From: Gammaproteobacteria bacterium
Lineage (GTDB): Bacteria; Pseudomonadota; Gammaproteobacteria; Pseudomonadales; Pseudohongiellaceae
DNA: 64,000 bases
Direction: 5' to 3'
Assembly (NCBI GenBank): GCA_008081045.1
Contig: VMDC01000020.1
Location: forward strand, 62,001 to 126,000
Below the pieces are notes generated by a model. That model was given only the letters and a program-made list of their open reading frames with translations, was not told the origin of the DNA and searched no databases. How positions within the stretch are numbered: position 1 is the stretch's first letter; the number at the start of each line of letters is the position of its first letter. Positions 1-64,000 of the stretch are shown here, one piece after another. Position numbers and translations under genes: made by a program.

Positions 1-864
1 TACCCTTCCTTCACTGGCCAGCTGATCATAGGCGGCCTGCTGCAGCATCTGTATCTGAGTCCGTGACATGCCGAGCTCATAGCCCGAACACTCATTCACG
101 CCCAGGGAGCGTGGATCCAGGCCAGTGAGATTGCCAAACACCACCAGAGCTTCCAGATAGTAGCCGTAGTGACTCGCGTGGTAGTGGTCGTAGCTCCACA
201 GGTCCACTTTGTCGAGGTCAATGCCATCGTAGGGATTGGGGTCTGCTATGCCGCTGGCCATGGCTCGGGACCAGGCTTCACCGACACCGTTAACGCCTGC
301 GACGCCGGGTACCGCGGCCGCGAGGTCATAACCGGCGCGAACGTCGAGCGCCATATTTTCGATAGGCTGACCCGTCCATGGCTTATCCGGCAAGTACACC
401 TGATCGGCCCGCGACCAGGTGGCGGTCAAATACACTTCGACGGCTGCGTTTTTGCTTCTCAGAAAATCCGTCATTGCGGCGACGGTGCTGACCAGTTTGT
501 CGGGATTACCCGGATCCTGAGCGTCCAGCGTGCTGTAGCCGTGCATGACCACCTGATCAAAAGGGCGTCTCCCAATGATGGCCAGCTTGTTTTCGAGGTG
601 AAAGTCTATGCCTGCACCACCGCGGGTCTCCAGATAGACGTCGTAATCCAGACCGGCCTGATCGGCGAAAGACTTAAACAGCGCAGGCACTCCGCCGATG
701 CCTTCGTTGTTGAGATCGGTCACCGTTGACGCGCGGTAGTGTCTTACCGGAGAGCCCCATCCGTAGGTGAAGCTGTTGCCAATGAAAAGCACGCTGGTGC
801 GTGCCATTGCCACTGTACTCAGGCTTAAGATCAAGAAGGACAGCAGTAGTTGATGAAGTTTCAT
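1..864 (-). CDS. SGNH/GDSL-like secreted hydrolase, C-terminus cut by window edge
   Basis: Absent from the ORF track because it has no stop in the window. Reverse-strand reading from ATG at 864 is open to base 1: MKLHQLLLSFLILSLSTVAMARTSVLFIGNSFTYGWGSP... Signal peptide followed by a GNS(F) block. Confidence 0.8.
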   Translation of the reverse strand, partial: MKLHQLLLSFLILSLSTVAMARTSVLFIGNSFTYGWGSPVRHYRASTVTDLNNEGIGGVPALFKSFADQAGLDYDVYLETRGGAGIDFHLENKLAIIGRRPFDQVVMHGYSTLDAQDPGNPDKLVSTVAAMTDFLRSKNAAVEVYLTATWSRADQVYLPDKPWTGQPIENMALDVRAGYDLAAAVPGVAGVNGVGEAWSRAMASGIADPNPYDGIDLDKVDLWSYDHYHASHYGYYLEALVVFGNLTGLDPRSLGVNECSGYELGMSRTQIQMLQQAAYDQLASEGRV

Positions 865-1007
865 GTAAGGGGTCTCCCTGTCTTGTTTTTATTGTCCGGG
901 TCTTTTTAGCCGCTCATTTCGAGAGAAACGGAAGGTTCATGCCGGCTTGCCCATGCAGGCAAGACATCTGTTATGCTCAAGCTTAATTCGATAAGAGCGA
1001 GCTCACA

Positions 1008-2933
1008 ATGAAAAATAAAGCTAAGCCGTCGATTACCCGCAGGGATTTTCTGAACGGAGTTGCACTTGGTGTTGCTGCAGGTTCCGGTCTCTCCCCTCTT
1101 GAGCTGCTGGCACAGAGCGGCGGACAGGCCGCGTCATTAAGCGGTTCCTATCCACCTGCCCTGCAGGGTCTGCGGGGCAGCCATGTCGGCTCTTTTGAGA
1201 CCGGTCACGCCATGCGGGACGGACAAAGCTGGACCAGTTCGGATGCCGGCGATGGTCAGTACGATCTGGTGGTTGTCGGTGGCGGCATCAGCGGTCTGGC
1301 CGCAGCGTATTTTTATCGAAAGCAGAACGGGCCGCAGTCCCGGATTCTGATTCTGGATAATCACGATGATTTTGGCGGGCATGCCAAGCGAAACGAGTTC
1401 CGTTATGGGGACAGACTGTATCTGGTGAATGGCGGAACGCTGAATGTAGAAGCTCCGTCGCAGTACAGCACGGTCGCCGCCGGCTTGCTCTGGGAGCTGG
1501 GTATTGATCGCACTCGCTATTTTGAAAAGAACAGGGACATGTTCTCGTTTTACCGGGACAGCGGACTGCAGGGGAGCCGTTTTTTTGATCGCGAATCTTT
1601 CGGTCAGGACAAGCTGGTCGTGGGCTATGACGACTTGCCGATTGCGCAGGCCGTTGCTCAATCTCCCCTGAGCGATGAGGCGAAAAGAGATGTGGTTCGG
1701 CTGTATGAATCGACTGAAAATTACTTTCCCGGACTGACGGCTGAGCAGACCCGGGAAAAACTGACCGGGATGAGCCACGAGGAATATCTGCTCGATGTCG
1801 TCAAGGTACATCCAGATGTTGTGAAATTGTTCCAGTCATCTTTTCACGGTTCTCTGGTCGTCGGGCCGGATGCGATTCCGGCAATTTACTTCCGGGACAA
1901 TGGCTTTCCGGGATTTGCCGGTCTGAATATTGATGATTTGCCCCCGGAGCTGTTGGTGAATGAACCGGGAGGTGCACACGGGCGGGAAAACCGAAGCCGG
2001 GCAAACAGTGGCGATCCGGACATGTATTTTCCGGATGGAAACGCAACCATTACCCGGCTGTTGGTGCGGGCACTGGTGCCCGGCGTGATTGAAGGGCAGG
2101 ACATGGACGATATTGTCACAGCCGGCGCAGATTACCGTCGTCTCGACCTGCCTGAAAATAACGTGCGAATCCGTCTGAACAGCACGGCGGTCAACGTGCA
2201 GCACCAGAATGATAATCAGGTGATCACTCAATACGTGACAGATGGCCGCGCCTACTCGGTCAGAAGCGATGCCGTGGTGCTGGCGTGCTGGCACACCGTG
2301 ATTCCGCACATCTGTCCGGAGCTGCCGGTTCAGCAGAAACAGGCGCTGTCCTACGGCAGTAAGTCACCGCTGGTCTATGGGGGTGCCTTGCTCAGGAACT
2401 GGCGTGCCTTTGTCGACGCGGGTATTTCCTCAGTGACGGCACCGACCAGTTTTTATTCCAGGATTGGTCTTCAGGCCTCCGTGTCTATGGGGGATTACCA
2501 GGCGCCACGCAACCCGGACGAGCCAATCGCGCTGCGATTTTCCGCCTATTTCGATGCGCCGGGCCGGGGTCTGAATAGGCGAGAGCAGCATCTGGCGGGA
2601 CGTCGGGAAATGCTGGCGACCTCCTTTGATACCTTCGAGGAAAAACTGAGAGACCAGCTTATGCGTGCTCTGGGTTCGGCCGGTTTCGATGACGAACGCG
2701 ACATTGTTGGCCTGACGGTAAATCGGTGGCCCCACGGATACAGCTATTCCTACAATCCGCTCGACGAACCCGCCGAATGGGCCTACTCCGCGACGGATGA
2801 AAGGCCGTGTATCGTTGGCAGCAAACCGGCCGGGCGCATCACCATTGCCAATTCAGATGCCGCCGCCAGCCCTCACACTGATGCCGCAATCAATGAGGCG
2901 TATCGTGCCGTCAGTGAATTACTGCATGCCTAG
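1008..2933 (+). CDS. FAD/NAD(P)-binding oxidoreductase with Tat-like signal (spermidine dehydrogenase-like family)
   Basis: TRRDFLNGVALGVAAG Tat-like leader; Rossmann motif VVVGGGISGLAAAYFYRK; LILDNHDDFGGHAKRNEF. Confidence 0.85.
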   Translation: MKNKAKPSITRRDFLNGVALGVAAGSGLSPLELLAQSGGQAASLSGSYPPALQGLRGSHVGSFETGHAMRDGQSWTSSDAGDGQYDLVVVGGGISGLAAAYFYRKQNGPQSRILILDNHDDFGGHAKRNEFRYGDRLYLVNGGTLNVEAPSQYSTVAAGLLWELGIDRTRYFEKNRDMFSFYRDSGLQGSRFFDRESFGQDKLVVGYDDLPIAQAVAQSPLSDEAKRDVVRLYESTENYFPGLTAEQTREKLTGMSHEEYLLDVVKVHPDVVKLFQSSFHGSLVVGPDAIPAIYFRDNGFPGFAGLNIDDLPPELLVNEPGGAHGRENRSRANSGDPDMYFPDGNATITRLLVRALVPGVIEGQDMDDIVTAGADYRRLDLPENNVRIRLNSTAVNVQHQNDNQVITQYVTDGRAYSVRSDAVVLACWHTVIPHICPELPVQQKQALSYGSKSPLVYGGALLRNWRAFVDAGISSVTAPTSFYSRIGLQASVSMGDYQAPRNPDEPIALRFSAYFDAPGRGLNRREQHLAGRREMLATSFDTFEEKLRDQLMRALGSAGFDDERDIVGLTVNRWPHGYSYSYNPLDEPAEWAYSATDERPCIVGSKPAGRITIANSDAAASPHTDAAINEAYRAVSELLHA

Positions 2934-2976
2934 CGGCTGACTGATTCCGGCTGCGGCGCTGCGCATTTGCCGATAA

Positions 2977-4059
2977 TCAGGAGTCCAGAAAACGGATCAA
3001 TTCCGCGTTGACGAGTTCCGGGGCTTCTTCATGAGGATTGTGCCCGACCTCAGGAATCAGAAATACTTCGCCATTGGGAAATTGCCCGGCCGCGTGTCGT
3101 GCCTCATCAGCGAAGCTCGGGTAATCTTCTGCTCCGCCTAAAATCAGGGTTTTGGTCTGTATGTGTTGCCAGTCATTCACAACGGTATCCATGGCTCTCA
3201 TCTGCCCCGCCAGTCGACTGACGTAAGCCATGCGAGGCCAGTCTCCACTGAGCCGGTTGCCGTAGCGAATGCGCATGTGCTTCAGATAATCAGGGCTCCA
3301 GGTCACATAGTTTTCGCTTCCCCAGCGCAGCAGTGAGTCGTAGACTGCTTCCATGTCGGGGTTTGCATCAACATCCCCTGACAGCGGATCAAAGCCCCGG
3401 CCCTGACGGCGATCGGTGAGCCCTACCTGGTTGACGGTTACCAGGTGTGTGGTGCGTTCCGGGTAGAGAAACGCAAATCGCGTTACCATCTGACCCCCGA
3501 TCGAATGTCCTACTACGGCAGCCCGTTCAATATTCAGATGATCCATGAGTCTGGCGGTGTTCGATGCCCACAGGTTGATACTGTAAGGAATTACGGGCTT
3601 GGAAGATTTACCCCAGCCGAGCCGGTCTTTTACGATGACCCGATAGCCTTGTGCTGCCAGAGCAGCGATCTGTTTCTCCCAGTACCAGCCATAATAGAGA
3701 CCTCCGTGATGCAAGATTACGGTGCGTCCATTACTTCGACCGGTCGGAGCGACATCCATGTAGGCGAGCCTGACGTCCTGATTGTAGACCCGGAAGTTCA
3801 GATAACTGACGGGATAGGGATAGTCGATTTCTTCCAGGTTGATCGAAATCGGCCCCCAGTCCTCCGGTGCACTGGCAGGGGGTGCGGTCTGAGCCTGTGA
3901 GATGAATGGCACCATCACCGACAGCAGCGCGAGAATTGCGCACCGGGCATGGGGAAGTCTGATTAACAGTTCGCGAGGCGTGATTGTTGCAATCATGGTT
4001 GCGGTAGCTCCTGGCCGGTTACTCTGAAAAAGCATAAAGGAAAAACCCAGCCGGCTCAA
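2977..4059 (-). CDS. alpha/beta hydrolase, exported
   Basis: ILHHGGLYYGWYWEKQI, nucleophile elbow VVGHSIGGQM, C-terminal PEVGHNPHEE. Start uncertain. Confidence 0.85.
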   Translation of the reverse strand: MSRLGFSFMLFQSNRPGATATMIATITPRELLIRLPHARCAILALLSVMVPFISQAQTAPPASAPEDWGPISINLEEIDYPYPVSYLNFRVYNQDVRLAYMDVAPTGRSNGRTVILHHGGLYYGWYWEKQIAALAAQGYRVIVKDRLGWGKSSKPVIPYSINLWASNTARLMDHLNIERAAVVGHSIGGQMVTRFAFLYPERTTHLVTVNQVGLTDRRQGRGFDPLSGDVDANPDMEAVYDSLLRWGSENYVTWSPDYLKHMRIRYGNRLSGDWPRMAYVSRLAGQMRAMDTVVNDWQHIQTKTLILGGAEDYPSFADEARHAAGQFPNGEVFLIPEVGHNPHEEAPELVNAELIRFLDS

Positions 4060-4149
4060 AACTCCTGTCGGCGCTTACGCTCTGACTGGTTGGCACAATG
4101 ATTTCGTTGAGTTGCGCGAACGCAACAGATTGGCCATCATGCGGGTCCC

Positions 4150-5274
4150 ATGCCTCGATCAACACAAAGCGTAGGGGTCGTCATGACTGAGAGTGACGGT
4201 CCCTGTGATGCGCATTCCGTCCAATCCAATTCCGAGTTCTATTTCGTCTATCCCGGCGATCTCGATACTCGCACCGGCGGGTATGCCTACGACAAGCGTC
4301 TGATTGAGGAACTCGGTCTGTTGGGTCTTCGCATCAATCCGGTTTCCCTGCCCCAGTGCAGCCTGGACATGAACCAGAGCGCAAGGCGTAGGGTTCAGGA
4401 AAAACTGGCGGCAATTCCGGAGGGTTCCGTGGTGGTAATGGACGGGCTTGCACTGGGCGTGCTCGACCGCGAAACCACCGAAGTGCGCCATCGCCTGCGT
4501 CTGGTTGCGCTCTGCCATCATCCGCTGGCTCTGGAGTCGGGTCTGAACTCGGCCGAGCAGTCCCGGCTGTTTGAGTCCGAGCGGCTGGCGCTCGCGAATG
4601 TTTACGCAACGCTGGTCACCAGCGACAGCACCCGCCGTATTCTGACAGACGATTTCGGCGTAGGTGAAGACAGCATCACCGTTGCCGTGCCGGGTACCGA
4701 CCGCAGACCATTCGCTGCGTGTACGGGGAGCCCGCCCCGTCTCCTGACCGTGGGGTCATTAACTCGGCGTAAGGCGCACGATGTTCTGATCTCTGCGCTC
4801 GCCGATCTTGCCGCACTGGACTGGGAAGCCCGGTTTGTGGGTGGTGATCACTTCGATGCCGCATGGGCGCAGAGACTGCGTGCGCAGGTGGCTGCAGAAA
4901 ACCTCGGTCATCGTATTCAGTTTGCCGGTCTGGTGCCGGATATCGAACCCGAGTATCAGCAGGCGGATGTCTTCATCCTGCCCTCAAGGTTTGAAGGTTA
5001 CGGAATGGTTTTCGCTGAAGCGCTGTCAGCTGGATTGCCGGTGATTGCTGCGAAAGCCGGTGCAGTACCCGATGTGGTCCCCGGCACAGCAGGTCTTCTG
5101 GTCGCCCCCGACGATCCGGAGGCCTTGGCCGAAGCTGTTCATAAGCTACTTACTACCGCAGGCTTGCGGCAACAGCTTCAACAAGGCGCCAGAGCATGCG
5201 CAGCTGAATTGCCAACCTGGCGGGACAGCGCAGAGAAAGTGTGCAGGCGACTCAGGGAGGTGAGCCAGGCATGA
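4150..5274 (+). CDS. glycosyltransferase family 4 (GT-B)
   Basis: C-terminal LLTVGSLTRRKAHDVLI ... ILPSRFEGYGMVFAEALSAGLPVIAAKAGAVPDVV. Alternative start at 4183. Confidence 0.88.
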   Translation: MPRSTQSVGVVMTESDGPCDAHSVQSNSEFYFVYPGDLDTRTGGYAYDKRLIEELGLLGLRINPVSLPQCSLDMNQSARRRVQEKLAAIPEGSVVVMDGLALGVLDRETTEVRHRLRLVALCHHPLALESGLNSAEQSRLFESERLALANVYATLVTSDSTRRILTDDFGVGEDSITVAVPGTDRRPFAACTGSPPRLLTVGSLTRRKAHDVLISALADLAALDWEARFVGGDHFDAAWAQRLRAQVAAENLGHRIQFAGLVPDIEPEYQQADVFILPSRFEGYGMVFAEALSAGLPVIAAKAGAVPDVVPGTAGLLVAPDDPEALAEAVHKLLTTAGLRQQLQQGARACAAELPTWRDSAEKVCRRLREVSQA

Positions 5275-6089
5275 CGGGCTTCAGTGTGGACTGGTTGAAT
5301 CTGAGGGAAGGTGCTGATCAGCAGGCGCGGAACAGCGAATTATTGCGCGTCGCGGCCACGTTCGCTGCCTCGGGTGGGGATTCACGGGCGGTTGTGGTAG
5401 ATCTGGGTGCGGGCACGGGTTCGACCTACAGAACATTCGGCCAACGTAGCTTTCCAGTTGAATTTACGCCGACCTGGCGCTTTGTTGACAATGACAGAGA
5501 ACTGCTCGGAGAAGCGGCTCGTCGCGCGGATCAAAACCATCTGATTGAAACCTATGAACTTGACCTGAACCAGGTTGCACAGTTACCACTGACAGCAGTT
5601 CGACTGATTACTGCCTCTGCGCTGTTTGATCTGGTCTCGGCCCCATTTATTGACCGCTTGATCGCTGAAGTGGATGCGGCCTCTGCAGGCCGGCCAGTAG
5701 GCATCTATGCGGCGCTTAACTATGACGGTTCAACCTGCTGGGATCCGGTGCATCCACTTGATCAGCAGGTGCTGGAGGCATTCAATGAGGATCAGACCAC
5801 GGATAAAGGGTTTGGGCCTGCGCTCGGGCCTGACGCCTGCAATTATGTCAAACGCACTCTGGAGCAGGCTGGCTTCGGTGTGCAGCTAGCCACAAGCCCG
5901 TGGCAACTCGATGGCAAGGACGCTCAGCTGGTTGCTGAATTGATACAGGGAATCGGCAGCGCGGTGCAGTCATGCCCTGAGCTAGCGCCGGAGGACATCG
6001 CTGACTGGCTTGCGTTCAGACTTGCTCACGCTGCGACTGGCTCTTGTAGAGTGGGGCACACTGATTTGTTGGCTATCCGGGAATCCTGA
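5271..6089 (+). CDS. class I SAM-dependent methyltransferase
   Basis: VVVDLGAGTGSTYR motif I; ATG at 5271 overlaps the GT stop (ATGA), suggesting translational coupling. Confidence 0.8.
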   Translation: MTGFSVDWLNLREGADQQARNSELLRVAATFAASGGDSRAVVVDLGAGTGSTYRTFGQRSFPVEFTPTWRFVDNDRELLGEAARRADQNHLIETYELDLNQVAQLPLTAVRLITASALFDLVSAPFIDRLIAEVDAASAGRPVGIYAALNYDGSTCWDPVHPLDQQVLEAFNEDQTTDKGFGPALGPDACNYVKRTLEQAGFGVQLATSPWQLDGKDAQLVAELIQGIGSAVQSCPELAPEDIADWLAFRLAHAATGSCRVGHTDLLAIRES

Positions 6090-6243
6090 GACAACGGATG
6101 CGCCCTGGGAAATTGACCGAACGGGTCTGTCTGTCTAAGCTGTGTCACTGACAGAACCTATAAGAATAAAGCAAACCTGATGGAGTAACCTGGCGTATTC
6201 CCTACTCGCCGGCCAATCGGGTCGGTCCGTCTACGAAGGAGTT

Positions 6244-6843
6244 ATGATGTCGATCATTTTCTCGCACCGTTCGCTGGTGATTTGGCTGGCGGGATGCGCG
6301 CAGGCCTGGTTTGCCGCAGGCGCTTGTGCTGAAGCAGCGGACTGGCAAATAGATCCGGATCATTTTTCTATCGCCTTCGAGGCTGAACACATTGGTTACC
6401 AGCAGCAGCTTGGCTTTTTCCTGGAGGGTTCGGGTCAGTTCCGCTTTGATCCCGAGACAGATGTACTCAGCAGTGGGCGTGTTGAAATTGCCTCGGACAG
6501 TTTGTTCAGCAATCACGATGCCCGGGACAATCATCTCAAGGGGAGGGATTTTCTGAACGCCAGACGGCATGCTCTGATTGTTTTTGAGGTGTCGGAGTAC
6601 TTTGCTGCTGACGGAGTCTTGCGCGGCAATCTGACGATGCTTGATGAAACTCATCCGGTAGACCTTAAAGTTGTGGTGAATAAACAGGCGGTGTATCCGT
6701 TTGGGCATCGCAAGGAAACGCTTGGCATTTCAGCCAGTGCTGCCATTTTTCGCAGTCAGTGGGGCATGGATTATGGTGTGGCCAATAACATGGTCGGAGA
6801 TGAAGTTACATTGCGTTTCGAATTCGAAGCCATACGACAATAA
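6244..6843 (+). CDS. YceI family protein, exported
   Basis: WQIDPDHFSIAFEAEHIGYQQQLGFF ... ASDSLFSNHDARDNHLKGRDFLNA, with N-terminal signal peptide. Confidence 0.85.
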   Translation: MMSIIFSHRSLVIWLAGCAQAWFAAGACAEAADWQIDPDHFSIAFEAEHIGYQQQLGFFLEGSGQFRFDPETDVLSSGRVEIASDSLFSNHDARDNHLKGRDFLNARRHALIVFEVSEYFAADGVLRGNLTMLDETHPVDLKVVVNKQAVYPFGHRKETLGISASAAIFRSQWGMDYGVANNMVGDEVTLRFEFEAIRQ

Positions 6844-6896
6844 AAATACTATACAGCGACACTTGACCCTATCTTAATAGCCTGCAATGCAGAATT

Positions 6897-6925
6897 TTGA
6901 AGCTGGCAGAATTTACACGTAGAAT
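6897..6925 (+). promoter_or_regulatory. putative sigma70 promoter of ribA
   Basis: TTGAAG - 17 nt - TAGAAT, with ATG only 8 nt past the -10 box. Confidence 0.5.
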
Positions 6926-6933
6926 AAGCAACC

Positions 6934-7578
6934 ATGACTGAGCCGACTGTAAACAGAGTGTCTGAAGCGCGAATCCCGACGGAGTACGGAGAATTCACGC
7001 TTGGCTATTACGAGAACAGCCTTGATGACAAAGCCCATCTGACTTTTCACATGGGTGACATCTCGCACAAATCTGACGTGCTGGTGCGCGTACATTCTGA
7101 GTGTCTGACCGGAGATATCTTTGGTTCGCGGCGCTGTGATTGTGGCGAACAACTTGATCATTCGTTGCGCATGATTGCAGAGCAGGGCGGTGGCCTGCTC
7201 ATTTACCTGCGACAGGAAGGGCGGGGCATCGGTCTGCTACAGAAAATTCATGCCTATAATCTGCAGGACAAAGGGCATGATACGGTTGATGCCAACTTGC
7301 TGCTCGGTCATGCAGCCGATGAGCGCAGTTACATCCTGGCGACGCTCATTCTGAAAGAGTTGAACATCCACTCGGTGCGACTGATTACCAACAATCCAGA
7401 CAAGATTTCAGCGCTGGAGGCTGACGGTATAACAGTCAGTGAGCGGGTGGAGCTGAAAGATTTTATCAACGCAGACAATTCGGATTATCTGATTACCAAA
7501 GTCAGGCGGATGAACCACCTGCTTAACGTGCCCGATGAGGCAGCTCTGCTCGCTGAAGAAATTCATGAGTCTGAATGA
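6934..7578 (+). CDS. ribA: GTP cyclohydrolase II, stand-alone (no DHBP synthase domain)
   Basis: HSECLTGDIFGSRRCDCGEQL zinc motif; RQEGRGIGLLQKIHAYNLQDKGHDTVDAN; TNNPDKISALE. Confidence 0.95.
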   Translation: MTEPTVNRVSEARIPTEYGEFTLGYYENSLDDKAHLTFHMGDISHKSDVLVRVHSECLTGDIFGSRRCDCGEQLDHSLRMIAEQGGGLLIYLRQEGRGIGLLQKIHAYNLQDKGHDTVDANLLLGHAADERSYILATLILKELNIHSVRLITNNPDKISALEADGITVSERVELKDFINADNSDYLITKVRRMNHLLNVPDEAALLAEEIHESE

Positions 7579-8284
7579 TCAGGTTGAAAACTGGTTGCGG
7601 GAGCGAACTGCGGCCTTCTCTTCTTCTGACAGACCTTTTATCACGCTGACTTATGCCCAGAGCTGGGACGGCAGCATCACTACCCGGTCCGGAGAGACGC
7701 TCTGTTTTAGCGGGCCGGAGGCCACCCGCCTCACCCATCAGCTTCGCAGCCTGCACGATGGCATCTTGGTGGGTATCGGAACCGTGCTGAGCGATGATCC
7801 ACAGCTGACCGTACGAGAGTGGGAGGGAGACAATCCTCAGCCCATCGTGCTGGACAGCCAGCTCCGCACGCCAGCGAACGCAAAAGTTTGCCACCATCCT
7901 GATAAACGATGCTGGATCTTGACCGTGAACGGGCTGAGTCAGGCTCTGAGCCCTGAGGCAACGGTGATCCGGTTGGACGGCGCTGGCAGCGATGATGCGG
8001 AAGTTCCCCTGCCGCGGGCGATGGCACTGCTCAGGGAGCGTGGCATCCGTTCCCTGATGGTCGAAGGCGGAGCAGCGGTCATCACCTCTTTCCTCAAAGC
8101 AGAGCTGGTTGACGCTCTGGTGCTGACGCTGTCACCAAAACTGGTGGGCGGTTACAAGGCGGTTGATGAACTGCTGGGCGGTGGCGACAGGCATTCCCCC
8201 GGCATTACGTCGGTTCATTCCTGTCAGGCCGGTGATGACGTTGTGGTCTGGGGGGACCTCCAATACGGCGGACACTCGTCATGA
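7565..8284 (+). CDS. RibD C-terminal-type reductase domain protein, no deaminase domain
   Basis: PFITLTYAQSWDGSITTRSGET ... LRSLHDGILVGIGTVLSDDPQLTVR ... LMVEGGAAVITSFL. ATG at 7565 overlaps ribA by 14 nt. Confidence 0.9.
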   Translation: MSLNDQVENWLRERTAAFSSSDRPFITLTYAQSWDGSITTRSGETLCFSGPEATRLTHQLRSLHDGILVGIGTVLSDDPQLTVREWEGDNPQPIVLDSQLRTPANAKVCHHPDKRCWILTVNGLSQALSPEATVIRLDGAGSDDAEVPLPRAMALLRERGIRSLMVEGGAAVITSFLKAELVDALVLTLSPKLVGGYKAVDELLGGGDRHSPGITSVHSCQAGDDVVVWGDLQYGGHSS

Positions 8285-9315
8285 AGTCACAACAACTCTG
8301 GTTTACCGGCCCACACTCGGTTGAGGTGAGAGAGAAAGAATTGGAAGTCTCCGGGGCTCGCGATGTGCTGGTGAGAAATGTCTGCTCAGCCATCAGCGCC
8401 GGGACTGAGATGCTGGTGTTCCGAAATCAGCTTCCTGATTCCCTGGCTCTGGATGAAAGTATTGAGGCGCTGTCCGGCCAGGCCGTGCAGTATCCGCTTC
8501 AGTATGGTTATGCCTGCGTCGGAAAGGTTGAAGCAATCGGGGAAGACGTTGAACCGGACTGGTTTGGTAAAACGGTATTTTCGTTTCAGCCTCACTGCAG
8601 CAGTTTTGTTGCCAGCCCGGCGGCCCTGATTCCGGTGCCGGCGGATATCGATCCCTCTGCTGCAGTCTTTCTGGCGAATATGGAAACAGCCGTGAATTTT
8701 CTGCTGGATGCCTCGCCCAAGGTGGGTGAACGGGTACTCATTGTCGGGCAGGGTATCGTCGGTCTGCTGACTTCAGGGTTGCTTGCCCAGTTTCCGCTCG
8801 CCGGTCTGTTTGCCGTGGAAAGTATCGCTGACCGACAGCGCCGGGCTGAACAGATTGGCGTAAACCGGGTGTTTGATATCAATCAGCCGGACGAATTGGC
8901 TGAACTTCACAACGTCCTGCGGCCGAATGAACAGTACGGGGGCGCGGATCTGATCATTGAAGTGTCCGGCTCTCCTGAGGCGCTCAATCTGGCAGTTGAT
9001 CTGTGCGGCTATGCGGGGCGGATTCTGGTGGGCAGCTGGTACGGGACCAAGCGCGCTGCAATCAATCTGGGCGAGCGTTTTCATCGCAATCGAATGCAGA
9101 TTGTCTCGTCTCAGGTGAGCTCTATCGCGCCTGAAAACAGCGGCCGGTGGGATCCGGGGAGGCGGTTTGAGGTTGCCTGGGAAATGATCAGGCGATGTCA
9201 GCCAGAACAGTTCATTTCCCATCGATTTTCGCTGCCGTCTGCCGGGCAAGCCTACGAGTTACTCGACAAGAACGCCGGGGAAGCCTTGCAGGTAGTCTTC
9301 GACTATGGCCGTTGA
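8281..9315 (+). CDS. zinc-type alcohol dehydrogenase-like oxidoreductase (MDR superfamily)
   Basis: ISAGTEMLVFRN; YGYACVGKVEAIGEDV; VGERVLIVGQGIVGLL; ATGA overlap with the preceding gene. Confidence 0.85.
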   Translation: MKSQQLWFTGPHSVEVREKELEVSGARDVLVRNVCSAISAGTEMLVFRNQLPDSLALDESIEALSGQAVQYPLQYGYACVGKVEAIGEDVEPDWFGKTVFSFQPHCSSFVASPAALIPVPADIDPSAAVFLANMETAVNFLLDASPKVGERVLIVGQGIVGLLTSGLLAQFPLAGLFAVESIADRQRRAEQIGVNRVFDINQPDELAELHNVLRPNEQYGGADLIIEVSGSPEALNLAVDLCGYAGRILVGSWYGTKRAAINLGERFHRNRMQIVSSQVSSIAPENSGRWDPGRRFEVAWEMIRRCQPEQFISHRFSLPSAGQAYELLDKNAGEALQVVFDYGR

Positions 9316-9446
9316 TCAGGCAGACTACCGACCGCGGGTTCAGGTGAGGGTGCTGAACAGGTCAGCGTTGCCGTTGTCCCCTGTCAAACGAAATGCCGAC
9401 CCGTTGTGACGGGCCGATCCACCAATTACCAATCGAGGAAACTTTG

Positions 9447-9824
9447 ATGTACACAGTGTCAGTAAAGCAGGATCTCATCGCTCAGCATTATCTGATCGGG
9501 GGAGACTGGGGCGCGGAAAATCAGCCCCATTCCCACCATTATGAGGTAGAAGTCAGACTGGAGTCGGCAGAGCTCGACCAGCATGGTTATCTTGTCGATA
9601 TTGTTAAGATAGAAGAAGAGCTGCAGGCGGTAGTGGATTATTTTGGTGACAGCATGCTGAATGACCTGCCGGAATTTGCCGGCTTGAACCCGAGCATCGA
9701 GCACTTCAGTCGCATCGTCTGTGAAAAGATGCTCTCCGGCATTGCACCTCCCGGCACCGGGCGATTCACCATCCGAATCTGGGAAAACGCGACCTGCTGG
9801 GCCGCCTATGGCAAGGATTATTGA
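9447..9824 (+). CDS. 6-pyruvoyl-tetrahydropterin synthase / QueD-like protein
   Basis: MYTVSVKQDLIAQHYLIGGDWGAENQPHSHHYEVEVRLES ... GYLVDIVKIEEEL ... LNPSIEHFSRIV ... WENATCWAAY. ATG at 9447, not the longer ORF start. Confidence 0.82.
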   Translation: MYTVSVKQDLIAQHYLIGGDWGAENQPHSHHYEVEVRLESAELDQHGYLVDIVKIEEELQAVVDYFGDSMLNDLPEFAGLNPSIEHFSRIVCEKMLSGIAPPGTGRFTIRIWENATCWAAYGKDY

Positions 9825-10810
9825 TCAATCGATCTAGAATTAAGAGTGGGCAGAACAAATGCACCACTGAGCAACAAGCTCAGATCGCGCACCCGCATCA
9901 ACACCACCACGCTGGCTGCCATGCTCAGGGGTATCCCCAGAGCCTGAAATGACCAGAACAAACCCGCTTCTACCGAACCGATGCCGCCCGGCAAAGGCAG
10001 CAGAAAGGCCAGGCGCATCACGGTAAAAAGCAGGATAAAGTCCGTGCCGTCGAACGGCACCTGCGCGAGACCCAGAAGAAACCAGAACTCAACAATCATG
10101 ACCGCCCAGGCCAGACAGGAGGCGAGCATCGCGAGGCCCAGGGCGCGGCGATGGTCTGCAGTCAGCCTGCGAAGTTGGTGGCTAATCTCATCCCGGTGTT
10201 CGCCGAGTCTCTTTAGGCGAGGATGCTGTTGCCAGTGTTCTACCTGACGTCGGATAAACCGCCGTAGCCACATGGGCCTGACTACGAGCGCCGAAACTGC
10301 ACCGACCATCAACAGCACAATGCCGAACAAACCTGCGGAAAGGAGACTCCAGTTCATGCCGGGGGTTGCCCCGGAGCCCAGCAATAACAGGACGGCAACG
10401 AGCAGAACGCTGAAATTCACAAACAGCTCAAAGAACCGGTCGAGACCCACTGCCAGCAGCGCCGTCGGTCCCGGAATACGATAACGACGCCACAGCCAGA
10501 GCACCTGAAGCGGTTCGCCGCCGAACTGAGGTCCGGGAGTGACAAAACTGATCAGAGCGCCTGCCTGACGGACCCCCAGAATCTGCAGGAGGCTGATACC
10601 GAGACCCAGAGCGCGGGTCAGAATGCACCAGCGCATGGCCAGAAGAACCAGCACGATCAGATTGAGACCGATCCAGACTGCCCAGTCTGTCAGTTGCAGT
10701 GATGCGACGGCGAGCGGGAAATCTGCCAGGGGCAGTCGGGAGAAGATGTAGCCCGCCAGCAGCGCAGAGATCAGCCAGGTGAGCGTGGCGATGATGGTGG
10801 AATGTTTCAA
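9818..10810 (-). CDS. lysylphosphatidylglycerol synthase TM region / flippase-like integral membrane protein
   Basis: Multiple TM segments; GGEPLQVLWLWRRYRIPGPTALLAVGLDRFFEL and PLPGGIGSVEAGLF are typical of this family. TTG start at 10810 overlaps the upstream stop. Confidence 0.82.
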   Translation of the reverse strand: MKHSTIIATLTWLISALLAGYIFSRLPLADFPLAVASLQLTDWAVWIGLNLIVLVLLAMRWCILTRALGLGISLLQILGVRQAGALISFVTPGPQFGGEPLQVLWLWRRYRIPGPTALLAVGLDRFFELFVNFSVLLVAVLLLLGSGATPGMNWSLLSAGLFGIVLLMVGAVSALVVRPMWLRRFIRRQVEHWQQHPRLKRLGEHRDEISHQLRRLTADHRRALGLAMLASCLAWAVMIVEFWFLLGLAQVPFDGTDFILLFTVMRLAFLLPLPGGIGSVEAGLFWSFQALGIPLSMAASVVVLMRVRDLSLLLSGAFVLPTLNSRSIDQ

Positions 10811-11985
10811 GCGCCGTCGTACCGATTGATCCAGTGACTGTCTTCTTGCCACAGACAGAACTTGCCACTGCCGAGCAGCATGGACCACACAACGCAGCAA
10901 AACAGCACAGTGTCCACGCCGTCCATCGGGTTTGAAATGTAAAACCAGCCAAGAAGCCCGATCAGAAGCAGGCAAAAATAGCGCCCGGCTATGCCCAGTA
11001 AGACCATCGTGCCGGCCAGCGCAAAGTTGCCCAGCAAAATGATGCTTGGCCAGACAGCGCCTCCGATGACCACAGGCGGGAACCCGACTCGCCACAGGGT
11101 AAAGGCAAGTAGCGTAATGATCGCTAAACGCAATCCCGGCTGCAGGACGGTATGACTGAACAGAGTCAGTCGGTCGAAACGGAGACGAGTGACTTCTGAA
11201 TCTCTTTCCAGGTGACCGCTTACCACCAGCCAGTCAATGACAAAGCCTGTCAGTGTCGGCAGCATAAAAGCAAAGCCTGCTATTCGGGTAACCGGCGGGT
11301 AAAACAAGGGCCACAGTGCCACCACCAGATAGCCCATTTGAAATCCGGCCCATGCCCGGCGATGCATGGCAGGAGGCAAAGGATAGATGGGCAGACCGCG
11401 CATGCGTCTGACTGACAGACCCGCATGGAACAGGTAGTAGGCAGCACCCATCAGCAGATAGGACCAGTGAACCTGACCATAGCTCCACGCCAGACCGGCA
11501 GCGACCGCCATGCCGAGCGCATCGGAAACCGTGTCCAGTTCATTGCCCAGCTGACTCATTTGTCCTGTTCGTCGCGCAACGAAGCCATCGACACGGTCCA
11601 GCACAGCGCCAAAAAAATAAATCATGCCCGGTAGCCAGGCTAACCACGCGCCTTCTGGCCAGGCTTGAAACAGAAAACCCCCGGTTGCGGCGATCAGCCA
11701 GGAGCGCAGAAGCGTCAGGCGGTTGCCCCAGCCCAGTTGGGCATACAGAGCAGATTGCGGCTCTGCGCGGTTCAGAGTCAGGCGTCTGGCCGTTTGAAAA
11801 TAGATGAACAGCCACAGCACGGTACTCTGTGCCAGCCACTGCAGCGAGGCGGGAGTTCCCCAGACGGCTGCCAGCCAGAGTGCACCGAGGCCGAGGGTGA
11901 ACAGACCGCCCACTGTGAGACGCATGAGTTCCTGACCAAGGGATTGGATTCCTAGAGACTCGTCGTGGCTCATTGGCGGGGACAT
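10807..11985 (-). CDS. CDP-alcohol phosphatidyltransferase family protein
   Basis: Complete motif DG(FV)AR(x8)G(x3)D(x3)D in DRVDGFVARRTGQMSQLGNELDTVSDALG; multiple TM helices. Confidence 0.9.
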   Translation of the reverse strand: MSPPMSHDESLGIQSLGQELMRLTVGGLFTLGLGALWLAAVWGTPASLQWLAQSTVLWLFIYFQTARRLTLNRAEPQSALYAQLGWGNRLTLLRSWLIAATGGFLFQAWPEGAWLAWLPGMIYFFGAVLDRVDGFVARRTGQMSQLGNELDTVSDALGMAVAAGLAWSYGQVHWSYLLMGAAYYLFHAGLSVRRMRGLPIYPLPPAMHRRAWAGFQMGYLVVALWPLFYPPVTRIAGFAFMLPTLTGFVIDWLVVSGHLERDSEVTRLRFDRLTLFSHTVLQPGLRLAIITLLAFTLWRVGFPPVVIGGAVWPSIILLGNFALAGTMVLLGIAGRYFCLLLIGLLGWFYISNPMDGVDTVLFCCVVWSMLLGSGKFCLWQEDSHWINRYDGA

Positions 11986-12027
11986 GCCGCAACCATACGA
12001 CTGCTGCCGGGGATTTTCAATCTGCCG

Positions 12028-12052
12028 TCTGGCACCCTAAAAGGGTGCCGGA
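12028..12052. terminator. strong inverted repeat, possible terminator or processing hairpin between convergently different operons
   Basis: TCTGGCACCCT-AAA-AGGGTGCCGGA; 8 bp perfect core, extends to 11 pairs with one wobble; no strong T-tract. Confidence 0.45.
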
Positions 12053-12162
12053 CAGAGTGTTGCCATGACATGTTGGGCGATTTTCGACCGCATCAGCCGA
12101 TTCCGGTTGGCCGGAGTCCGGCCACCGACTCAGAGTTCTGATGACAGGCCGCCGAGCGGGAA

Positions 12163-14109
12163 TCAGGGCAGTGCGTAAGCGACCAACTGTGCGGGATTAC
12201 CGCTGCCGCCAACGAACATCGCCAGGTATTGCTTGCCATCATGCTCATAGGTGAATGGCAGACCCGTCTGATTGTCCGGCAGGTCCAGTTCAAAGAGTAT
12301 CTCACCCGTGGTTTTGTCGACTGCGCGAAAAATAGGGCTGGCCCCGGCTCCGCCGGTGCCTTCGCCGACAAACAGCAGTGTTTTGGTGAGTAACACGCCA
12401 GACCGGGTCGGGATACCTGTCCGGGGAACATCAATGCCCTCGAGCAGAGGGTGGTTTTTGATGCGCTCCGGGGTATCGGCGTTGGCTATCCACCACAGAT
12501 GCTCACCGCTGTTCATATCGATTGCAGTGACCCTTCCGTAGGGCGGTTTGACAATTTCCAGGCCCTGAACCCGGGGCGCGCGTACGCCAAATCCCTGACT
12601 CAGATCGATGTCAGAATCAGGGTTCTTCGCCAGAGCGAGAACCTGAAGCTGGGTTCTCGAAGGGACGTAAACAATGCCGGTTTCCGGGTCGAATGCTGAG
12701 TGTTCCCAGTTGGCGCCACCGGTCGATGAGGGCAGACTCAGCAAGCCGCGGGTACCGTCGGGATGATCCTGGAGCGACGGTGGCGTAAAAATGGTCCTGC
12801 TGAGCCTAAAATCCTGTACCGCTTCCAGCGCCATTGCCCTTAACTCGGGCGTATAGTCAATCAGATCGTCCTCAGTGAAGCCCTGGCGATCGAATGCTGC
12901 CGGCCGCGTGGGAAAAGGCTGGGTGGGCGAATACCACTCTCCGGGCACATCACCCTGCGGGACAGGCCGTTCGACAATGGGCCAGATCGGTTCGCCGGTG
13001 AGCCGGTCAAAGGCATAGATCCAGGCCTGCTTGGTGACTGACATGACAATTTTCCGGCCATTCGGCAGGTCCGCAATAATAGGTGCATTGGGCACGTCCC
13101 AGTCCCAGATATCATGATGGATGAACTGATAGTGCCACTGCCGTTCACCGGTTTGGACATCCAGCGCGACTATCCCGCTGGAAAACAGATTGTCACCGTG
13201 GCGATCGCCGCCGTAGTAGTCACCGGTCGGGTCCTCGACAGGGAGGTAAACATGTCCCAGTTCAGGATCTCCTGATATCGGGGCCCATACCCCGGAATTG
13301 CCGGTGATGTCGTTTCCGCTCAACCAGGATTCATAGCCGTATTCGCCCGCTTCCGGGATCGTGTGAAACGTCCAGAGCAGCTCGCCGGTATGAACGTCAA
13401 AGCCACGGATATCCCCTTTGGTATTGAACTTTGATCGGGGCCTTCCGCCGGTGCGATGGGCCGCACCGACGACAATGACGTCATTCATCACAAACGGCGG
13501 CGCCGAGATGCCGATGTCCGGGTACGGATAGCGGGGATCATCCGCATTACGCAGCCCCTGATAAAGATCGACAATGCCGTTCTCACCAAACGCCGCGTCA
13601 GGTATCCCGGTTTCAGCATCCAGTGAAACCATCTGGTAACCCGGAGAAATGTCTATTACCCGCTGCTTGTCACCCTTGCTGTAAAATGCGACACCCCGGC
13701 CCGGCCCCTTGCGAGGCGCTTCATCGTAGCGGTCACCTTCATCGTAGCGATACAGCCACAGCACCTGTCCGCTGGTGGCATCGAGAGCCACTACGTTACG
13801 GGTGTTGGCGATATTGGCATAGAGAACACCATTGATTTCTAGGGGCGTGGAAGGGTTGGCGTAATCTACGGTCGTGCCGAAGTTTTCTGTAGAAAATGAC
13901 CAGGCCAGTTCCAGTTCGCTGACGTTGTCCGCATTGATCTGATCCAGCGGTGAATAGCGATGCGCCCAATCGCCTCCATAATAAGTATTCCAGTCACCGT
14001 CGTTGACCGTAGTGCTCTGCTGGCCCAGGACCGGTGTTAAGGGGCTGGCAGTCAGCAGAGCCAGCGACAACGGCGCGAAAGAAAGGACGTTTTTTATTTT
14101 TATTGTCAT
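12163..14109 (-). CDS. PQQ-type quinoprotein dehydrogenase (beta-propeller)
   Basis: WNTYYGGDWAHRYSPLDQINADNVSELELAW; repeated propeller blades such as VVALDATSGQVLWLYRYDEG; signal peptide. Confidence 0.9.
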   Translation of the reverse strand: MTIKIKNVLSFAPLSLALLTASPLTPVLGQQSTTVNDGDWNTYYGGDWAHRYSPLDQINADNVSELELAWSFSTENFGTTVDYANPSTPLEINGVLYANIANTRNVVALDATSGQVLWLYRYDEGDRYDEAPRKGPGRGVAFYSKGDKQRVIDISPGYQMVSLDAETGIPDAAFGENGIVDLYQGLRNADDPRYPYPDIGISAPPFVMNDVIVVGAAHRTGGRPRSKFNTKGDIRGFDVHTGELLWTFHTIPEAGEYGYESWLSGNDITGNSGVWAPISGDPELGHVYLPVEDPTGDYYGGDRHGDNLFSSGIVALDVQTGERQWHYQFIHHDIWDWDVPNAPIIADLPNGRKIVMSVTKQAWIYAFDRLTGEPIWPIVERPVPQGDVPGEWYSPTQPFPTRPAAFDRQGFTEDDLIDYTPELRAMALEAVQDFRLSRTIFTPPSLQDHPDGTRGLLSLPSSTGGANWEHSAFDPETGIVYVPSRTQLQVLALAKNPDSDIDLSQGFGVRAPRVQGLEIVKPPYGRVTAIDMNSGEHLWWIANADTPERIKNHPLLEGIDVPRTGIPTRSGVLLTKTLLFVGEGTGGAGASPIFRAVDKTTGEILFELDLPDNQTGLPFTYEHDGKQYLAMFVGGSGNPAQLVAYALP

Positions 14110-14174
14110 GGGATTTTTCCTCTGAGTCGCGAGTTAAGGTAAGTTAGTTGCCGCTTTTTTCGACTTGTCCTAAT

Positions 14175-16463
14175 TTAGTCAATGACACCCCGATTGACCA
14201 GAGCCCTCCGGAAGTTCTCACCAACTTGTGATCCCTCCCGATAGAGCACGGCGGGAGTGCCAATCGGTGCTGGTACGACAATCGGACTGTGGCTGCCCTG
14301 ACTGGTATATCGCTGGCCGGTGAAAGCATGTTTGTAGTGACCTGCAGGCAGACGTATCTCAATCTCGTTAACACCCGGGTCCAGCACCGGTGCGAACCAA
14401 AGCTCGGAACCAACAAGCATCTGTTGATAGGACAGCGTCCAGAAATTCCGGTCCTCCGGATAGTGGAGGAACGGATGTCGGACAACTGGCCAGCCGCGCT
14501 CGGCCGCCTCGCTGACCAGCGATTGCCGATAGTCGTGCCAGGCATTGTAGACATTTGAAAATCGGGCGATGTGGCGCAAAGTTTCCTGATCAGTATCGAA
14601 TTGATGTGACCAGTCGGGCCGCAGACCCTCATGCGTGCGGAATATGGACTGAAAAGCGCCGAGTTCAATCCAGCGCAGCATCAGTTCCTTGGTCCGACGG
14701 ATCGAAACGGGCGCCCCTAGCGCCTCTGCTTCGAGGGACAGCCATCCGCCGACGTCGCTGTGATTAAACGCGAAACCGGAAAGCCCGCTGGTCAGCAGCG
14801 CCGTAACTGAAGTTTTTATGCCGTCATAGTTGTCCCAGTTTGACGCCTGATCGCCTGCCCAGAACAGGGTGCTGTGCCCCGGACTTCGGGTGTAGGCAGC
14901 GCGCATGAAAAAAACAGCCTCGTCACCCATACCGGCTTCTTCGATGGCTTCACGGTTCAGGCTGGCCCAGTATTCCGGATATCGATTGTGGTTTGCCGTC
15001 GGGTTGCTGCCGTCGAAAAGCTCGGCATTCAGCGGTAAAGCCTCACCAAAATCCGCCATCCATCCGGACAGACCGACGCCCAGCATCTCTTCTTTGATGA
15101 CGGCCTTCATCCACTCTCTGGCGTCAGGATTGGTTACGTCCAGCACGTAGGCCAGAAAATTTGCGCCACCTGTTGTCGCCAGAGAGCCGTCGCTGGTGCG
15201 GATCAGATATCCCCGATCCCGTGCCTCCTGATACAGATTGCGGCGAAAGGCATCCTTGCCAGCGCTCAGGACATCGTGGAAATAGGGGTTGATATAACCC
15301 ATGACGCGAATGTCATCGGTCTGCAGAGTCCCGACCATGTCCTGCCAGCGCGTGTACCGGCTGTCATCCAGCTCCCAGTTCCACCAGAGTCTGAAGCCCT
15401 GGGCGACTTCGCGCTGCCCCTGCCAGTCCTGCATCCACATGGCGGAAAGCGTGGCTTGCTCTTCCTGTAGGGCTGACACAGCTTCCAGTACGCGGTCAGT
15501 CCCGCCCTGAATGCCCAGAATCAGTCCTTTGGTTGCCCAGTCCGGCAGTGCCCGCATACGTCCTGAATAGGCGGTATACCGTTCAATAAGCTCCAGCGGA
15601 GAGTTTCCGACAATGAGTCGCGCCTGCAGCTCATTGGCATAGGTCTGCATCACAATCTGATCGTCCCGGCGCAGATCGAACACCGAATATTCGGCATTTT
15701 CCAGCATCAGGGAACGTATTTCCGTGGTGATGAAGTGGGGAATTGGCGCGTAGGTTGAATACCATTCTCCGGCCGCGCTGATGCTTCTCTCATCAAACCA
15801 GTCAGTTAACGGCTGGGCGCCCCGGGAGAGACCCTGTTCGTCTACCATGATCGGGATGCGTGAGCCTTTGAAATCGAAAGCGCTGTATTGCTCGCCAAAG
15901 CCGAAGACCCGCTCATCGCCCGATGAGGCGAATGCGAGGCCGGTTCTGCCGATGGACGAGTGGCTCACGCGCAGGCGCATTTGCAGCTGGCCTACATCGG
16001 CCTGAGTCAGAAGCAGCTCATATGGCACTGCGCCGATCTCGCCACAGGACAGTTCTCCTGTGATTGTCAGGATTCCACTGCTGAGCGAATCCGCATCGAC
16101 TGTATGGGCGTCACATTCGAGGGTGGTGTTTTCGATCATGTGACTGTAGCCGGTGCGAGGTTCAGCAGTCACTGAGGCGCCTGCGGCAAGGACAAACCCG
16201 GCCCCGGGCTGACTTTGCCAGTAAACCCGCTGTTCATCGTTGGCTGCAGAGATGGTCAGTCTGGCCCCGTCGGGGCCGGATGCCAGCCAGGCGACGCGGA
16301 AGTCGCCCAGCATATGCGTCCAGGAAGGCTGCTCAGGGTCACTCGCCCTGAGCATAGGGGCGGCCACCTCAGGTGCCGCGTCATTCATAAACTGCGCGCT
16401 GGCCGGTTCAGCGAGAAGCACCAGCGCCCAAATAGTCCACAGACTGATCCGGCCTTCAGACAC
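14175..16463 (-). CDS. GH31 alpha-glycosidase, YihQ (sulfoquinovosidase)-like, exported
   Basis: LILGIQGGTDRV, MWMQDWQGQREVAQGFRLWWNWELD, GWMADFGEALP (nucleophile), FWAGDQASNW (acid/base). GTG start at 16463 proposed before signal peptide VSEGRISLWTIWALVLLAEPASA. Confidence 0.85.
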   Translation of the reverse strand: MSEGRISLWTIWALVLLAEPASAQFMNDAAPEVAAPMLRASDPEQPSWTHMLGDFRVAWLASGPDGARLTISAANDEQRVYWQSQPGAGFVLAAGASVTAEPRTGYSHMIENTTLECDAHTVDADSLSSGILTITGELSCGEIGAVPYELLLTQADVGQLQMRLRVSHSSIGRTGLAFASSGDERVFGFGEQYSAFDFKGSRIPIMVDEQGLSRGAQPLTDWFDERSISAAGEWYSTYAPIPHFITTEIRSLMLENAEYSVFDLRRDDQIVMQTYANELQARLIVGNSPLELIERYTAYSGRMRALPDWATKGLILGIQGGTDRVLEAVSALQEEQATLSAMWMQDWQGQREVAQGFRLWWNWELDDSRYTRWQDMVGTLQTDDIRVMGYINPYFHDVLSAGKDAFRRNLYQEARDRGYLIRTSDGSLATTGGANFLAYVLDVTNPDAREWMKAVIKEEMLGVGLSGWMADFGEALPLNAELFDGSNPTANHNRYPEYWASLNREAIEEAGMGDEAVFFMRAAYTRSPGHSTLFWAGDQASNWDNYDGIKTSVTALLTSGLSGFAFNHSDVGGWLSLEAEALGAPVSIRRTKELMLRWIELGAFQSIFRTHEGLRPDWSHQFDTDQETLRHIARFSNVYNAWHDYRQSLVSEAAERGWPVVRHPFLHYPEDRNFWTLSYQQMLVGSELWFAPVLDPGVNEIEIRLPAGHYKHAFTGQRYTSQGSHSPIVVPAPIGTPAVLYREGSQVGENFRRALVNRGVID

Positions 16464-17748
16464 TGTAGCGAGCCAAGCCTTCTTCGTCCAAATTGCAGCC
16501 AATACCCGGTCGATCGGTGAGCAGGAAATCGCCCGCTTCCCAGACAAAAGGTTCCTGAATGATTTCGTCGAAGAAACCGGCCGATTTATAAATGCTTTCC
16601 TGAATGAGGAAGTTCGGAACATTGGCGCAGATTTGGATAGCCGCAGCGGTGATGATCGGCCCTCCCCAGATATGCGGCGCCATCAGCACATAATTCACTT
16701 CCGCCAGCGTTGCGATTTTCTTGCAGGCCGTGATTCCGCCAGCGCTGCCTAAATCAGGTTGTGCAAAAGCGCAGGCACCTTCCGCGAACAGGTTCTGGAA
16801 TTCATGTGGTGATACCAGCCGCTCACCGGTTGCGATTGGGATAGAGGTTTCCCGCGCGATTTCACCCATCTCCTTAAAGTTGCGTGGCGGGCAGGGTTCT
16901 TCGAACCAGAGGGGGTCATAGGGCTCCATGCGTTTGGCCAGTCTTACGGCCGCGGAGGGTGTGATCTGTCCATGTGTCCCAATGAGGATGTCTGCCTGTG
17001 TTCCGATTGCGTTTCTGATCGCTTCACAGGCGCGTTCTGTGTGGTCATATTCGGCCTGGGTCAGTTCCCAGGGTGCGCCGGTTGCACCGCCGTCTCTGGA
17101 TTGCGGAATCGGATCGAACTTCAGGCCAGTAAAGCCCTCATCCACGAGGCGGGCGGATTGTTCAGCGAGCGCTTCCGGGCGTTGAGTCCAGTTCCGGATG
17201 GTTTCCGCACCGGCGGCCATGTTCACGGTGTCATATATATAGGTGTACGTGCGGATCCGGTCGCGATAGGCGCCACCGAGCAGGCTGTAGACGGGGACGC
17301 CGTGATGCTTGCCGACAATGTCCCACAGGGCCGTATCAAACGCACTGATCACCCCAAACCTCGCGTAATCGGCATGCTGATGAGTGAGCCCTCGGACCAT
17401 GCGATGGTACAGCGTTTCCGGCTCCAGTGGGTTCTTGCCTTCAAGATATCGGGCGAAGGTTTCCTGAATCATGAGCTTGTAGCTGCCGGTCAGTCCGCCA
17501 AACGCGTTGAGCACGGCAGTTTCTCCCCAGCCCACCAGTCCGGTATCGGTTTCAAGCTTCACGAAAAACCAGGTGCCTCCGCCCCACTGAGGCGGCGGCG
17601 TCCTGATTACATAAGGCGTGACTTTGGTCAATTTAGGAGCCGAGTTGATACTGGTGCTGGCGCGCCCGGTCTGCGCGAATGCACGCGTAGCCGGAACCGC
17701 CATAGCCAGACCGGCGGCCTGAATGAAATGTCTGCGGTTTTGATTCAA
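16456..17748 (-). CDS. enolase-superfamily dehydratase (mandelate racemase/muconate lactonizing-like), Tat-like signal
   Basis: NRRHFIQAAGLAMAVPATRAFAQ leader; GLKFDPI; LWFEEPCPPRN; PIATGERL; QPDLGSAGGITACKKIA. TTG start at 17748 proposed; the track ORF is too long. Confidence 0.82.
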   Translation of the reverse strand: MNQNRRHFIQAAGLAMAVPATRAFAQTGRASTSINSAPKLTKVTPYVIRTPPPQWGGGTWFFVKLETDTGLVGWGETAVLNAFGGLTGSYKLMIQETFARYLEGKNPLEPETLYHRMVRGLTHQHADYARFGVISAFDTALWDIVGKHHGVPVYSLLGGAYRDRIRTYTYIYDTVNMAAGAETIRNWTQRPEALAEQSARLVDEGFTGLKFDPIPQSRDGGATGAPWELTQAEYDHTERACEAIRNAIGTQADILIGTHGQITPSAAVRLAKRMEPYDPLWFEEPCPPRNFKEMGEIARETSIPIATGERLVSPHEFQNLFAEGACAFAQPDLGSAGGITACKKIATLAEVNYVLMAPHIWGGPIITAAAIQICANVPNFLIQESIYKSAGFFDEIIQEPFVWEAGDFLLTDRPGIGCNLDEEGLARYSV

Positions 17749-17886
17749 GAGGCTTGCTCCTCCGGAGCTTGTTGTTCTTGTTAGAGTGAAAGCAGAATAA
17801 TAGGGGTGAACCGAAAAATACAGTGGTTTACACTCAAACGGTCCGACTGCAAAAGTACAAATAAACAACAGGGGAAGAGGAAAAAA

Positions 17887-19578
17887 ATGAAACGCCGACG
17901 CCGTAATGCTTGGTCTGTAGCCCTGAGCCTCACGCTGCTGTTCTCTCACTTTGCCAATTCGCAAACCGGTGAACGCCCCAATGTGGTGCTGATTCTTGCT
18001 GATGATCTGGGTTTTACCGACATAGCACCGTTCGGCAGCGAGATTGATACACCAAACATTGCAAGACTGGCCGCCTCCGGGCTGTCGTTCACCAACTATC
18101 ACACGGCAGCGAACTGTGCGCCCGCCCGTGCCATGTTGCTGACGGGGGTAGATAGCCACCGCAATGGCGTACCCAACATTCCAGAGTCGATTCCGCCAGA
18201 GCAGCTCGTCTATGATCATTATCAGGGCGTGTTGAGCCAGAACGTGGTGACGTTGGCCAGCCTGCTGCGCGGCAGCGGTTATCACACCTACATGACCGGA
18301 AAATGGCACCTCGGCCACACTCCGGAATTGCTGCCGTCAGCCCGGGGCTTTGAGCGCACAATCGCAATGGCTGACACTGGAGCGGACAACTGGGAACAAC
18401 GCACCTATTTGCCGATCTACGATGAAGCGCATTGGTATGCAGATGGTGAAAAGCATACGCTGCCAGATGATTTCTACTCTTCCGAGTACTTTATTGACAA
18501 GACTATTGAGTTCATCAGTGCGAATGAGTCGGACGATAAACCGTTTTTTGCTTATATCCCCTTTCAAGCTGTCCACATGCCAGTGCAGGCACCCCGGGAA
18601 TTTTCAGATAAATATGCTGGCGTCTACGACCAGGGCTGGACTGTCATGCGTGAGCAACGGAGACTCGCTGCTGAGGAGGCTGGCGTAATACCGGAAAACA
18701 CAGAAGTTATAGTGACACCTGGCACTCTGGATTGGAATGCTCTTACTGAAGAGCAGAGAGAACATCATGCGAGACGCATGGAGGTCTATGCGGGAATGGT
18801 CGATGCGATGGACATGCACATCGGGAGGTTGATGACCTATTTGGAGAGTATAGGAGAATATGAAAACACGATTTTCATATTTACTTCTGATAACGGTGCT
18901 GAGGGTTCACCGTTGATTAGTCCGACCGGGAACTCTGTATTGGATCCTTGGTTCGAAAGGGTCGGGTATGAGACCGGTATTGAGAACTTAGGGGAGAAAG
19001 GATCATGGGTCGGCATTGGTCCAAGCAATGCAACAATTGCCGCTTCACCGCTGGCCTACTATAAATTTCATGCGAATGAGGGTGGTCTTCGCGTGCCACT
19101 GGTCATGTCAGGCCCGGGCATTTCCCAGCGCGGACAGCTGAGTGACGAATTTGTCTTCGTGACGGATCTCGCGCCAACCATACTCAGCCTTGCCGGAGTG
19201 AATGATCATGGGGGTAGCTGGCAGACTCGCGAGGTAGAGCCAATCGTGGGCAAAGATTTCTCCAGCTACCTGCAGGGCCGGGCGGGTCCAATCCACACCG
19301 CGTCAGAGCCGATAGGATACGAAATGGGTGGCAGTGGCGCTCTCTTCAAAGGCGACTACAAGATAGTGATCAATAAATTTGAACAGAATGAGTCCGAATG
19401 GCATCTTTTCAACATCAAGACTGATCCCGGTGAAGCGAATGACCTGGCTGAGGTGGAGCCAGAATTGTTGGCTGAGATGCTGGCCGATTACGAACAATGG
19501 GCGTCGAGCAACAATGTCCTGCCCATGCCAGAGGGATATAACCGGGCTCGAACCATCCTGCCCGGGCTCAGGCGCTAG
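17887..19578 (+). CDS. sulfatase (formylglycine-dependent, type I arylsulfatase-like), exported
   Basis: RPNVVLILADDLGFTDIAPFGSEIDTPNIARLAASGLSFTNYHTAANCAPARAMLLTG with CAPAR FGly motif; TGKWHLGH; FTSDNGAEG. ATG at 17887 after an AG-rich RBS. Confidence 0.93.
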   Translation: MKRRRRNAWSVALSLTLLFSHFANSQTGERPNVVLILADDLGFTDIAPFGSEIDTPNIARLAASGLSFTNYHTAANCAPARAMLLTGVDSHRNGVPNIPESIPPEQLVYDHYQGVLSQNVVTLASLLRGSGYHTYMTGKWHLGHTPELLPSARGFERTIAMADTGADNWEQRTYLPIYDEAHWYADGEKHTLPDDFYSSEYFIDKTIEFISANESDDKPFFAYIPFQAVHMPVQAPREFSDKYAGVYDQGWTVMREQRRLAAEEAGVIPENTEVIVTPGTLDWNALTEEQREHHARRMEVYAGMVDAMDMHIGRLMTYLESIGEYENTIFIFTSDNGAEGSPLISPTGNSVLDPWFERVGYETGIENLGEKGSWVGIGPSNATIAASPLAYYKFHANEGGLRVPLVMSGPGISQRGQLSDEFVFVTDLAPTILSLAGVNDHGGSWQTREVEPIVGKDFSSYLQGRAGPIHTASEPIGYEMGGSGALFKGDYKIVINKFEQNESEWHLFNIKTDPGEANDLAEVEPELLAEMLADYEQWASSNNVLPMPEGYNRARTILPGLRR

Positions 19579-19800
19579 TGGCTGCTGAAAGATAACGGGT
19601 TTGAGCAGGGCGAGGCTGGATGGCGACTGGATAGCAGCAAAATAGATCCGGGCGAGGCAAACAGGCTGGCACAGTCACAGCCGTAACGGCCGGCCGGAAT
19701 GCTGCCAGGCTATGAGGCCCGCCCGACGGCCAATGAAGTGCTGCCGATCCCTGAAGGCTCCAATTTCGGTCGGACCATCCTTCGCGTCGGCTGTCATTAA
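19579..19800 (+). pseudogene. C-terminal remnant of a second sulfatase, one in-frame stop at 19684-19686
   Basis: In frame after the intact stop: WLLKDNGFEQGEAGWRLDSSKIDPGEANRLAQSQP*RPAGMLPGYEARPTANEVLPIPEGSNFGRTILRVGCH*. It aligns with the intact C-terminus INKFEQNESEWHLFNIKTDPGEANDLAEVEPELLAEMLADYEQWASSNNVLPMPEGYNRARTIL. Confidence 0.85.
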
Positions 19801-19980
19801 GCGCAGTCGCAATCTTCGCGATGTTCAGCAGCCGGGCTGTCAGACGCTTGCAATTTGTGACAGACCGCGCGATTCAATCCTCTTAAAATGGAAAAGAAAC
19901 GGACGCGATCCGGGTGTCAGTTTGCTCGCCCGCTGGTGCTGCCGGTCGCCGCCATTAATAACAACTCAGAGTCCCGCGGC

Positions 19981-22200
19981 ATGGACCTATCCTTCGCTTC
20001 TTTTTTGTCCTGTCGGCCAGTACTGCGCGCGCGTGCCGCATGCTGCGCTGTGCTGCTGCTCGGGGTGGTCAGTTCCGGCGCTGAAGTCAGTGCTCAGGGC
20101 GGAGCTGCCGAAGAAGACACCACGGTCGTTTACGAGGCCAGTTATTTCGCGCAGTGGGCGCCTGTAACCGCGATGGACATGGTCAATCGTATCCCCGGGG
20201 TCAACGTGGCTGGCGGTGGCGGTGGTGCTGGGTTCCGTCTGCCCGGTGGCGCCAACCGAAATGCCAGCCGCGGGGGTCGGGGACTTGGCAGTGGGGGCGG
20301 CAGTACGCAAATTCTGATTAACGGTAAGCGCACTGCCGGAAAAGACAATAATGCGCAACTTCAGCTGGCCCGAATTAACGCCGACCAGGTCAACTACATT
20401 GAACTGATTCGCGGTACCGGCGGAGATCTGGACGTTCGCGGCAGCGGTCAAATCCTCAACATTGTTATGTTTGAGGCGCTTGATACCTCCTCAGTCTCCT
20501 TTGATCTGCTGACGGACTACTACAAGGATCAGGCAACCCGGCCCGGTGGGTCCATCTCCTACAGCAATCAGTTTGACCGGCTCAATCTGCTGGTCAGCGC
20601 CATTGCTCAGCCCCAGTACAATCATCAGGCGGCTTTTGAAGAGAGCATGCTGGCTGATACCTCCGCAAATGATGTGGTCTATGAAGACCGGATAGTCAGG
20701 CAGACCAACATGTCGCTCTCTACAAATCTGGAGTATGCAATCAACGGCCGAAGCAGCGCCAGATTTAATGCGCTTTATGCCAAGAATGACAATCCTTCCA
20801 CCGTGGACCGGACCACGATTGACATCCGCGATGGCCGGTGGGACCCGCTGGTTGAATTTGAAGACATACCCGGTCGTCAGCGCAACTGGGAAATCGGTGG
20901 TGATTATGAGTACAACTTCGACAGCGGTGCTCGTTTTAAAATGCTGTTTATTGCCAATGAAAATGACACCAGTCGAACCCGTGAGCGTTTTCGTCAGACT
21001 GCTGCAGAGGGCCTTGAGAAGAACCTGTACCTCGACACCAAAACCGTGATTCAGGAACGGATTGTGCGGGGCTCCTATACGTTTGATGTCCTGGAGAACC
21101 ACAACCTGGAACTCGGGTTGGAAGGGGCGCAGACCCTGATGGATGCCGGTCTGAAACTGGGTATCGCTTCCGCCAGTGGAACGCCGGTCGATAGCCATGG
21201 TGGCCTGGTTCCGGTAGCAGTAGACAACGCCTCTTCCAAGGTTGAGGAACTGCGCTACGAGCCATTTGCCATTCATAACTGGCGGCTCAATTCCCGCATG
21301 ACTCTGGAGACTTCACTGGTCTATGAATCTTCAGAAATTCAACAGAGTGGAGAATTTTCAAACCAGCGGCAGTTCAGCTTTGTTAAGCCTAAATTCGATT
21401 ACCGCTTTAATCTTACCCCCGCTGTCCAGCTGCGCATGATGGTTGAAAAATTGGTAAGGCAAATCAGCTTCACCAACTTCGTGGCCTCCACTGACAGTCA
21501 GGACAACGATTCCAATACACTGGCCGGGAATCGGTTTTTGCGCCCTGACTATTTCTGGAATTACAACTTCACCGCGGAGTTCCGTTTGCCCGAAGATCAG
21601 GGCGTAATCAGTGCCAATCTGTACCATCATCGCCATAAAGATTTTCTACAGCGCGTTGACGTCTCGCCGTCATCTGACAACCTGCAGTCTGCCGCAGGGA
21701 ATATCGGTTCGGGAGATATGCTGGTGGCAGATGTGCGCGCCAGTTTGCGGATGAATGTTATCAACCTGCCGAATTTGCTGATCAATGCCCGTGCCAGCAT
21801 CCGGGATTCAGAGGTCAAAGACCCTTTTACCGGACAGGAGCGCTCTTTCACATTCTTCCACCGGGGCGAATTCGAACTGGGATTTCGTCATGACATCCCG
21901 GAACGACGCATCAACTGGGGAATGCAGATTCGCGACAGAGTGGACGGTGACTATAATTTCTACGACATTGATGATCTGCTGTCTGAAAATCGACAGCCAT
22001 GGGTGACAGCTTTCGCTGAAGCGATCGTGATGGAGAATTACACGGTTCGCTTCGATGTACGCAATGCCACCGACTCAATTCGTTGTCGGGAGCGGGTGAG
22101 GTATGTTGGGCATATCTCCGATCGACTCGTTGAAGAATTGGAGTCTAACTGCTCCACGACAGGCCCGGTTCTCACCTTCAAGATCAGCAGCACCTTTTAG
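19981..22200 (+). CDS. TonB-dependent receptor-like outer membrane protein
   Basis: Plug-like MDMVNRIPGVNVAGG ... ILINGKRTAGKDNNAQLQLARINADQVNYIELIRGTGGDLDVRGSGQILNI; terminal Phe; beta-strand-rich C-terminus. ATG at 19981 proposed. Confidence 0.85.
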   Translation: MDLSFASFLSCRPVLRARAACCAVLLLGVVSSGAEVSAQGGAAEEDTTVVYEASYFAQWAPVTAMDMVNRIPGVNVAGGGGGAGFRLPGGANRNASRGGRGLGSGGGSTQILINGKRTAGKDNNAQLQLARINADQVNYIELIRGTGGDLDVRGSGQILNIVMFEALDTSSVSFDLLTDYYKDQATRPGGSISYSNQFDRLNLLVSAIAQPQYNHQAAFEESMLADTSANDVVYEDRIVRQTNMSLSTNLEYAINGRSSARFNALYAKNDNPSTVDRTTIDIRDGRWDPLVEFEDIPGRQRNWEIGGDYEYNFDSGARFKMLFIANENDTSRTRERFRQTAAEGLEKNLYLDTKTVIQERIVRGSYTFDVLENHNLELGLEGAQTLMDAGLKLGIASASGTPVDSHGGLVPVAVDNASSKVEELRYEPFAIHNWRLNSRMTLETSLVYESSEIQQSGEFSNQRQFSFVKPKFDYRFNLTPAVQLRMMVEKLVRQISFTNFVASTDSQDNDSNTLAGNRFLRPDYFWNYNFTAEFRLPEDQGVISANLYHHRHKDFLQRVDVSPSSDNLQSAAGNIGSGDMLVADVRASLRMNVINLPNLLINARASIRDSEVKDPFTGQERSFTFFHRGEFELGFRHDIPERRINWGMQIRDRVDGDYNFYDIDDLLSENRQPWVTAFAEAIVMENYTVRFDVRNATDSIRCRERVRYVGHISDRLVEELESNCSTTGPVLTFKISSTF

Positions 22201-22315
22201 TCAGCTCCCCATCTGCTTTTGTTCGCTATCCGGCCTCCCTCACGTCCGGAAGTGACTTCCCTGTCGCTGACGTCCCTGTTAGGCTAGGTGAAAACAATAA
22301 CTCAGGAGTCTCCAC

Positions 22316-22876
22316 ATGGTTTCCAGAATTGCAGCGGGATTGAGCGCTGCCGCCTTTGCTATTTTCACGTCAGGTGTGGCTGCCCAGCCTGATAACGCGA
22401 CTCATATTCCGACCGAAGAAATCATGACGGTTTTTCAGAATTTGGGAGAAACCATTGATCAGCAGATTCGCGTGGTTGATATCGGTGACGACATCAATGT
22501 CGCCGTCGGGATCCTCAAGCGTGTTGGTACGCGCACTGAAGGTGAGGAAGTGACCGCGATTGTGCATCACCGGGTAACCGAGGTGTACTATGTGCTTGAG
22601 GGCTCCGGTATTCTGGTAACGGGCGGTGATGAATCTGACGCCCTGGAGTTTCCGGCAGACAACAGCTCGGTGCTCATCCTGATTGGGCCCAGTGGGCGCC
22701 GCACGGTAGTCAATGGTCAAGAGCAGACCGTGAAGCCGGGTGACATTGTTGTGATTCCAGCAGGTGTTCCCCACGGATTCCGCCACATTCAGGATCAGGT
22801 GACCTACCTCAGCGTTCGGGTAGATCCGGATCAGACCTTACCAACCGGTTATGCCCATCCTTCAATCGCAGACTAA
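22316..22876 (+). CDS. cupin-domain protein, exported
   Basis: VTAIVHHRVTEVYYVLEGSGILVTGG ... VKPGDIVVIPAGVPHGFRHI. Confidence 0.88.
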   Translation: MVSRIAAGLSAAAFAIFTSGVAAQPDNATHIPTEEIMTVFQNLGETIDQQIRVVDIGDDINVAVGILKRVGTRTEGEEVTAIVHHRVTEVYYVLEGSGILVTGGDESDALEFPADNSSVLILIGPSGRRTVVNGQEQTVKPGDIVVIPAGVPHGFRHIQDQVTYLSVRVDPDQTLPTGYAHPSIAD

Positions 22877-23027
22877 TCAGCGTCTGACGTTCGCGTAGCA
22901 GTGCTTCCGGCCTGTGCCGGAGGTGCGGCTGGCGGCGCTCGAGCCGGTCATTGGCCGGATTATCACCGGTGTGTGCCGGTTGGATTCATAGTCCTAGTCT
23001 GACCTGTGGCCGTGATAAGCTCCTTTC

Positions 23028-24053
23028 ATGAGAATCTTTAAGGTGCCCCTCTCGGCCCTCGGCGTGCTGTTGGGAATGGCCGGTCCACTGCATGGGGGTG
23101 AAGGTGCTGCGCCTGCCTTTACCCAATGGGGACAGCCAGATCTGCAGGGAGTCTGGAATTTTTCCTCTGATGTGCCCTTGCAGCGGCCGGCACACTTCGG
23201 CGATCGTCAGTTCCTGACCTCCGAAGAGATCACGGCGGAGCAGGAACAGCGGCTGTTGCGGATCGGAACTCGTGGCCCGGTCCGCTCAGCTGAAGGCGTT
23301 GAGGCCTTGTATAATGACAACATCTGGGCGGAAAACCGCAGCGACATAGATAACGTGCGCACTTCGCTGATCGTGCTGCCGGAAAACGGGCGCCTGCCGT
23401 CTGTTCAGGCCGGCATCAATCATCAGCCGGGCGGAGAGCGTGATGTGGCCGGAACGCGACCGGTGCGCTTCGCGGTTGGTGGTATCGGTCGGACGGGCCC
23501 GGAAGACCGGGGTGTTTCAGAACGCTGCCTGGTTGGTTTCAATAACATGCCGCAGCTGATGCCCAGCGTATATAACAACAATATACAGATCGTGCAGAAT
23601 CAAGATTACGTCGTCATTCTCTCGGAGATGGTGCACGATGCGCGAATTATTCCCCTGCGTGGCGGCGCCCGGCTATCCGATGACATCGGTTTGTGGTCCG
23701 GCGACTCCCGCGGTCGCTGGGAGGGCCGCACACTCGTCATCGAGACCCGTAATTTTAACGGCCTGACTCAGAGCTTTGCCGGCTACGGTTCGTCAAGTAA
23801 CAAATTGCTGGTAGAACGACTCACGAAAGCGGGACCGCGTTCAATCAGCTATGAATACACCATCACCGATCCGGATACATTCAGCGAACCGGTCTCGGTG
23901 ATTCTGCCGCTGACCAAAGTAGACGCGCAACTCTACGAATATGCCTGCCATGAAGGCAATTACGGGATGGCGAATATGCTCAAGGCGGCCCGGGCCCGTG
24001 ATGCGACAGCGGAAATGGATCGCGTGGCTGATCTGTTCCGGGACCGACAATAG
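23028..24053 (+). CDS. secreted protein of unknown function, member of the YACHEGNY paralog family
   Basis: QPDLQGVWNFSS; HDARIIPL; WSGDSRGRWEGRTLVIETRNF; YEYACHEGNYGMANML, shared with three other ORFs in the window. Confidence 0.85.
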   Translation: MRIFKVPLSALGVLLGMAGPLHGGEGAAPAFTQWGQPDLQGVWNFSSDVPLQRPAHFGDRQFLTSEEITAEQEQRLLRIGTRGPVRSAEGVEALYNDNIWAENRSDIDNVRTSLIVLPENGRLPSVQAGINHQPGGERDVAGTRPVRFAVGGIGRTGPEDRGVSERCLVGFNNMPQLMPSVYNNNIQIVQNQDYVVILSEMVHDARIIPLRGGARLSDDIGLWSGDSRGRWEGRTLVIETRNFNGLTQSFAGYGSSSNKLLVERLTKAGPRSISYEYTITDPDTFSEPVSVILPLTKVDAQLYEYACHEGNYGMANMLKAARARDATAEMDRVADLFRDRQ

Positions 24054-24081
24054 ACATTCAACTCTGCCAGGAGCCCTCAAC

Positions 24082-24615
24082 TTGTTCAGAACCCTGAAGA
24101 TTCTTCCGTTAGTGCTTGCGCTGGCTTCCTGCATCACGCCAAGCATTCGTGACTGGCCGGATGAGGTTCCGCCAAGCAATCTTTTCATCCGTGCCTATCG
24201 GGCTGATGCGGTAAATCAGACGCTGCAGTCTGAGCAGGCCTATCTCGAATGGATTCTCGGGTTTTATCAGGGGACCGTGATTTACCCGACTGGCTGGCTT
24301 GATGTGGAACGGCAGTTGCTGGATATCACAGAGAGGGAGCAGCAAGCGGAGCTTGCCTCGCGCCTGCGTGATCTGGGGATTCTGATAGGGGCTGAATGGG
24401 CAAAGGAAAATGAGGCCAGGCTGATAGACAATCGCATGCTCGCTCTCTGGGGCTCTACTCTGCAACTGATGCAGACAACAGACGCAAGACTGGGCGCGAT
24501 TGAACTTGTCTCGCAGGACATCGAAGCGTTGTTTGCCGGCAGGCTGCAAAAAACAGACATTGAGGAAGCCCGATATGCCGAGCGCCTCGGTTTTGAGGTC
24601 TTCGGAGATTTTTAA
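24082..24615 (+). CDS. predicted lipoprotein of unknown function
   Basis: Open frame with TTG start and lipobox LPLVLALASC; no recognised domain. Confidence 0.6.
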   Translation: MFRTLKILPLVLALASCITPSIRDWPDEVPPSNLFIRAYRADAVNQTLQSEQAYLEWILGFYQGTVIYPTGWLDVERQLLDITEREQQAELASRLRDLGILIGAEWAKENEARLIDNRMLALWGSTLQLMQTTDARLGAIELVSQDIEALFAGRLQKTDIEEARYAERLGFEVFGDF

Positions 24616-24758
24616 TCCCGATGATCACAAGGCCCGTGCAAGGCGCAGACAGGCGGCCTGCTCCCGAGCACCGTTTGTGCCGATTGATCTTTACTGAACG
24701 TGACGCCTCACCGGGCGCATCGACTCCAAACCCCGATCAAGGTATTCCACAGTGCTTC

Positions 24759-27281
24759 TTATATGGGATCACCGGGAGGCATTTGCAGGGCTGGTGCCGT
24801 TTCTGAGCCCGGCGCACGCTGCTGCCACCGGCGAATCTCTGCGGCAGTCGCCTGTTCCTGGGCCGTGGTGTTTCTCCTGCTTTCCAACTCACTGGCAAGC
24901 GCGTTCAGCCGACTGGCCAGCACTGCTCTCACTTCTCCGGAGCTTTCTGTATTGCCGGCCTGAGCGATCATTTCATCGACTGTGACTCTCTGCACCACAT
25001 TGAGGATTTGTTGGCCATAGTCGTCTTCAGGCGTTTCGGCACCCCAGGTGCTTTCCAATAAACTGTCGACTACTTCTTCCAGATTCGGGTAATCACCCAT
25101 GCTGCCGTAGCTGACCAGCCGTTGCATGCGCGCCGGATGCAGCAGGGTTTGTACCGACAGGTTGGCAGACCCCTCAGCTGCCCCCAGGGCGTCGAACAGC
25201 AGTCCGCTTCTTCCGGGAAACGCTTCGCCCTGGTTATGGCGATAGGCGGCAGGGGGCAGGAGCTGCAGGATGTTCTGTGGCAGTTTCAGAAAATTGACCT
25301 CGAGCGTGGAGAGGACAGTTGCCAGAGCTTCTCTCTGCTCTTCGCCGTCAACAACAGTAAATGGCGTTTGTCCGTCTCCGCGGACGGCATTGCGGTAATC
25401 AGCACCGCCGATACTCTGGGCCGCTGAATTCAGCTGGAAACGATGATGCATATACAGTGGTAACAGCACATACTCGAGCTCGGAGTAGGGCTCACCCTCG
25501 CGAATCACCGCCGGGCTGAAATTAGCCAGACCGATGCGACGCACTTCGATTTCTGTCTTCAGCTGGTCTACCAGATTGTCGCCATTGTCCCAGACGCTGG
25601 CATATTGATGGCCGGCGCCGACAAAATTATTGTTGTTGTGGGCCATGAACAGCAGACCCCGGTCCAGACTTTCCTGCACAATTTTTGCCAGCTCCTCTTT
25701 CTCGTCAGCGCCCGGCGGAAACTGCTCATAGGAATACCGCACAGCCAGCTTGTCATACTCGCCTATCCGCTGCAGGTAGGCATTGGAAAAATCCAGCTGT
25801 TCGTCTTCCGTGATTTCCACCAGGGGTGCAGGATAGTCCATGACACTCTCCCGGCCGTATGAGCTGGCCAGATAGTTATGGGGATATCCAAGGGTGTGGC
25901 CCACTTCATGGGCAGACAGCTGTCTCACCCGGTCGAGGGCCATGTTGACTGAGGCGTCGGTGTTGCCGCCGGCCGAAGACAGGTAATCGAAACCGGGCTG
26001 CAAGCCCTGACCATGCAGATAGTCCTGTCTGAGCCGAAGGCTGCCCAGGTTGACGTTACCCTTGATGATTTCACCGGTTCGTGGGTCCTGTACTGAGCCG
26101 CCGTAGGAATAACCTCTGGTCCGCCGGTGGGTCCAATGGATCATGTTGTATCGGATATCCTGAGCGTCTGCGCCGGGCGGCAGCTCTCTGACTTGAAAAG
26201 CATCTATGAAACCGGCAGCGTCAAAAGCCTGATTCCACCAGCTCGCCCCTTCGATAAGGGCAGTTTTGATTGGCTCGGGCGTGCCGGAGTCGACGTAGTA
26301 GACAATCGGCTCCACGGGCTCCGATCGGGCGGCATTCGGATCCTTTTTCTCCAGCCGGTGCCGGGCTACCAGCCTGATCTGCAGGTCTTCGTCAATGCCT
26401 GTACTGTAATCTTGAATGGTAGGTCCATTAGTGCCGATGCGCGGGTCTGCCAGGCGAACCCTGAAATTGTCATCCGGCAGTTTCACCAAGGAGTGATGCT
26501 GCCTGAGGGTGATGGCGTTCCCGTTTGCGGCAACGCCGGAAACCAATCTTCCGGGATCACTGCTGGCGAACGTCAGTAGGGTCTCGATTTCGACGTTTTC
26601 GGGAAAGGCCTTGGTGTTGTCGAGGTAAAAGGCGCTGCGGCTGACATCCAGCGTGAAGCGTCCCTGTCCACGATTGGCAATCGTACCCGCAACGTTCCTG
26701 GCATCCCTTAAGAAGAAATCAGAGGCGTCCACCAGGACGCGTCCCTCTGTCTCCGCGACGATGTCGAACCCCCAGAGTACTGAAGGGGCAAATGAATCTT
26801 CGACTGCCTGCCGCTCCAGTTCATTGGTACTGGACGCGCGGTAGCGGTAGTTGGGCTGCATCAGCAAGAGGCGAGGTCCTATGCGTTTGGGCGACAGGAC
26901 ATAGGTGCCACTCAATTGACCGCGGTCAATACCGACGGGATTGGAGCCCAGACCCGACGCCATGGAAACCTGATAGAGGAATTCAGCGTCGAGCGAGCCG
27001 ATCTCCCAGTACATCTGACCCGTTGAGTCGTTCCAGTATAAAGTGAAATATCCGGACAACTGTTCGGCGCCGGCCACGGTGTCCTCGATTGATGGCAGAC
27101 TCTGTGCCCGGGACACGGCAGGCCCGAGCAGCAGTGTCAGTATGCCTGCGGCAACAACAAGGCGCCTTAAAGCGGGGCTTGTTCTCTGCTGCGCAGCTGT
27201 GTTGCCTGATGACCTGGACAGTCGGGAAAAAACAGATGTTGCCATGATGATGATCCTGGCCCGCGTTCGGGCTCGACTCAA
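24759..27281 (-). CDS. zinc-dependent metalloprotease (DUF5117/DUF4953-type)
   Basis: LSAHEVGHTLGYPHNYLAS (HExxHxxGxxHN); NMIHWTHRRTRGYSYGGSVQDPRTGEIIKGNV; VMDYPAP. Confidence 0.9.
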   Translation of the reverse strand: MSRARTRARIIIMATSVFSRLSRSSGNTAAQQRTSPALRRLVVAAGILTLLLGPAVSRAQSLPSIEDTVAGAEQLSGYFTLYWNDSTGQMYWEIGSLDAEFLYQVSMASGLGSNPVGIDRGQLSGTYVLSPKRIGPRLLLMQPNYRYRASSTNELERQAVEDSFAPSVLWGFDIVAETEGRVLVDASDFFLRDARNVAGTIANRGQGRFTLDVSRSAFYLDNTKAFPENVEIETLLTFASSDPGRLVSGVAANGNAITLRQHHSLVKLPDDNFRVRLADPRIGTNGPTIQDYSTGIDEDLQIRLVARHRLEKKDPNAARSEPVEPIVYYVDSGTPEPIKTALIEGASWWNQAFDAAGFIDAFQVRELPPGADAQDIRYNMIHWTHRRTRGYSYGGSVQDPRTGEIIKGNVNLGSLRLRQDYLHGQGLQPGFDYLSSAGGNTDASVNMALDRVRQLSAHEVGHTLGYPHNYLASSYGRESVMDYPAPLVEITEDEQLDFSNAYLQRIGEYDKLAVRYSYEQFPPGADEKEELAKIVQESLDRGLLFMAHNNNNFVGAGHQYASVWDNGDNLVDQLKTEIEVRRIGLANFSPAVIREGEPYSELEYVLLPLYMHHRFQLNSAAQSIGGADYRNAVRGDGQTPFTVVDGEEQREALATVLSTLEVNFLKLPQNILQLLPPAAYRHNQGEAFPGRSGLLFDALGAAEGSANLSVQTLLHPARMQRLVSYGSMGDYPNLEEVVDSLLESTWGAETPEDDYGQQILNVVQRVTVDEMIAQAGNTESSGEVRAVLASRLNALASELESRRNTTAQEQATAAEIRRWQQRAPGSETAPALQMPPGDPI

Positions 27282-27432
27282 ATTTGAAAGAGATTAGGTG
27301 GTTAAGCCGGGACACAAGGCCGGAGATTATAAGCCGTATTGGTGCAATTTGATGCAGGGACCGGCGCATTCTGTTTCGCCCTGATGTGCGCCTTCGCCAG
27401 ATCGCTGTCGCCGGGAGCACATCCGGTATCTG

Positions 27433-28200
27433 TCAGACCTGATTCGGCCCGACTCCGGCTTGGTCGCCAACCCAATCCCGGTCTGTCACGTTCCAGTCGC
27501 GGGCGAGGTAAATAAACGGGGTGTCCAGTGCCGCGATGAGCAGTTTGAACAAATATTTAGAGAGCGCCAGCTGCATGGCTGTGGTCAGGTCGACGACGCC
27601 CCACCACACCACGAGACCATAGATCAGGGTATCCAGAGCCTGCGAACACATGGTGGATACGTTGTTTCGCAGCCACAGATGCCTGCCCTGAGTTTTTTGC
27701 TTGATTGCGTGGAAAATCCAGACGTCAAAGCGCTGACTGACCAGATAGGCCAGCAGTGAGCCGAGGACGAAGCGCGGCGTAAAATCAAACAGGGTCGCCG
27801 TCGCCTCGTGCATGCGCTGAGCGAGTTCGGCAGTTGCTGGCGCTGAGGCGGGCAGATAGAACAGGCTCATGCTGATCATTACGATGATAATGACACTGAC
27901 CGTAAATCCGATCATGACTGCCCGTGTTGCCTCTGCCTTGCCGTAGCGTTCACTGAGCAAATCGGTCGCAAAATAGATGCTGGAGTAGAGAATGACACCC
28001 ATGCTGGTTTGCAGACCGAAAATCTCAGTGAGTTTGGGACCCTGCAGATTTGCCAGCAGCAGGCTGATGACGATGCTGGCATAAAGTCCCTGCCTGCCGA
28101 ACAGACGGAACAGCAAAATCGCGAATCCCAGATCCGCAGCAATGGTTGCAAACCACAGCAGCTCCTGATTCCGGGCGAAAAGTTCAGTGATGAAAGTCAT
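27433..28200 (-). CDS. yhhQ: queuosine precursor transporter (YhhQ/VUT family)
   Basis: NLQGPKLTEIFGLQTSMGVILYSSIYFATDLLSERYGKAEATRAV; SQRFDVWIFHAIKQKTQGRHLWLRNNVSTMCSQALDT. Confidence 0.88.
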   Translation of the reverse strand: MTFITELFARNQELLWFATIAADLGFAILLFRLFGRQGLYASIVISLLLANLQGPKLTEIFGLQTSMGVILYSSIYFATDLLSERYGKAEATRAVMIGFTVSVIIIVMISMSLFYLPASAPATAELAQRMHEATATLFDFTPRFVLGSLLAYLVSQRFDVWIFHAIKQKTQGRHLWLRNNVSTMCSQALDTLIYGLVVWWGVVDLTTAMQLALSKYLFKLLIAALDTPFIYLARDWNVTDRDWVGDQAGVGPNQV

Positions 28201-28591
28201 GTTCGTCAGACGACCTTTTTACCTGTCCTGTACACTGCTTGAAGCCGGTTCCGGCGCTGAACACAGAGCATTGCCGGGGTGGCTTCACGCATTCCCTCTG
28301 CAGCTTGTCGTGTCAAAGCTGTTATCTTCTTAGCCGATTCTATGCCCTGCAGCGTCGCTTTAACACTCGGCAGTGACCCGCGGCGTGACGGCTGCCCGTC
28401 ACAGGTGCGACTGATTCTTCGCTGCGGCTTGCAGAGGGCAGGGCCGGTGGTGTCCCGGGCTTCTCAAAGGGTCAGGATCCGCCCAGGGCAGTGTCGTGCC
28501 TCGCAAGCTCAGGGTCAGGAAATGATTTTTTGCGCTGGCGAGCTGTGTTATACCCCTTGGCAGATTGTTCAGAGTTTTACCGGAGTCAAAA

Positions 28592-29899
28592 ATGCCCAGG
28601 TCTCTTGCTGCCATTTTTGCGGCCGCCTTGCTGGTCGCGTGTCCCTATCAGTCCGTCGCCCAGCTCAGCGAGATCGAGCAGGCCATGGTCGCCTTCATAG
28701 ATGCCACCAATGCAGGAGCAGAGGCTGAACTGATCGAAAGCGTCAATATTAACAGCGGCAGCATGAATTTTGCCGGTGTAAAAGCTGTCGCGGAGCACAT
28801 GATGCCTCTGTTCGAAGCCATCGGGTTTGATGTCCGCTGGGAGGACGGATCGGCTTTTGGCCGGGCGGGCCATCTGGTAGCCGAATTGCGCGGCGGCGGA
28901 GAGGGGCCGAAGATTCTCCTGATTGGTCACCTCGATACCGTGTTTGAGCCGAGCAGCCCGTTTCAGGAATTTCGTCGTCTGGAAAATGACCGGGCAAGCG
29001 GGCCCGGTATTACGGATATGAAAGGAGGCAACTTCATCATGCTGCAGGCGCTGCGCGCGCTGAATGACGTAGGGCTGTTGGCTGAGATGGACATTACGGT
29101 TGTACTGACCGGTGATGAGGAACTCAGCGGTGACCCTCTGGCGCTCAGCAAAAAGGCCATCACCGATGCGGCTGAATATGCAGACATTGCCATCGGCTTT
29201 GAAGATGGAGATGGCAATGACGCAACGGCAAACATTTCCCGACGCGGCGCCTCAGGATGGCTGCTTGAAGTCACCGGTACGCCTGCCCATTCTTCTCAGG
29301 TATTCAGAGAAGATATTGGTCCGGGAGCAATCTATGAGACTGCCAGGATCCTGCTGCTGTTTCTTGAAAACCTTCAGCAGGAAGAAAACCTGACGTTTAA
29401 CCCCGGCCATATTATCGGGGGTACTGACATCACACATGATCTGGAAAACAGTCAGGGTACCGCCTTCGGTAAAGACAACGTCGTGGCGGAGACAGCACTG
29501 GTCACCGGTGATCTCCGCGCGATGTCCCTTGAGCAACTCGAAAGGGCGCGTACCACGATGCGGGAAATCGTCGCGGCGAACTTTCCCCACACCAGCGCAA
29601 CTATCACTTTTGATGACGGCTATCCTCCGCTGGCTCCGACCGAGGGAAATCGCAGGCTGTTGCGGCTGTATAGCCAGGCCAGCGTTGATCTGGGTTTCGG
29701 TCCGGTCGCGCCGGTAAATCCCCGGCTGGCAGGAGCGGCTGATGTCTCTTTCACTTCCGGTCTGGTAGACATGGCGATTGACGGACTGGGGCTCAGCGGC
29801 AGCGGCGGCCACACGGTCGATGAAACTGCGCGGATGTCTGCGTTTTCCAGTCAGAGCAAGCGGGCAGCGCTGCTGCTGCATCGCCTGTACGCGCAGTAG
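28592..29899 (+). CDS. M20-family metallopeptidase (glutamate carboxypeptidase-like), exported
   Basis: ILLIGHLDTVFEP; GPGITDMKGGNFIML; LTGDEELSG; GGHTVDETARMS. Confidence 0.9.
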   Translation: MPRSLAAIFAAALLVACPYQSVAQLSEIEQAMVAFIDATNAGAEAELIESVNINSGSMNFAGVKAVAEHMMPLFEAIGFDVRWEDGSAFGRAGHLVAELRGGGEGPKILLIGHLDTVFEPSSPFQEFRRLENDRASGPGITDMKGGNFIMLQALRALNDVGLLAEMDITVVLTGDEELSGDPLALSKKAITDAAEYADIAIGFEDGDGNDATANISRRGASGWLLEVTGTPAHSSQVFREDIGPGAIYETARILLLFLENLQQEENLTFNPGHIIGGTDITHDLENSQGTAFGKDNVVAETALVTGDLRAMSLEQLERARTTMREIVAANFPHTSATITFDDGYPPLAPTEGNRRLLRLYSQASVDLGFGPVAPVNPRLAGAADVSFTSGLVDMAIDGLGLSGSGGHTVDETARMSAFSSQSKRAALLLHRLYAQ

Positions 29900-29970
29900 C
29901 TCCGTCTACGGTAATCCGGTGATCGCCTGCCGGTCAGATCCAGACGCCGCGCTCGCTCGTTATACCGCCT

Positions 29971-30411
29971 ATGGAACTGATACAGATACTTCAGGGCGTC
30001 GCGACGGTTCTGGTCGCCTTGCTGGCCGGCTCGATGCTGTTCTTCTCTTTCGTGATGGCGCCGCTCATTTTCATCAAGCTGGACATCGATGTAGCCGGGA
30101 AATTTGTACGCGCGGTGTTCCCCTGGTACTACCTGTTGATTCTGATTCTGGCCGGGCTGGGCGCGCTGACTCTGGTGGCTTTCGCGCCTCTGAATGCCGG
30201 CCTGATGGCGCTGATTGCCGCCTCGACCGCATACTGTCGTCAATACCTGATGCCGCGGATTAATGAGTACCGGGATCGCTCGCGAGCCGGAGAGGCGGGG
30301 ACCACAGAAGTTTTTGACAAGCTGCACCGTCGCTCAGAAGTGCTCAACGGGCTGCAGCTGCTGGCAGTGATGGCCGTGCTGCTGCATCTGGCCTTCGTCC
30401 AGCTCTCCTGA
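29971..30411 (+). CDS. DUF4149-like small membrane protein
   Basis: Four TM segments; ILQGVATVLVALLAGSMLFFSFVMAPLIF and FDKLHRRSEVLNGLQLLAVM. Confidence 0.75.
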   Translation: MELIQILQGVATVLVALLAGSMLFFSFVMAPLIFIKLDIDVAGKFVRAVFPWYYLLILILAGLGALTLVAFAPLNAGLMALIAASTAYCRQYLMPRINEYRDRSRAGEAGTTEVFDKLHRRSEVLNGLQLLAVMAVLLHLAFVQLS

Positions 30412-30591
30412 ACTCGGCGTGATTATTCTGTGTAAGGGCGCGCTGGATGAACGCGGAGCAGTCGCGCAATTTCCATTGGGACGGAGCTGCTGCCGCCGAT
30501 CAGGCAACAGCCATCCGCGATTGGGTGGGGACAGGGATTTCCGTCAGGAAGCGGGCGGACTGCTTATTGCCTCCGCCGGCTTCCTCACACG

Positions 30592-31935
30592 CTACACCCC
30601 TTTGGGATCCATGATGGCCTGATAGAACAGACGCCGTGAGGTACTGCGGACATCAGGCAGTCCCTGCCCCGCCTGCTGGATCATTCCGACAAAGACTACC
30701 TCTTCAACAGGGTCAATCCAGAACCAGGTTCCGGCCGCACCGCCCCAGTAATATTCCCCACTTGAATAGCTTTCTGCCTCTACCGGATCTTCTATGACGG
30801 CAAAGTCGAGACCGAAGACCGTCCCATTGCCGGCTCCGGACATCGGGCCGGTCATCCCGGCAGGAGTCTGGTCTCGGTGCATCAGTTCCACCGTCAGCGG
30901 GGCGAGGATGCGCACGCCATCAAGTTCGCCGCCATTCAGCAGCATTTGGCTGAAGCGCATGTAGTCGTTGGCCGTGGACACCAGGCCGCCCCCGCCGGAT
31001 TCAAAGGCCATATCTACGGTGAAGTCTGCGCCGTCAAACATTTCACTGGGGATTAACTGACCCTCCGGACCGTACACGTACATCTGGGCGAAGCGGTTGA
31101 TCTTCTCTTCAGGCACATGAAAATCCGTGTCAGTCATTTCCAGCGGCTGAAAGATTCTCTCGTCGAGAAATTCGCCAAAGCGCATTCCGGACAGCACTTC
31201 CACCAGATAGCCCTGTACATCAACAGAGACGCTGTATTCCCAGCGGCTACCTGGCTGGTGCTTCAGAGGAATCTGTCCGAGAGCTGCGACAAATTCGGCA
31301 TTGGTCATGTTCGCATCGAGAAGCCCGGCCTGGACGTAAGCGCTGTCTACCGCCGACTGCGCAAAAATGCCATAGGTCAGACCTCCGGTATGGCTCATCA
31401 GCTCCCGGATAGTCATCGGGTGATCAGCGGGTTCCGTAATCATGTTGCCATCATCATCGGTGCCTGCGTAAACCTGAAGATCTTTCATCTCTGGCAGGTA
31501 TTTCTCGACCGGGTCTGACAGTTTGAATTTCCCTTCTTCGTAAAGAATCATCAGAGCCACGCCGGTCACTGGCTTGGTCATGGAGTAAATTCGAAACAGC
31601 GTGTCAGGCGTCATGGGAGCCTGCGCTTCAATGTCCCGGTAGCCAACCGATTCGAAGTGCACCAGCTTGTTGTCTCTTGATGCGATGGTGACAGCACCGG
31701 AAAGCTTGCCCTCGTCGACAAAAGCCTGCATGGCCTGGGTCACGCGATCGAGGCGCTCAGAGTCCATGCCGGCTTCTTCGGGAGATACCCTTGCCAGAGC
31801 CTGCGCGGCAGGCGCTTCAGTCACTGTGGTGGTTTGCTCAACTGGCGCCGGCGCACAGGCAGCAAGCAGGCCAAGGATAATGAGAACGACAGGCGCTCTG
31901 AATGTGGCAAGCGTAGATGACAATGAGAATTTCAT
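30592..31935 (-). CDS. serine hydrolase, beta-lactamase class C / family VIII esterase-like, lipoprotein-like leader
   Basis: FRIYSMTKPVTGVALM (SxxK); WEYSVSVDVQGYLVE; EYYWGGAAGTWFWIDP; ILGLLAACAP lipobox. Confidence 0.9.
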   Translation of the reverse strand: MKFSLSSTLATFRAPVVLIILGLLAACAPAPVEQTTTVTEAPAAQALARVSPEEAGMDSERLDRVTQAMQAFVDEGKLSGAVTIASRDNKLVHFESVGYRDIEAQAPMTPDTLFRIYSMTKPVTGVALMILYEEGKFKLSDPVEKYLPEMKDLQVYAGTDDDGNMITEPADHPMTIRELMSHTGGLTYGIFAQSAVDSAYVQAGLLDANMTNAEFVAALGQIPLKHQPGSRWEYSVSVDVQGYLVEVLSGMRFGEFLDERIFQPLEMTDTDFHVPEEKINRFAQMYVYGPEGQLIPSEMFDGADFTVDMAFESGGGGLVSTANDYMRFSQMLLNGGELDGVRILAPLTVELMHRDQTPAGMTGPMSGAGNGTVFGLDFAVIEDPVEAESYSSGEYYWGGAAGTWFWIDPVEEVVFVGMIQQAGQGLPDVRSTSRRLFYQAIMDPKGV

Positions 31936-32101
31936 AGCGATTACTCCTCTTATTCCGATGGCTAAGGCTATGGCTTCAGCCCGTGATTGTCCAGTTCGCC
32001 GGCGGCGAATGAAACTTTATGTGTCAGGTGACGCGGGGAAAGAGGCATATTGATAGAATCCGCGCCTGACAAATTTCACGCATTCACTGAGGACGGGATT
32101 C

Positions 32102-34360
32102 TTGCAACACTGGGCATTGACAGACTCTGGCCTGCTCCGGCGGTTTCTCTGGTTTACTTTGCTGAGCAGCGTAACTTCATCGCTGGTGGCCCAAGAGTTG
32201 ACACAGGAAACCCTTCTGGAGAATCGGGTCGAAGCCAAAAGTTTTCGCGCAATACGAGTAGAGAATGCGCCGGTCATGGACGGCGTCCTTGATGACCCGG
32301 TCTGGCAACAGGCGCAGGTTGTTACGGACTTTCATCAGAGTCGTCCCGGGGATCATGCGGCGCCGTCAGAGCCGACTGAACTGTATGTTGTCTATACCAG
32401 TGACGCGCTTTACATCGGAGCGCGCATGTATGACCAAACGCCGGAGCTGATTGCTGCGCCGACAATCCGTCATGGCCTGGGATTACCTTTTGACGACCGA
32501 TTGGTAGTGATACTTGACCCGTTCAATCAAGGAAGGGCGGGCTATCGTTTTGAAACTAATTTAAACGGTGTTCGTCATGATGCGCTGTATACCACGCCCA
32601 CTCAATTCAGTCTGAACTGGAATACTATCTGGGAAACGGCGACGAAAGCGGAAACCAATGCCTGGGTGGCAGAAATAGAAATCCCCTTCAAGTCGCTGCC
32701 ATTTGATCCCAGTCTCGATACCTGGGGTTTTAATTTCGGCAGGGGTATCCGTCGAAAAAATGAAGAGATGGCCTGGGTGTCTCTCGACCGTCAGTATAAC
32801 CCGACGATCATGGGTGAAATGACCGGGATGTCGGGAATGGATCAGGGAGTCGGACTGGACATTGTGCCCAGCTTCGCGGCGGTCCAGCAGCGCCGATTCA
32901 ATCCCGCCGGCAGTCTCGATCAGTACAACCCCTCGCTGGATGCGTTCTACCGACTCACGCCGTCTCTGAATGCGGCGCTCACTTTTAACACCGATTTTTC
33001 TGCGGTAGAGGTGGACAATCGGCAAGTCAATCTCACCCGATTCAACCTGTTTTTTCCGGAGCGTCGTGATTTCTTCAACAACGATTCTGAGCTGTTTCAG
33101 TTCGGCAACATCACCGGGCTGGCCCGTGGCAACAATGCAGCGGGAGGCGCGTCACAACAAAATGCGAGGCCATATTTCTCACGCAAACTCGGCCTTGCCG
33201 GGGACGGTTCTCCGGTTGACATCGAATATGGCGGACGCATCAGCGGTAGGGTCGGGCGCTTCAATATTGGCACGCTGGCGATCCGGCAAGCAGACACGGA
33301 TACCGTTGCAGCAACGGATTTGCTGATCTCCCGGGTGTCGGCGAATGTGCTGGAGGATTCTCAGGTCGGGTTTATCTTTACTGACGGAGACCCGACCTCC
33401 AATCAGGAAAACCGGGTCGTTGGCGCGGATTTTCAATACATCAATAACCGGCTGCCGAATGGCCGTCGCCTCTTCAGTTCAGTCTTTTTTCAACAATCTG
33501 ATACACCCGGACTGGCCGGGGATGACGCCTCTTATGGATTTGGCATTGGCTATCCCGCGAGTGTGGGGGTGCGCGGGCGTATCGGCTACAAGGCGGTAGA
33601 GGAAAACTTCAATCCGGCCATGGGTTTTGTGAACAACGCCGGTATCGGCGACTTTACCGCGGATCTTGGCTATACCCACTTTTTCAGCGCCGGGATTTTT
33701 CAGACCGCTTTTGCCGGCGTCGATCTGCAGCGCATCGATTTATTAGACGGAGGTCTCCAGACAGAGGTCGTGAACTACCGCCTGCTGGAACTTGAAACCA
33801 CGCAGCGTGACCGCTTTCAGCTGGCATACATTACTAACGAGGAGGTCGTTCTCGACCGGTTTCCGATCTACCGACGCCCCGGCGAAGAGGTCTATATTGA
33901 AGCAGGCGTTTATCAGTTCAATGAACAGAGCGTCAATTTCCAGACTGCCGGTCAACGTCGGTTGTCCGGCTCCCTTACCTACCGGAGCGGTGACTTTTTT
34001 AACGGGGAAAGGCTCAATCTCAGCGGACGCGTGACGTGGAATCAATCACGGTATTTCAACTTATCGGCGAGTTATGACTGGAATGACATTCAGTTGCCGC
34101 AGGGTAGTTTCACCACTCGTCTCAGCAGCATCAATTCTCAGGTGGCCTTTTCACCAACGCTGTACTGGATCACTCTGGCGCAATACGACAACATCAGCGA
34201 AGAGATAGGAATCAACACGCGGTTGCAGTGGATTCCCAGAGCAGGCCAGGAAGGCTTTATTGTGCTCAACTACGGGCTGGAAGACAGGGACCGCAACAAC
34301 AGTTTCAAGACCGCATCATCTGATTTGAGTCTGAAGTTTCGCTACACGTTCAGGTTTTAG
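32102..34360 (+). CDS. CBM9-like N-terminal, DUF5916-type outer membrane beta-barrel protein
   Basis: APVMDGVLDDPVWQQAQVVTDFHQSRPGDHAAPSEPTELYVVYTSDALYIGARMYD; NLFFPERRDFFNNDSELFQFG; C-terminal RYTFRF. Confidence 0.85.
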   Translation: MQHWALTDSGLLRRFLWFTLLSSVTSSLVAQELTQETLLENRVEAKSFRAIRVENAPVMDGVLDDPVWQQAQVVTDFHQSRPGDHAAPSEPTELYVVYTSDALYIGARMYDQTPELIAAPTIRHGLGLPFDDRLVVILDPFNQGRAGYRFETNLNGVRHDALYTTPTQFSLNWNTIWETATKAETNAWVAEIEIPFKSLPFDPSLDTWGFNFGRGIRRKNEEMAWVSLDRQYNPTIMGEMTGMSGMDQGVGLDIVPSFAAVQQRRFNPAGSLDQYNPSLDAFYRLTPSLNAALTFNTDFSAVEVDNRQVNLTRFNLFFPERRDFFNNDSELFQFGNITGLARGNNAAGGASQQNARPYFSRKLGLAGDGSPVDIEYGGRISGRVGRFNIGTLAIRQADTDTVAATDLLISRVSANVLEDSQVGFIFTDGDPTSNQENRVVGADFQYINNRLPNGRRLFSSVFFQQSDTPGLAGDDASYGFGIGYPASVGVRGRIGYKAVEENFNPAMGFVNNAGIGDFTADLGYTHFFSAGIFQTAFAGVDLQRIDLLDGGLQTEVVNYRLLELETTQRDRFQLAYITNEEVVLDRFPIYRRPGEEVYIEAGVYQFNEQSVNFQTAGQRRLSGSLTYRSGDFFNGERLNLSGRVTWNQSRYFNLSASYDWNDIQLPQGSFTTRLSSINSQVAFSPTLYWITLAQYDNISEEIGINTRLQWIPRAGQEGFIVLNYGLEDRDRNNSFKTASSDLSLKFRYTFRF

Positions 34361-34398
34361 CGCATCCCTGAAGTGAGCCGATTGCGGGCCGCGCTTAT

Positions 34399-36597
34399 TC
34401 AGAACGTGGTCTGTACACTGAGTATCCAACGGCGGTAACGGCTGCTGCAGGAATCCTGAATCAGTGCGATGTTGCCTTCAATGGTTGTTCCTTCGTAGCG
34501 CTCCCGATATCGACACTCAGAGGCGTCGAGCGTGTTGTCGGTTTCCAGTCTGAACACCCAGTCATCGAACCATATTTTCTGCACGAACAGATCCAGAGAC
34601 CGCTGTCGGTCATTACGCGTTCGCGTAACGATGTCGATGTTGTAGTAACCACCCCATACCGAGTGGCTGTAATCGATGCCATAACTCAGGTTGATGGAGG
34701 TGATGTCCTGTCTGAAATTGAGGTTAGCAAACCCTCTGCCGCCGGTCCGGACCTTCTGATTTATAAAAGGGTCAAGTATCTCAGAATCAAACAGACCCAT
34801 TCGGCCAGAGACGATGGCGTTTGGCAGATTAAACTGATTCAGCCTCAGGCTGGCTCGCGTGAACCATCCGTATTGCTTGGCCGGCCCGACGTTGCCCGTG
34901 GCAGAAACCGGACTGTCCGGATCAACCGTAGCATTGATCCGGCCAATCTTGTTATCGATGTCAGAGTAAAAGACGCTGGTGGCCAGCACCCCCGCATCAT
35001 TCGGCAGGCGATACTCCAGCTCTCCTTCGTAAGACCAGCTGGTTTCGGGCTCGAGCTCCGGATTCCCGGCAAAGCCATCAATATCACGGTCTTCATCATT
35101 TGCAGTTGCTGCGAATGCCGAGAAGCTCAGCTGGGAGACATTCCGGCGTACCGTCCCGCGAAACCGGAAGTTGTCAGCAAAGTTATAGCGATAGTCAAAA
35201 GTCGGGCGCCAGAACTGGAAGTCACGGGTTTTGCTGACCTCACCGGTCTGGGCAATTTCCGAGGTTTCGTAGACGACACTGCTTTCGAGAGAGCTTTTGT
35301 CGTTAATTGTCCAGTTGTGGAAGGCGAATCCTTCATAGCGGGTTTCCTTCACACTCGTTCCTGCGTTGGAGGCAGAAGGCAACAATGACAGCCCACCATA
35401 CTGATCTGATGGCGGCTCGGTACCGAAAGGACTGGCGATGAAAAGCGCTGAATCCAACTCGGTGATAGCTCGCTCAAAGCCTATGCGGACCGATTGCTCT
35501 GCGCTCAGTGAAAAATTGTAGTTCGATTGAACGATGAATTCGTTTCGCTCCCGCTGAGAATCAATGAACAGATTCTTGGCCAGCGGCTCAGTAGAAGGGT
35601 TTGCGATGAACCGCTCCCTGATCGAGTTGCGAACTTCATTGTTGGTGACAAACAGCACCGCCAGCCGGGAGCTGTTGGCAAAGCTGTATTCATAGTCGCC
35701 ACCGACTTCCCAGTTGCTTTCGTCGTTATCTATCTGCTCTTGCTGAGTGCTTTCGATGCCGACACCGTCGACAAAGTCGACGAAATCTCTCTGGATAGCG
35801 CGCGGGAAATCTCCCTGCTGGAGCTGGGCATTGAGCTGCATGCGGTGGGCACCGAGGCCATAGCTCATATTGGTGCTGAGGGATCGCCGGTCCTGATCGC
35901 GAATATTCTCCTCAAACAGCGTGCCCAACAATTCGCCGCCGGGCGTTACCCTGACTTCCCTGTTGTCGCGGTTTTCATAGTTAGGTCTCGATTCAGCATT
36001 GACCAGCGCCTGAAAGTTGCCGATTTGCGTGGACCAGCCGATGTTGCCGCCTATCTCATAGGTGTCGTCGTGATTGAGGCGCTGAACGAGCTCTACCTGG
36101 GTGCTCGACCGCGAGGGCACCGCCAGAAGAATGATGTTGATGACCTCGCCAGCGCCCCTGACGTTCAGCTCGCCGGAGGTGTCCCTGATGATTTCGATGC
36201 GTTCAACTTCGGCGGCAGTAATGCGATCCAGCTGATCCCGCGCTGAGTTGTCCTTGCCCGCGATCCGCTGTCCGTTGATGAGGATATTGCCCCCGGTGCC
36301 CAGACCTCGGCCACCGCCACCGCGATTGCCGCCGAACACATTGACACCGGGTATGCGGTCCAGCATGTCGCTGGCAGTGATGGGATTGTACTGATCAAAG
36401 AATCCGGACTCGTAGACAACGGTTGAATTCGCCGCGCCGGGGTCTACCACGCTGTTTCGCTCGCCGCTGTCCGACCCGGTCAGGGGCGCTGCGTTTGCCG
36501 GGGCCTGCTGGCCGAAGCCCGCAGGTGCATGCAGCAGGCTCCCGAGCGCCAGACCGGTCAATATTATTACGAAACTGGGGGAATGAAGTGGTCGCAT
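34399..36597 (-). CDS. TonB-dependent receptor-like outer membrane protein
   Basis: VVYESGFFDQYNPITASDMLDRIPGVNVFGG ... NILINGQRIAGKDNSARDQLDRITAAEVERIEIIRDTSGELNVRGAGEVINI; terminal Phe. MRPLHSP start at 36597. Confidence 0.9.
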   Translation of the reverse strand: MRPLHSPSFVIILTGLALGSLLHAPAGFGQQAPANAAPLTGSDSGERNSVVDPGAANSTVVYESGFFDQYNPITASDMLDRIPGVNVFGGNRGGGGRGLGTGGNILINGQRIAGKDNSARDQLDRITAAEVERIEIIRDTSGELNVRGAGEVINIILLAVPSRSSTQVELVQRLNHDDTYEIGGNIGWSTQIGNFQALVNAESRPNYENRDNREVRVTPGGELLGTLFEENIRDQDRRSLSTNMSYGLGAHRMQLNAQLQQGDFPRAIQRDFVDFVDGVGIESTQQEQIDNDESNWEVGGDYEYSFANSSRLAVLFVTNNEVRNSIRERFIANPSTEPLAKNLFIDSQRERNEFIVQSNYNFSLSAEQSVRIGFERAITELDSALFIASPFGTEPPSDQYGGLSLLPSASNAGTSVKETRYEGFAFHNWTINDKSSLESSVVYETSEIAQTGEVSKTRDFQFWRPTFDYRYNFADNFRFRGTVRRNVSQLSFSAFAATANDEDRDIDGFAGNPELEPETSWSYEGELEYRLPNDAGVLATSVFYSDIDNKIGRINATVDPDSPVSATGNVGPAKQYGWFTRASLRLNQFNLPNAIVSGRMGLFDSEILDPFINQKVRTGGRGFANLNFRQDITSINLSYGIDYSHSVWGGYYNIDIVTRTRNDRQRSLDLFVQKIWFDDWVFRLETDNTLDASECRYRERYEGTTIEGNIALIQDSCSSRYRRWILSVQTTF

Positions 36598-36750
36598 CAA
36601 TGTCAAAATCCGGTCTGGTAAGGACCAATCGCGAACCTTAACAGATTTCGCTGCGCTTGTAGGCCGCTGGCCCCGAATTTTCGTCCTGTCACCGCAAAAA
36701 AAGCCAATAAAAGGCCGGTCAGAGCGATTTTCCGGTACAGGCGCCGCTTC

Positions 36751-36794
36751 TGTAGTCGGAGTGTAGTCGCAGTGCAGTCGGAGTGTGGACGGAG
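36751..36794. repeat. four tandem copies of an 11-bp unit
   Basis: TGTAGTCGGAG / TGTAGTCGCAG / TGCAGTCGGAG / TGTGGACGGAG, read directly. Confidence 0.85.
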
Positions 36795-36845
36795 AGAGGC
36801 AGGCCATTGCATGAATGTTGATTCACTGGCTCATTTCAGCCCTGA

Positions 36846-38756
36846 TCAGTCTTCGTCTTGCTCCAGGGTTTCCCAGGCTTCATACGCCGCCTTCAACTCG
36901 GAACGATTTTCCTCCGCTTTGCTGAGTACAGCCGCCACGTTGGATTGATCACCGTCATAAAAGCCCCCGGCTGCCATCTCGGTTTCCAGTTTCTGGGCCT
37001 GGCTCTCGAGCTTGTCGATCAGTTTCATCAGGCGTTCGAGCTCTTTCTTCTTCTTATTGGCATTTTTCCGGTCCGTCTGCATCTGCTGCGGTCTGTGCTT
37101 CGCGTCCTTGTCCGACGCTTTCGGGACGTTCGGTCCAGATGCAGCATGCTCCTGATCTTGAATGCGCTGCAGTGACCCTCCCCCGCGGGTCCAGTCGGTG
37201 TAACCCCCGACATGCGTTTCGACGCTGCCGCCGCCGGTGAACACCATCACGCTGGTCACGGTATTGTCCATGAACTGTCTGTCATGGCTCACCACCAGAA
37301 CGGTGCCTTCAAAGGAAATCAGAATGTCTTCCAGCAACTCCAGCGTTTCAATATCCAGGTCATTGGTGGGTTCATCCAGCACGAGGATGTTAGCGGGCTT
37401 GCTGAACAGCTTGGCGAGAATTGCTCGGTTCTGCTCCCCACCGCTGAGGGCTCCCGCCGGCGTGCGTACCCGGTCGGGCGTGAACAGGAAGTCATTGAGG
37501 TAGGTGATGGCGTGCTTTCGCTTGCCGTTGATTTCGATGAAGTCCTGCCCGCCACAAACGTTATCAATCAGGTTCTTCTCTGGGTCGAGGTGTTCCCGGA
37601 GCTGATCGAAATAGGCGATTTCCAGTTTCGTGCCCAGCTTGACGCTGCCCTCACTGGGCGTGAGATTGCCCAGTATCAGTTTAAGCAGGGTCGATTTACC
37701 GGCGCCATTGACTCCAATCAGCCCGATCCGGTCACCGCGCATCACAGTCGCCGACAAGTTTTTGATGACTTCCTTGGTATCAAAGCGGTGTGATACGCGG
37801 GTTAATTCGGCAACCAGTTTGCCAGATCGCTCTCCCTGGCTGGCTTCGAAGCTGGCCTTGCCCTGCTGACTTCGCCTTTGTCTCCGTTCTTCGCGCATCG
37901 CTTCGAGCGCCCGAACACGCCCTTCATTACGCGTCCGCCTGGCCTTGATTCCCTGTCGGATCCAGACTTCTTCCTCGGCGAGTTTCCGATCAAAGAGTTT
38001 ATTGGCGGACTCCTCCGCCGCGAGCTGTTCCTCTCTGAAACGCAGAAAGCGCTGATAGGTGCCGGCGAATTGGTGCAGCTTGCCTCTGTCAATTTCGGCA
38101 ATCTCATTCACCACTTTTTCAAGGAAATGTCGGTCGTGGGTCACCAACAGCAGCGCTCCGGTAAATTCCTGCAGCGCCTGCTCAAGCCACTCAATGGCAG
38201 GAATATCCAGGTGGTTTGTCGGCTCATCCAGCAGCAGGATTTCCGGTTCCTTGACCAACGCTCTTGCCAGAGCGACGCGCTTGCGCCAGCCGCCGGACAG
38301 GTTGCTCATGGCCTCTCCCGCCGGTAACTGAAGGCGGTCAATGATGGCGTCCACTTTCGTGCTGAGATTCCAGCCGTCATTCAGTTCCAGCTTTGCCTGA
38401 ATCTGTTCCAGCTCGGCGAAGCGCGCGGCATCCCCGAGAGACGTCAGATGATGGTATTGCTTCAACAGGTCGCCAACATCAGACAGTCCGTCGGCCACCA
38501 CGTCGTAAACGGTCTCACTGCCTGCCTCCGGCAGGGACTGCTCGAGCCAGGCAACAGCGGTACCGGGCCGAATCCAGCGTTCGCCCCCATCAGGCTGGGC
38601 AGATCCTGCAACGATCCTCATGAGAGTTGTTTTGCCGGCGCCGTTACGACCCAACAGGCCAATTCGCTGGCCTTTGGCGATCTGAAAATCAACTTCATCC
38701 AGCAAGATGTGTGTGCCGAAGTTCAGTGAGACTTTATCGAGGCGAAGAAGCGACAT
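36846..38756 (-). CDS. uup: ABC-F ATPase Uup
   Basis: Two ABC cassettes (GLLGRNGAGKTTLM, GLIGVNGAGKSTLL); LSGGWRKRVALARAL; coiled C-terminal Lys-rich domain. Confidence 0.92.
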   Translation of the reverse strand: MSLLRLDKVSLNFGTHILLDEVDFQIAKGQRIGLLGRNGAGKTTLMRIVAGSAQPDGGERWIRPGTAVAWLEQSLPEAGSETVYDVVADGLSDVGDLLKQYHHLTSLGDAARFAELEQIQAKLELNDGWNLSTKVDAIIDRLQLPAGEAMSNLSGGWRKRVALARALVKEPEILLLDEPTNHLDIPAIEWLEQALQEFTGALLLVTHDRHFLEKVVNEIAEIDRGKLHQFAGTYQRFLRFREEQLAAEESANKLFDRKLAEEEVWIRQGIKARRTRNEGRVRALEAMREERRQRRSQQGKASFEASQGERSGKLVAELTRVSHRFDTKEVIKNLSATVMRGDRIGLIGVNGAGKSTLLKLILGNLTPSEGSVKLGTKLEIAYFDQLREHLDPEKNLIDNVCGGQDFIEINGKRKHAITYLNDFLFTPDRVRTPAGALSGGEQNRAILAKLFSKPANILVLDEPTNDLDIETLELLEDILISFEGTVLVVSHDRQFMDNTVTSVMVFTGGGSVETHVGGYTDWTRGGGSLQRIQDQEHAASGPNVPKASDKDAKHRPQQMQTDRKNANKKKKELERLMKLIDKLESQAQKLETEMAAGGFYDGDQSNVAAVLSKAEENRSELKAAYEAWETLEQDED

Positions 38757-38777
38757 CAGAGATTCCGGTGTTAGTGA

Positions 38778-40574
38778 TCAGGCAGCCAGGTGCTGGTTTA
38801 TGACGCCCACAAACGCCGGGCCGTAGCGTTCCAGCTTCCGCTCTCCGACGCCCGATAGTTCACTGAATTCTTCCATGGTCTGCGGCAGGCGCAGACACAT
38901 CTCCTGCAGCGTGGCGTCATGGAACACAACGTAAGGGGGAACGCCCAGCTCTTCTGCGTAGCCGCGACGGCATTCCCGGAGTGCTTCCCACAGCGCAATG
39001 TCAACTTCCGGCGCCAGTTGAACTTTGGTCTGCGCCTTCGCGGCAGTCGGCTGAACGTCTTTGCGCAGCGCAATGGTTTCTTCCCCGCGCAGCAGGGGGC
39101 GGCATTTTTCTTCAAGCCGGAGGGCGCCAAAGCGTTCCAGATCGACACTCATATAGCCGCGAGCCACCAGCTGGCGGAAAACAGATCGCCACTGATTGTT
39201 GTTCAGATCCTGACCAATGCCGTAAACGGGCAGTTTCTGATGCCCGTACTGAAAAATCCTGTCATTGTTTGTGCCTCTGAGAACTTCAATCAGGTGATTG
39301 ACGCCGAAACGCTGCTCGGTGCGAAAAGCGGCGCTCAATGCCTTGCAGGCGGCCTCTGAGCCGTCCCAGGTCTCGGGCGGTTCGAGGCAGGTGTCACAGT
39401 TGCCGCAGGGATGATCCTGATGTTCGCCGAAATAGGCCAGCAGGGCCTGCCGCCTGCAGGTCGTGATTTCGCATAACCCCAGCATGGCGTTGAGCCGATG
39501 CTGCTCGGCCCGTTTGTGATGTTCACTGCCTTCAGAATTGGCCATCATTTGGCGAAGTTTGATGACGTCCTGCAATCCATAGATCATCCATGCGGTTGCC
39601 GGCTCGCCGTCGCGGCCGGCCCGGCCGGTTTCCTGATAGTAGGACTCGAGGGTTTTTGGCAAATCAAGATGAGCGACAAACCGAACGTCCGGTTTGTCGA
39701 TTCCCATGCCGAAGGCGATGGTGGCCACGATAATGACAGCTTCATTCCGGAGAAACAGTGCCTGATGGGCAGATCGCAACTCTGCGCTCAGGCCAGCATG
39801 ATAGGGATAGGCGTTGAGGCCCTGCTCACTGAGCCAGGCGGCAATGTCTTCGGTCTTGTTGCGGGACAGGCAGTAGACAATGCCGGAATCACCCTGATGC
39901 TCAGACTTCAGAAACTTTAACAGTTGCTGCTTGGCGTTGTGTTTTACGCCGATTCGGTAACGGATGTTCGGGCGATCAAAACCGGCAGTGAATTTTTCTG
40001 CGTCGTCTAACTGAAGACGGCCGACGATCTCCTCCCGGGTCCTGGCGTCGGCGGTAGCGGTCAGAGCGATACGCGGTACCGCCGGGAAAATCTCATGCAG
40101 CAGGCTGAGCTGCAGATAGTCTGCGCGAAAATCATGCCCCCACTGGGACACGCAGTGCGCTTCGTCGATGGCAAACAGCGCCAGTTCAGCCTCTTTCAGC
40201 AGCTGCAGGGTGCGCGCCTGGGTCAGCCGTTCGGGCGCGATATACAGAAGATCGAGGCCCCCTTCGACGAGTTGCTGTTCGATGGCTCTGACCTCATCGG
40301 CTGACTGGGTCGAGTTGAGAAATGCGGCTTTGACGCCCAACAGCCGCATCGCGTCGACCTGATTCTGCATCAGGGCAATCAACGGGGAGATGACAATGCC
40401 GCAGCCGTCTCTGGCCAGCGCAGGTATCTGATAGCACAGGGATTTGCCTCCACCGGTTGGCATCAGCACCAGGGCATCATTACCCGCAATCAGGGTTTGT
40501 ATGATCTTGTCCTGTGGTTGACGAAAGGCGCTGAAGCCAAAGATTTGCTGCAATATTTGGGTTGGGGCTGTCAT
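38778..40574 (-). CDS. recQ: ATP-dependent DNA helicase RecQ
   Basis: LMPTGGGKSLCYQIPAL; FAIDEAHCVSQWGHDFR; YYQETGRAGRDG; zinc Cys cluster CGNCDTC; HRDC-like C-terminus. Confidence 0.95.
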   Translation of the reverse strand: MTAPTQILQQIFGFSAFRQPQDKIIQTLIAGNDALVLMPTGGGKSLCYQIPALARDGCGIVISPLIALMQNQVDAMRLLGVKAAFLNSTQSADEVRAIEQQLVEGGLDLLYIAPERLTQARTLQLLKEAELALFAIDEAHCVSQWGHDFRADYLQLSLLHEIFPAVPRIALTATADARTREEIVGRLQLDDAEKFTAGFDRPNIRYRIGVKHNAKQQLLKFLKSEHQGDSGIVYCLSRNKTEDIAAWLSEQGLNAYPYHAGLSAELRSAHQALFLRNEAVIIVATIAFGMGIDKPDVRFVAHLDLPKTLESYYQETGRAGRDGEPATAWMIYGLQDVIKLRQMMANSEGSEHHKRAEQHRLNAMLGLCEITTCRRQALLAYFGEHQDHPCGNCDTCLEPPETWDGSEAACKALSAAFRTEQRFGVNHLIEVLRGTNNDRIFQYGHQKLPVYGIGQDLNNNQWRSVFRQLVARGYMSVDLERFGALRLEEKCRPLLRGEETIALRKDVQPTAAKAQTKVQLAPEVDIALWEALRECRRGYAEELGVPPYVVFHDATLQEMCLRLPQTMEEFSELSGVGERKLERYGPAFVGVINQHLAA

Positions 40575-40790
40575 TAAGGGCGAAGTATAGCGGCTATCGA
40601 ATCTTCAAGACCAACTTGTCTGCACTGGCTGGCCCGGCATCTGAAGCCGAATGAGGACAGAGCCTGCGCGGAGTGGTATTCACAAGCCCCGGTGGTTTCG
40701 TTGCCGGATTACAGCAGTGAGCTTCAGGGCATTGCAATTCGGCGGGTAAAGGCAGGATACTGACCTTTTGAACTTTCTCGGTGGGTTGCG

Positions 40791-43016
40791 ATGAAAAAGA
40801 AGTTTCTGTCACGAATTCTGGGTCTGCTGGTGCTATGCACTGTGGCCAGCGGTGCTGCCAGGGCGCAAAGCCTGTTCGGTTTTGATGACGAGACGGCTGC
40901 AGCACAATTGGCGCTGGAAGCGGAATTTGATGCCAGCCTGTCCGCTGCTGAGCAGGAGGAATGGCTCAGAATATTGTCCCGTGATCCCCATCATGTGGGG
41001 TCGGCAGAGGGCAGGGCTGTGGTGGATTTTGTGGCGGCGCGTTTTGAAGAGTGGGGCTACGAGGTCGAAATTGCCGAATATCAGGTTCTGTTTCCGTCGC
41101 CGCGCACCCGCGAGCTTGAACTGGTAGCGCCGTACCGCTACACCGCAGGTCTTGCTGAAGACTCTCTTGCTGAAGATCCGAGCACCTTCCGCGTCGACAA
41201 CTTGCTGCCACCCTACAACGCATTTTCCACAGACGGAGAGGTTGAAGGCGAGCTGGTCTTTGTAAACTACGGTACGCCGGCGGATTATGAAATTCTCGAG
41301 CGGTACGGTATCAGCGTTGAAGGAAAAATTGCGATTGCGCGCTACGGGGGCTCCTGGCGAGGGATTAAGCCAAAGCTGGCCGGAGAAAAGGGGGCAGTTG
41401 GCACCATTATTTACTCCGACCCGGCTGACGATGGTTACGGTGCAGGCGACACGTATCCTGAGGGGCCTTACAAGCACGAAAGCGGAGTGCAGCGGGGGTC
41501 GGTGATGGATATGCCGACTTATCCGGGCGATCCGTTAACGCCGTTTATTGGCGCAACCTCAGAGGCACAGCGCCTGGCGTTGGAAGATGCGCCAACCATC
41601 ACGGAAATACCGGTACTGCCTATCTCATACCGGGACGCTTTGCCCTTGCTTCAGGCCATGGGAGGCGAAGTGGTGCCGCGGGAGTGGCGAGGTGGATTGC
41701 CAATCACCTACCACCTCGGGCCCGGCCCGGCGAGGGTTCGCCTGAAGCTGGAATTCAACTGGGATATGGTGCCTGCCTACAACGTGATTGCCAGACTGGC
41801 TGGGTCGGAGTATCCGGATGAATGGGTCATTCGCGGCAATCACCATGATGGTTGGAACCACGGCGCCGCAGATCCTATCTCCGGACTGGTGGCTCTGATG
41901 GGAGAAGCCAAGGCGCTGGCTGAGTTGGCGGCCGAAGGCAAAGGGCCGAAACGCTCTGTGGTTTATGCGGCCTGGGATTCAGAAGAGCAAGGGCTGATCG
42001 GCTCAACCGAATGGGTGGAGCATCATGCCGCGCAGCTGGATGACCATGCCGTCGCCTACATCAACACGGATGGCAACAGCAGGGGCTTCGTGAATATCGG
42101 CGGCAGCCACGTGCTGGAAAAAATGGCCAATGAAGTTATGCGTGATGTGGAAGATCCGCAAACCGGAGTATCGGTTGCCGACAGGCGTCGTGCTCGCATT
42201 GAGGTCAATGGTAGTTCACAGGCGCGTGATGAACTGCAGCGGCGCAGCGACCTGCGCATCAGCCCGCTGGGTTCCGGTTCTGATTATTCGCCGTTTCTTC
42301 AGCATCTGGGCATTGCGTCGCTGAACATCAGTTTTGGCGGGGAAGGCTCTGACGGCAGCTATCACACGCTCTACGACACCTATGAACATTACACCCGGTT
42401 CCGCGACCCCGGGCTGACGTATAACGTCACCCTGGCGCAGGTGGCGGGACGTGCCACCATGCGTCTGGCAAACGCGCCGAGATTGCCCTTTGAATTTGTC
42501 GGTCTGGCCGACAACGTCAGCCTGTATCTGAGTGAAATTGAAACGCTGGCCGATACGATGCGCGAGGAAACGCTGGCCAACAATGCCCGTATCGATTCCG
42601 GCGTTTACGCTCTGGCACTGGATCCAACCCGCAGCCTAGTCGCGCCGCTCAAAAAAGCAGAGGTGCCGCATTTTAACTTTGCACCGCTGAAAAATGCGCT
42701 GGCGGAGCTGGAACAGGCTGCACAGGAGTATGCTGAGCACAGTCGTGGCGCAGCGGCTGCCACAGAGCGGGTGAACAAGCTCCTTTACACCAGCGAGCGC
42801 GAGCTCACCCGCGATGATGGCCTTCCCGGCAGACCCTGGTTTAGGCATCATATCTATGCTCCCGGCTTTTATACGGGCTATGGTGTAAAAACATTACCCG
42901 GAGTGCGTGAAGCCATCGAGGAGAGACAGTATGAGCTGGCGGAACAGGAAATCCACGTGGCGGCAGAGGTTATTGCCGGTATGGCAAGGCGCATAAGAGA
43001 GCTCACGGCGCAGTGA
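40791..43016 (+). CDS. M28-family metallopeptidase with PA-type and TfR-like dimerisation regions, exported
   Basis: IRGNHHDGWNHGAADPISGLVALM; YAAWDSEEQGLIGSTEW; GSGSDYSPFLQHLGI; signal peptide. Confidence 0.92.
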   Translation: MKKKFLSRILGLLVLCTVASGAARAQSLFGFDDETAAAQLALEAEFDASLSAAEQEEWLRILSRDPHHVGSAEGRAVVDFVAARFEEWGYEVEIAEYQVLFPSPRTRELELVAPYRYTAGLAEDSLAEDPSTFRVDNLLPPYNAFSTDGEVEGELVFVNYGTPADYEILERYGISVEGKIAIARYGGSWRGIKPKLAGEKGAVGTIIYSDPADDGYGAGDTYPEGPYKHESGVQRGSVMDMPTYPGDPLTPFIGATSEAQRLALEDAPTITEIPVLPISYRDALPLLQAMGGEVVPREWRGGLPITYHLGPGPARVRLKLEFNWDMVPAYNVIARLAGSEYPDEWVIRGNHHDGWNHGAADPISGLVALMGEAKALAELAAEGKGPKRSVVYAAWDSEEQGLIGSTEWVEHHAAQLDDHAVAYINTDGNSRGFVNIGGSHVLEKMANEVMRDVEDPQTGVSVADRRRARIEVNGSSQARDELQRRSDLRISPLGSGSDYSPFLQHLGIASLNISFGGEGSDGSYHTLYDTYEHYTRFRDPGLTYNVTLAQVAGRATMRLANAPRLPFEFVGLADNVSLYLSEIETLADTMREETLANNARIDSGVYALALDPTRSLVAPLKKAEVPHFNFAPLKNALAELEQAAQEYAEHSRGAAAATERVNKLLYTSERELTRDDGLPGRPWFRHHIYAPGFYTGYGVKTLPGVREAIEERQYELAEQEIHVAAEVIAGMARRIRELTAQ

Positions 43017-43074
43017 AATTAAAGTCCGGTTTCACCGTGGTCTGTGCTGGCGAGACTGAGCGTCTGCCAATCGG

Positions 43075-44325
43075 CTAGAACAGCTCAAAAGGCTGAAATT
43101 CACCGTGAAGTAAATCCTGTGATCCCTGATGCCCGAGCCAGCCATTGATCACGGTCTGATAGACACGCCGGAAATCAGTGGTGTAGGCGAGGTTGTCCTC
43201 CGGATTGAGCCGTGTGAGGCTGGGCAGCTCTCCGTAGTGGCCGCCCTGTACCTGTTTGCCGATTACAAACATGTTGTTCGCCGCACCGTGGTCCGTGCCG
43301 AGATTGACATTTTCAGGGACGCGTCGGCCGAACTCCGAAAAGATCATTAACGCGACATCATCTGCCCTACCAATTCGCTCAAGGTCCTGCATAAAGGCCG
43401 AGACGGCGTCGGAGGTGTAGGTGAGCAGTCGGCGGTGGACATTGTTCTGGAACACATGCGTGTCAAAGGCATTATTCCTGTATGAAACGTAGTACACCTT
43501 GGTCGGCATGCCGGCATCTATCAGGGATACCACTTTCGGCAAATCCAGGCTGTTCACCCCATAGTCTATGGGTGAGCTGTAGTTCTCCCAGGCCTGCCTA
43601 ACCAGACCCGACGCATCTTGGGCGCTGCGCGCGATATTCAGTAAAAAGTCTCTGGAGCTGTTGGACTGACTGCCGGTCTCGGCTACCCGGTTCAGCTCGT
43701 CTCGCTCCTCATAAAATGCTTCACGCGTGAATCGGGCAGGCTGATCGAACACAACCGGCACATGAGCCGCACTGCGAACGGCGAGAGACTGTCTTGCCGC
43801 GATATTGACGAGATAGTTTGGTGGCGCGTCGGGCGCGATTTCCCCAGCCAAGCGGCCAACCCATCCGTATTCATCTCCGCTGTTCGGGGCGGCTGTGTGC
43901 CAGTACGCCATCGAGGTGAAGTGTGAGTAGGAGGGGTTTTCATAACCACACCCGTGAAAGATAGCGAGGTTGCCATCTTTATAAAGGCGTTCAAAACCTG
44001 CCATGCCGCCGTTGAGACCGAAGTGATCATCCAGTATCCGTAGCTCCTGCTTCGGCAGACCAATGTTGGGGCGATGTCGATAGTAAGCATCGTCTCCATA
44101 GGGCACTACTGTGTTCAATCCGTCATTGCCCCCGGACAGCTCAAGGATCACGAGGATCTTTTCGTTGTCCGGCGCCGCTGCGGCTGCCTGGGCGGCCTGT
44201 CCGAATAATGAGGGCGCCAATACGGCACCACTCAAGCCTGCCAGACTGATTCCAGCCATGCCCTTTCGAAGTATTTCCCGACGGGTGAGTGTTGAGGAAA
44301 ACCGTCTGTTATTGGCTGTTTTCAT
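43075..44325 (-). CDS. DUF1501 family protein, Tat-like signal
   Basis: TRREILRKGMAGISLAGLSGAVLAP; VILELSGGNDGLNTVVPYGDDAYYRHRPNIGLP; FSEFGRRVPENVNLGTDHGAAN. Confidence 0.92.
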   Translation of the reverse strand: MKTANNRRFSSTLTRREILRKGMAGISLAGLSGAVLAPSLFGQAAQAAAAAPDNEKILVILELSGGNDGLNTVVPYGDDAYYRHRPNIGLPKQELRILDDHFGLNGGMAGFERLYKDGNLAIFHGCGYENPSYSHFTSMAYWHTAAPNSGDEYGWVGRLAGEIAPDAPPNYLVNIAARQSLAVRSAAHVPVVFDQPARFTREAFYEERDELNRVAETGSQSNSSRDFLLNIARSAQDASGLVRQAWENYSSPIDYGVNSLDLPKVVSLIDAGMPTKVYYVSYRNNAFDTHVFQNNVHRRLLTYTSDAVSAFMQDLERIGRADDVALMIFSEFGRRVPENVNLGTDHGAANNMFVIGKQVQGGHYGELPSLTRLNPEDNLAYTTDFRRVYQTVINGWLGHQGSQDLLHGEFQPFELF

Positions 44326-44344
44326 AGCTCTCTCCTCGTTCTTC

Positions 44345-46192
44345 TTATCCTAGCTGATACTCAGGTTGGCTCATAAGTAGATGCAGCATCATGCGCAGCG
44401 CATCTTCCATGTAGGTCTGCGCTGCCGGGATGTCCGATGTCCCGAGCTCTTCCTCAAGAAAACCGATTAACATATTGCGGGTATCAGAGCTTGGCGCGAC
44501 CCTCATGTATCGGAAGATAAAATAATCCACGACTTCGCTGGCGGTATTAAACTCCTGCTGGAGAACGTCTTCAGAGAGGCTGAGCCTCGCTGTATGACGG
44601 GAGATCGGCTTGACGCGCTGAATGGCCATTTGCCAGCCCCGAAAACTGCCGTAGCGGGTGTTAAAGTCTTCATCCCTGTCCGCTAACTGGTTGGACTCGG
44701 CCATGACTGCTCCTTCACCGATGTTGGAAGGCTGGGTTGCAGTAGTGATGTCCATGCCATCCCGAATCCGCTGGGCGACGCTCTGGATTTCACGGCTCCC
44801 GTTGCGCCGGTCGGGGGGAATGAAGTTGATATCCGGGAAAAGCACATCGCGGGCGAAATTGCCACGCTCCAGCAAAAGCCCCGGCGTGATCCAGCTCCGA
44901 CCTCCGGCCCAACCTGCTACAGTTGGCGGTCTGAACAGAGTCTGACCGAGCGAACCGGTTGTACGATTAAAATCTGGAACACCGGGTACGCTGTCCAGAC
45001 CGAGTTTTTTGTAGGTCGATATGGCCAGTTCAACAGGGCTTTTGATATGCGTACCTACTGAAGCGTCGCTGTAGAAATCCTTAGAAAGGAAAATCGTTTC
45101 TAACAGGGTAGCAATCTCGTAGTCTGCTTCCCTCAATACTGAGCCTAATTCGCCCTGCAGTTCCGTGCTCAGCTCGGTTCTGACAAAAAATCGATAAATC
45201 TTGCCTGCGATGTATTCGGCTGTCGCAGGCTGCTCCATAATCATTGCAATGATGTCTTCACCATCGAACTCGCCGGAGCGACCGAGGAATTCTTTGCGCC
45301 CATCGTCATGCTCATGTTCATTAAAGGCGAATTGCAGGTCTACGTAATTCCAACCGGTAAACGCTCGGGCGGCCTCACGAATATCCTGTTCCCCGTAGTT
45401 GCCAACGCCCATGGTGAAGAGCTCCATGATCTCCCGGGCAAAATTTTCATTAGGCGCTCCCTTGACGTTCACTCCGGCATCAAGAAACGCCAGCATTGCG
45501 GGATCCTTCGCCACCGCCAGCATGAGCTCTTGGAAATTACCGGTTCCCATGGCATGGAAGAGCTCCAGTTCTTGGAGTAGCTTTCGGTAATCCCTGACCT
45601 TGCCTTCACTGATCGCATAGTGTCCATGCCAGAACAAGGCCATTTTTTCCTGCAGAGGAGATTCGGTCGTCAGCATCCGGTTCGCCCACCAGTAGGCGAC
45701 TCTTTCTGTTTCAAGCCGGCTTGCACGCAGCCAGTAGAAGAACTTGTTTACGACTGGCTGAAGCCGACGATTGCCTTCCGGCTTCACCTTGATTCCCAGC
45801 GCTTCTCCGGTGCGTTTCGCCAGTTCAGTTGTTGCCGGTCTGCTTGGAGGGAATGGCTCCAGGCCCGGGTCATGAATTCCTGAATGATCAAACGGTACTG
45901 CGGAGGTATTCTCAGTCGCATCGAAATGCACCAATTGCTCAACCGCGCCCCGAAGGCCCAGTTCGAACAGCGCCTGAATTTGCTCCGGTGTCCCGCCAAA
46001 TCCGGCACGTTCAAGGAGATGAGCAGCGGTGTCATAATTCCAGCTGGACGCCGGCAGTGGATTCAGGTCGTCTTGCCAGGTATTGGGCACCGACCCGTTT
46101 GCGGCTAACGCAGAGCCGGTGAGGTAAATGGCGAGGATCACCCGCAGGCCTGTGCCGGCACGACGCTTTCTCTTGTCATGAACAAGCAGCAT
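44345..46192 (-). CDS. DUF1800 family protein
   Basis: HLLERAGFGGTPEQIQAL; PLQEKMALFWHGHYAIS; NENFAREIMELFTMGVGNYGEQDIREAARAFTGW; FRPPTVAGWAGGRSWI. Confidence 0.92.
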   Translation of the reverse strand: MLLVHDKRKRRAGTGLRVILAIYLTGSALAANGSVPNTWQDDLNPLPASSWNYDTAAHLLERAGFGGTPEQIQALFELGLRGAVEQLVHFDATENTSAVPFDHSGIHDPGLEPFPPSRPATTELAKRTGEALGIKVKPEGNRRLQPVVNKFFYWLRASRLETERVAYWWANRMLTTESPLQEKMALFWHGHYAISEGKVRDYRKLLQELELFHAMGTGNFQELMLAVAKDPAMLAFLDAGVNVKGAPNENFAREIMELFTMGVGNYGEQDIREAARAFTGWNYVDLQFAFNEHEHDDGRKEFLGRSGEFDGEDIIAMIMEQPATAEYIAGKIYRFFVRTELSTELQGELGSVLREADYEIATLLETIFLSKDFYSDASVGTHIKSPVELAISTYKKLGLDSVPGVPDFNRTTGSLGQTLFRPPTVAGWAGGRSWITPGLLLERGNFARDVLFPDINFIPPDRRNGSREIQSVAQRIRDGMDITTATQPSNIGEGAVMAESNQLADRDEDFNTRYGSFRGWQMAIQRVKPISRHTARLSLSEDVLQQEFNTASEVVDYFIFRYMRVAPSSDTRNMLIGFLEEELGTSDIPAAQTYMEDALRMMLHLLMSQPEYQLG

Positions 46193-46370
46193 GGTTTTCT
46201 CTTATTTTTTTCGAGGCCTTCAAACTAACCCAAATTGCCACATTTTTATATACTCCAGACCGATCTTGTGCGCTGTGTCGCTGTAGTCAGGGCTCAGAGT
46301 CGGGGAAATCCAGCGGCAGAGTCAGAACGTAGTGGCATGAGAACCCCAATTCTCGCTTCGGTTTATAAAA

Positions 46371-47348
46371 ATGTCGGCTCTCGCTTTTCTCATCTCCGAT
46401 TGGGTCATGACCTGCGTCAGGTTGATTCGACGCACAAGGCTGTCGGCCCTGCTCTGTCTTTCCGTCACCTCAATCGCCGAAGCCGGCACTATCGTAGAAG
46501 TGCAGACCTCATTCGGTAACTTTTATCTGGAGATTGATGAGGAATCTGCGCCCGTGACCGGCGGTAATTTCCTCAATTACGTCAGAAGCGGGCGATACAA
46601 CAATACCTTTATCCACGGCGCTATCGGCGGCTCTCTCATCCGCGGTGGCGGCTACACCTACACCAACTGCGCCGACGGGCCACAGAGAATCGAGCTGGAT
46701 GACCCGATCCCGCTTGAGGACACGGGGCTGTCAAATCTCAATGGCACCATCGCCGCGCTCAGGCCGTCGAGTGAACTCAATGGTGCGACCAGTGAGTGGT
46801 TTATCAATCTGGGTGCAGATACCACTCTGGATACTCAGGACGGCGGCTACGCCGTGTTCGGGAGAGTCCTGGGCGACGGTCTCAATGTGGTTCGCAACAT
46901 TTCCCTGGCCAATCTTGTGCGGCTGGGTTTCTTTCTGGAAACTCCCACATCCAACTATTTTCAGTCCACCGTTAACTGCCAGCAGTTCTCACGGGACAAT
47001 CTGATTCTGGTTCTGATGTCGGTTGTGAATGAGGATTCTCTGGCGGCAACGGCCAGCTTTGATGCGGTAAGTGAGTTATTAGAAGTCAATGTTGACCTCG
47101 GCGCTGACGGTTTTATCCGCGTACCATTCGCGGTTACAGTTTCCGACGAGCAGACCCTCATCAGTGCGCGGCTCGAGTCTGTGGTCGATTTGCAGGAGCC
47201 GGTGCCCAACATGGCCTCCTACGACGCCAACAGCGGCCGCCTGATACTGCCCTCAATCGGAATTGACGGAGAAGTTCGCTATCGCAATGTCGTTTTTGAG
47301 CTCAGCGACGCGACCTCAGCAACGTTTGTGCTGCGCTCCTTCGAATAA
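46371..47348 (+). CDS. cyclophilin-type peptidylprolyl isomerase-like protein with C-terminal extension, exported
   Basis: VEVQTSFGNFYLEIDEESAPVTGGNFLNYVRSGRYNNTFIHGAIGGSLIRGGGYTY; EWFINLGADTTLDTQDGGYAVFGRVLGDGLNVV. Start uncertain (46371 or 46407). Confidence 0.82.
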   Translation: MSALAFLISDWVMTCVRLIRRTRLSALLCLSVTSIAEAGTIVEVQTSFGNFYLEIDEESAPVTGGNFLNYVRSGRYNNTFIHGAIGGSLIRGGGYTYTNCADGPQRIELDDPIPLEDTGLSNLNGTIAALRPSSELNGATSEWFINLGADTTLDTQDGGYAVFGRVLGDGLNVVRNISLANLVRLGFFLETPTSNYFQSTVNCQQFSRDNLILVLMSVVNEDSLAATASFDAVSELLEVNVDLGADGFIRVPFAVTVSDEQTLISARLESVVDLQEPVPNMASYDANSGRLILPSIGIDGEVRYRNVVFELSDATSATFVLRSFE

Positions 47349-47411
47349 TCAGCCCTTTTGTAACTAAGTATTTAATCTCTGGTTTTTTGACCTGAGCCTC
47401 ATTATTCTGAT

Positions 47412-47446
47412 CCTGTACCTGTACCTGTACCTGTACCTGTACCTGT
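47412..47446. repeat. hexanucleotide microsatellite (CCTGTA), about 5.8 copies
   Basis: cctgta x5 followed by cctgt, read directly. Confidence 0.95.
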
Positions 47447-47492
47447 CACGGCGCGATGCCGCCGGCGACGTTGATGCTTCGGGAGATATCAG

Positions 47493-47927
47493 ATGAATAG
47501 CAGGCGAATCTTCAAGTGGACTGGCCTTGGCTTCGGTGCGTTGCTGCTCCTGTATGTCGGTTCCGTAATCTGGTTCGAAGCGCAGCTGGGAATCAATCAG
47601 CCGCAGGGCGCAACCTCCATTGTCATCGCGACCTTCAATGAAGACAATGAGCGGCATGAGCGGGTGGTCCGCCTTGAGACCATCGACGATAAATACTACG
47701 TCGCTGCTAATCACTGGCCCAGAGCCTGGTATCACCAGGCTCTGGCCAACCCTCAGATTGAAGTCAAAATGCCGGGTCAGGACAGCTTTGCTTCTTTTGA
47801 AGCTGTCAATGTCGTGGGAGCGGAAGATGCCTTTGTGCGGGAAATTTACCGCTTTGGCTTCAGTTTTCGTTTTCGGACCGGCTTTCCGCCAAGGTATTTT
47901 CTCCGGCTGGAACCGAATCCGGGTTAA
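47493..47927 (+). CDS. membrane-anchored DUF385 / deazaflavin-dependent-nitroreductase-like protein
   Basis: N-terminal TM; VVRLETIDDKYYVAANHWPRAWYHQALANPQIEVKM resembles the split-barrel DUF385 fold. Confidence 0.55.
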   Translation: MNSRRIFKWTGLGFGALLLLYVGSVIWFEAQLGINQPQGATSIVIATFNEDNERHERVVRLETIDDKYYVAANHWPRAWYHQALANPQIEVKMPGQDSFASFEAVNVVGAEDAFVREIYRFGFSFRFRTGFPPRYFLRLEPNPG

Positions 47928-47963
47928 TCCTGTCACTAACATGCAGCCATGCGGGGCGATGAA

Positions 47964-48413
47964 ATGTCCAAACCTAACTTCTTCGAGGACATCGAAGTCG
48001 GATCTGTTGAAGAATTCGGAAGCTACGAGGTCAGCGCGCAAGAGATTATTGAGTTCGCGACCAAATACGATCCACAGCCTTTTCATCTGTCGGAAGAGGG
48101 CGGTACACAGACCCACTTTGGTGGTCTGGTTGCTTCGGGCTGGCACACTGGCAGCATTGCAATGCGACTGATTTGCGACAACATGCCGGAACAGTCTGCC
48201 TCATTGGGTTCGCCGGGCATCGATGAATTGCGCTGGAGAAAACCGGTCTTTCCCGGCGATGTGCTGCGGGTTCGCAGTACCATCACGGATAAGAGAGCCT
48301 CCAGGTCAAGACCCGAAATGGGTTCTGTCTTCATCCTCAATGAAGTGATCAACCAGAACGATGTGGTGGTCATGAGCTACAGCCCTATCGTGCTATACAA
48401 GCGGCGCACCTGA
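47964..48413 (+). CDS. MaoC-like (R)-hydratase family protein
   Basis: FFEDIEVGSVEEFGSYEVSAQEIIEFATKYDPQPFHLSEE; HFGGLVASGWHTGSIAMRL. Confidence 0.9.
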   Translation: MSKPNFFEDIEVGSVEEFGSYEVSAQEIIEFATKYDPQPFHLSEEGGTQTHFGGLVASGWHTGSIAMRLICDNMPEQSASLGSPGIDELRWRKPVFPGDVLRVRSTITDKRASRSRPEMGSVFILNEVINQNDVVVMSYSPIVLYKRRT

Positions 48414-48632
48414 CTCGTTAGCCGGTGGTGTGAGCCACAGCCGCGGGCTCCGGACGCTGCCTGACTGGCCGCAGACGTGCGGCTCGGAGTGCGCTGCCGG
48501 GGCAGCAAAATGCCGACTTACTTGCTATATTGGCAGGACTCACGGATTAATCGCGTGGCTAACGCTCTCGGCGCCGGCGTCTGCGCGCTCTGGCCGGATC
48601 AGCCGGCGTCAATGCTTAGATCGAGGAAAATA

Positions 48633-49532
48633 ATGAAAATACGAAGTCTGTCAGTTCGCGCCCTTGCGGTCCGCTCGGTTGTGCTGACCCATACTCTGGT
48701 GGCTGCGGGTGTTTACGCTCAGGGTACGCCACTGCCGGTTGAACTGCTGCCGTTGGGCAAGGATCTTGGATTACGATCCGGGCAAACGGTGACCCCTGCC
48801 TATGAAGGCTGGTACGAAAATGAAGATGGCAGCCTGGCTCTGTCGTTTGGCTACTACAATCGCAACACCGAAGAGGTGGTCAATATTCCGATCGGGCCGT
48901 CCAACCGCATTGTGGGAGCACCGGACGCTCTGCCTAATCAGGGGCAGCCTACGCGTTTTGAAGTTGAACGGCACTGGGGTGTCTTCACGGTGACCGTGCC
49001 GGCGGATCATGAAGGAGAGATCGCCTGGCATCTGGAAAATCAGGGCAAGGTGTTTCATGTGCCTGCCAATCTGGGCGCTGACTACATCATCGATGCCATC
49101 ATCGGGGATGCTAACGGCAATCTGCCGCCTGAAATCAGCTTTGAAGAGAATGGTCCGACCGGCAAAGGCCCGGGTGGTATTACAGCGGGCCCAATGACTG
49201 CCCGGGTGGGCGAGCCGGTCACCATTGAGGCATGGGCCCGTGATGACGGGAAAGTCAGCGGTATCGCCGCGATGTTTGTTGCTCAGAGTGGCGCAACGCC
49301 GCCGATCGATCTCACCTGGTTCCAGCATCAGGGGCCCGGTGCCGTGTCATTCAATCAGCAAACGACCAAAATACCGGCAGCTGGCGGTCAGATCGCCACA
49401 GAGGTCACCTTCAGCGAACCGGGAGATTATCTGCTAAGGGCCCGACTGACCGACCTCGGTGGCCCTGAGATGGCAGGGCACTCGCAGTGCTGCTGGACCA
49501 ACAGCTTCGTTAAGATAACGGTAACAGACTGA
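48633..49532 (+). CDS. secreted protein of unknown function
   Basis: Signal peptide VLTHTLVAAGVYAQ; GLRSGQTVTPAYEGWYENEDGSLALSFGYYNRNTEEVVNIPIGPSN. Confidence 0.7.
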   Translation: MKIRSLSVRALAVRSVVLTHTLVAAGVYAQGTPLPVELLPLGKDLGLRSGQTVTPAYEGWYENEDGSLALSFGYYNRNTEEVVNIPIGPSNRIVGAPDALPNQGQPTRFEVERHWGVFTVTVPADHEGEIAWHLENQGKVFHVPANLGADYIIDAIIGDANGNLPPEISFEENGPTGKGPGGITAGPMTARVGEPVTIEAWARDDGKVSGIAAMFVAQSGATPPIDLTWFQHQGPGAVSFNQQTTKIPAAGGQIATEVTFSEPGDYLLRARLTDLGGPEMAGHSQCCWTNSFVKITVTD

Positions 49533-49602
49533 TGAATCGATCAGAGATACACAGAACAGGAAGCACAAGCAGCGAGACGGCTCGGCCGCGTGGAGGAAGA
49601 CG

Positions 49603-50913
49603 ATGAGACTGTTAAAAATCTGGAGCGTGGCATTTGCTGCGGCAATGACATCAGGCTGGACACTCGGGCAGTCCGAATCGGGTTCTGAGGTCACCTGGGC
49701 CGGCGATGTTGCTGCGATTTTTCAGGAGAAATGTCAGGAGTGCCACCGGCCCAACTCCATCGCGCCGATGCCGCTGTTGACCTATGAGGAAGCCAAGCTG
49801 TTTGCGCCGGTGATTCGCTATCGCGTCGAAAATCGTGTGATGCCTCCCTGGCACGTCAATCCGCAGGTCGGCATTCAGGAGTTTACCAACGACCGGGGCC
49901 TGACTGAGGCAGAGCGCGCCACGATTCTGGCTTGGGTCGATCAGGGTGCACCGGAGGGTGATCCTGCGCTGGCACCGGCCGCAGTTGAGTTCAACGATGC
50001 GCTGGTCTGGCGCCTTGAAAATCAGATGGGCAGCCCTCCGGACCTGGTGGTCGCATCGGAGCCCTATGATCTGGCCGCCGTCACCCAGGACAAATGGTTT
50101 CGCCCGATGACGCCGACCGGACTTACCGAGGAGCGCTGGGTAAAAGCCATCGAAATCCGCCCCAAGAATGATGCCAGCCGCCGGGTGGTGCATCACTCTC
50201 TGGCATTCCTGCTGCAGCAGGAAGACGGCAAACGGGGCCTGCCTGAAGATGTTGACGTGCCCTTCGGGCCGAGTCTCTTTATGGAATGGGCGGTGGGTAA
50301 AGCTGGCCAGATTTTTCGTCCGGATACGGGTAAATTGATGATGCCCGGGTCTCAGATCATGTGGGAAATGCATCTGCATGCGAATGGAGAAAGAGTGCCG
50401 GAAGCTCAGGTTGAGCTGGGCGTCTGGTTTCATGATGAGCCGCCCGAGCACCGCACTATTCTGAGTATGTTCGACGCGCAGGGGCCGCACAGCCTGGACA
50501 TACCGCCGAATGAAATCGCGGTGACTCAGGGGACATTTGTGTTGTCCGCACCGGCCCGCATTGAAAACTTTCAGCCGCACATGCACATGAGAGGCAAGGC
50601 GATGTCCATGGAAGCCATTTATCCGAACGGGGAGCGTGAGATGCTGTCCTTTGTGGACAATTTCCAATGGAACTGGCAAATCAATTATGTGTATGAGGAA
50701 GAAGCAGCACCGATCGTGCCCAAAGGCACCATGATCGTAACGACGGCCTGGCATGACAATACTGCACAGAACCCCTATAACCCCGACCCGAATCAATGGG
50801 TAGGCTGGGGTGATCGTACCGTTGATGAGATGGCGCACAACTGGGTTGATGTGACCTATCTCGGGCAGGAAGAATATGAACGGCTCATTGCTGAGCGTCG
50901 TGCGGGGCAGTAA
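49603..50913 (+). CDS. exported cytochrome c / copper type II ascorbate-dependent monooxygenase-like protein
   Basis: IFQEKCQECHRPNSIAPMPLLTYEEAKLFAPVIRYRVENRVMPPWHV (CxxCH); MWEMHLHANGE; FQPHMHMRGKAMSME. Confidence 0.8.
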   Translation: MRLLKIWSVAFAAAMTSGWTLGQSESGSEVTWAGDVAAIFQEKCQECHRPNSIAPMPLLTYEEAKLFAPVIRYRVENRVMPPWHVNPQVGIQEFTNDRGLTEAERATILAWVDQGAPEGDPALAPAAVEFNDALVWRLENQMGSPPDLVVASEPYDLAAVTQDKWFRPMTPTGLTEERWVKAIEIRPKNDASRRVVHHSLAFLLQQEDGKRGLPEDVDVPFGPSLFMEWAVGKAGQIFRPDTGKLMMPGSQIMWEMHLHANGERVPEAQVELGVWFHDEPPEHRTILSMFDAQGPHSLDIPPNEIAVTQGTFVLSAPARIENFQPHMHMRGKAMSMEAIYPNGEREMLSFVDNFQWNWQINYVYEEEAAPIVPKGTMIVTTAWHDNTAQNPYNPDPNQWVGWGDRTVDEMAHNWVDVTYLGQEEYERLIAERRAGQ

Positions 50914-50999
50914 GAGCTTCAGTCAATGGGATTACTGCAATCAATGCCAAGTTGTAATACAGGCAACCTGACGCCTTTTTGTTTTCATTCGGTTCTGCT

Positions 51000-52004
51000 A
51001 TGACCACGCTGTCAGTTCTTGATCTGGCGCCGGTGACGCAAGGCAGTTCTCCGGCAGAGGCGCTGAGCAACACGCTCAAGCTTGCGCAGGCGGCCGAAGG
51101 TTTTGGCTATCATCGATACTGGGTTGCCGAACATCACAACATGAAAGGCATTGCCAGTGCGGCGACGGCGGTAGTGATCGGTCACATCGCGAATGGTACA
51201 TCGACAATTCGGGTAGGGTCCGGGGGCATCATGCTTCCCAATCATGCTCCGTTGGTGATTGCCGAGCAGTTCGGCACGCTTGCTTCTCTCTATCCCGGGC
51301 GTATCGATCTGGGGCTGGGTCGGGCGCCGGGAACTGACCAGCTGACTGCTCATGCCCTGCGCAGAAATCTCGCCGGGAGCGCCGACAATTTTCCCAACGA
51401 TGTGGTGGAACTCCAGCACTATCTGAGAGAGGCCAGCGAGGGACAGGCGGTAGTCGCCACGCCCGGCGCCGGCACCAACGTACCGCTGTGGATTCTCGGC
51501 TCGAGCCTGTTCGGCGCGCAACTCGCGGCGGCGCTTGGCCTGCCCTATGCCTTCGCGTCACACTTCGCGCCGCAAGACATGATGCAGGCCATAGCTCTCT
51601 ATCGCGAGCGGTTCAAACCCTCCGATCAGCTTCAGAAACCCCATGTCATGCTTGGCTATAACGTGTTTGTCGCGGACACAGACGAGGAAGCGCGGTATCT
51701 GCGTTCATCGGCTCTGCAGTCCATGCTGTCGCTGCGACGGGGAAATCCGATACAGCTGCCGCCACCGGTGGAGGGGCTTGAGGCAAGCTTAAGCGCTCCG
51801 GAAGTGGCCATGCTGGAGATGATTACCCGGTGCTCGGCGGTAGGCTCGGTAGAAAGTGCGGCGAATCAGATGGGTGAATTCCTGATGCGTACAGGTGCTG
51901 ATGAGTTGATGTGTGTCAGTTCGATCTATGACCACGATAAACGGGTGCGCTCTTTCGGCCTGGCGCTGGAAGCGCGGGATTTGCTGCCTCAAAAAGCGGC
52001 CTAG
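51000..52004 (+). CDS. LLM-class flavin-dependent oxidoreductase (luciferase-like)
   Basis: [81 protein letters not shown]. Confidence 0.93.
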
Positions 52005-52025
52005 TCAGTAGTCCGGCCACCGGAT

Positions 52026-52046
52026 TCGGGGCCAGTGTTGCCCCGA
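52026..52046. terminator. hairpin downstream of the LLM gene, possible terminator
   Basis: TCGGGGC-CAGTGTT-GCCCCGA; 7-bp stem, no T-tract. Confidence 0.35.
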
Positions 52047-52139
52047 GGTCTGGGTGCGGCAGGACGGCATAAACAATGGCAAAGCGGTTTGAATCGCTGT
52101 GTCGTCTACAAAAAATGAGAATAAGCGGAGGAAAAACGC

Positions 52140-53342
52140 ATGTCTGACCACGAACGATCAAGCGAATCGGAGTCGCAGACCATCTCGCGCAGAGCAGCAA
52201 TTAAAAAGACCGTGAACGCGGGGCTTGCCGCCGGCGCCGTTATGTCGGCACCTTCATGGGTCCTGCCGGCACTCGCTCAAGGTGAGGAGCTCGTTCCGTT
52301 CAGTGATATGCCGGAAGATTATTCCCGGCCACCTGCGCGGCCCGGAGGAACCCACTTCCTTGATACCCGGCAGATCTCCTCAGACAGCTTTTACACAGAC
52401 AACCAGGATTTTTATGTGGTCCAGCACTACGGTCAGCCTGAGCTTGATTTGTCGAGCTACCGTCTGCAGATCACGGGTCTGGTGGATAATCCCGTCGAAT
52501 ATACCCTCGCGGACCTGCAAGCTATGCCGCAGTTTGATCTCGATGCGGGCTTCGAGTGTGGCGGCAATCGACCGCTCGGGATTTTTCAGGGCCTGATTGG
52601 CAACGCGAACTGGCGCGGCGTGCGGCTCAGAGATCTGCTTGAGGCGGCCGGTGTTCAGCCGGAAGGGAAGGAAATCGTGTTTTTCGGCGGCGATATCGGC
52701 GTCGAGGAAATCAGGGAGACGGAGGTTGAGCAGGCCTTCGCCCGAAGCCTGCCGGTGGCCGATGCGATGCGCGACGTCAACATGCTGGCGCTGCAGATGA
52801 ATGGAGAAGCCCTGCCGCAGGGTCATGGTCGCCCTGTCAGGCTGCTTGTTCCCGGGTTTTACGGGGTGGCAAACGTGAAGTGGCTGACCCAGATTCACGT
52901 TCAGGACCGGCGATACATGGGCAGATTTATGGGTCGCGATTACGTCACTCTGAAAAAAGAACGTGTCGGAGACCAGGAGCGCTGGGTTGAAAACTCCGTG
53001 ACGCGCATTAATCTCAAATCGGCCATCGTTCGGGTGAGTCGCATGGCCGACGAGTTTACGATTACCGGTTTTGTTCTGAACGATGGCACGCCCCTGCAGA
53101 GCGTCGAAGTGAAAATCGATGACGGGCCCTGGCAGCGTGCCGAAATAGATCCGCGCTCCAGTCAGTATTCCTGGAAACTGTTCTCGATGCCTTGGAGCAA
53201 TCCGGATGCCGGAGAGCACACCATAGTCTCACGCGTGACAGACGCGAACGGGAACGTGCAGCCAGCCCAGAGTGAGTTACCCGAAAAAGTCAGCCGCTGG
53301 GAAAATTTTGGTCAAATGCCACGCACGCTGGTCATTAGCTGA
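52140..53342 (+). CDS. sulfite oxidase-like molybdopterin oxidoreductase, Tat-like signal
   Basis: SRRAAIKKTVNAGLAAGAVMSAPSWVLPALA; FECGGNRP molybdenum-Cys region; C-terminal dimerisation domain with VEVKIDDGPWQRAEID. Confidence 0.88.
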   Translation: MSDHERSSESESQTISRRAAIKKTVNAGLAAGAVMSAPSWVLPALAQGEELVPFSDMPEDYSRPPARPGGTHFLDTRQISSDSFYTDNQDFYVVQHYGQPELDLSSYRLQITGLVDNPVEYTLADLQAMPQFDLDAGFECGGNRPLGIFQGLIGNANWRGVRLRDLLEAAGVQPEGKEIVFFGGDIGVEEIRETEVEQAFARSLPVADAMRDVNMLALQMNGEALPQGHGRPVRLLVPGFYGVANVKWLTQIHVQDRRYMGRFMGRDYVTLKKERVGDQERWVENSVTRINLKSAIVRVSRMADEFTITGFVLNDGTPLQSVEVKIDDGPWQRAEIDPRSSQYSWKLFSMPWSNPDAGEHTIVSRVTDANGNVQPAQSELPEKVSRWENFGQMPRTLVIS

Positions 53343-53482
53343 TCTTCAGTGAATTAGCGTTGAAGGAACCGGGCGCCTGCCTCTCGGCCCGCGGTTTCTG
53401 GCTACGTACAGACTGTCTGCGTGCTTCTGGTGCATGGCCAGACAGCCTGATCGAGAGGTTTGAGTAACTTTAGGAGAGACAC

Positions 53483-53860
53483 ATGTTCAGCCATGTAATA
53501 TTGGGAGCAAATGATCTGGAAGCTTCCCGTAAATTTTATGACGCGGCGCTGGCCACTCTGGGGATCGGTGAACCCGCTCATGATCCGAAGGGACGCTATT
53601 TTTACCGTACCCCTACCGGTGTGTTTGGTATTACCAATCCCATTAACGGTGAACCGGCTACGCACGGCAACGGCTTTACTCTCGGCTTTGCCGCAGAGAG
53701 TCCGGAAGCGGTGGACGCCTGGCATAAGGCCGGCGTCGAAGCAGGTGGTACAGACTGCGAGGATCCTCCCGGTATTCGGGAAGGGGCGGGGATGAAGATG
53801 TATATTGCCTATCTGAGAGATCCGGCGGGCAATAAAATTTGTGCCCTACACCGCATGTAA
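53483..53860 (+). CDS. VOC (glyoxalase-like) family protein
   Basis: FSHVILGANDLEASRKFYDAALATLGI; YIAYLRDPAGNKICALHRM. Confidence 0.92.
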   Translation: MFSHVILGANDLEASRKFYDAALATLGIGEPAHDPKGRYFYRTPTGVFGITNPINGEPATHGNGFTLGFAAESPEAVDAWHKAGVEAGGTDCEDPPGIREGAGMKMYIAYLRDPAGNKICALHRM

Positions 53861-53867
53861 CAGGCGG

Positions 53868-54587
53868 TCAGAGACAGCGGCGGTACAGGGAAAAAAGTCT
53901 TTCCCAGTGCCGCTCTGCTGAGGTCTTGTCATACATACCCTCTCTTTTCGGGAATACGAAACCGTGTTGGGTCCCCGGGTACCACTCCACGCGCGCATTG
54001 ATCGCAATCTCCTTGAGGTGTGACTGCAGGGACTCCACCATTTCTGTGGGTGCGTAGCTGTCGGTTTCGGCACAGCCAAAATACATCTCTCCGGTAATTT
54101 TATGCGCCTCAAGGTGCGGTGAATCGGGTGCATCGGTCATCAGCCTGACGCCATGAAATGAGGCGCTTGCGGCAACGCGATCAGGAAACCGCGCTGCGGC
54201 AGCAAAGGCGAAAGGGCCACTCATACAGTAGCCCACACAGCCGAGCTTGCCCGGTTTCGCCGCATCGTCCCGGTCTGCATAGTCAATGAGCTGTGCGATG
54301 TCCGCGCAGATCATGTCGTTGCTGAGTGAGTCCATATGCGCATGCATTTCTTCCCGGGTTGATTCAGCAATGCGATAAACACGCACGCGTCGGTAGTAGA
54401 GGTTAGGCAGCATGACGTAATAGCCGGCGGTGCCGAGTCTCCTGGCCATGTCATGCAGCTCGCCCCGCTTACCCGGTGCGTCCATCAGGAACAGTACGAC
54501 AGGATGAGGCCCTTCTTCTTCCGGATGGGTGATGAAGGTATTCATGTCGCCATCGGCGGTTGCTATGTCGATTTCTTTCTCAATCAA
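53868..54587 (-). CDS. dienelactone hydrolase family protein
   Basis: PVVLFLMDAPGKRGELHDMARRL; GCVGYCMSGPFAFAAAARFP; PGTQHGFVFPKR. Confidence 0.92.
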   Translation of the reverse strand: MIEKEIDIATADGDMNTFITHPEEEGPHPVVLFLMDAPGKRGELHDMARRLGTAGYYVMLPNLYYRRVRVYRIAESTREEMHAHMDSLSNDMICADIAQLIDYADRDDAAKPGKLGCVGYCMSGPFAFAAAARFPDRVAASASFHGVRLMTDAPDSPHLEAHKITGEMYFGCAETDSYAPTEMVESLQSHLKEIAINARVEWYPGTQHGFVFPKREGMYDKTSAERHWERLFSLYRRCL

Positions 54588-54665
54588 AGTTGACTTCCCG
54601 GCCTTCCGCCGACATCAGGCCGACGGTCCCCGACGGGGTCAATCAGCCTGCCCGGTGCGTTTTGC

Positions 54666-55103
54666 TTAATTGCGGTCCTGATCGTAAGGTGCCCCGGTCC
54701 CTGATGAGCCCATAAAGAACTTGCGCCCGTCTTCAAAAGTGATGTCCCGACCATTGGCCCGCGCGCTTCGATCCTTACTCTGATACCCATCAACTACGAT
54801 AAACGTTCCCGGCAGAATCGTGTCCCGTGAGAGTCCACGGCGCAGCAGGGTATTCGGTGTGCCACCCTCGACCATCCAGGTCGTTTTGCTGCCGTCATCA
54901 TTGGTGACCTCCAGATGGATCCAGGTATGAGGGTTCACCCACTCAACGCGCACAATTGGGCCGCGCAACAGCACCGGACGGTTAGGGTCAAATTCGGCGC
55001 TGAAGGCGTGATGGGCGACGGCCTGCATACCGACGCTTATCCACAGCCCGGCAGCAAGCAGTCCTGCTGCGGCGGTTTTAAGCCAAAAAGAAATTGATTT
55101 CAT
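54666..55103 (-). CDS. DUF6152-like secreted protein
   Basis: AHHAFSAEFDPNRPVLLRGPIVRVEWVNPHTWIHLEV; RRGLSRDTILPGT. Confidence 0.82.
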   Translation of the reverse strand: MKSISFWLKTAAAGLLAAGLWISVGMQAVAHHAFSAEFDPNRPVLLRGPIVRVEWVNPHTWIHLEVTNDDGSKTTWMVEGGTPNTLLRRGLSRDTILPGTFIVVDGYQSKDRSARANGRDITFEDGRKFFMGSSGTGAPYDQDRN

Positions 55104-55133
55104 GATAGTGCTCCCTGTTTGTCTTCCGGCGGT

Positions 55134-56261
55134 TTATTGAGTCGGATTGGCGATGCCACCCGGGTCTTCGCCCCGGTATTCTGCTTCCAGTACACGAGCG
55201 CCCTTCATGATACCTTCCAGTGCATAGTTCGCTTCATGACAGGCATATTCGAACAGCTTGTTGTCGGTGCGTGGCCACGAGTACTCGCCGCTGAAAGAAG
55301 CAGTCCACACGGTAGGGTCTTCTACAGTAAAGCGGTAGATCACCTTGTCGGGGTTCTCGTACTCAAAGTATTCGGTGACTACCATGTTGGCCGAGCCGCG
55401 CGAGAAATTGGGAGTGTCCCTGAAGTTTGTCGTTTCAACTACCAGAGTGTCACCTTCCCACCAACCGATAGAATCGCCGAGCCATTTCTGAATGGTGGAC
55501 GGATCATGCTCCGCATTCATTCTGACGATGCGCGCTTCGTGCACCATTTCAATCTGAATAAGAATGGTGTCTTCCGTTTGCACAATGCGCTTATGGTTGT
55601 TGTACAGTGCGGGAAGCATAGGCGGCCCTGCTGTGGAGCCGAACGACATGATGCAGCGCTCAGCAAATGGTCGGTTTTCAGGATTGTCGTAAGGGCCGGG
55701 CGCCTCCAATCCCGCATCCAGCCAGTAAGCCGTGCCATCATTCGCACCACCTTCCCGGCGCGGTGCTTCGCCTGCACCCAGGGCCGCACGACGCGCATCA
55801 CGAAGTGCATCGGTTACCGGTGGCAACCTGCCGTTAAGGGGGTCGGTAATAATCGATGAGCGAAATTCACCGTTTATCCGGACCACATCCGTGCCGTTGT
55901 CTACCCAGAATGTGTTGTAGCCGCCGACGTTGCCGGCCGCACCGGTAGAACCATCTCCACCCTGAGGAGGTGCCGAGCGGTTGGGGTCACTGCCCACCTG
56001 ATTCTCTTCCTTACGCTCGAATTCGGCATTGGCAATGCCAAAGGCTTCATCGTTGGTCAGGATAAGCCGATTTCCGAATTGTGAGGGACGTTGAAACGGC
56101 GTCAGCGTTGACACGTCGTAGGTGCCGGAAAAATCCGGTCTGCCATTGGCGGTGCGGGGAATTTCACCGTTCTGTGCCAGACTCATAGGCGCGATGCACA
56201 GCCCCGCAATCGCGGTAACCAGCAGGTAGGTGGAACGTTTTTTCGAAGTTTTCATGTCCAT
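55134..56261 (-). CDS. secreted unknown, YACHEGNY paralog family
   Basis: RPDFSGTYDVSTLTPFQRPSQFGNR; WWEGDTLVVETTNF; FEYACHEANYALEGIMKGAR. ATG at 56261 proposed. Confidence 0.85.
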   Translation of the reverse strand: MDMKTSKKRSTYLLVTAIAGLCIAPMSLAQNGEIPRTANGRPDFSGTYDVSTLTPFQRPSQFGNRLILTNDEAFGIANAEFERKEENQVGSDPNRSAPPQGGDGSTGAAGNVGGYNTFWVDNGTDVVRINGEFRSSIITDPLNGRLPPVTDALRDARRAALGAGEAPRREGGANDGTAYWLDAGLEAPGPYDNPENRPFAERCIMSFGSTAGPPMLPALYNNHKRIVQTEDTILIQIEMVHEARIVRMNAEHDPSTIQKWLGDSIGWWEGDTLVVETTNFRDTPNFSRGSANMVVTEYFEYENPDKVIYRFTVEDPTVWTASFSGEYSWPRTDNKLFEYACHEANYALEGIMKGARVLEAEYRGEDPGGIANPTQ

Positions 56262-56271
56262 GCTCCTGAGC

Positions 56272-57132
56272 TTAATCTCGGGGAAGCGGGTATCTGCGAT
56301 ACTCACCATAAATCAGTTCTTCAACGAATTCGACGCAGCGAAAATCCATGATTCGGGCGTCAGGCTCCATGCGACGGTAGATAGGCATTTTGATGGTAAA
56401 GGGTTCAGTCAGAACCAGGGGATCTTCAATTGTCGCTTCGTAGTCGATGTGATTGGGGCCCATCAGGGTATAGCGCTCGGTGACTTTCATCTGATAGCTG
56501 TGATGACTGCCGGCGCGATCCAGCCAGGTGCCGTCGTGCAGTCCCGTCACTTCGACCACCAGAGTGTCTCCTTCCCAGCGTCCTGCTGACCACCCCATCC
56601 AGGAATCAAGCGGTGCCGGGCCCGGGTCTTCCAGGTAAATATCCCGCACGGCACCGGCAAATTGATAGGCAATAAAAAAATCGTTCTCACTCTGGATGAT
56701 CTGAAAAGGATGGGGCAGGTAGGTCGCCCTCGGCACTCCCGGCATATAGCACTTTACTTCAGGATCCCGGGTGATCCAGTTCGCCGCATTGTCCTCTTTG
56801 ACCCTGCGCGCCTGCTCGTTGTAGGGAATGCGGCCGCCACCTTCAATGACCCCCATGGAGCCGGGGACCGACAGAACGGCTCCGGCAGCGAGGGTTTCTG
56901 CGGCAGGCACCGCATTGACCGGGCCCTCCCGCATCATTACCGAGTGTCTTGCAATATGGGGTTCCAAATCCCAGTTTGCTTCATTCAAGACCTGCCAGAC
57001 GCCGTTAAAATCAGGCAGTCCGTTTGAGAGGCGCGGAATTTCCTGAGCGCTCAGCGGGAGATGTCCTGTGAGCATCACCAACAGAACAGGCAGTCGGAGA
57101 GAACGAAAAGATGAGAGAAGCTTGAACGACAT
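56272..57132 (-). CDS. secreted unknown, divergent member of the same paralog family
   Basis: LPDFNGVWQVLNEANWDLEPHIA; GRWEGDTLVVEVTGLHDGTWLD; DFRCVEFVEELIYGEYR. ATG at 57132 proposed. Confidence 0.8.
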   Translation of the reverse strand: MSFKLLSSFRSLRLPVLLVMLTGHLPLSAQEIPRLSNGLPDFNGVWQVLNEANWDLEPHIARHSVMMREGPVNAVPAAETLAAGAVLSVPGSMGVIEGGGRIPYNEQARRVKEDNAANWITRDPEVKCYMPGVPRATYLPHPFQIIQSENDFFIAYQFAGAVRDIYLEDPGPAPLDSWMGWSAGRWEGDTLVVEVTGLHDGTWLDRAGSHHSYQMKVTERYTLMGPNHIDYEATIEDPLVLTEPFTIKMPIYRRMEPDARIMDFRCVEFVEELIYGEYRRYPLPRD

Positions 57133-57357
57133 TGATGTCTCCGTGCAGGGTGCCATGATGCGAGATCTGGAACCTGATTGACTTGTTATTGTGATCGCCT
57201 CCGCGCCCGGTCGGCTGGATGACGATGGACGGCACCAGATGTGCTGCCGCAAGCCCCGATTGTGCCGTATGGTGCGCGAAAAGAAAAATCTGCTGTCCGT
57301 GCCCGGCACGACCGGATGATACTGGCCACGCGCACCACCGGATGCGATCGAGCCGTT

Positions 57358-57981
57358 TTATTCAGGTCGTACCATCGTGAAGCTGGAATCCGCGTCTACC
57401 CGCGCGTAATCATTGTACCCGAGTCGGCCGATCGGCATCATTTTAGCGACATCAATAAGGCCGTCTCCGGTGATTATGGCGTCATCAATGTGGACACCAA
57501 TGACTTCTCCAAAGATCACCTTGTAGCCATCTGCCTGATCCCAGCCCGGTATCAGGGTGGTTTTAAGATACTTGCATTCCAGCTGAACCGGCGCTTCGGC
57601 AATCCTCGGCGCCTTGACCAGAGTGGAGCTGACGGGCGTCAGACCTGCCAGCGCAATCTCGTCCGCCTCCGGAGGCAGGGTGGCAGAAGAGAGATTCATC
57701 TGTTCTCTGAGCTCCCACGTTGCCAGATTGCAAACGAACTCACCGGTAGTTTCGACATTCCGGGCCGTGTCCTTGTTACGATCATCGGCACTGCCTGCAC
57801 CTGCTGAAAACATAACGGTTGGGGGTCGGTAACACACGGCATTGAAAAAGCTGTACGGGGCCAGATTGAACACCCCGTCGCTGTCGACCGAGCTGATCCA
57901 GCCTATGGGCCGCGGGATCACCAGGCTATTGAAAGGGTTCTTGGGCAGTCCGTGGTTCTGGTTTTTCGGTTCATAGAACAT
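57358..57981 (-). CDS. flavin reductase-like domain protein
   Basis: NPFNSLVIPRPIGWISSVDSDGVFNLAPYSFFNAVCYRPPTVMFSAG; KDTARNVETTGEFVCNLAT. Confidence 0.9.
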   Translation of the reverse strand: MFYEPKNQNHGLPKNPFNSLVIPRPIGWISSVDSDGVFNLAPYSFFNAVCYRPPTVMFSAGAGSADDRNKDTARNVETTGEFVCNLATWELREQMNLSSATLPPEADEIALAGLTPVSSTLVKAPRIAEAPVQLECKYLKTTLIPGWDQADGYKVIFGEVIGVHIDDAIITGDGLIDVAKMMPIGRLGYNDYARVDADSSFTMVRPE

Positions 57982-58133
57982 GGGGCGGGCTCCATACGCA
58001 AGGTTGGCAAAGGCAGAGCGAATCATCTCGCATCCCGGTCTGCAAGCCAATGGCGAGGCTGCCGTCAGGCCGGCGGGACCTCATCTTGTCTGCTTCGCAA
58101 TGCAGGAGTTTTGACCTTCCTGCGCCTGAAAAT

Positions 58134-58158
58134 CCGGCGGTGCTTCCCGCCGGTTTTT
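58134..58158 (+). terminator. intrinsic-terminator-like hairpin immediately upstream of POT transporter
   Basis: CCGGCGG-TGCTTC-CCGCCGG-TTTTT; perfect 7-bp GC stem followed by five T; ends 15 nt before ATG 58174. Confidence 0.65.
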
Positions 58159-58173
58159 CGTTACAATGGTTTC

Positions 58174-59520
58174 ATGTCTCACTATCTGACAGCGCCCGTT
58201 TCAACTCCCGGTATGCCGGGCGGGATTCCTTACATCATTGTGAATGACGTTGCTGAGCGCTTCAGTTTTTACGGTTTGCGGGCAATTCTGGTCATATTTA
58301 TGACCCAGTATCTGATGTCTTCGGACGGGCAGTTGGCGACGCTGGCCGATGAAGATGCGACGTCATATTTTCATCTGTTTACCGCAACTGCCTATTTTCT
58401 GCCGCTGCTTGGCGCGATCGTTGCTGACGCCTTCTGGGGCAAATACAAGACCATCATCTTGCTGTCGCTGGTGTATTGCGCAGGGCATTTCTCGCTGTTT
58501 CTGGACGATACCCAGATTGGCCTGTTTCTGGGTCTGACGCTGGTCGCGGTAGGTTCCGGGGGTATCAAGCCCTGTGTGGCCTCGAATGTCGGTGACCAGT
58601 TTGGCAGGACCAACAAGCATCTGCTGTCGCGGGCTTACAGCTGGTACTACCTTGGTATTAACCTCGGGTCGTCAACTTCTTCCCTGCTGACGCCCTGGCT
58701 GCTGGAACACTACGGGCCGGCTGTAGCTTTCGGTGTGCCCGGCGCTTTCATGGCGCTGGCGACGCTGACCTTTTGGGCAGGCCGCCGGGAATTTGTCCAT
58801 ATTCCGCCAGCAGGCAAGGGGTATCTGCAGGACATCACCGGCCCCGAAGGCCGGCGGGTGGTGAAGCGGCTGCTGGTGATTTATGTCTTGGTTGCGGCGT
58901 TCTGGTCCCTGTTCGATCAACAGGGCAGCACCTGGGTATTACAGGCGCAGAACATGGACAGGATGGTATTCGGAGTCGAGTTGCTGCCTGCACAGATTCT
59001 GGCAGCAAATCCGTTTTTGATCATCTTGCTTATACCGACCTTCACCTACCTGATCTATCCGGCAATGAACAGACTGTTCGAGGTTACCCCGGCCCGGAAG
59101 ATGTGTATTGGCATGTTCCTCGCTCTGACGCCGTTTCTCGTCACTGCATGGTGTGAATCGCAAATTCAGCAGGGCCTGACGCCTCATATCAGCTGGCAGC
59201 TGCTGGCTTATCTTTTGCTCTCTATTGCTGAGGTAATGCTGGTGATTACGGTGATGGAGTTTTCCTATACGCAGGCGCCCAAGCGGATGAAGTCTCTGGT
59301 CATGTCCTTCTTTTACCTGTCGATTTCGGCAGGGAATGTCTTTACCGCGGTGGTCAACCAGATAATCCAAAACCCTGATGGTTCCACCAAGCTTGAAGGG
59401 GCCATGTATCATTTATTTTTTGCAGGCTTTATGGGGACTGCCGCGGTGCTCTTTGCATTTTACATGGCAAGCTATGATATGGACTTTATCATTCATGATG
59501 AGGTGGTCAGTAATGGCTGA
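58174..59520 (+). CDS. POT/PTR-family proton-dependent oligopeptide transporter
   Basis: IPYIIVNDVAERFSFYGLRAILVIFMTQYLM; GSGGIKPCVASNVGDQF; SWYYLGINLGS. Confidence 0.93.
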   Translation: MSHYLTAPVSTPGMPGGIPYIIVNDVAERFSFYGLRAILVIFMTQYLMSSDGQLATLADEDATSYFHLFTATAYFLPLLGAIVADAFWGKYKTIILLSLVYCAGHFSLFLDDTQIGLFLGLTLVAVGSGGIKPCVASNVGDQFGRTNKHLLSRAYSWYYLGINLGSSTSSLLTPWLLEHYGPAVAFGVPGAFMALATLTFWAGRREFVHIPPAGKGYLQDITGPEGRRVVKRLLVIYVLVAAFWSLFDQQGSTWVLQAQNMDRMVFGVELLPAQILAANPFLIILLIPTFTYLIYPAMNRLFEVTPARKMCIGMFLALTPFLVTAWCESQIQQGLTPHISWQLLAYLLLSIAEVMLVITVMEFSYTQAPKRMKSLVMSFFYLSISAGNVFTAVVNQIIQNPDGSTKLEGAMYHLFFAGFMGTAAVLFAFYMASYDMDFIIHDEVVSNG

Positions 59521-60787
59521 GCAGAGGCAAAACTACAGCTACAGCAAAAGTGAGGCCCTGCTGCAAAGGGCTAAGAATGTGATTCCTAATGGCATCCCGG
59601 GACACTTCAATCCGGTGGCGCAGGTTCCAGCGGGAACGTACCCATTTTATGTGGACCGCGCGAAGGGCTCACGCTTCTGGGATGTAGATGGCAATGAATA
59701 TATTGATTACCTGTGCGCTTATGGTCCCATGATTCTGGGATACGATAACGAAGTTATCGAACAGGCGGTACGAGAGCAGCTGGCCAAATCAGACACCTGC
59801 ACACTTGCCTCTCCGGTGATGGTGGATCTGGCGGAATTGTTTGTGGATTTGATCCCCTGGGCGGATTGGGCGACCTTTGCGAAGAACGGCGCAGACGCGA
59901 CCAACATGGCGGTCCTCATTGCACGCACGCACACGGGCCGTCGAAAACTGATCGCCATTGAAGGCGGGTATCATGGCAGTTCGCCCTGGATGCAGGCGAG
60001 AGGCCGCGCCGGAATCAGCGAGCGTGATCATCAGGAGTTGATTCGGATTCCGTGGAATGATCTTCCTGCCCTGCAGTCAGCACTGCTTGAGCATCCTGAA
60101 GAAATCGCTGCATTCATCAGCTCGCCCTATCATCATCCGGTTTATGAAGACAACGCCCTGCCGGATCCGGGATATTGGGAGGGCGTCCACGACATGTTGC
60201 GCAAGCATCGGGTGCTGTCAATCTGTGATGACGTGCGAGCGGGTTTTCGCCTGCATATGGAAGGTTCGCCCGCTTACTTTGGCTACAAGCCGGACCTCAG
60301 TTGCTACTGCAAGGCGATCGCCAATGGTTATCCGATTGCAGCTGTGGTCGGGCGCGGCGAACTCAAGGATGCGGCGGCCAGCGTTTTTCAGACCGGCAGC
60401 TTCTGGTTTTCAGCCGGACCTATGGCGGCAGCGCTGGCTTGCTTACGGGAGCTGAAGCGTGTTGACGCGCCTGCGCGCATTCTCAGGACAGGAACCGCGC
60501 TGTGGGGTGGTTTGCAATCGATCTCAGCCGACGCCGGCCACGAGCTGGTCGTCAGCGGAATTCCGTCAATGGCCTATTTGCGCACAGAGCACGAAGCCGG
60601 GCCCGGATTTCATCAGGCCCTCTGCGGTGAGTGCACGAGGCGCGGTTTGTTTTTAACTTCCCACCATAACCTGTTTGTTTCCGCGGCCCACACTGAGCAA
60701 GATCTCGCACAGAGCTTCGAGATATTTGCTGACGCCCTAAAGGCCGTCAAAAAACAATTTAAAGCCGGATCAAACCTGCGCGATTGA
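59513..60787 (+). CDS. class III PLP aminotransferase, glutamate-1-semialdehyde aminomutase-like
   Basis: GSRFWDVDGNEYIDYLCAYGPMILGY; FAKNGADATNMAVLIAR; CDDVRAGFR; YCKAIANGYPIAAVVG. Overlaps the POT gene by 8 nt. Confidence 0.9.
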   Translation: MAEQRQNYSYSKSEALLQRAKNVIPNGIPGHFNPVAQVPAGTYPFYVDRAKGSRFWDVDGNEYIDYLCAYGPMILGYDNEVIEQAVREQLAKSDTCTLASPVMVDLAELFVDLIPWADWATFAKNGADATNMAVLIARTHTGRRKLIAIEGGYHGSSPWMQARGRAGISERDHQELIRIPWNDLPALQSALLEHPEEIAAFISSPYHHPVYEDNALPDPGYWEGVHDMLRKHRVLSICDDVRAGFRLHMEGSPAYFGYKPDLSCYCKAIANGYPIAAVVGRGELKDAAASVFQTGSFWFSAGPMAAALACLRELKRVDAPARILRTGTALWGGLQSISADAGHELVVSGIPSMAYLRTEHEAGPGFHQALCGECTRRGLFLTSHHNLFVSAAHTEQDLAQSFEIFADALKAVKKQFKAGSNLRD

Positions 60788-60922
60788 ATGCGGAGCATGG
60801 CATGGGGGCCCGGACTCAGGGTTTGGTCCGCGTTTCCATCACGCAGAACACATATGCCAGCAGCTTTGCTGTTGCTTGTCTCATCCGGATCCGGCGCTGA
60901 GTTGCGATCAATACTGATGGGC

Positions 60923-62236
60923 CTAGCGAGCGCTGAGCCGGTTGGCTGCCAGCCAGTAAAAGATCAGTCCTGACCCGATAAATCCGAGGCTGAACAGCCC
61001 CTCAACCGGTCGACTGATCAGGGTGAAACCCAGAATCCAGCCGGTGAGCAGCAGATAGAGTAAAGGCGGCAGGGGGTAAAGAAACGTTCGGTAAGGCCGC
61101 TCCAGATCGGGCTGTCGATAGCGCAGTACGAAAATGCCTGCGATGGTAACGAAACTGTTGAGCGCGAGGGTAAACCCGGAAAAAACCAGCACGGACTCAA
61201 AGGTCGAAGAGAGGATAAACAGCAGCGCAACGGAAGACTGTATCCATATTGCGGTGGCAGGTATTCCGCTGCGGTTCTTACGGCCCAGTATTCCGATTGC
61301 GGGATAATCTTCGCCGATAACCTGAATCACTCTCGGACCCGCCATGGTCATTGCGCTGACAGTTGAGATGAGGAGCATGGCCAGAATCAGACCAGTGAGA
61401 CGACCCGCCGTCTCTCCGAAGGCTGCCTGAGCCGCGATTGCTCCTACTTCAACCTGACCGGCCAGCAGGTCCATCGGCGCGGCATAAAGAAAAGAAAAAT
61501 TAAGCCCAAGGTAAAGCAGGGTGACAACAGCCGTGCCAGAGATCAAAATCCAGGGAAGCGTCCGCTGGGGATCTTCGAGTTCGCTACTGAGATAAGTTGC
61601 TGCGTTCCATCCCGTGTAGGCAAAGGACACGTAGATGAGTGCCACAGCATAAGCGCCGCTGGTGATTGTTGCAAAATCGCCCTCGGTGGGCAGGAAACTC
61701 ACTGGCTGTGGTGTGTCCACCGCTATCAGCGTGCCGAGGACAAAAGCGAGAATCACACCGATTTTCAGCAGGGTAAAAATAACCTGAGTGCCGCTGCTGT
61801 TCTTGTGATTGGTGGCGTGGACTCCTGTCAGCAGAATGAGAAGAGCTGCTGCAAGAAGCTTCTGAAAGTTTTCACTCAGGCCTTCCGGAAAGATAGAAGA
61901 CGCATAAGCGGCAAACGTCATCGCAGCCAGCGCAACCGGTCCGGAAAAACCCACTGTCGAAGAAACCCAGCCCGACACAAACCCTGCAGCGGGATGATAA
62001 ATTCGGCTGAGCAGGTTGTATTCTCCACCGGAGCGGGGCAGGGCGGCACCGAGTTCGCCGTAGGTCATAGCCCCACACAGGGCAGCTACGCCACCAATCG
62101 CCCAGAGGGCAAGCAAAGCAAAGCCGGAGCGGATATCAAGCAGTTGAAAACCGAGACTGGTGAAGACGCCGGTCCCTACCATATTGGCGATGACAACCGC
62201 GGTGAGGGTAGGGAATCTGAACTTATCTGAAGCCAT
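60923..62236 (-). CDS. APC-family amino acid permease
   Basis: ANMVGTGVFTSLGFQLLDI; GGEYNLLSRIYHPAAGFVSGWVSSTVGFSGPVALAA; FAYTGWNAATYLSSELEDPQRTLP. ATG at 62236. Confidence 0.92.
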   Translation of the reverse strand: MASDKFRFPTLTAVVIANMVGTGVFTSLGFQLLDIRSGFALLALWAIGGVAALCGAMTYGELGAALPRSGGEYNLLSRIYHPAAGFVSGWVSSTVGFSGPVALAAMTFAAYASSIFPEGLSENFQKLLAAALLILLTGVHATNHKNSSGTQVIFTLLKIGVILAFVLGTLIAVDTPQPVSFLPTEGDFATITSGAYAVALIYVSFAYTGWNAATYLSSELEDPQRTLPWILISGTAVVTLLYLGLNFSFLYAAPMDLLAGQVEVGAIAAQAAFGETAGRLTGLILAMLLISTVSAMTMAGPRVIQVIGEDYPAIGILGRKNRSGIPATAIWIQSSVALLFILSSTFESVLVFSGFTLALNSFVTIAGIFVLRYRQPDLERPYRTFLYPLPPLLYLLLTGWILGFTLISRPVEGLFSLGFIGSGLIFYWLAANRLSAR

Positions 62237-62237
62237 A

Positions 62238-63059
62238 TCAGTTGATACGGCGGGTCTCGCCGGGCACCATGAATAGATCTGCTCCGCGCAGCGGCCGTGG
62301 TCTCTGCATCGGATCTCCGGGGATCGTTCTGGGCACATGGATTCCGACATTTCGTTTGGCGCCGACCCGGTTTTCCAGAATATTCCTTCCTTCGCGGCTG
62401 CCAAAAAACCAGTACGGAGGAAAAGCCATATTCGGAGAGACCTGACCCCAGTAATCGGAATCGCGAGCGAAATGGACGTCATTAGAGTCGGCGTCCCCCA
62501 TGTGCACAACCACGCTTCGTTCGTTAAGGGTGACGCGCCAGACGATATTCTGAACGTTCAGTCGGTCGGTTGGCCACCCGGAATGGGGTATCCGAACGGC
62601 CTCGACTTTCAACTTGTCCATCGAAAGGATGACAGGGGCATCCTGATACTCGAGGGCAACACCGTTTACCCGATCAAAAACCAGTTCTTGCTCAGGGTCC
62701 GCTATGGACCGCATGGCGAGAACTGCCTGCTGAGGTGCGTAGAGCATGATGTCGGGCTGCGCGATCAGCAGTCTGAGCATGTCGTCAGCAGAGAAATGGT
62801 CTCCGTGGAAGTGACTTACGAAAATCGCGTCGACGCCATCAAAAGGTTCGTCACCGGCAAACAGCGCCTCCCGCATCGCTTCGGGTACCAGCAGATACTG
62901 ACCATAGCTCTCCGGGTACAGCGGGTCGAACAGCACCTTGGTGTCGCCGTCTGTAACCATCACTGCTTCGTTCGCCATGTAGAACGCCTGCTGCGCGTTC
63001 GCTTGGGTCGTAAGTGTCAGGATTGACGCAATGGCGACAGCGATTGATTTCAGTTTCAC
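62238..63059 (-). CDS. MBL-fold metallo-hydrolase, exported
   Basis: AIFVSHFHGDHFSADDMLRLL (HxHxDH); signal peptide; VVHMGDADSN. Confidence 0.88.
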   Translation of the reverse strand: MKLKSIAVAIASILTLTTQANAQQAFYMANEAVMVTDGDTKVLFDPLYPESYGQYLLVPEAMREALFAGDEPFDGVDAIFVSHFHGDHFSADDMLRLLIAQPDIMLYAPQQAVLAMRSIADPEQELVFDRVNGVALEYQDAPVILSMDKLKVEAVRIPHSGWPTDRLNVQNIVWRVTLNERSVVVHMGDADSNDVHFARDSDYWGQVSPNMAFPPYWFFGSREGRNILENRVGAKRNVGIHVPRTIPGDPMQRPRPLRGADLFMVPGETRRIN

Positions 63060-63065
63060 TGCTGT

Positions 63066-64000
63066 TTAATCGTCCTGATTTTGCGCTGCCAATCTCTCTT
63101 CGGCCCGGTGCCCGGACAGAATGTTGTACATGCCGTAGTTACCCTCATGACAGGCGTATTCATAGATTTTGTCGGGCGAATGGTCAAAAATAATCTCCCG
63201 GGTGTAGGGGGAGGTGAATTGTCCCGGATCGCTCGACGTGAGCTGATACTGCAGTGCGTTGTTGCTGATTCTGGTGAGACGCTCCACGTTGACTTTCCTG
63301 TCCGTCTCCGGGCTGGTGCTGCTGGCATCAGAATAATTCGTTGTTTCAATGACCAGGGTGTCGCCTTCCCACCAGCCGCGTGAATCGCCGTGCCAGAGTT
63401 TTACGCTGGCCGGTGCATGGGGTTGTTCGACGATCGGGATGATGCGCGCATCGTGGGCCATTTCCTGATAGATCACCACAGTGTCCCGCGACTGTACAAT
63501 CTGCCAGTAGCTGTTGTAGCCCGAGCCGAGCCGGGGCGCTCCGAATGACAGGCAGCGCTCTCCCAGCGGTCGGTCCGTCCACGAGTCGGCCGGATGGGCC
63601 GCGCGCCATTCTCGCAGTTCCCGGGCGGCAGCAACTGCCGCTTCAGTCCGCGGAGGATATTTGCCGTTGGGAGGGTCTGTGATCTGCGAGGTACGGCGGT
63701 GCACGGTCCGCTCCGCCATCCACTGGGAGTCGTAGTTTCCGGTCGTTGGATCGTAGGAGTTGATTTCGCCGCTAAATACGGCTTCGAGAACGCCGCCACC
63801 AAACAGCGCATCTTCTCCGGCCGCCATAATTTCGCCGATTCGCTGTTGAATGAAAGCCATGTCTTCGTCAGTCAGCATTTCCTTGTTGCCGAAGACATCG
63901 GGTCTCTCAACCGGGGTGATGGTGTTATTTTCCCACACACCCTGCAGATCGGGATGTCCGTCGGGTGTTCGCGGGGCCTGATAGTTGTCGTCTGCCTGAC
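63066..64000 (-). CDS. secreted unknown, YACHEGNY paralog family, N-terminus cut by window edge
   Basis: Frame stays open upstream of the track start (...QAPRTPDGHPDLQGVWENNTITPVERPDVFGNKEMLTDED); GDSRGWWEGDTLVIETTNY; YEYACHEGNYGMYNILSGHR. Confidence 0.85.
   Translation of the reverse strand, partial: QADDNYQAPRTPDGHPDLQGVWENNTITPVERPDVFGNKEMLTDEDMAFIQQRIGEIMAAGEDALFGGGVLEAVFSGEINSYDPTTGNYDSQWMAERTVHRRTSQITDPPNGKYPPRTEAAVAAARELREWRAAHPADSWTDRPLGERCLSFGAPRLGSGYNSYWQIVQSRDTVVIYQEMAHDARIIPIVEQPHAPASVKLWHGDSRGWWEGDTLVIETTNYSDASSTSPETDRKVNVERLTRISNNALQYQLTSSDPGQFTSPYTREIIFDHSPDKIYEYACHEGNYGMYNILSGHRAEERLAAQNQDD

Follow-up and report, generated by a model that had tools for sequence, protein, structure and literature searches.

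We describe a set of about eight genes that is held together in distant bacteria and in haloarchaea and that, recurring as it does in several phyla and in both prokaryotic domains, is not a chance grouping. Comparison across these loci supports a scheme in which GTP cyclohydrolase II (GCH II) would supply a RibD_C reductase lacking the deaminase (RED type), an MDR dehydrogenase and a PTPS-fold protein would act next, and a glycosyltransferase and a methyltransferase would decorate the product, with a CDP-alcohol enzyme and a flippase-like membrane protein completing the set. On balance, we lean toward the view that these genes encode a dedicated, riboflavin-independent route by which GTP becomes a decorated pterin-type molecule, and in which RED and the MDR dehydrogenase would replace the Amadori step.

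Gene content of the locus

The window, i.e. the entire 64,000-nucleotide stretch analyzed here, contains nine genes of interest, the families of which were assigned by Pfam and NCBIfam profile matches; these agree with the places and families given in an earlier note on this DNA. On the forward strand, the gene for a GT4-family glycosyltransferase (4150..5274; Pfam Glyco_trans_1_4, 118.6 bits) shares an ATGA (5271-5274) with that for a class I SAM-dependent methyltransferase (MT; 5271..6089; a weak match to Methyltransf_25), for which the ATG start at 5271 is preferred over the GTG at 5241. These two genes form a tailoring pair. The following forward-strand gene encodes a YceI-like periplasmic protein (6244..6843; Pfam YceI, 115 bits), which had been counted as part of the set; it occurs within the cluster only in Pseudohongiella, so we rejected it as a core gene, and it is probably a genus-specific insertion.

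Downstream, on the same strand, the GCH II gene (6934..7578; PF00925 (GTP_cyclohydro2), 219.6 bits; TIGR00505, 250.5 bits, above the cut-off) overlaps by 14 nt (7565-7578) the RED gene (7565..8284; PF01872, 147.8 bits; TIGR00227 above the cut-off), which shares an ATGA (8281-8284) with the gene for a BchC-like MDR dehydrogenase (8281..9315; ADH_zinc_N; BchC, 62 bits), all overlaps being those reported previously. The profile matches likewise bear out that GCH II is a stand-alone enzyme and that the RibD reductase domain comes without a deaminase. PF01872 covers residues 34-238 of the 249 residues of RED, no other family was matched, and the TIGR01508 equivalog cut-off is missed (121.7 vs 186.45 bits). 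The window GCH II is paralogous to the canonical enzymes encoded on contig C1 of this genome; it keeps the zinc-binding cysteine triad and the catalytic tyrosine, so a formyl-retaining enzyme was rejected.

The PTPS-fold (COG0720) protein, with the motif ExxxHSHH (type A), is encoded on the forward strand at 9447..9824 (PF01242, 87.1 bits), the ATG at 9447 being preferred over 9393 as the start because conservation begins there. Its gene converges, as had been claimed, with a reverse-strand gene for a flippase-like membrane protein (LPG_synthase_TM; 9818..10900; PF03706, 113 bits; TIGR00374 above the cut-off); the two overlap tail-to-tail by 7 nt, but the stop codons, described as overlapping, are adjacent instead. 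The 5' end of the flippase-like gene is uncertain, with the open reading frame extending to 11095. The CDP-alcohol phosphatidyltransferase gene (CDP-OH_P_transf; 10807..11985; PF01066, 55.1 bits), also on the reverse strand, has an intact catalytic motif.

Phyletic spread and co-occurrence of the module genes

The module recurs in Chloroflexota, Methylococcaceae, Alphaproteobacteria, Actinomycetota and haloarchaea, i.e. conservation of the neighborhood, for which the earlier note had proposed a search, extends well beyond related genomes. The gene order in Anaerolineae, GCH II-RED-MDR-PTPS-GT4-MT, matches the proposed order of reactions and hence supports the pathway. GCH II and RED are fused in 8 loci, GT4 adjoins MT in most loci, and GT4 is fused to MT in two (L117 and L118). 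In a set of 146 relatives, the occurrences of PTPS, MT and the CDP-alcohol enzyme are associated (Fisher p 1e-28 and 6e-30, the latter for PTPS and CDP-alcohol phosphatidyltransferase), and no MT was found without PTPS. MT is present in 61 of the 66 module loci; the MT match of G472 was rejected as a module member, lying outside any module locus. A cytochrome b561 gene is found in some module loci.

Core and membrane genes show correlated evolution (Spearman 0.66-0.86), whereas the GT4-MT pair is set apart (0.77 with each other, 0.25-0.50 against the other module genes); the CDP-alcohol and flippase-like genes co-evolve with the core and not with GT4. In phylogenetic trees, the window MDR and PTPS belong to type A and the window MT to type B. 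This combination of a type-A core with a type-B MT suggests that the two core types probably make compatible products.

The front end of the module varies. In haloarchaea, the GCH II slot is filled by GTP cyclohydrolase IIa (PRK02240, 316 bits), which is not homologous to GCH II. Two Streptomyces loci, the only ones among the GCH II loci, have Met for the catalytic Tyr and a creatininase-family gene alongside, a combination expected if the formyl group were removed separately. A strict link between the two features is weakened by locus L118, where a creatininase-family gene lies beside a Tyr-type GCH II.

The PTPS-fold protein and the MDR dehydrogenase

Type-A PTPS proteins display the motif ExxxH[SA]HH, with three zinc histidines and conserved glutamates; H32, H46, H48 and E42 (window protein, numbered from 9393) are invariant in 69 aligned sequences. 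Type-B homologs have GPAQxxHGA and lack the third zinc histidine. Published motifs of COG0720 are CxxxHGH for PTPS-I (QueD), CxxxxxHGH for PTPS-II and ExxHGH for PTPS-III (PMC5041015). Type A has in common with these families the T-fold, three zinc histidines and conserved glutamates, but neither type A nor type B matches any of the three motifs. The window protein scores 45.9 bits against TIGR03367 (cut-off 89.25) and lacks CxxxHGH as well as CxxxxxHGH; compared with PTPS-III, type A has Glu at -4, Asn at -3 and Ser/Ala for Gly. A PTPS-III folate bypass, which we favored at first given Glu in place of Cys, was rejected because this Glu is one position off ExxHGH. For archaeal relatives of PTPS-III, dihydroneopterin monophosphate has been suggested as the substrate (PMC5041015), the form also proposed for the module, but their motif differs and their role is in tetrahydromethanopterin synthesis. 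Given the absence of one zinc histidine in type B, canonical PTPS chemistry is not possible in both types, and the idea that every module relies on zinc-dependent PTPS chemistry was rejected.

The PTPS homolog SCO6650 of Streptomyces coelicolor (PDB 3d7j) is orthologous to the PTPS encoded in one of the Streptomyces module loci (266 bits). The same locus encodes the Met-type GCH II, resembling in this respect the GCH II-like protein SCO6655, which we take to have Met at the catalytic position. To our knowledge, both have been known only as orphan proteins; here their relatives find a place in a conserved pathway, and the version of it in the window is of type A and bears the zinc site.

The window MDR dehydrogenase lacks the usual catalytic zinc ligands, with SxxSxGTE and GY replacing Cys and GHE; S39 and Y77, which occupy the zinc-ligand positions as judged by motif, are invariant in types A and B. 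Its fold neighbors are polyol and secondary-alcohol dehydrogenases, and the fold supports oxidation of a secondary alcohol of the substrate. With the zinc ligands absent, this prediction relies on the fold and on BchC, which presumably provides a precedent.

Tailoring and membrane genes

The EX7E motif of GT4 can be read in the window protein (FEGYGMVFAEAL), and 55 of 69 homologs keep a simple form of the pattern; GT4 is missing near some loci (e.g., Methylotuvimicrobium, L097). PDB matches gave only generic GT4 proteins and no acceptor, the distant ones including tetrahydrobiopterin glucosyltransferases (5ze7, 9v0l). An AlphaFold2 model of the window MT (pLDDT 91) has a small-molecule methyltransferase fold; its neighbors (OxaG, RoqN, histamine methyltransferase) are uninformative as to the acceptor beyond that. 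The bacterial pterin glycosides cyanopterin and limipterin are sugar-bearing pterins, as proposed for the module product. Their routes start from GTP cyclohydrolase I, and we know of no use of GCH II, RED, MDR or a CDP-alcohol enzyme in them.

A flippase-like gene lies near the module also in Chloroflexota, Agrobacterium, Streptomyces and Microbacterium, and the phosphatidyltransferase motif D..DG..AR(x8)G...D...D is intact in 33 of 33 module homologs; more than half of the loci have no CDP-alcohol or flippase-like gene within 9 kb. Fusions, co-occurrence and co-evolution support the earlier proposal of glycosylation, methylation and membrane linkage, while the product itself and its attachment to a lipid stay at the level of prediction.

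A predicted pathway and alternative explanations

In the proposed pathway, GCH II would open GTP to yield 2,5-diamino-6-ribosylamino-4(3H)-pyrimidinone 5'-phosphate (DARPP), RED would reduce C1' to give the ribitylamino compound, and the MDR dehydrogenase would oxidize the C2' hydroxyl to a ketone. Condensation of this ketone with the 5-amino group would close the ring to 7,8-dihydroneopterin 3'-phosphate, so that RED and MDR together would stand in for the Amadori step of GTP cyclohydrolase I with no net redox change. The pterin would be bound by the PTPS-fold protein, which would complete ring closure or side-chain processing; GT4 would add a sugar, MT would methylate the sugar or the ring, and the two membrane proteins may link the product to a lipid and carry it across the membrane. 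The folE gene for GTP cyclohydrolase I is not among the module genes and is present in 28 of 32 bearers, so in most of these dihydroneopterin could arise by the usual route.

The first two enzyme families, GCH II and RibD_C, are those of riboflavin synthesis, and reduction would precede deamination as in the archaeal and fungal RED, which might suggest paralogous ribA and ribD boosting or replacing that pathway. However, the deaminase, RibB, RibH and RibE are not in the module, as the earlier note had observed of this locus; MDR and PTPS come next instead, and neither these nor GT4 and MT play a part in riboflavin synthesis. On contig C1, the window genome has ribD, ribBA and ribH grouped with another ribA, separate from the module, the copies in which are therefore extra. 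Lumazine synthase (PF00885) was detected in 0 of 13 Chloroflexota bearers (controls, 14 of 14), each of which has exactly one GCH II, inside the module in 12, and this GCH II cannot, lacking that enzyme downstream, serve riboflavin; in the Pseudomonadota bearers tested, lumazine synthase is present outside the module. Taken together, the separate rib operon and these Chloroflexota indicate, at the genome level, that the module is not riboflavin synthesis, an explanation that we regard as highly improbable. Neither outcome that the earlier note named as refuting its reading, a neighborhood not conserved in related genomes or ribA and ribD copies serving riboflavin alone, was observed. Equally improbable is a folate or queuosine bypass through QueD or PTPS-III: database records label the module PTPS as 6-carboxytetrahydropterin synthase, and the Glu for catalytic Cys points the same way, but the motif differs from all three published ones, the window genome encodes FolE and a further PTPS, of the QueD type, and the glycosyltransferase and methyltransferase would be left unexplained.

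GCH II and RED also form the ribityl-generating front end of riboflavin-type pathways, and the type-B PTPS, with its missing zinc ligand, implies that dihydroneopterin side-chain chemistry is not required. Hence the ribityl chain might be kept, giving a flavin- or lumazine-like ribityl pteridine or pyrimidine; in this case, MDR would act at a different position or on an intermediate further along, and the PTPS-fold protein would serve as a cyclase or a binding enzyme for it. The lack of any gene for a second carbon unit (RibB or RibH type) in the module, the MDR-PTPS adjacency, the T-fold and the polyol dehydrogenases among the MDR neighbors make this unlikely. We would give less credence still to two separate functions at one locus, with GCH II, RED, MDR and PTPS making a pteridine and with GT4, MT, the CDP-alcohol enzyme and the flippase forming a glycolipid pathway. 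Ordinary lipid metabolism does make use of proteins of the last two kinds, and GT4-MT evolves as its own block, with GT4 missing near some loci. Nevertheless, MDR-PTPS-GT4-MT forms a single run in Alphaproteobacteria, Actinomycetota, Thiodictyon, haloarchaea and Chloroflexota, the membrane genes follow the core in evolution, and MT is always accompanied by PTPS among the 146 relatives.

The preferred pterin-type pathway can be extended, tentatively and with appreciably less confidence, to a second pterin route that dispenses with GTP cyclohydrolase I (GCH II, or IIa with a deformylase, followed by C1' reduction and C2' oxidation) and leads to a membrane-anchored, glycosylated and methylated pterin common to bacteria and haloarchaea, which might be a redox cofactor that cytochrome b561 serves.

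Implications

A search of the open-access literature, with subscription papers outside its scope, found no description of this gene set, and a 2026 review of pterin signaling has no occurrence of '6-pyruvoyl', 'GTP cyclohydrolase II' or 'gene cluster'. Routine labels, borne by most of the module genes, such as '6-carboxytetrahydropterin synthase', 'zinc-binding alcohol dehydrogenase' and 'RibD family protein', suggest queuosine or riboflavin and mask the conserved pathway. If the prediction holds, there would be an entry into pterin chemistry independent of GTP cyclohydrolase I, orphan proteins of the SCO6650 type would gain a role, and GCH II would no longer be taken as a sign of riboflavin synthesis in those Chloroflexota that apparently lack this ability. 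Soil, marine and hypersaline microbes would then have in common a decorated, perhaps lipid-anchored metabolite.

Distribution and coherence of the module

A PTPS protein scan of 84,980 genomes yielded 48 loci. GTP cyclohydrolase II (GCH II), the deaminase-less RibD_C reductase (RED), the BchC-like dehydrogenase (MDR), the PTPS homolog, the glycosyltransferase GT4 and the class I SAM methyltransferase (MT) recur as one set in Anaerolineae; part of the set also turns up in Methylococcaceae, Holophagaceae and deltaproteobacterial MAGs. Plasmid searches added module loci from haloarchaea, Agrobacterium, Neorhizobium, Methylosinus, Rhodobacteraceae, Thiodictyon, Streptomyces and Microbacterium; Agrobacterium pAt carries all eight families of the window, arranged differently. 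The earlier note's view of these genes as one pathway neighborhood is matched by their content in 66 loci with sufficient flank (MT and MDR, 61 each; GT4, 59; RED, 49; GCH II, 38; CDP-alcohol phosphatidyltransferase, 30; flippase-like protein, 27), which are partly non-independent and include seed loci that match the profiles by construction. The profiles also picked up non-seed loci.

Among 391 Pseudomonadota genomes with good assemblies, 31 matched the MT profile; in the subset opened for context, all loci but that of genome G472 lie within a module. Among 146 relatives, all 35 MT bearers possess PTPS, and PTPS co-occurs with the CDP-alcohol enzyme (p = 6e-30, co-occurrence p-values being inflated by genome relatedness). 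With Pseudohongiella excluded, 21 of 57 loci encode this enzyme no farther than 9 kb away, where 2.4% was taken as the chance expectation (p about 1e-19). GCH II and RED form a single protein in 8 loci, as do GT4 and MT in L117 and L118.

For the window itself, the nine genes have the families, coordinates and overlaps given in the earlier reading; the PTPS and flippase-like genes indeed overlap at their ends, by 7 nt, but do not share stop codons as had been described. MT probably starts at 5271 and PTPS at 9447. From its close relationship to record L034, we infer that the window genome (2.75 Mb, 96% complete) belongs to Pseudohongiella. Downstream of the cluster, a PQQ-type dehydrogenase (12163-14109), a glycoside hydrolase (14175-16622) and a sulfatase (17806-19578), called by eye, recur in the vicinity of the module only in Pseudohongiella relatives.

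Separation from riboflavin biosynthesis

A riboflavin role was considered and rejected: ribD, ribBA, ribH and a further ribA are grouped on contig C1 of the window genome, and lumazine synthase was not matched in any of 13 Chloroflexota bearers (controls, 14/14). Each of these 13 has exactly one GCH II. By coordinates, it falls inside the module in 12, one of them being a single-record chromosome (CP070639.1) and completeness not being given for the rest of the 12; in G161 it sits on a different contig. Separate QueD-type PTPS and FolE genes lie on contig C7 of the window genome. FolE-type GTP cyclohydrolase I gave no match in four module- or PTPS-bearing genomes (G149, G150, G152, G154).

Predicted pathway

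In haloarchaeal loci, the non-homologous GTP cyclohydrolase IIa occupies the GCH II slot; in two Streptomyces loci, the catalytic Tyr of GCH II is replaced by Met and a creatininase-family gene is present. SCO6655, carrying this substitution, reportedly goes no further than the formamide; the creatininase family includes the archaeal deformylase ArfB. All three front ends would thus arrive at one shared diaminopyrimidine. The correlation is imperfect because L118 pairs a creatininase-family gene with a Tyr-type enzyme.

The MDR structure model (pLDDT 90) matches threonine, butanediol, galactitol-1-phosphate, sorbitol and idonate dehydrogenases. Invariant Ser and Tyr stand in place of the MDR zinc ligands. 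The protein also has many conserved Arg, His and Lys residues, with conservation most complete in type A. BchC-like enzymes, which oxidize alcohols, provide precedent within this branch; on chemical grounds, oxidation of ribityl C2' would allow the 5-amino group to close a dihydropterin ring.

FolB and FolX are zinc-free T-fold enzymes that use dihydroneopterin, so ring closure or side-chain processing by the PTPS homolog without zinc is, by analogy, possible. The homologs form two clades: type A retains the three zinc histidines with Glu replacing Cys, and type B has HGA and lacks the third histidine. Neither matches the published PTPS-I, II and III motifs (PMC5041015).

The putative lipid link draws on the CDP-alcohol enzyme, whose motif is intact in 33/33 homologs, on the flippase-like gene and, in some Anaerolineae loci, on a PlsC-like acyltransferase. 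In L045, L047, L059, L061, L069, L071 and L080, the acyltransferase and a small DUF7475-like protein accompany the module, placed either before GCH II on its upstream side or in the interval from MDR to PTPS; they may represent the link.

In Thiodictyon and further Pseudomonadota loci of type B (L086, L093, L119, L120, L124, L126, L127, L128), a cytochrome b561 gene sits inside the module or borders it, frequently with RED as its neighbor, and an mdoH-annotated membrane glucan glucosyltransferase adjoins MDR in Methylosinus and Neorhizobium (L094, L096). Rhodobacteraceae modules L097 and L101 are flanked by PfkB-type or ribokinase-type sugar kinases; in L101, GT4 neighbors an inositol monophosphatase-family gene.

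Two evolutionary blocks

Pairwise identities reveal two co-evolving blocks, the core with the membrane genes (0.66-0.86) and GT4-MT (0.77), with a correlation of 0.25-0.50 between them. In the trees, the window MDR and PTPS fall within type A (100/100), and MT within type B, where its sisters are Agrobacterium and Neorhizobium (99/93). With this composition the window module is, judging by tree topology, a recombinant of a type-A core and a type-B MT; the products of the two core types are therefore probably compatible.
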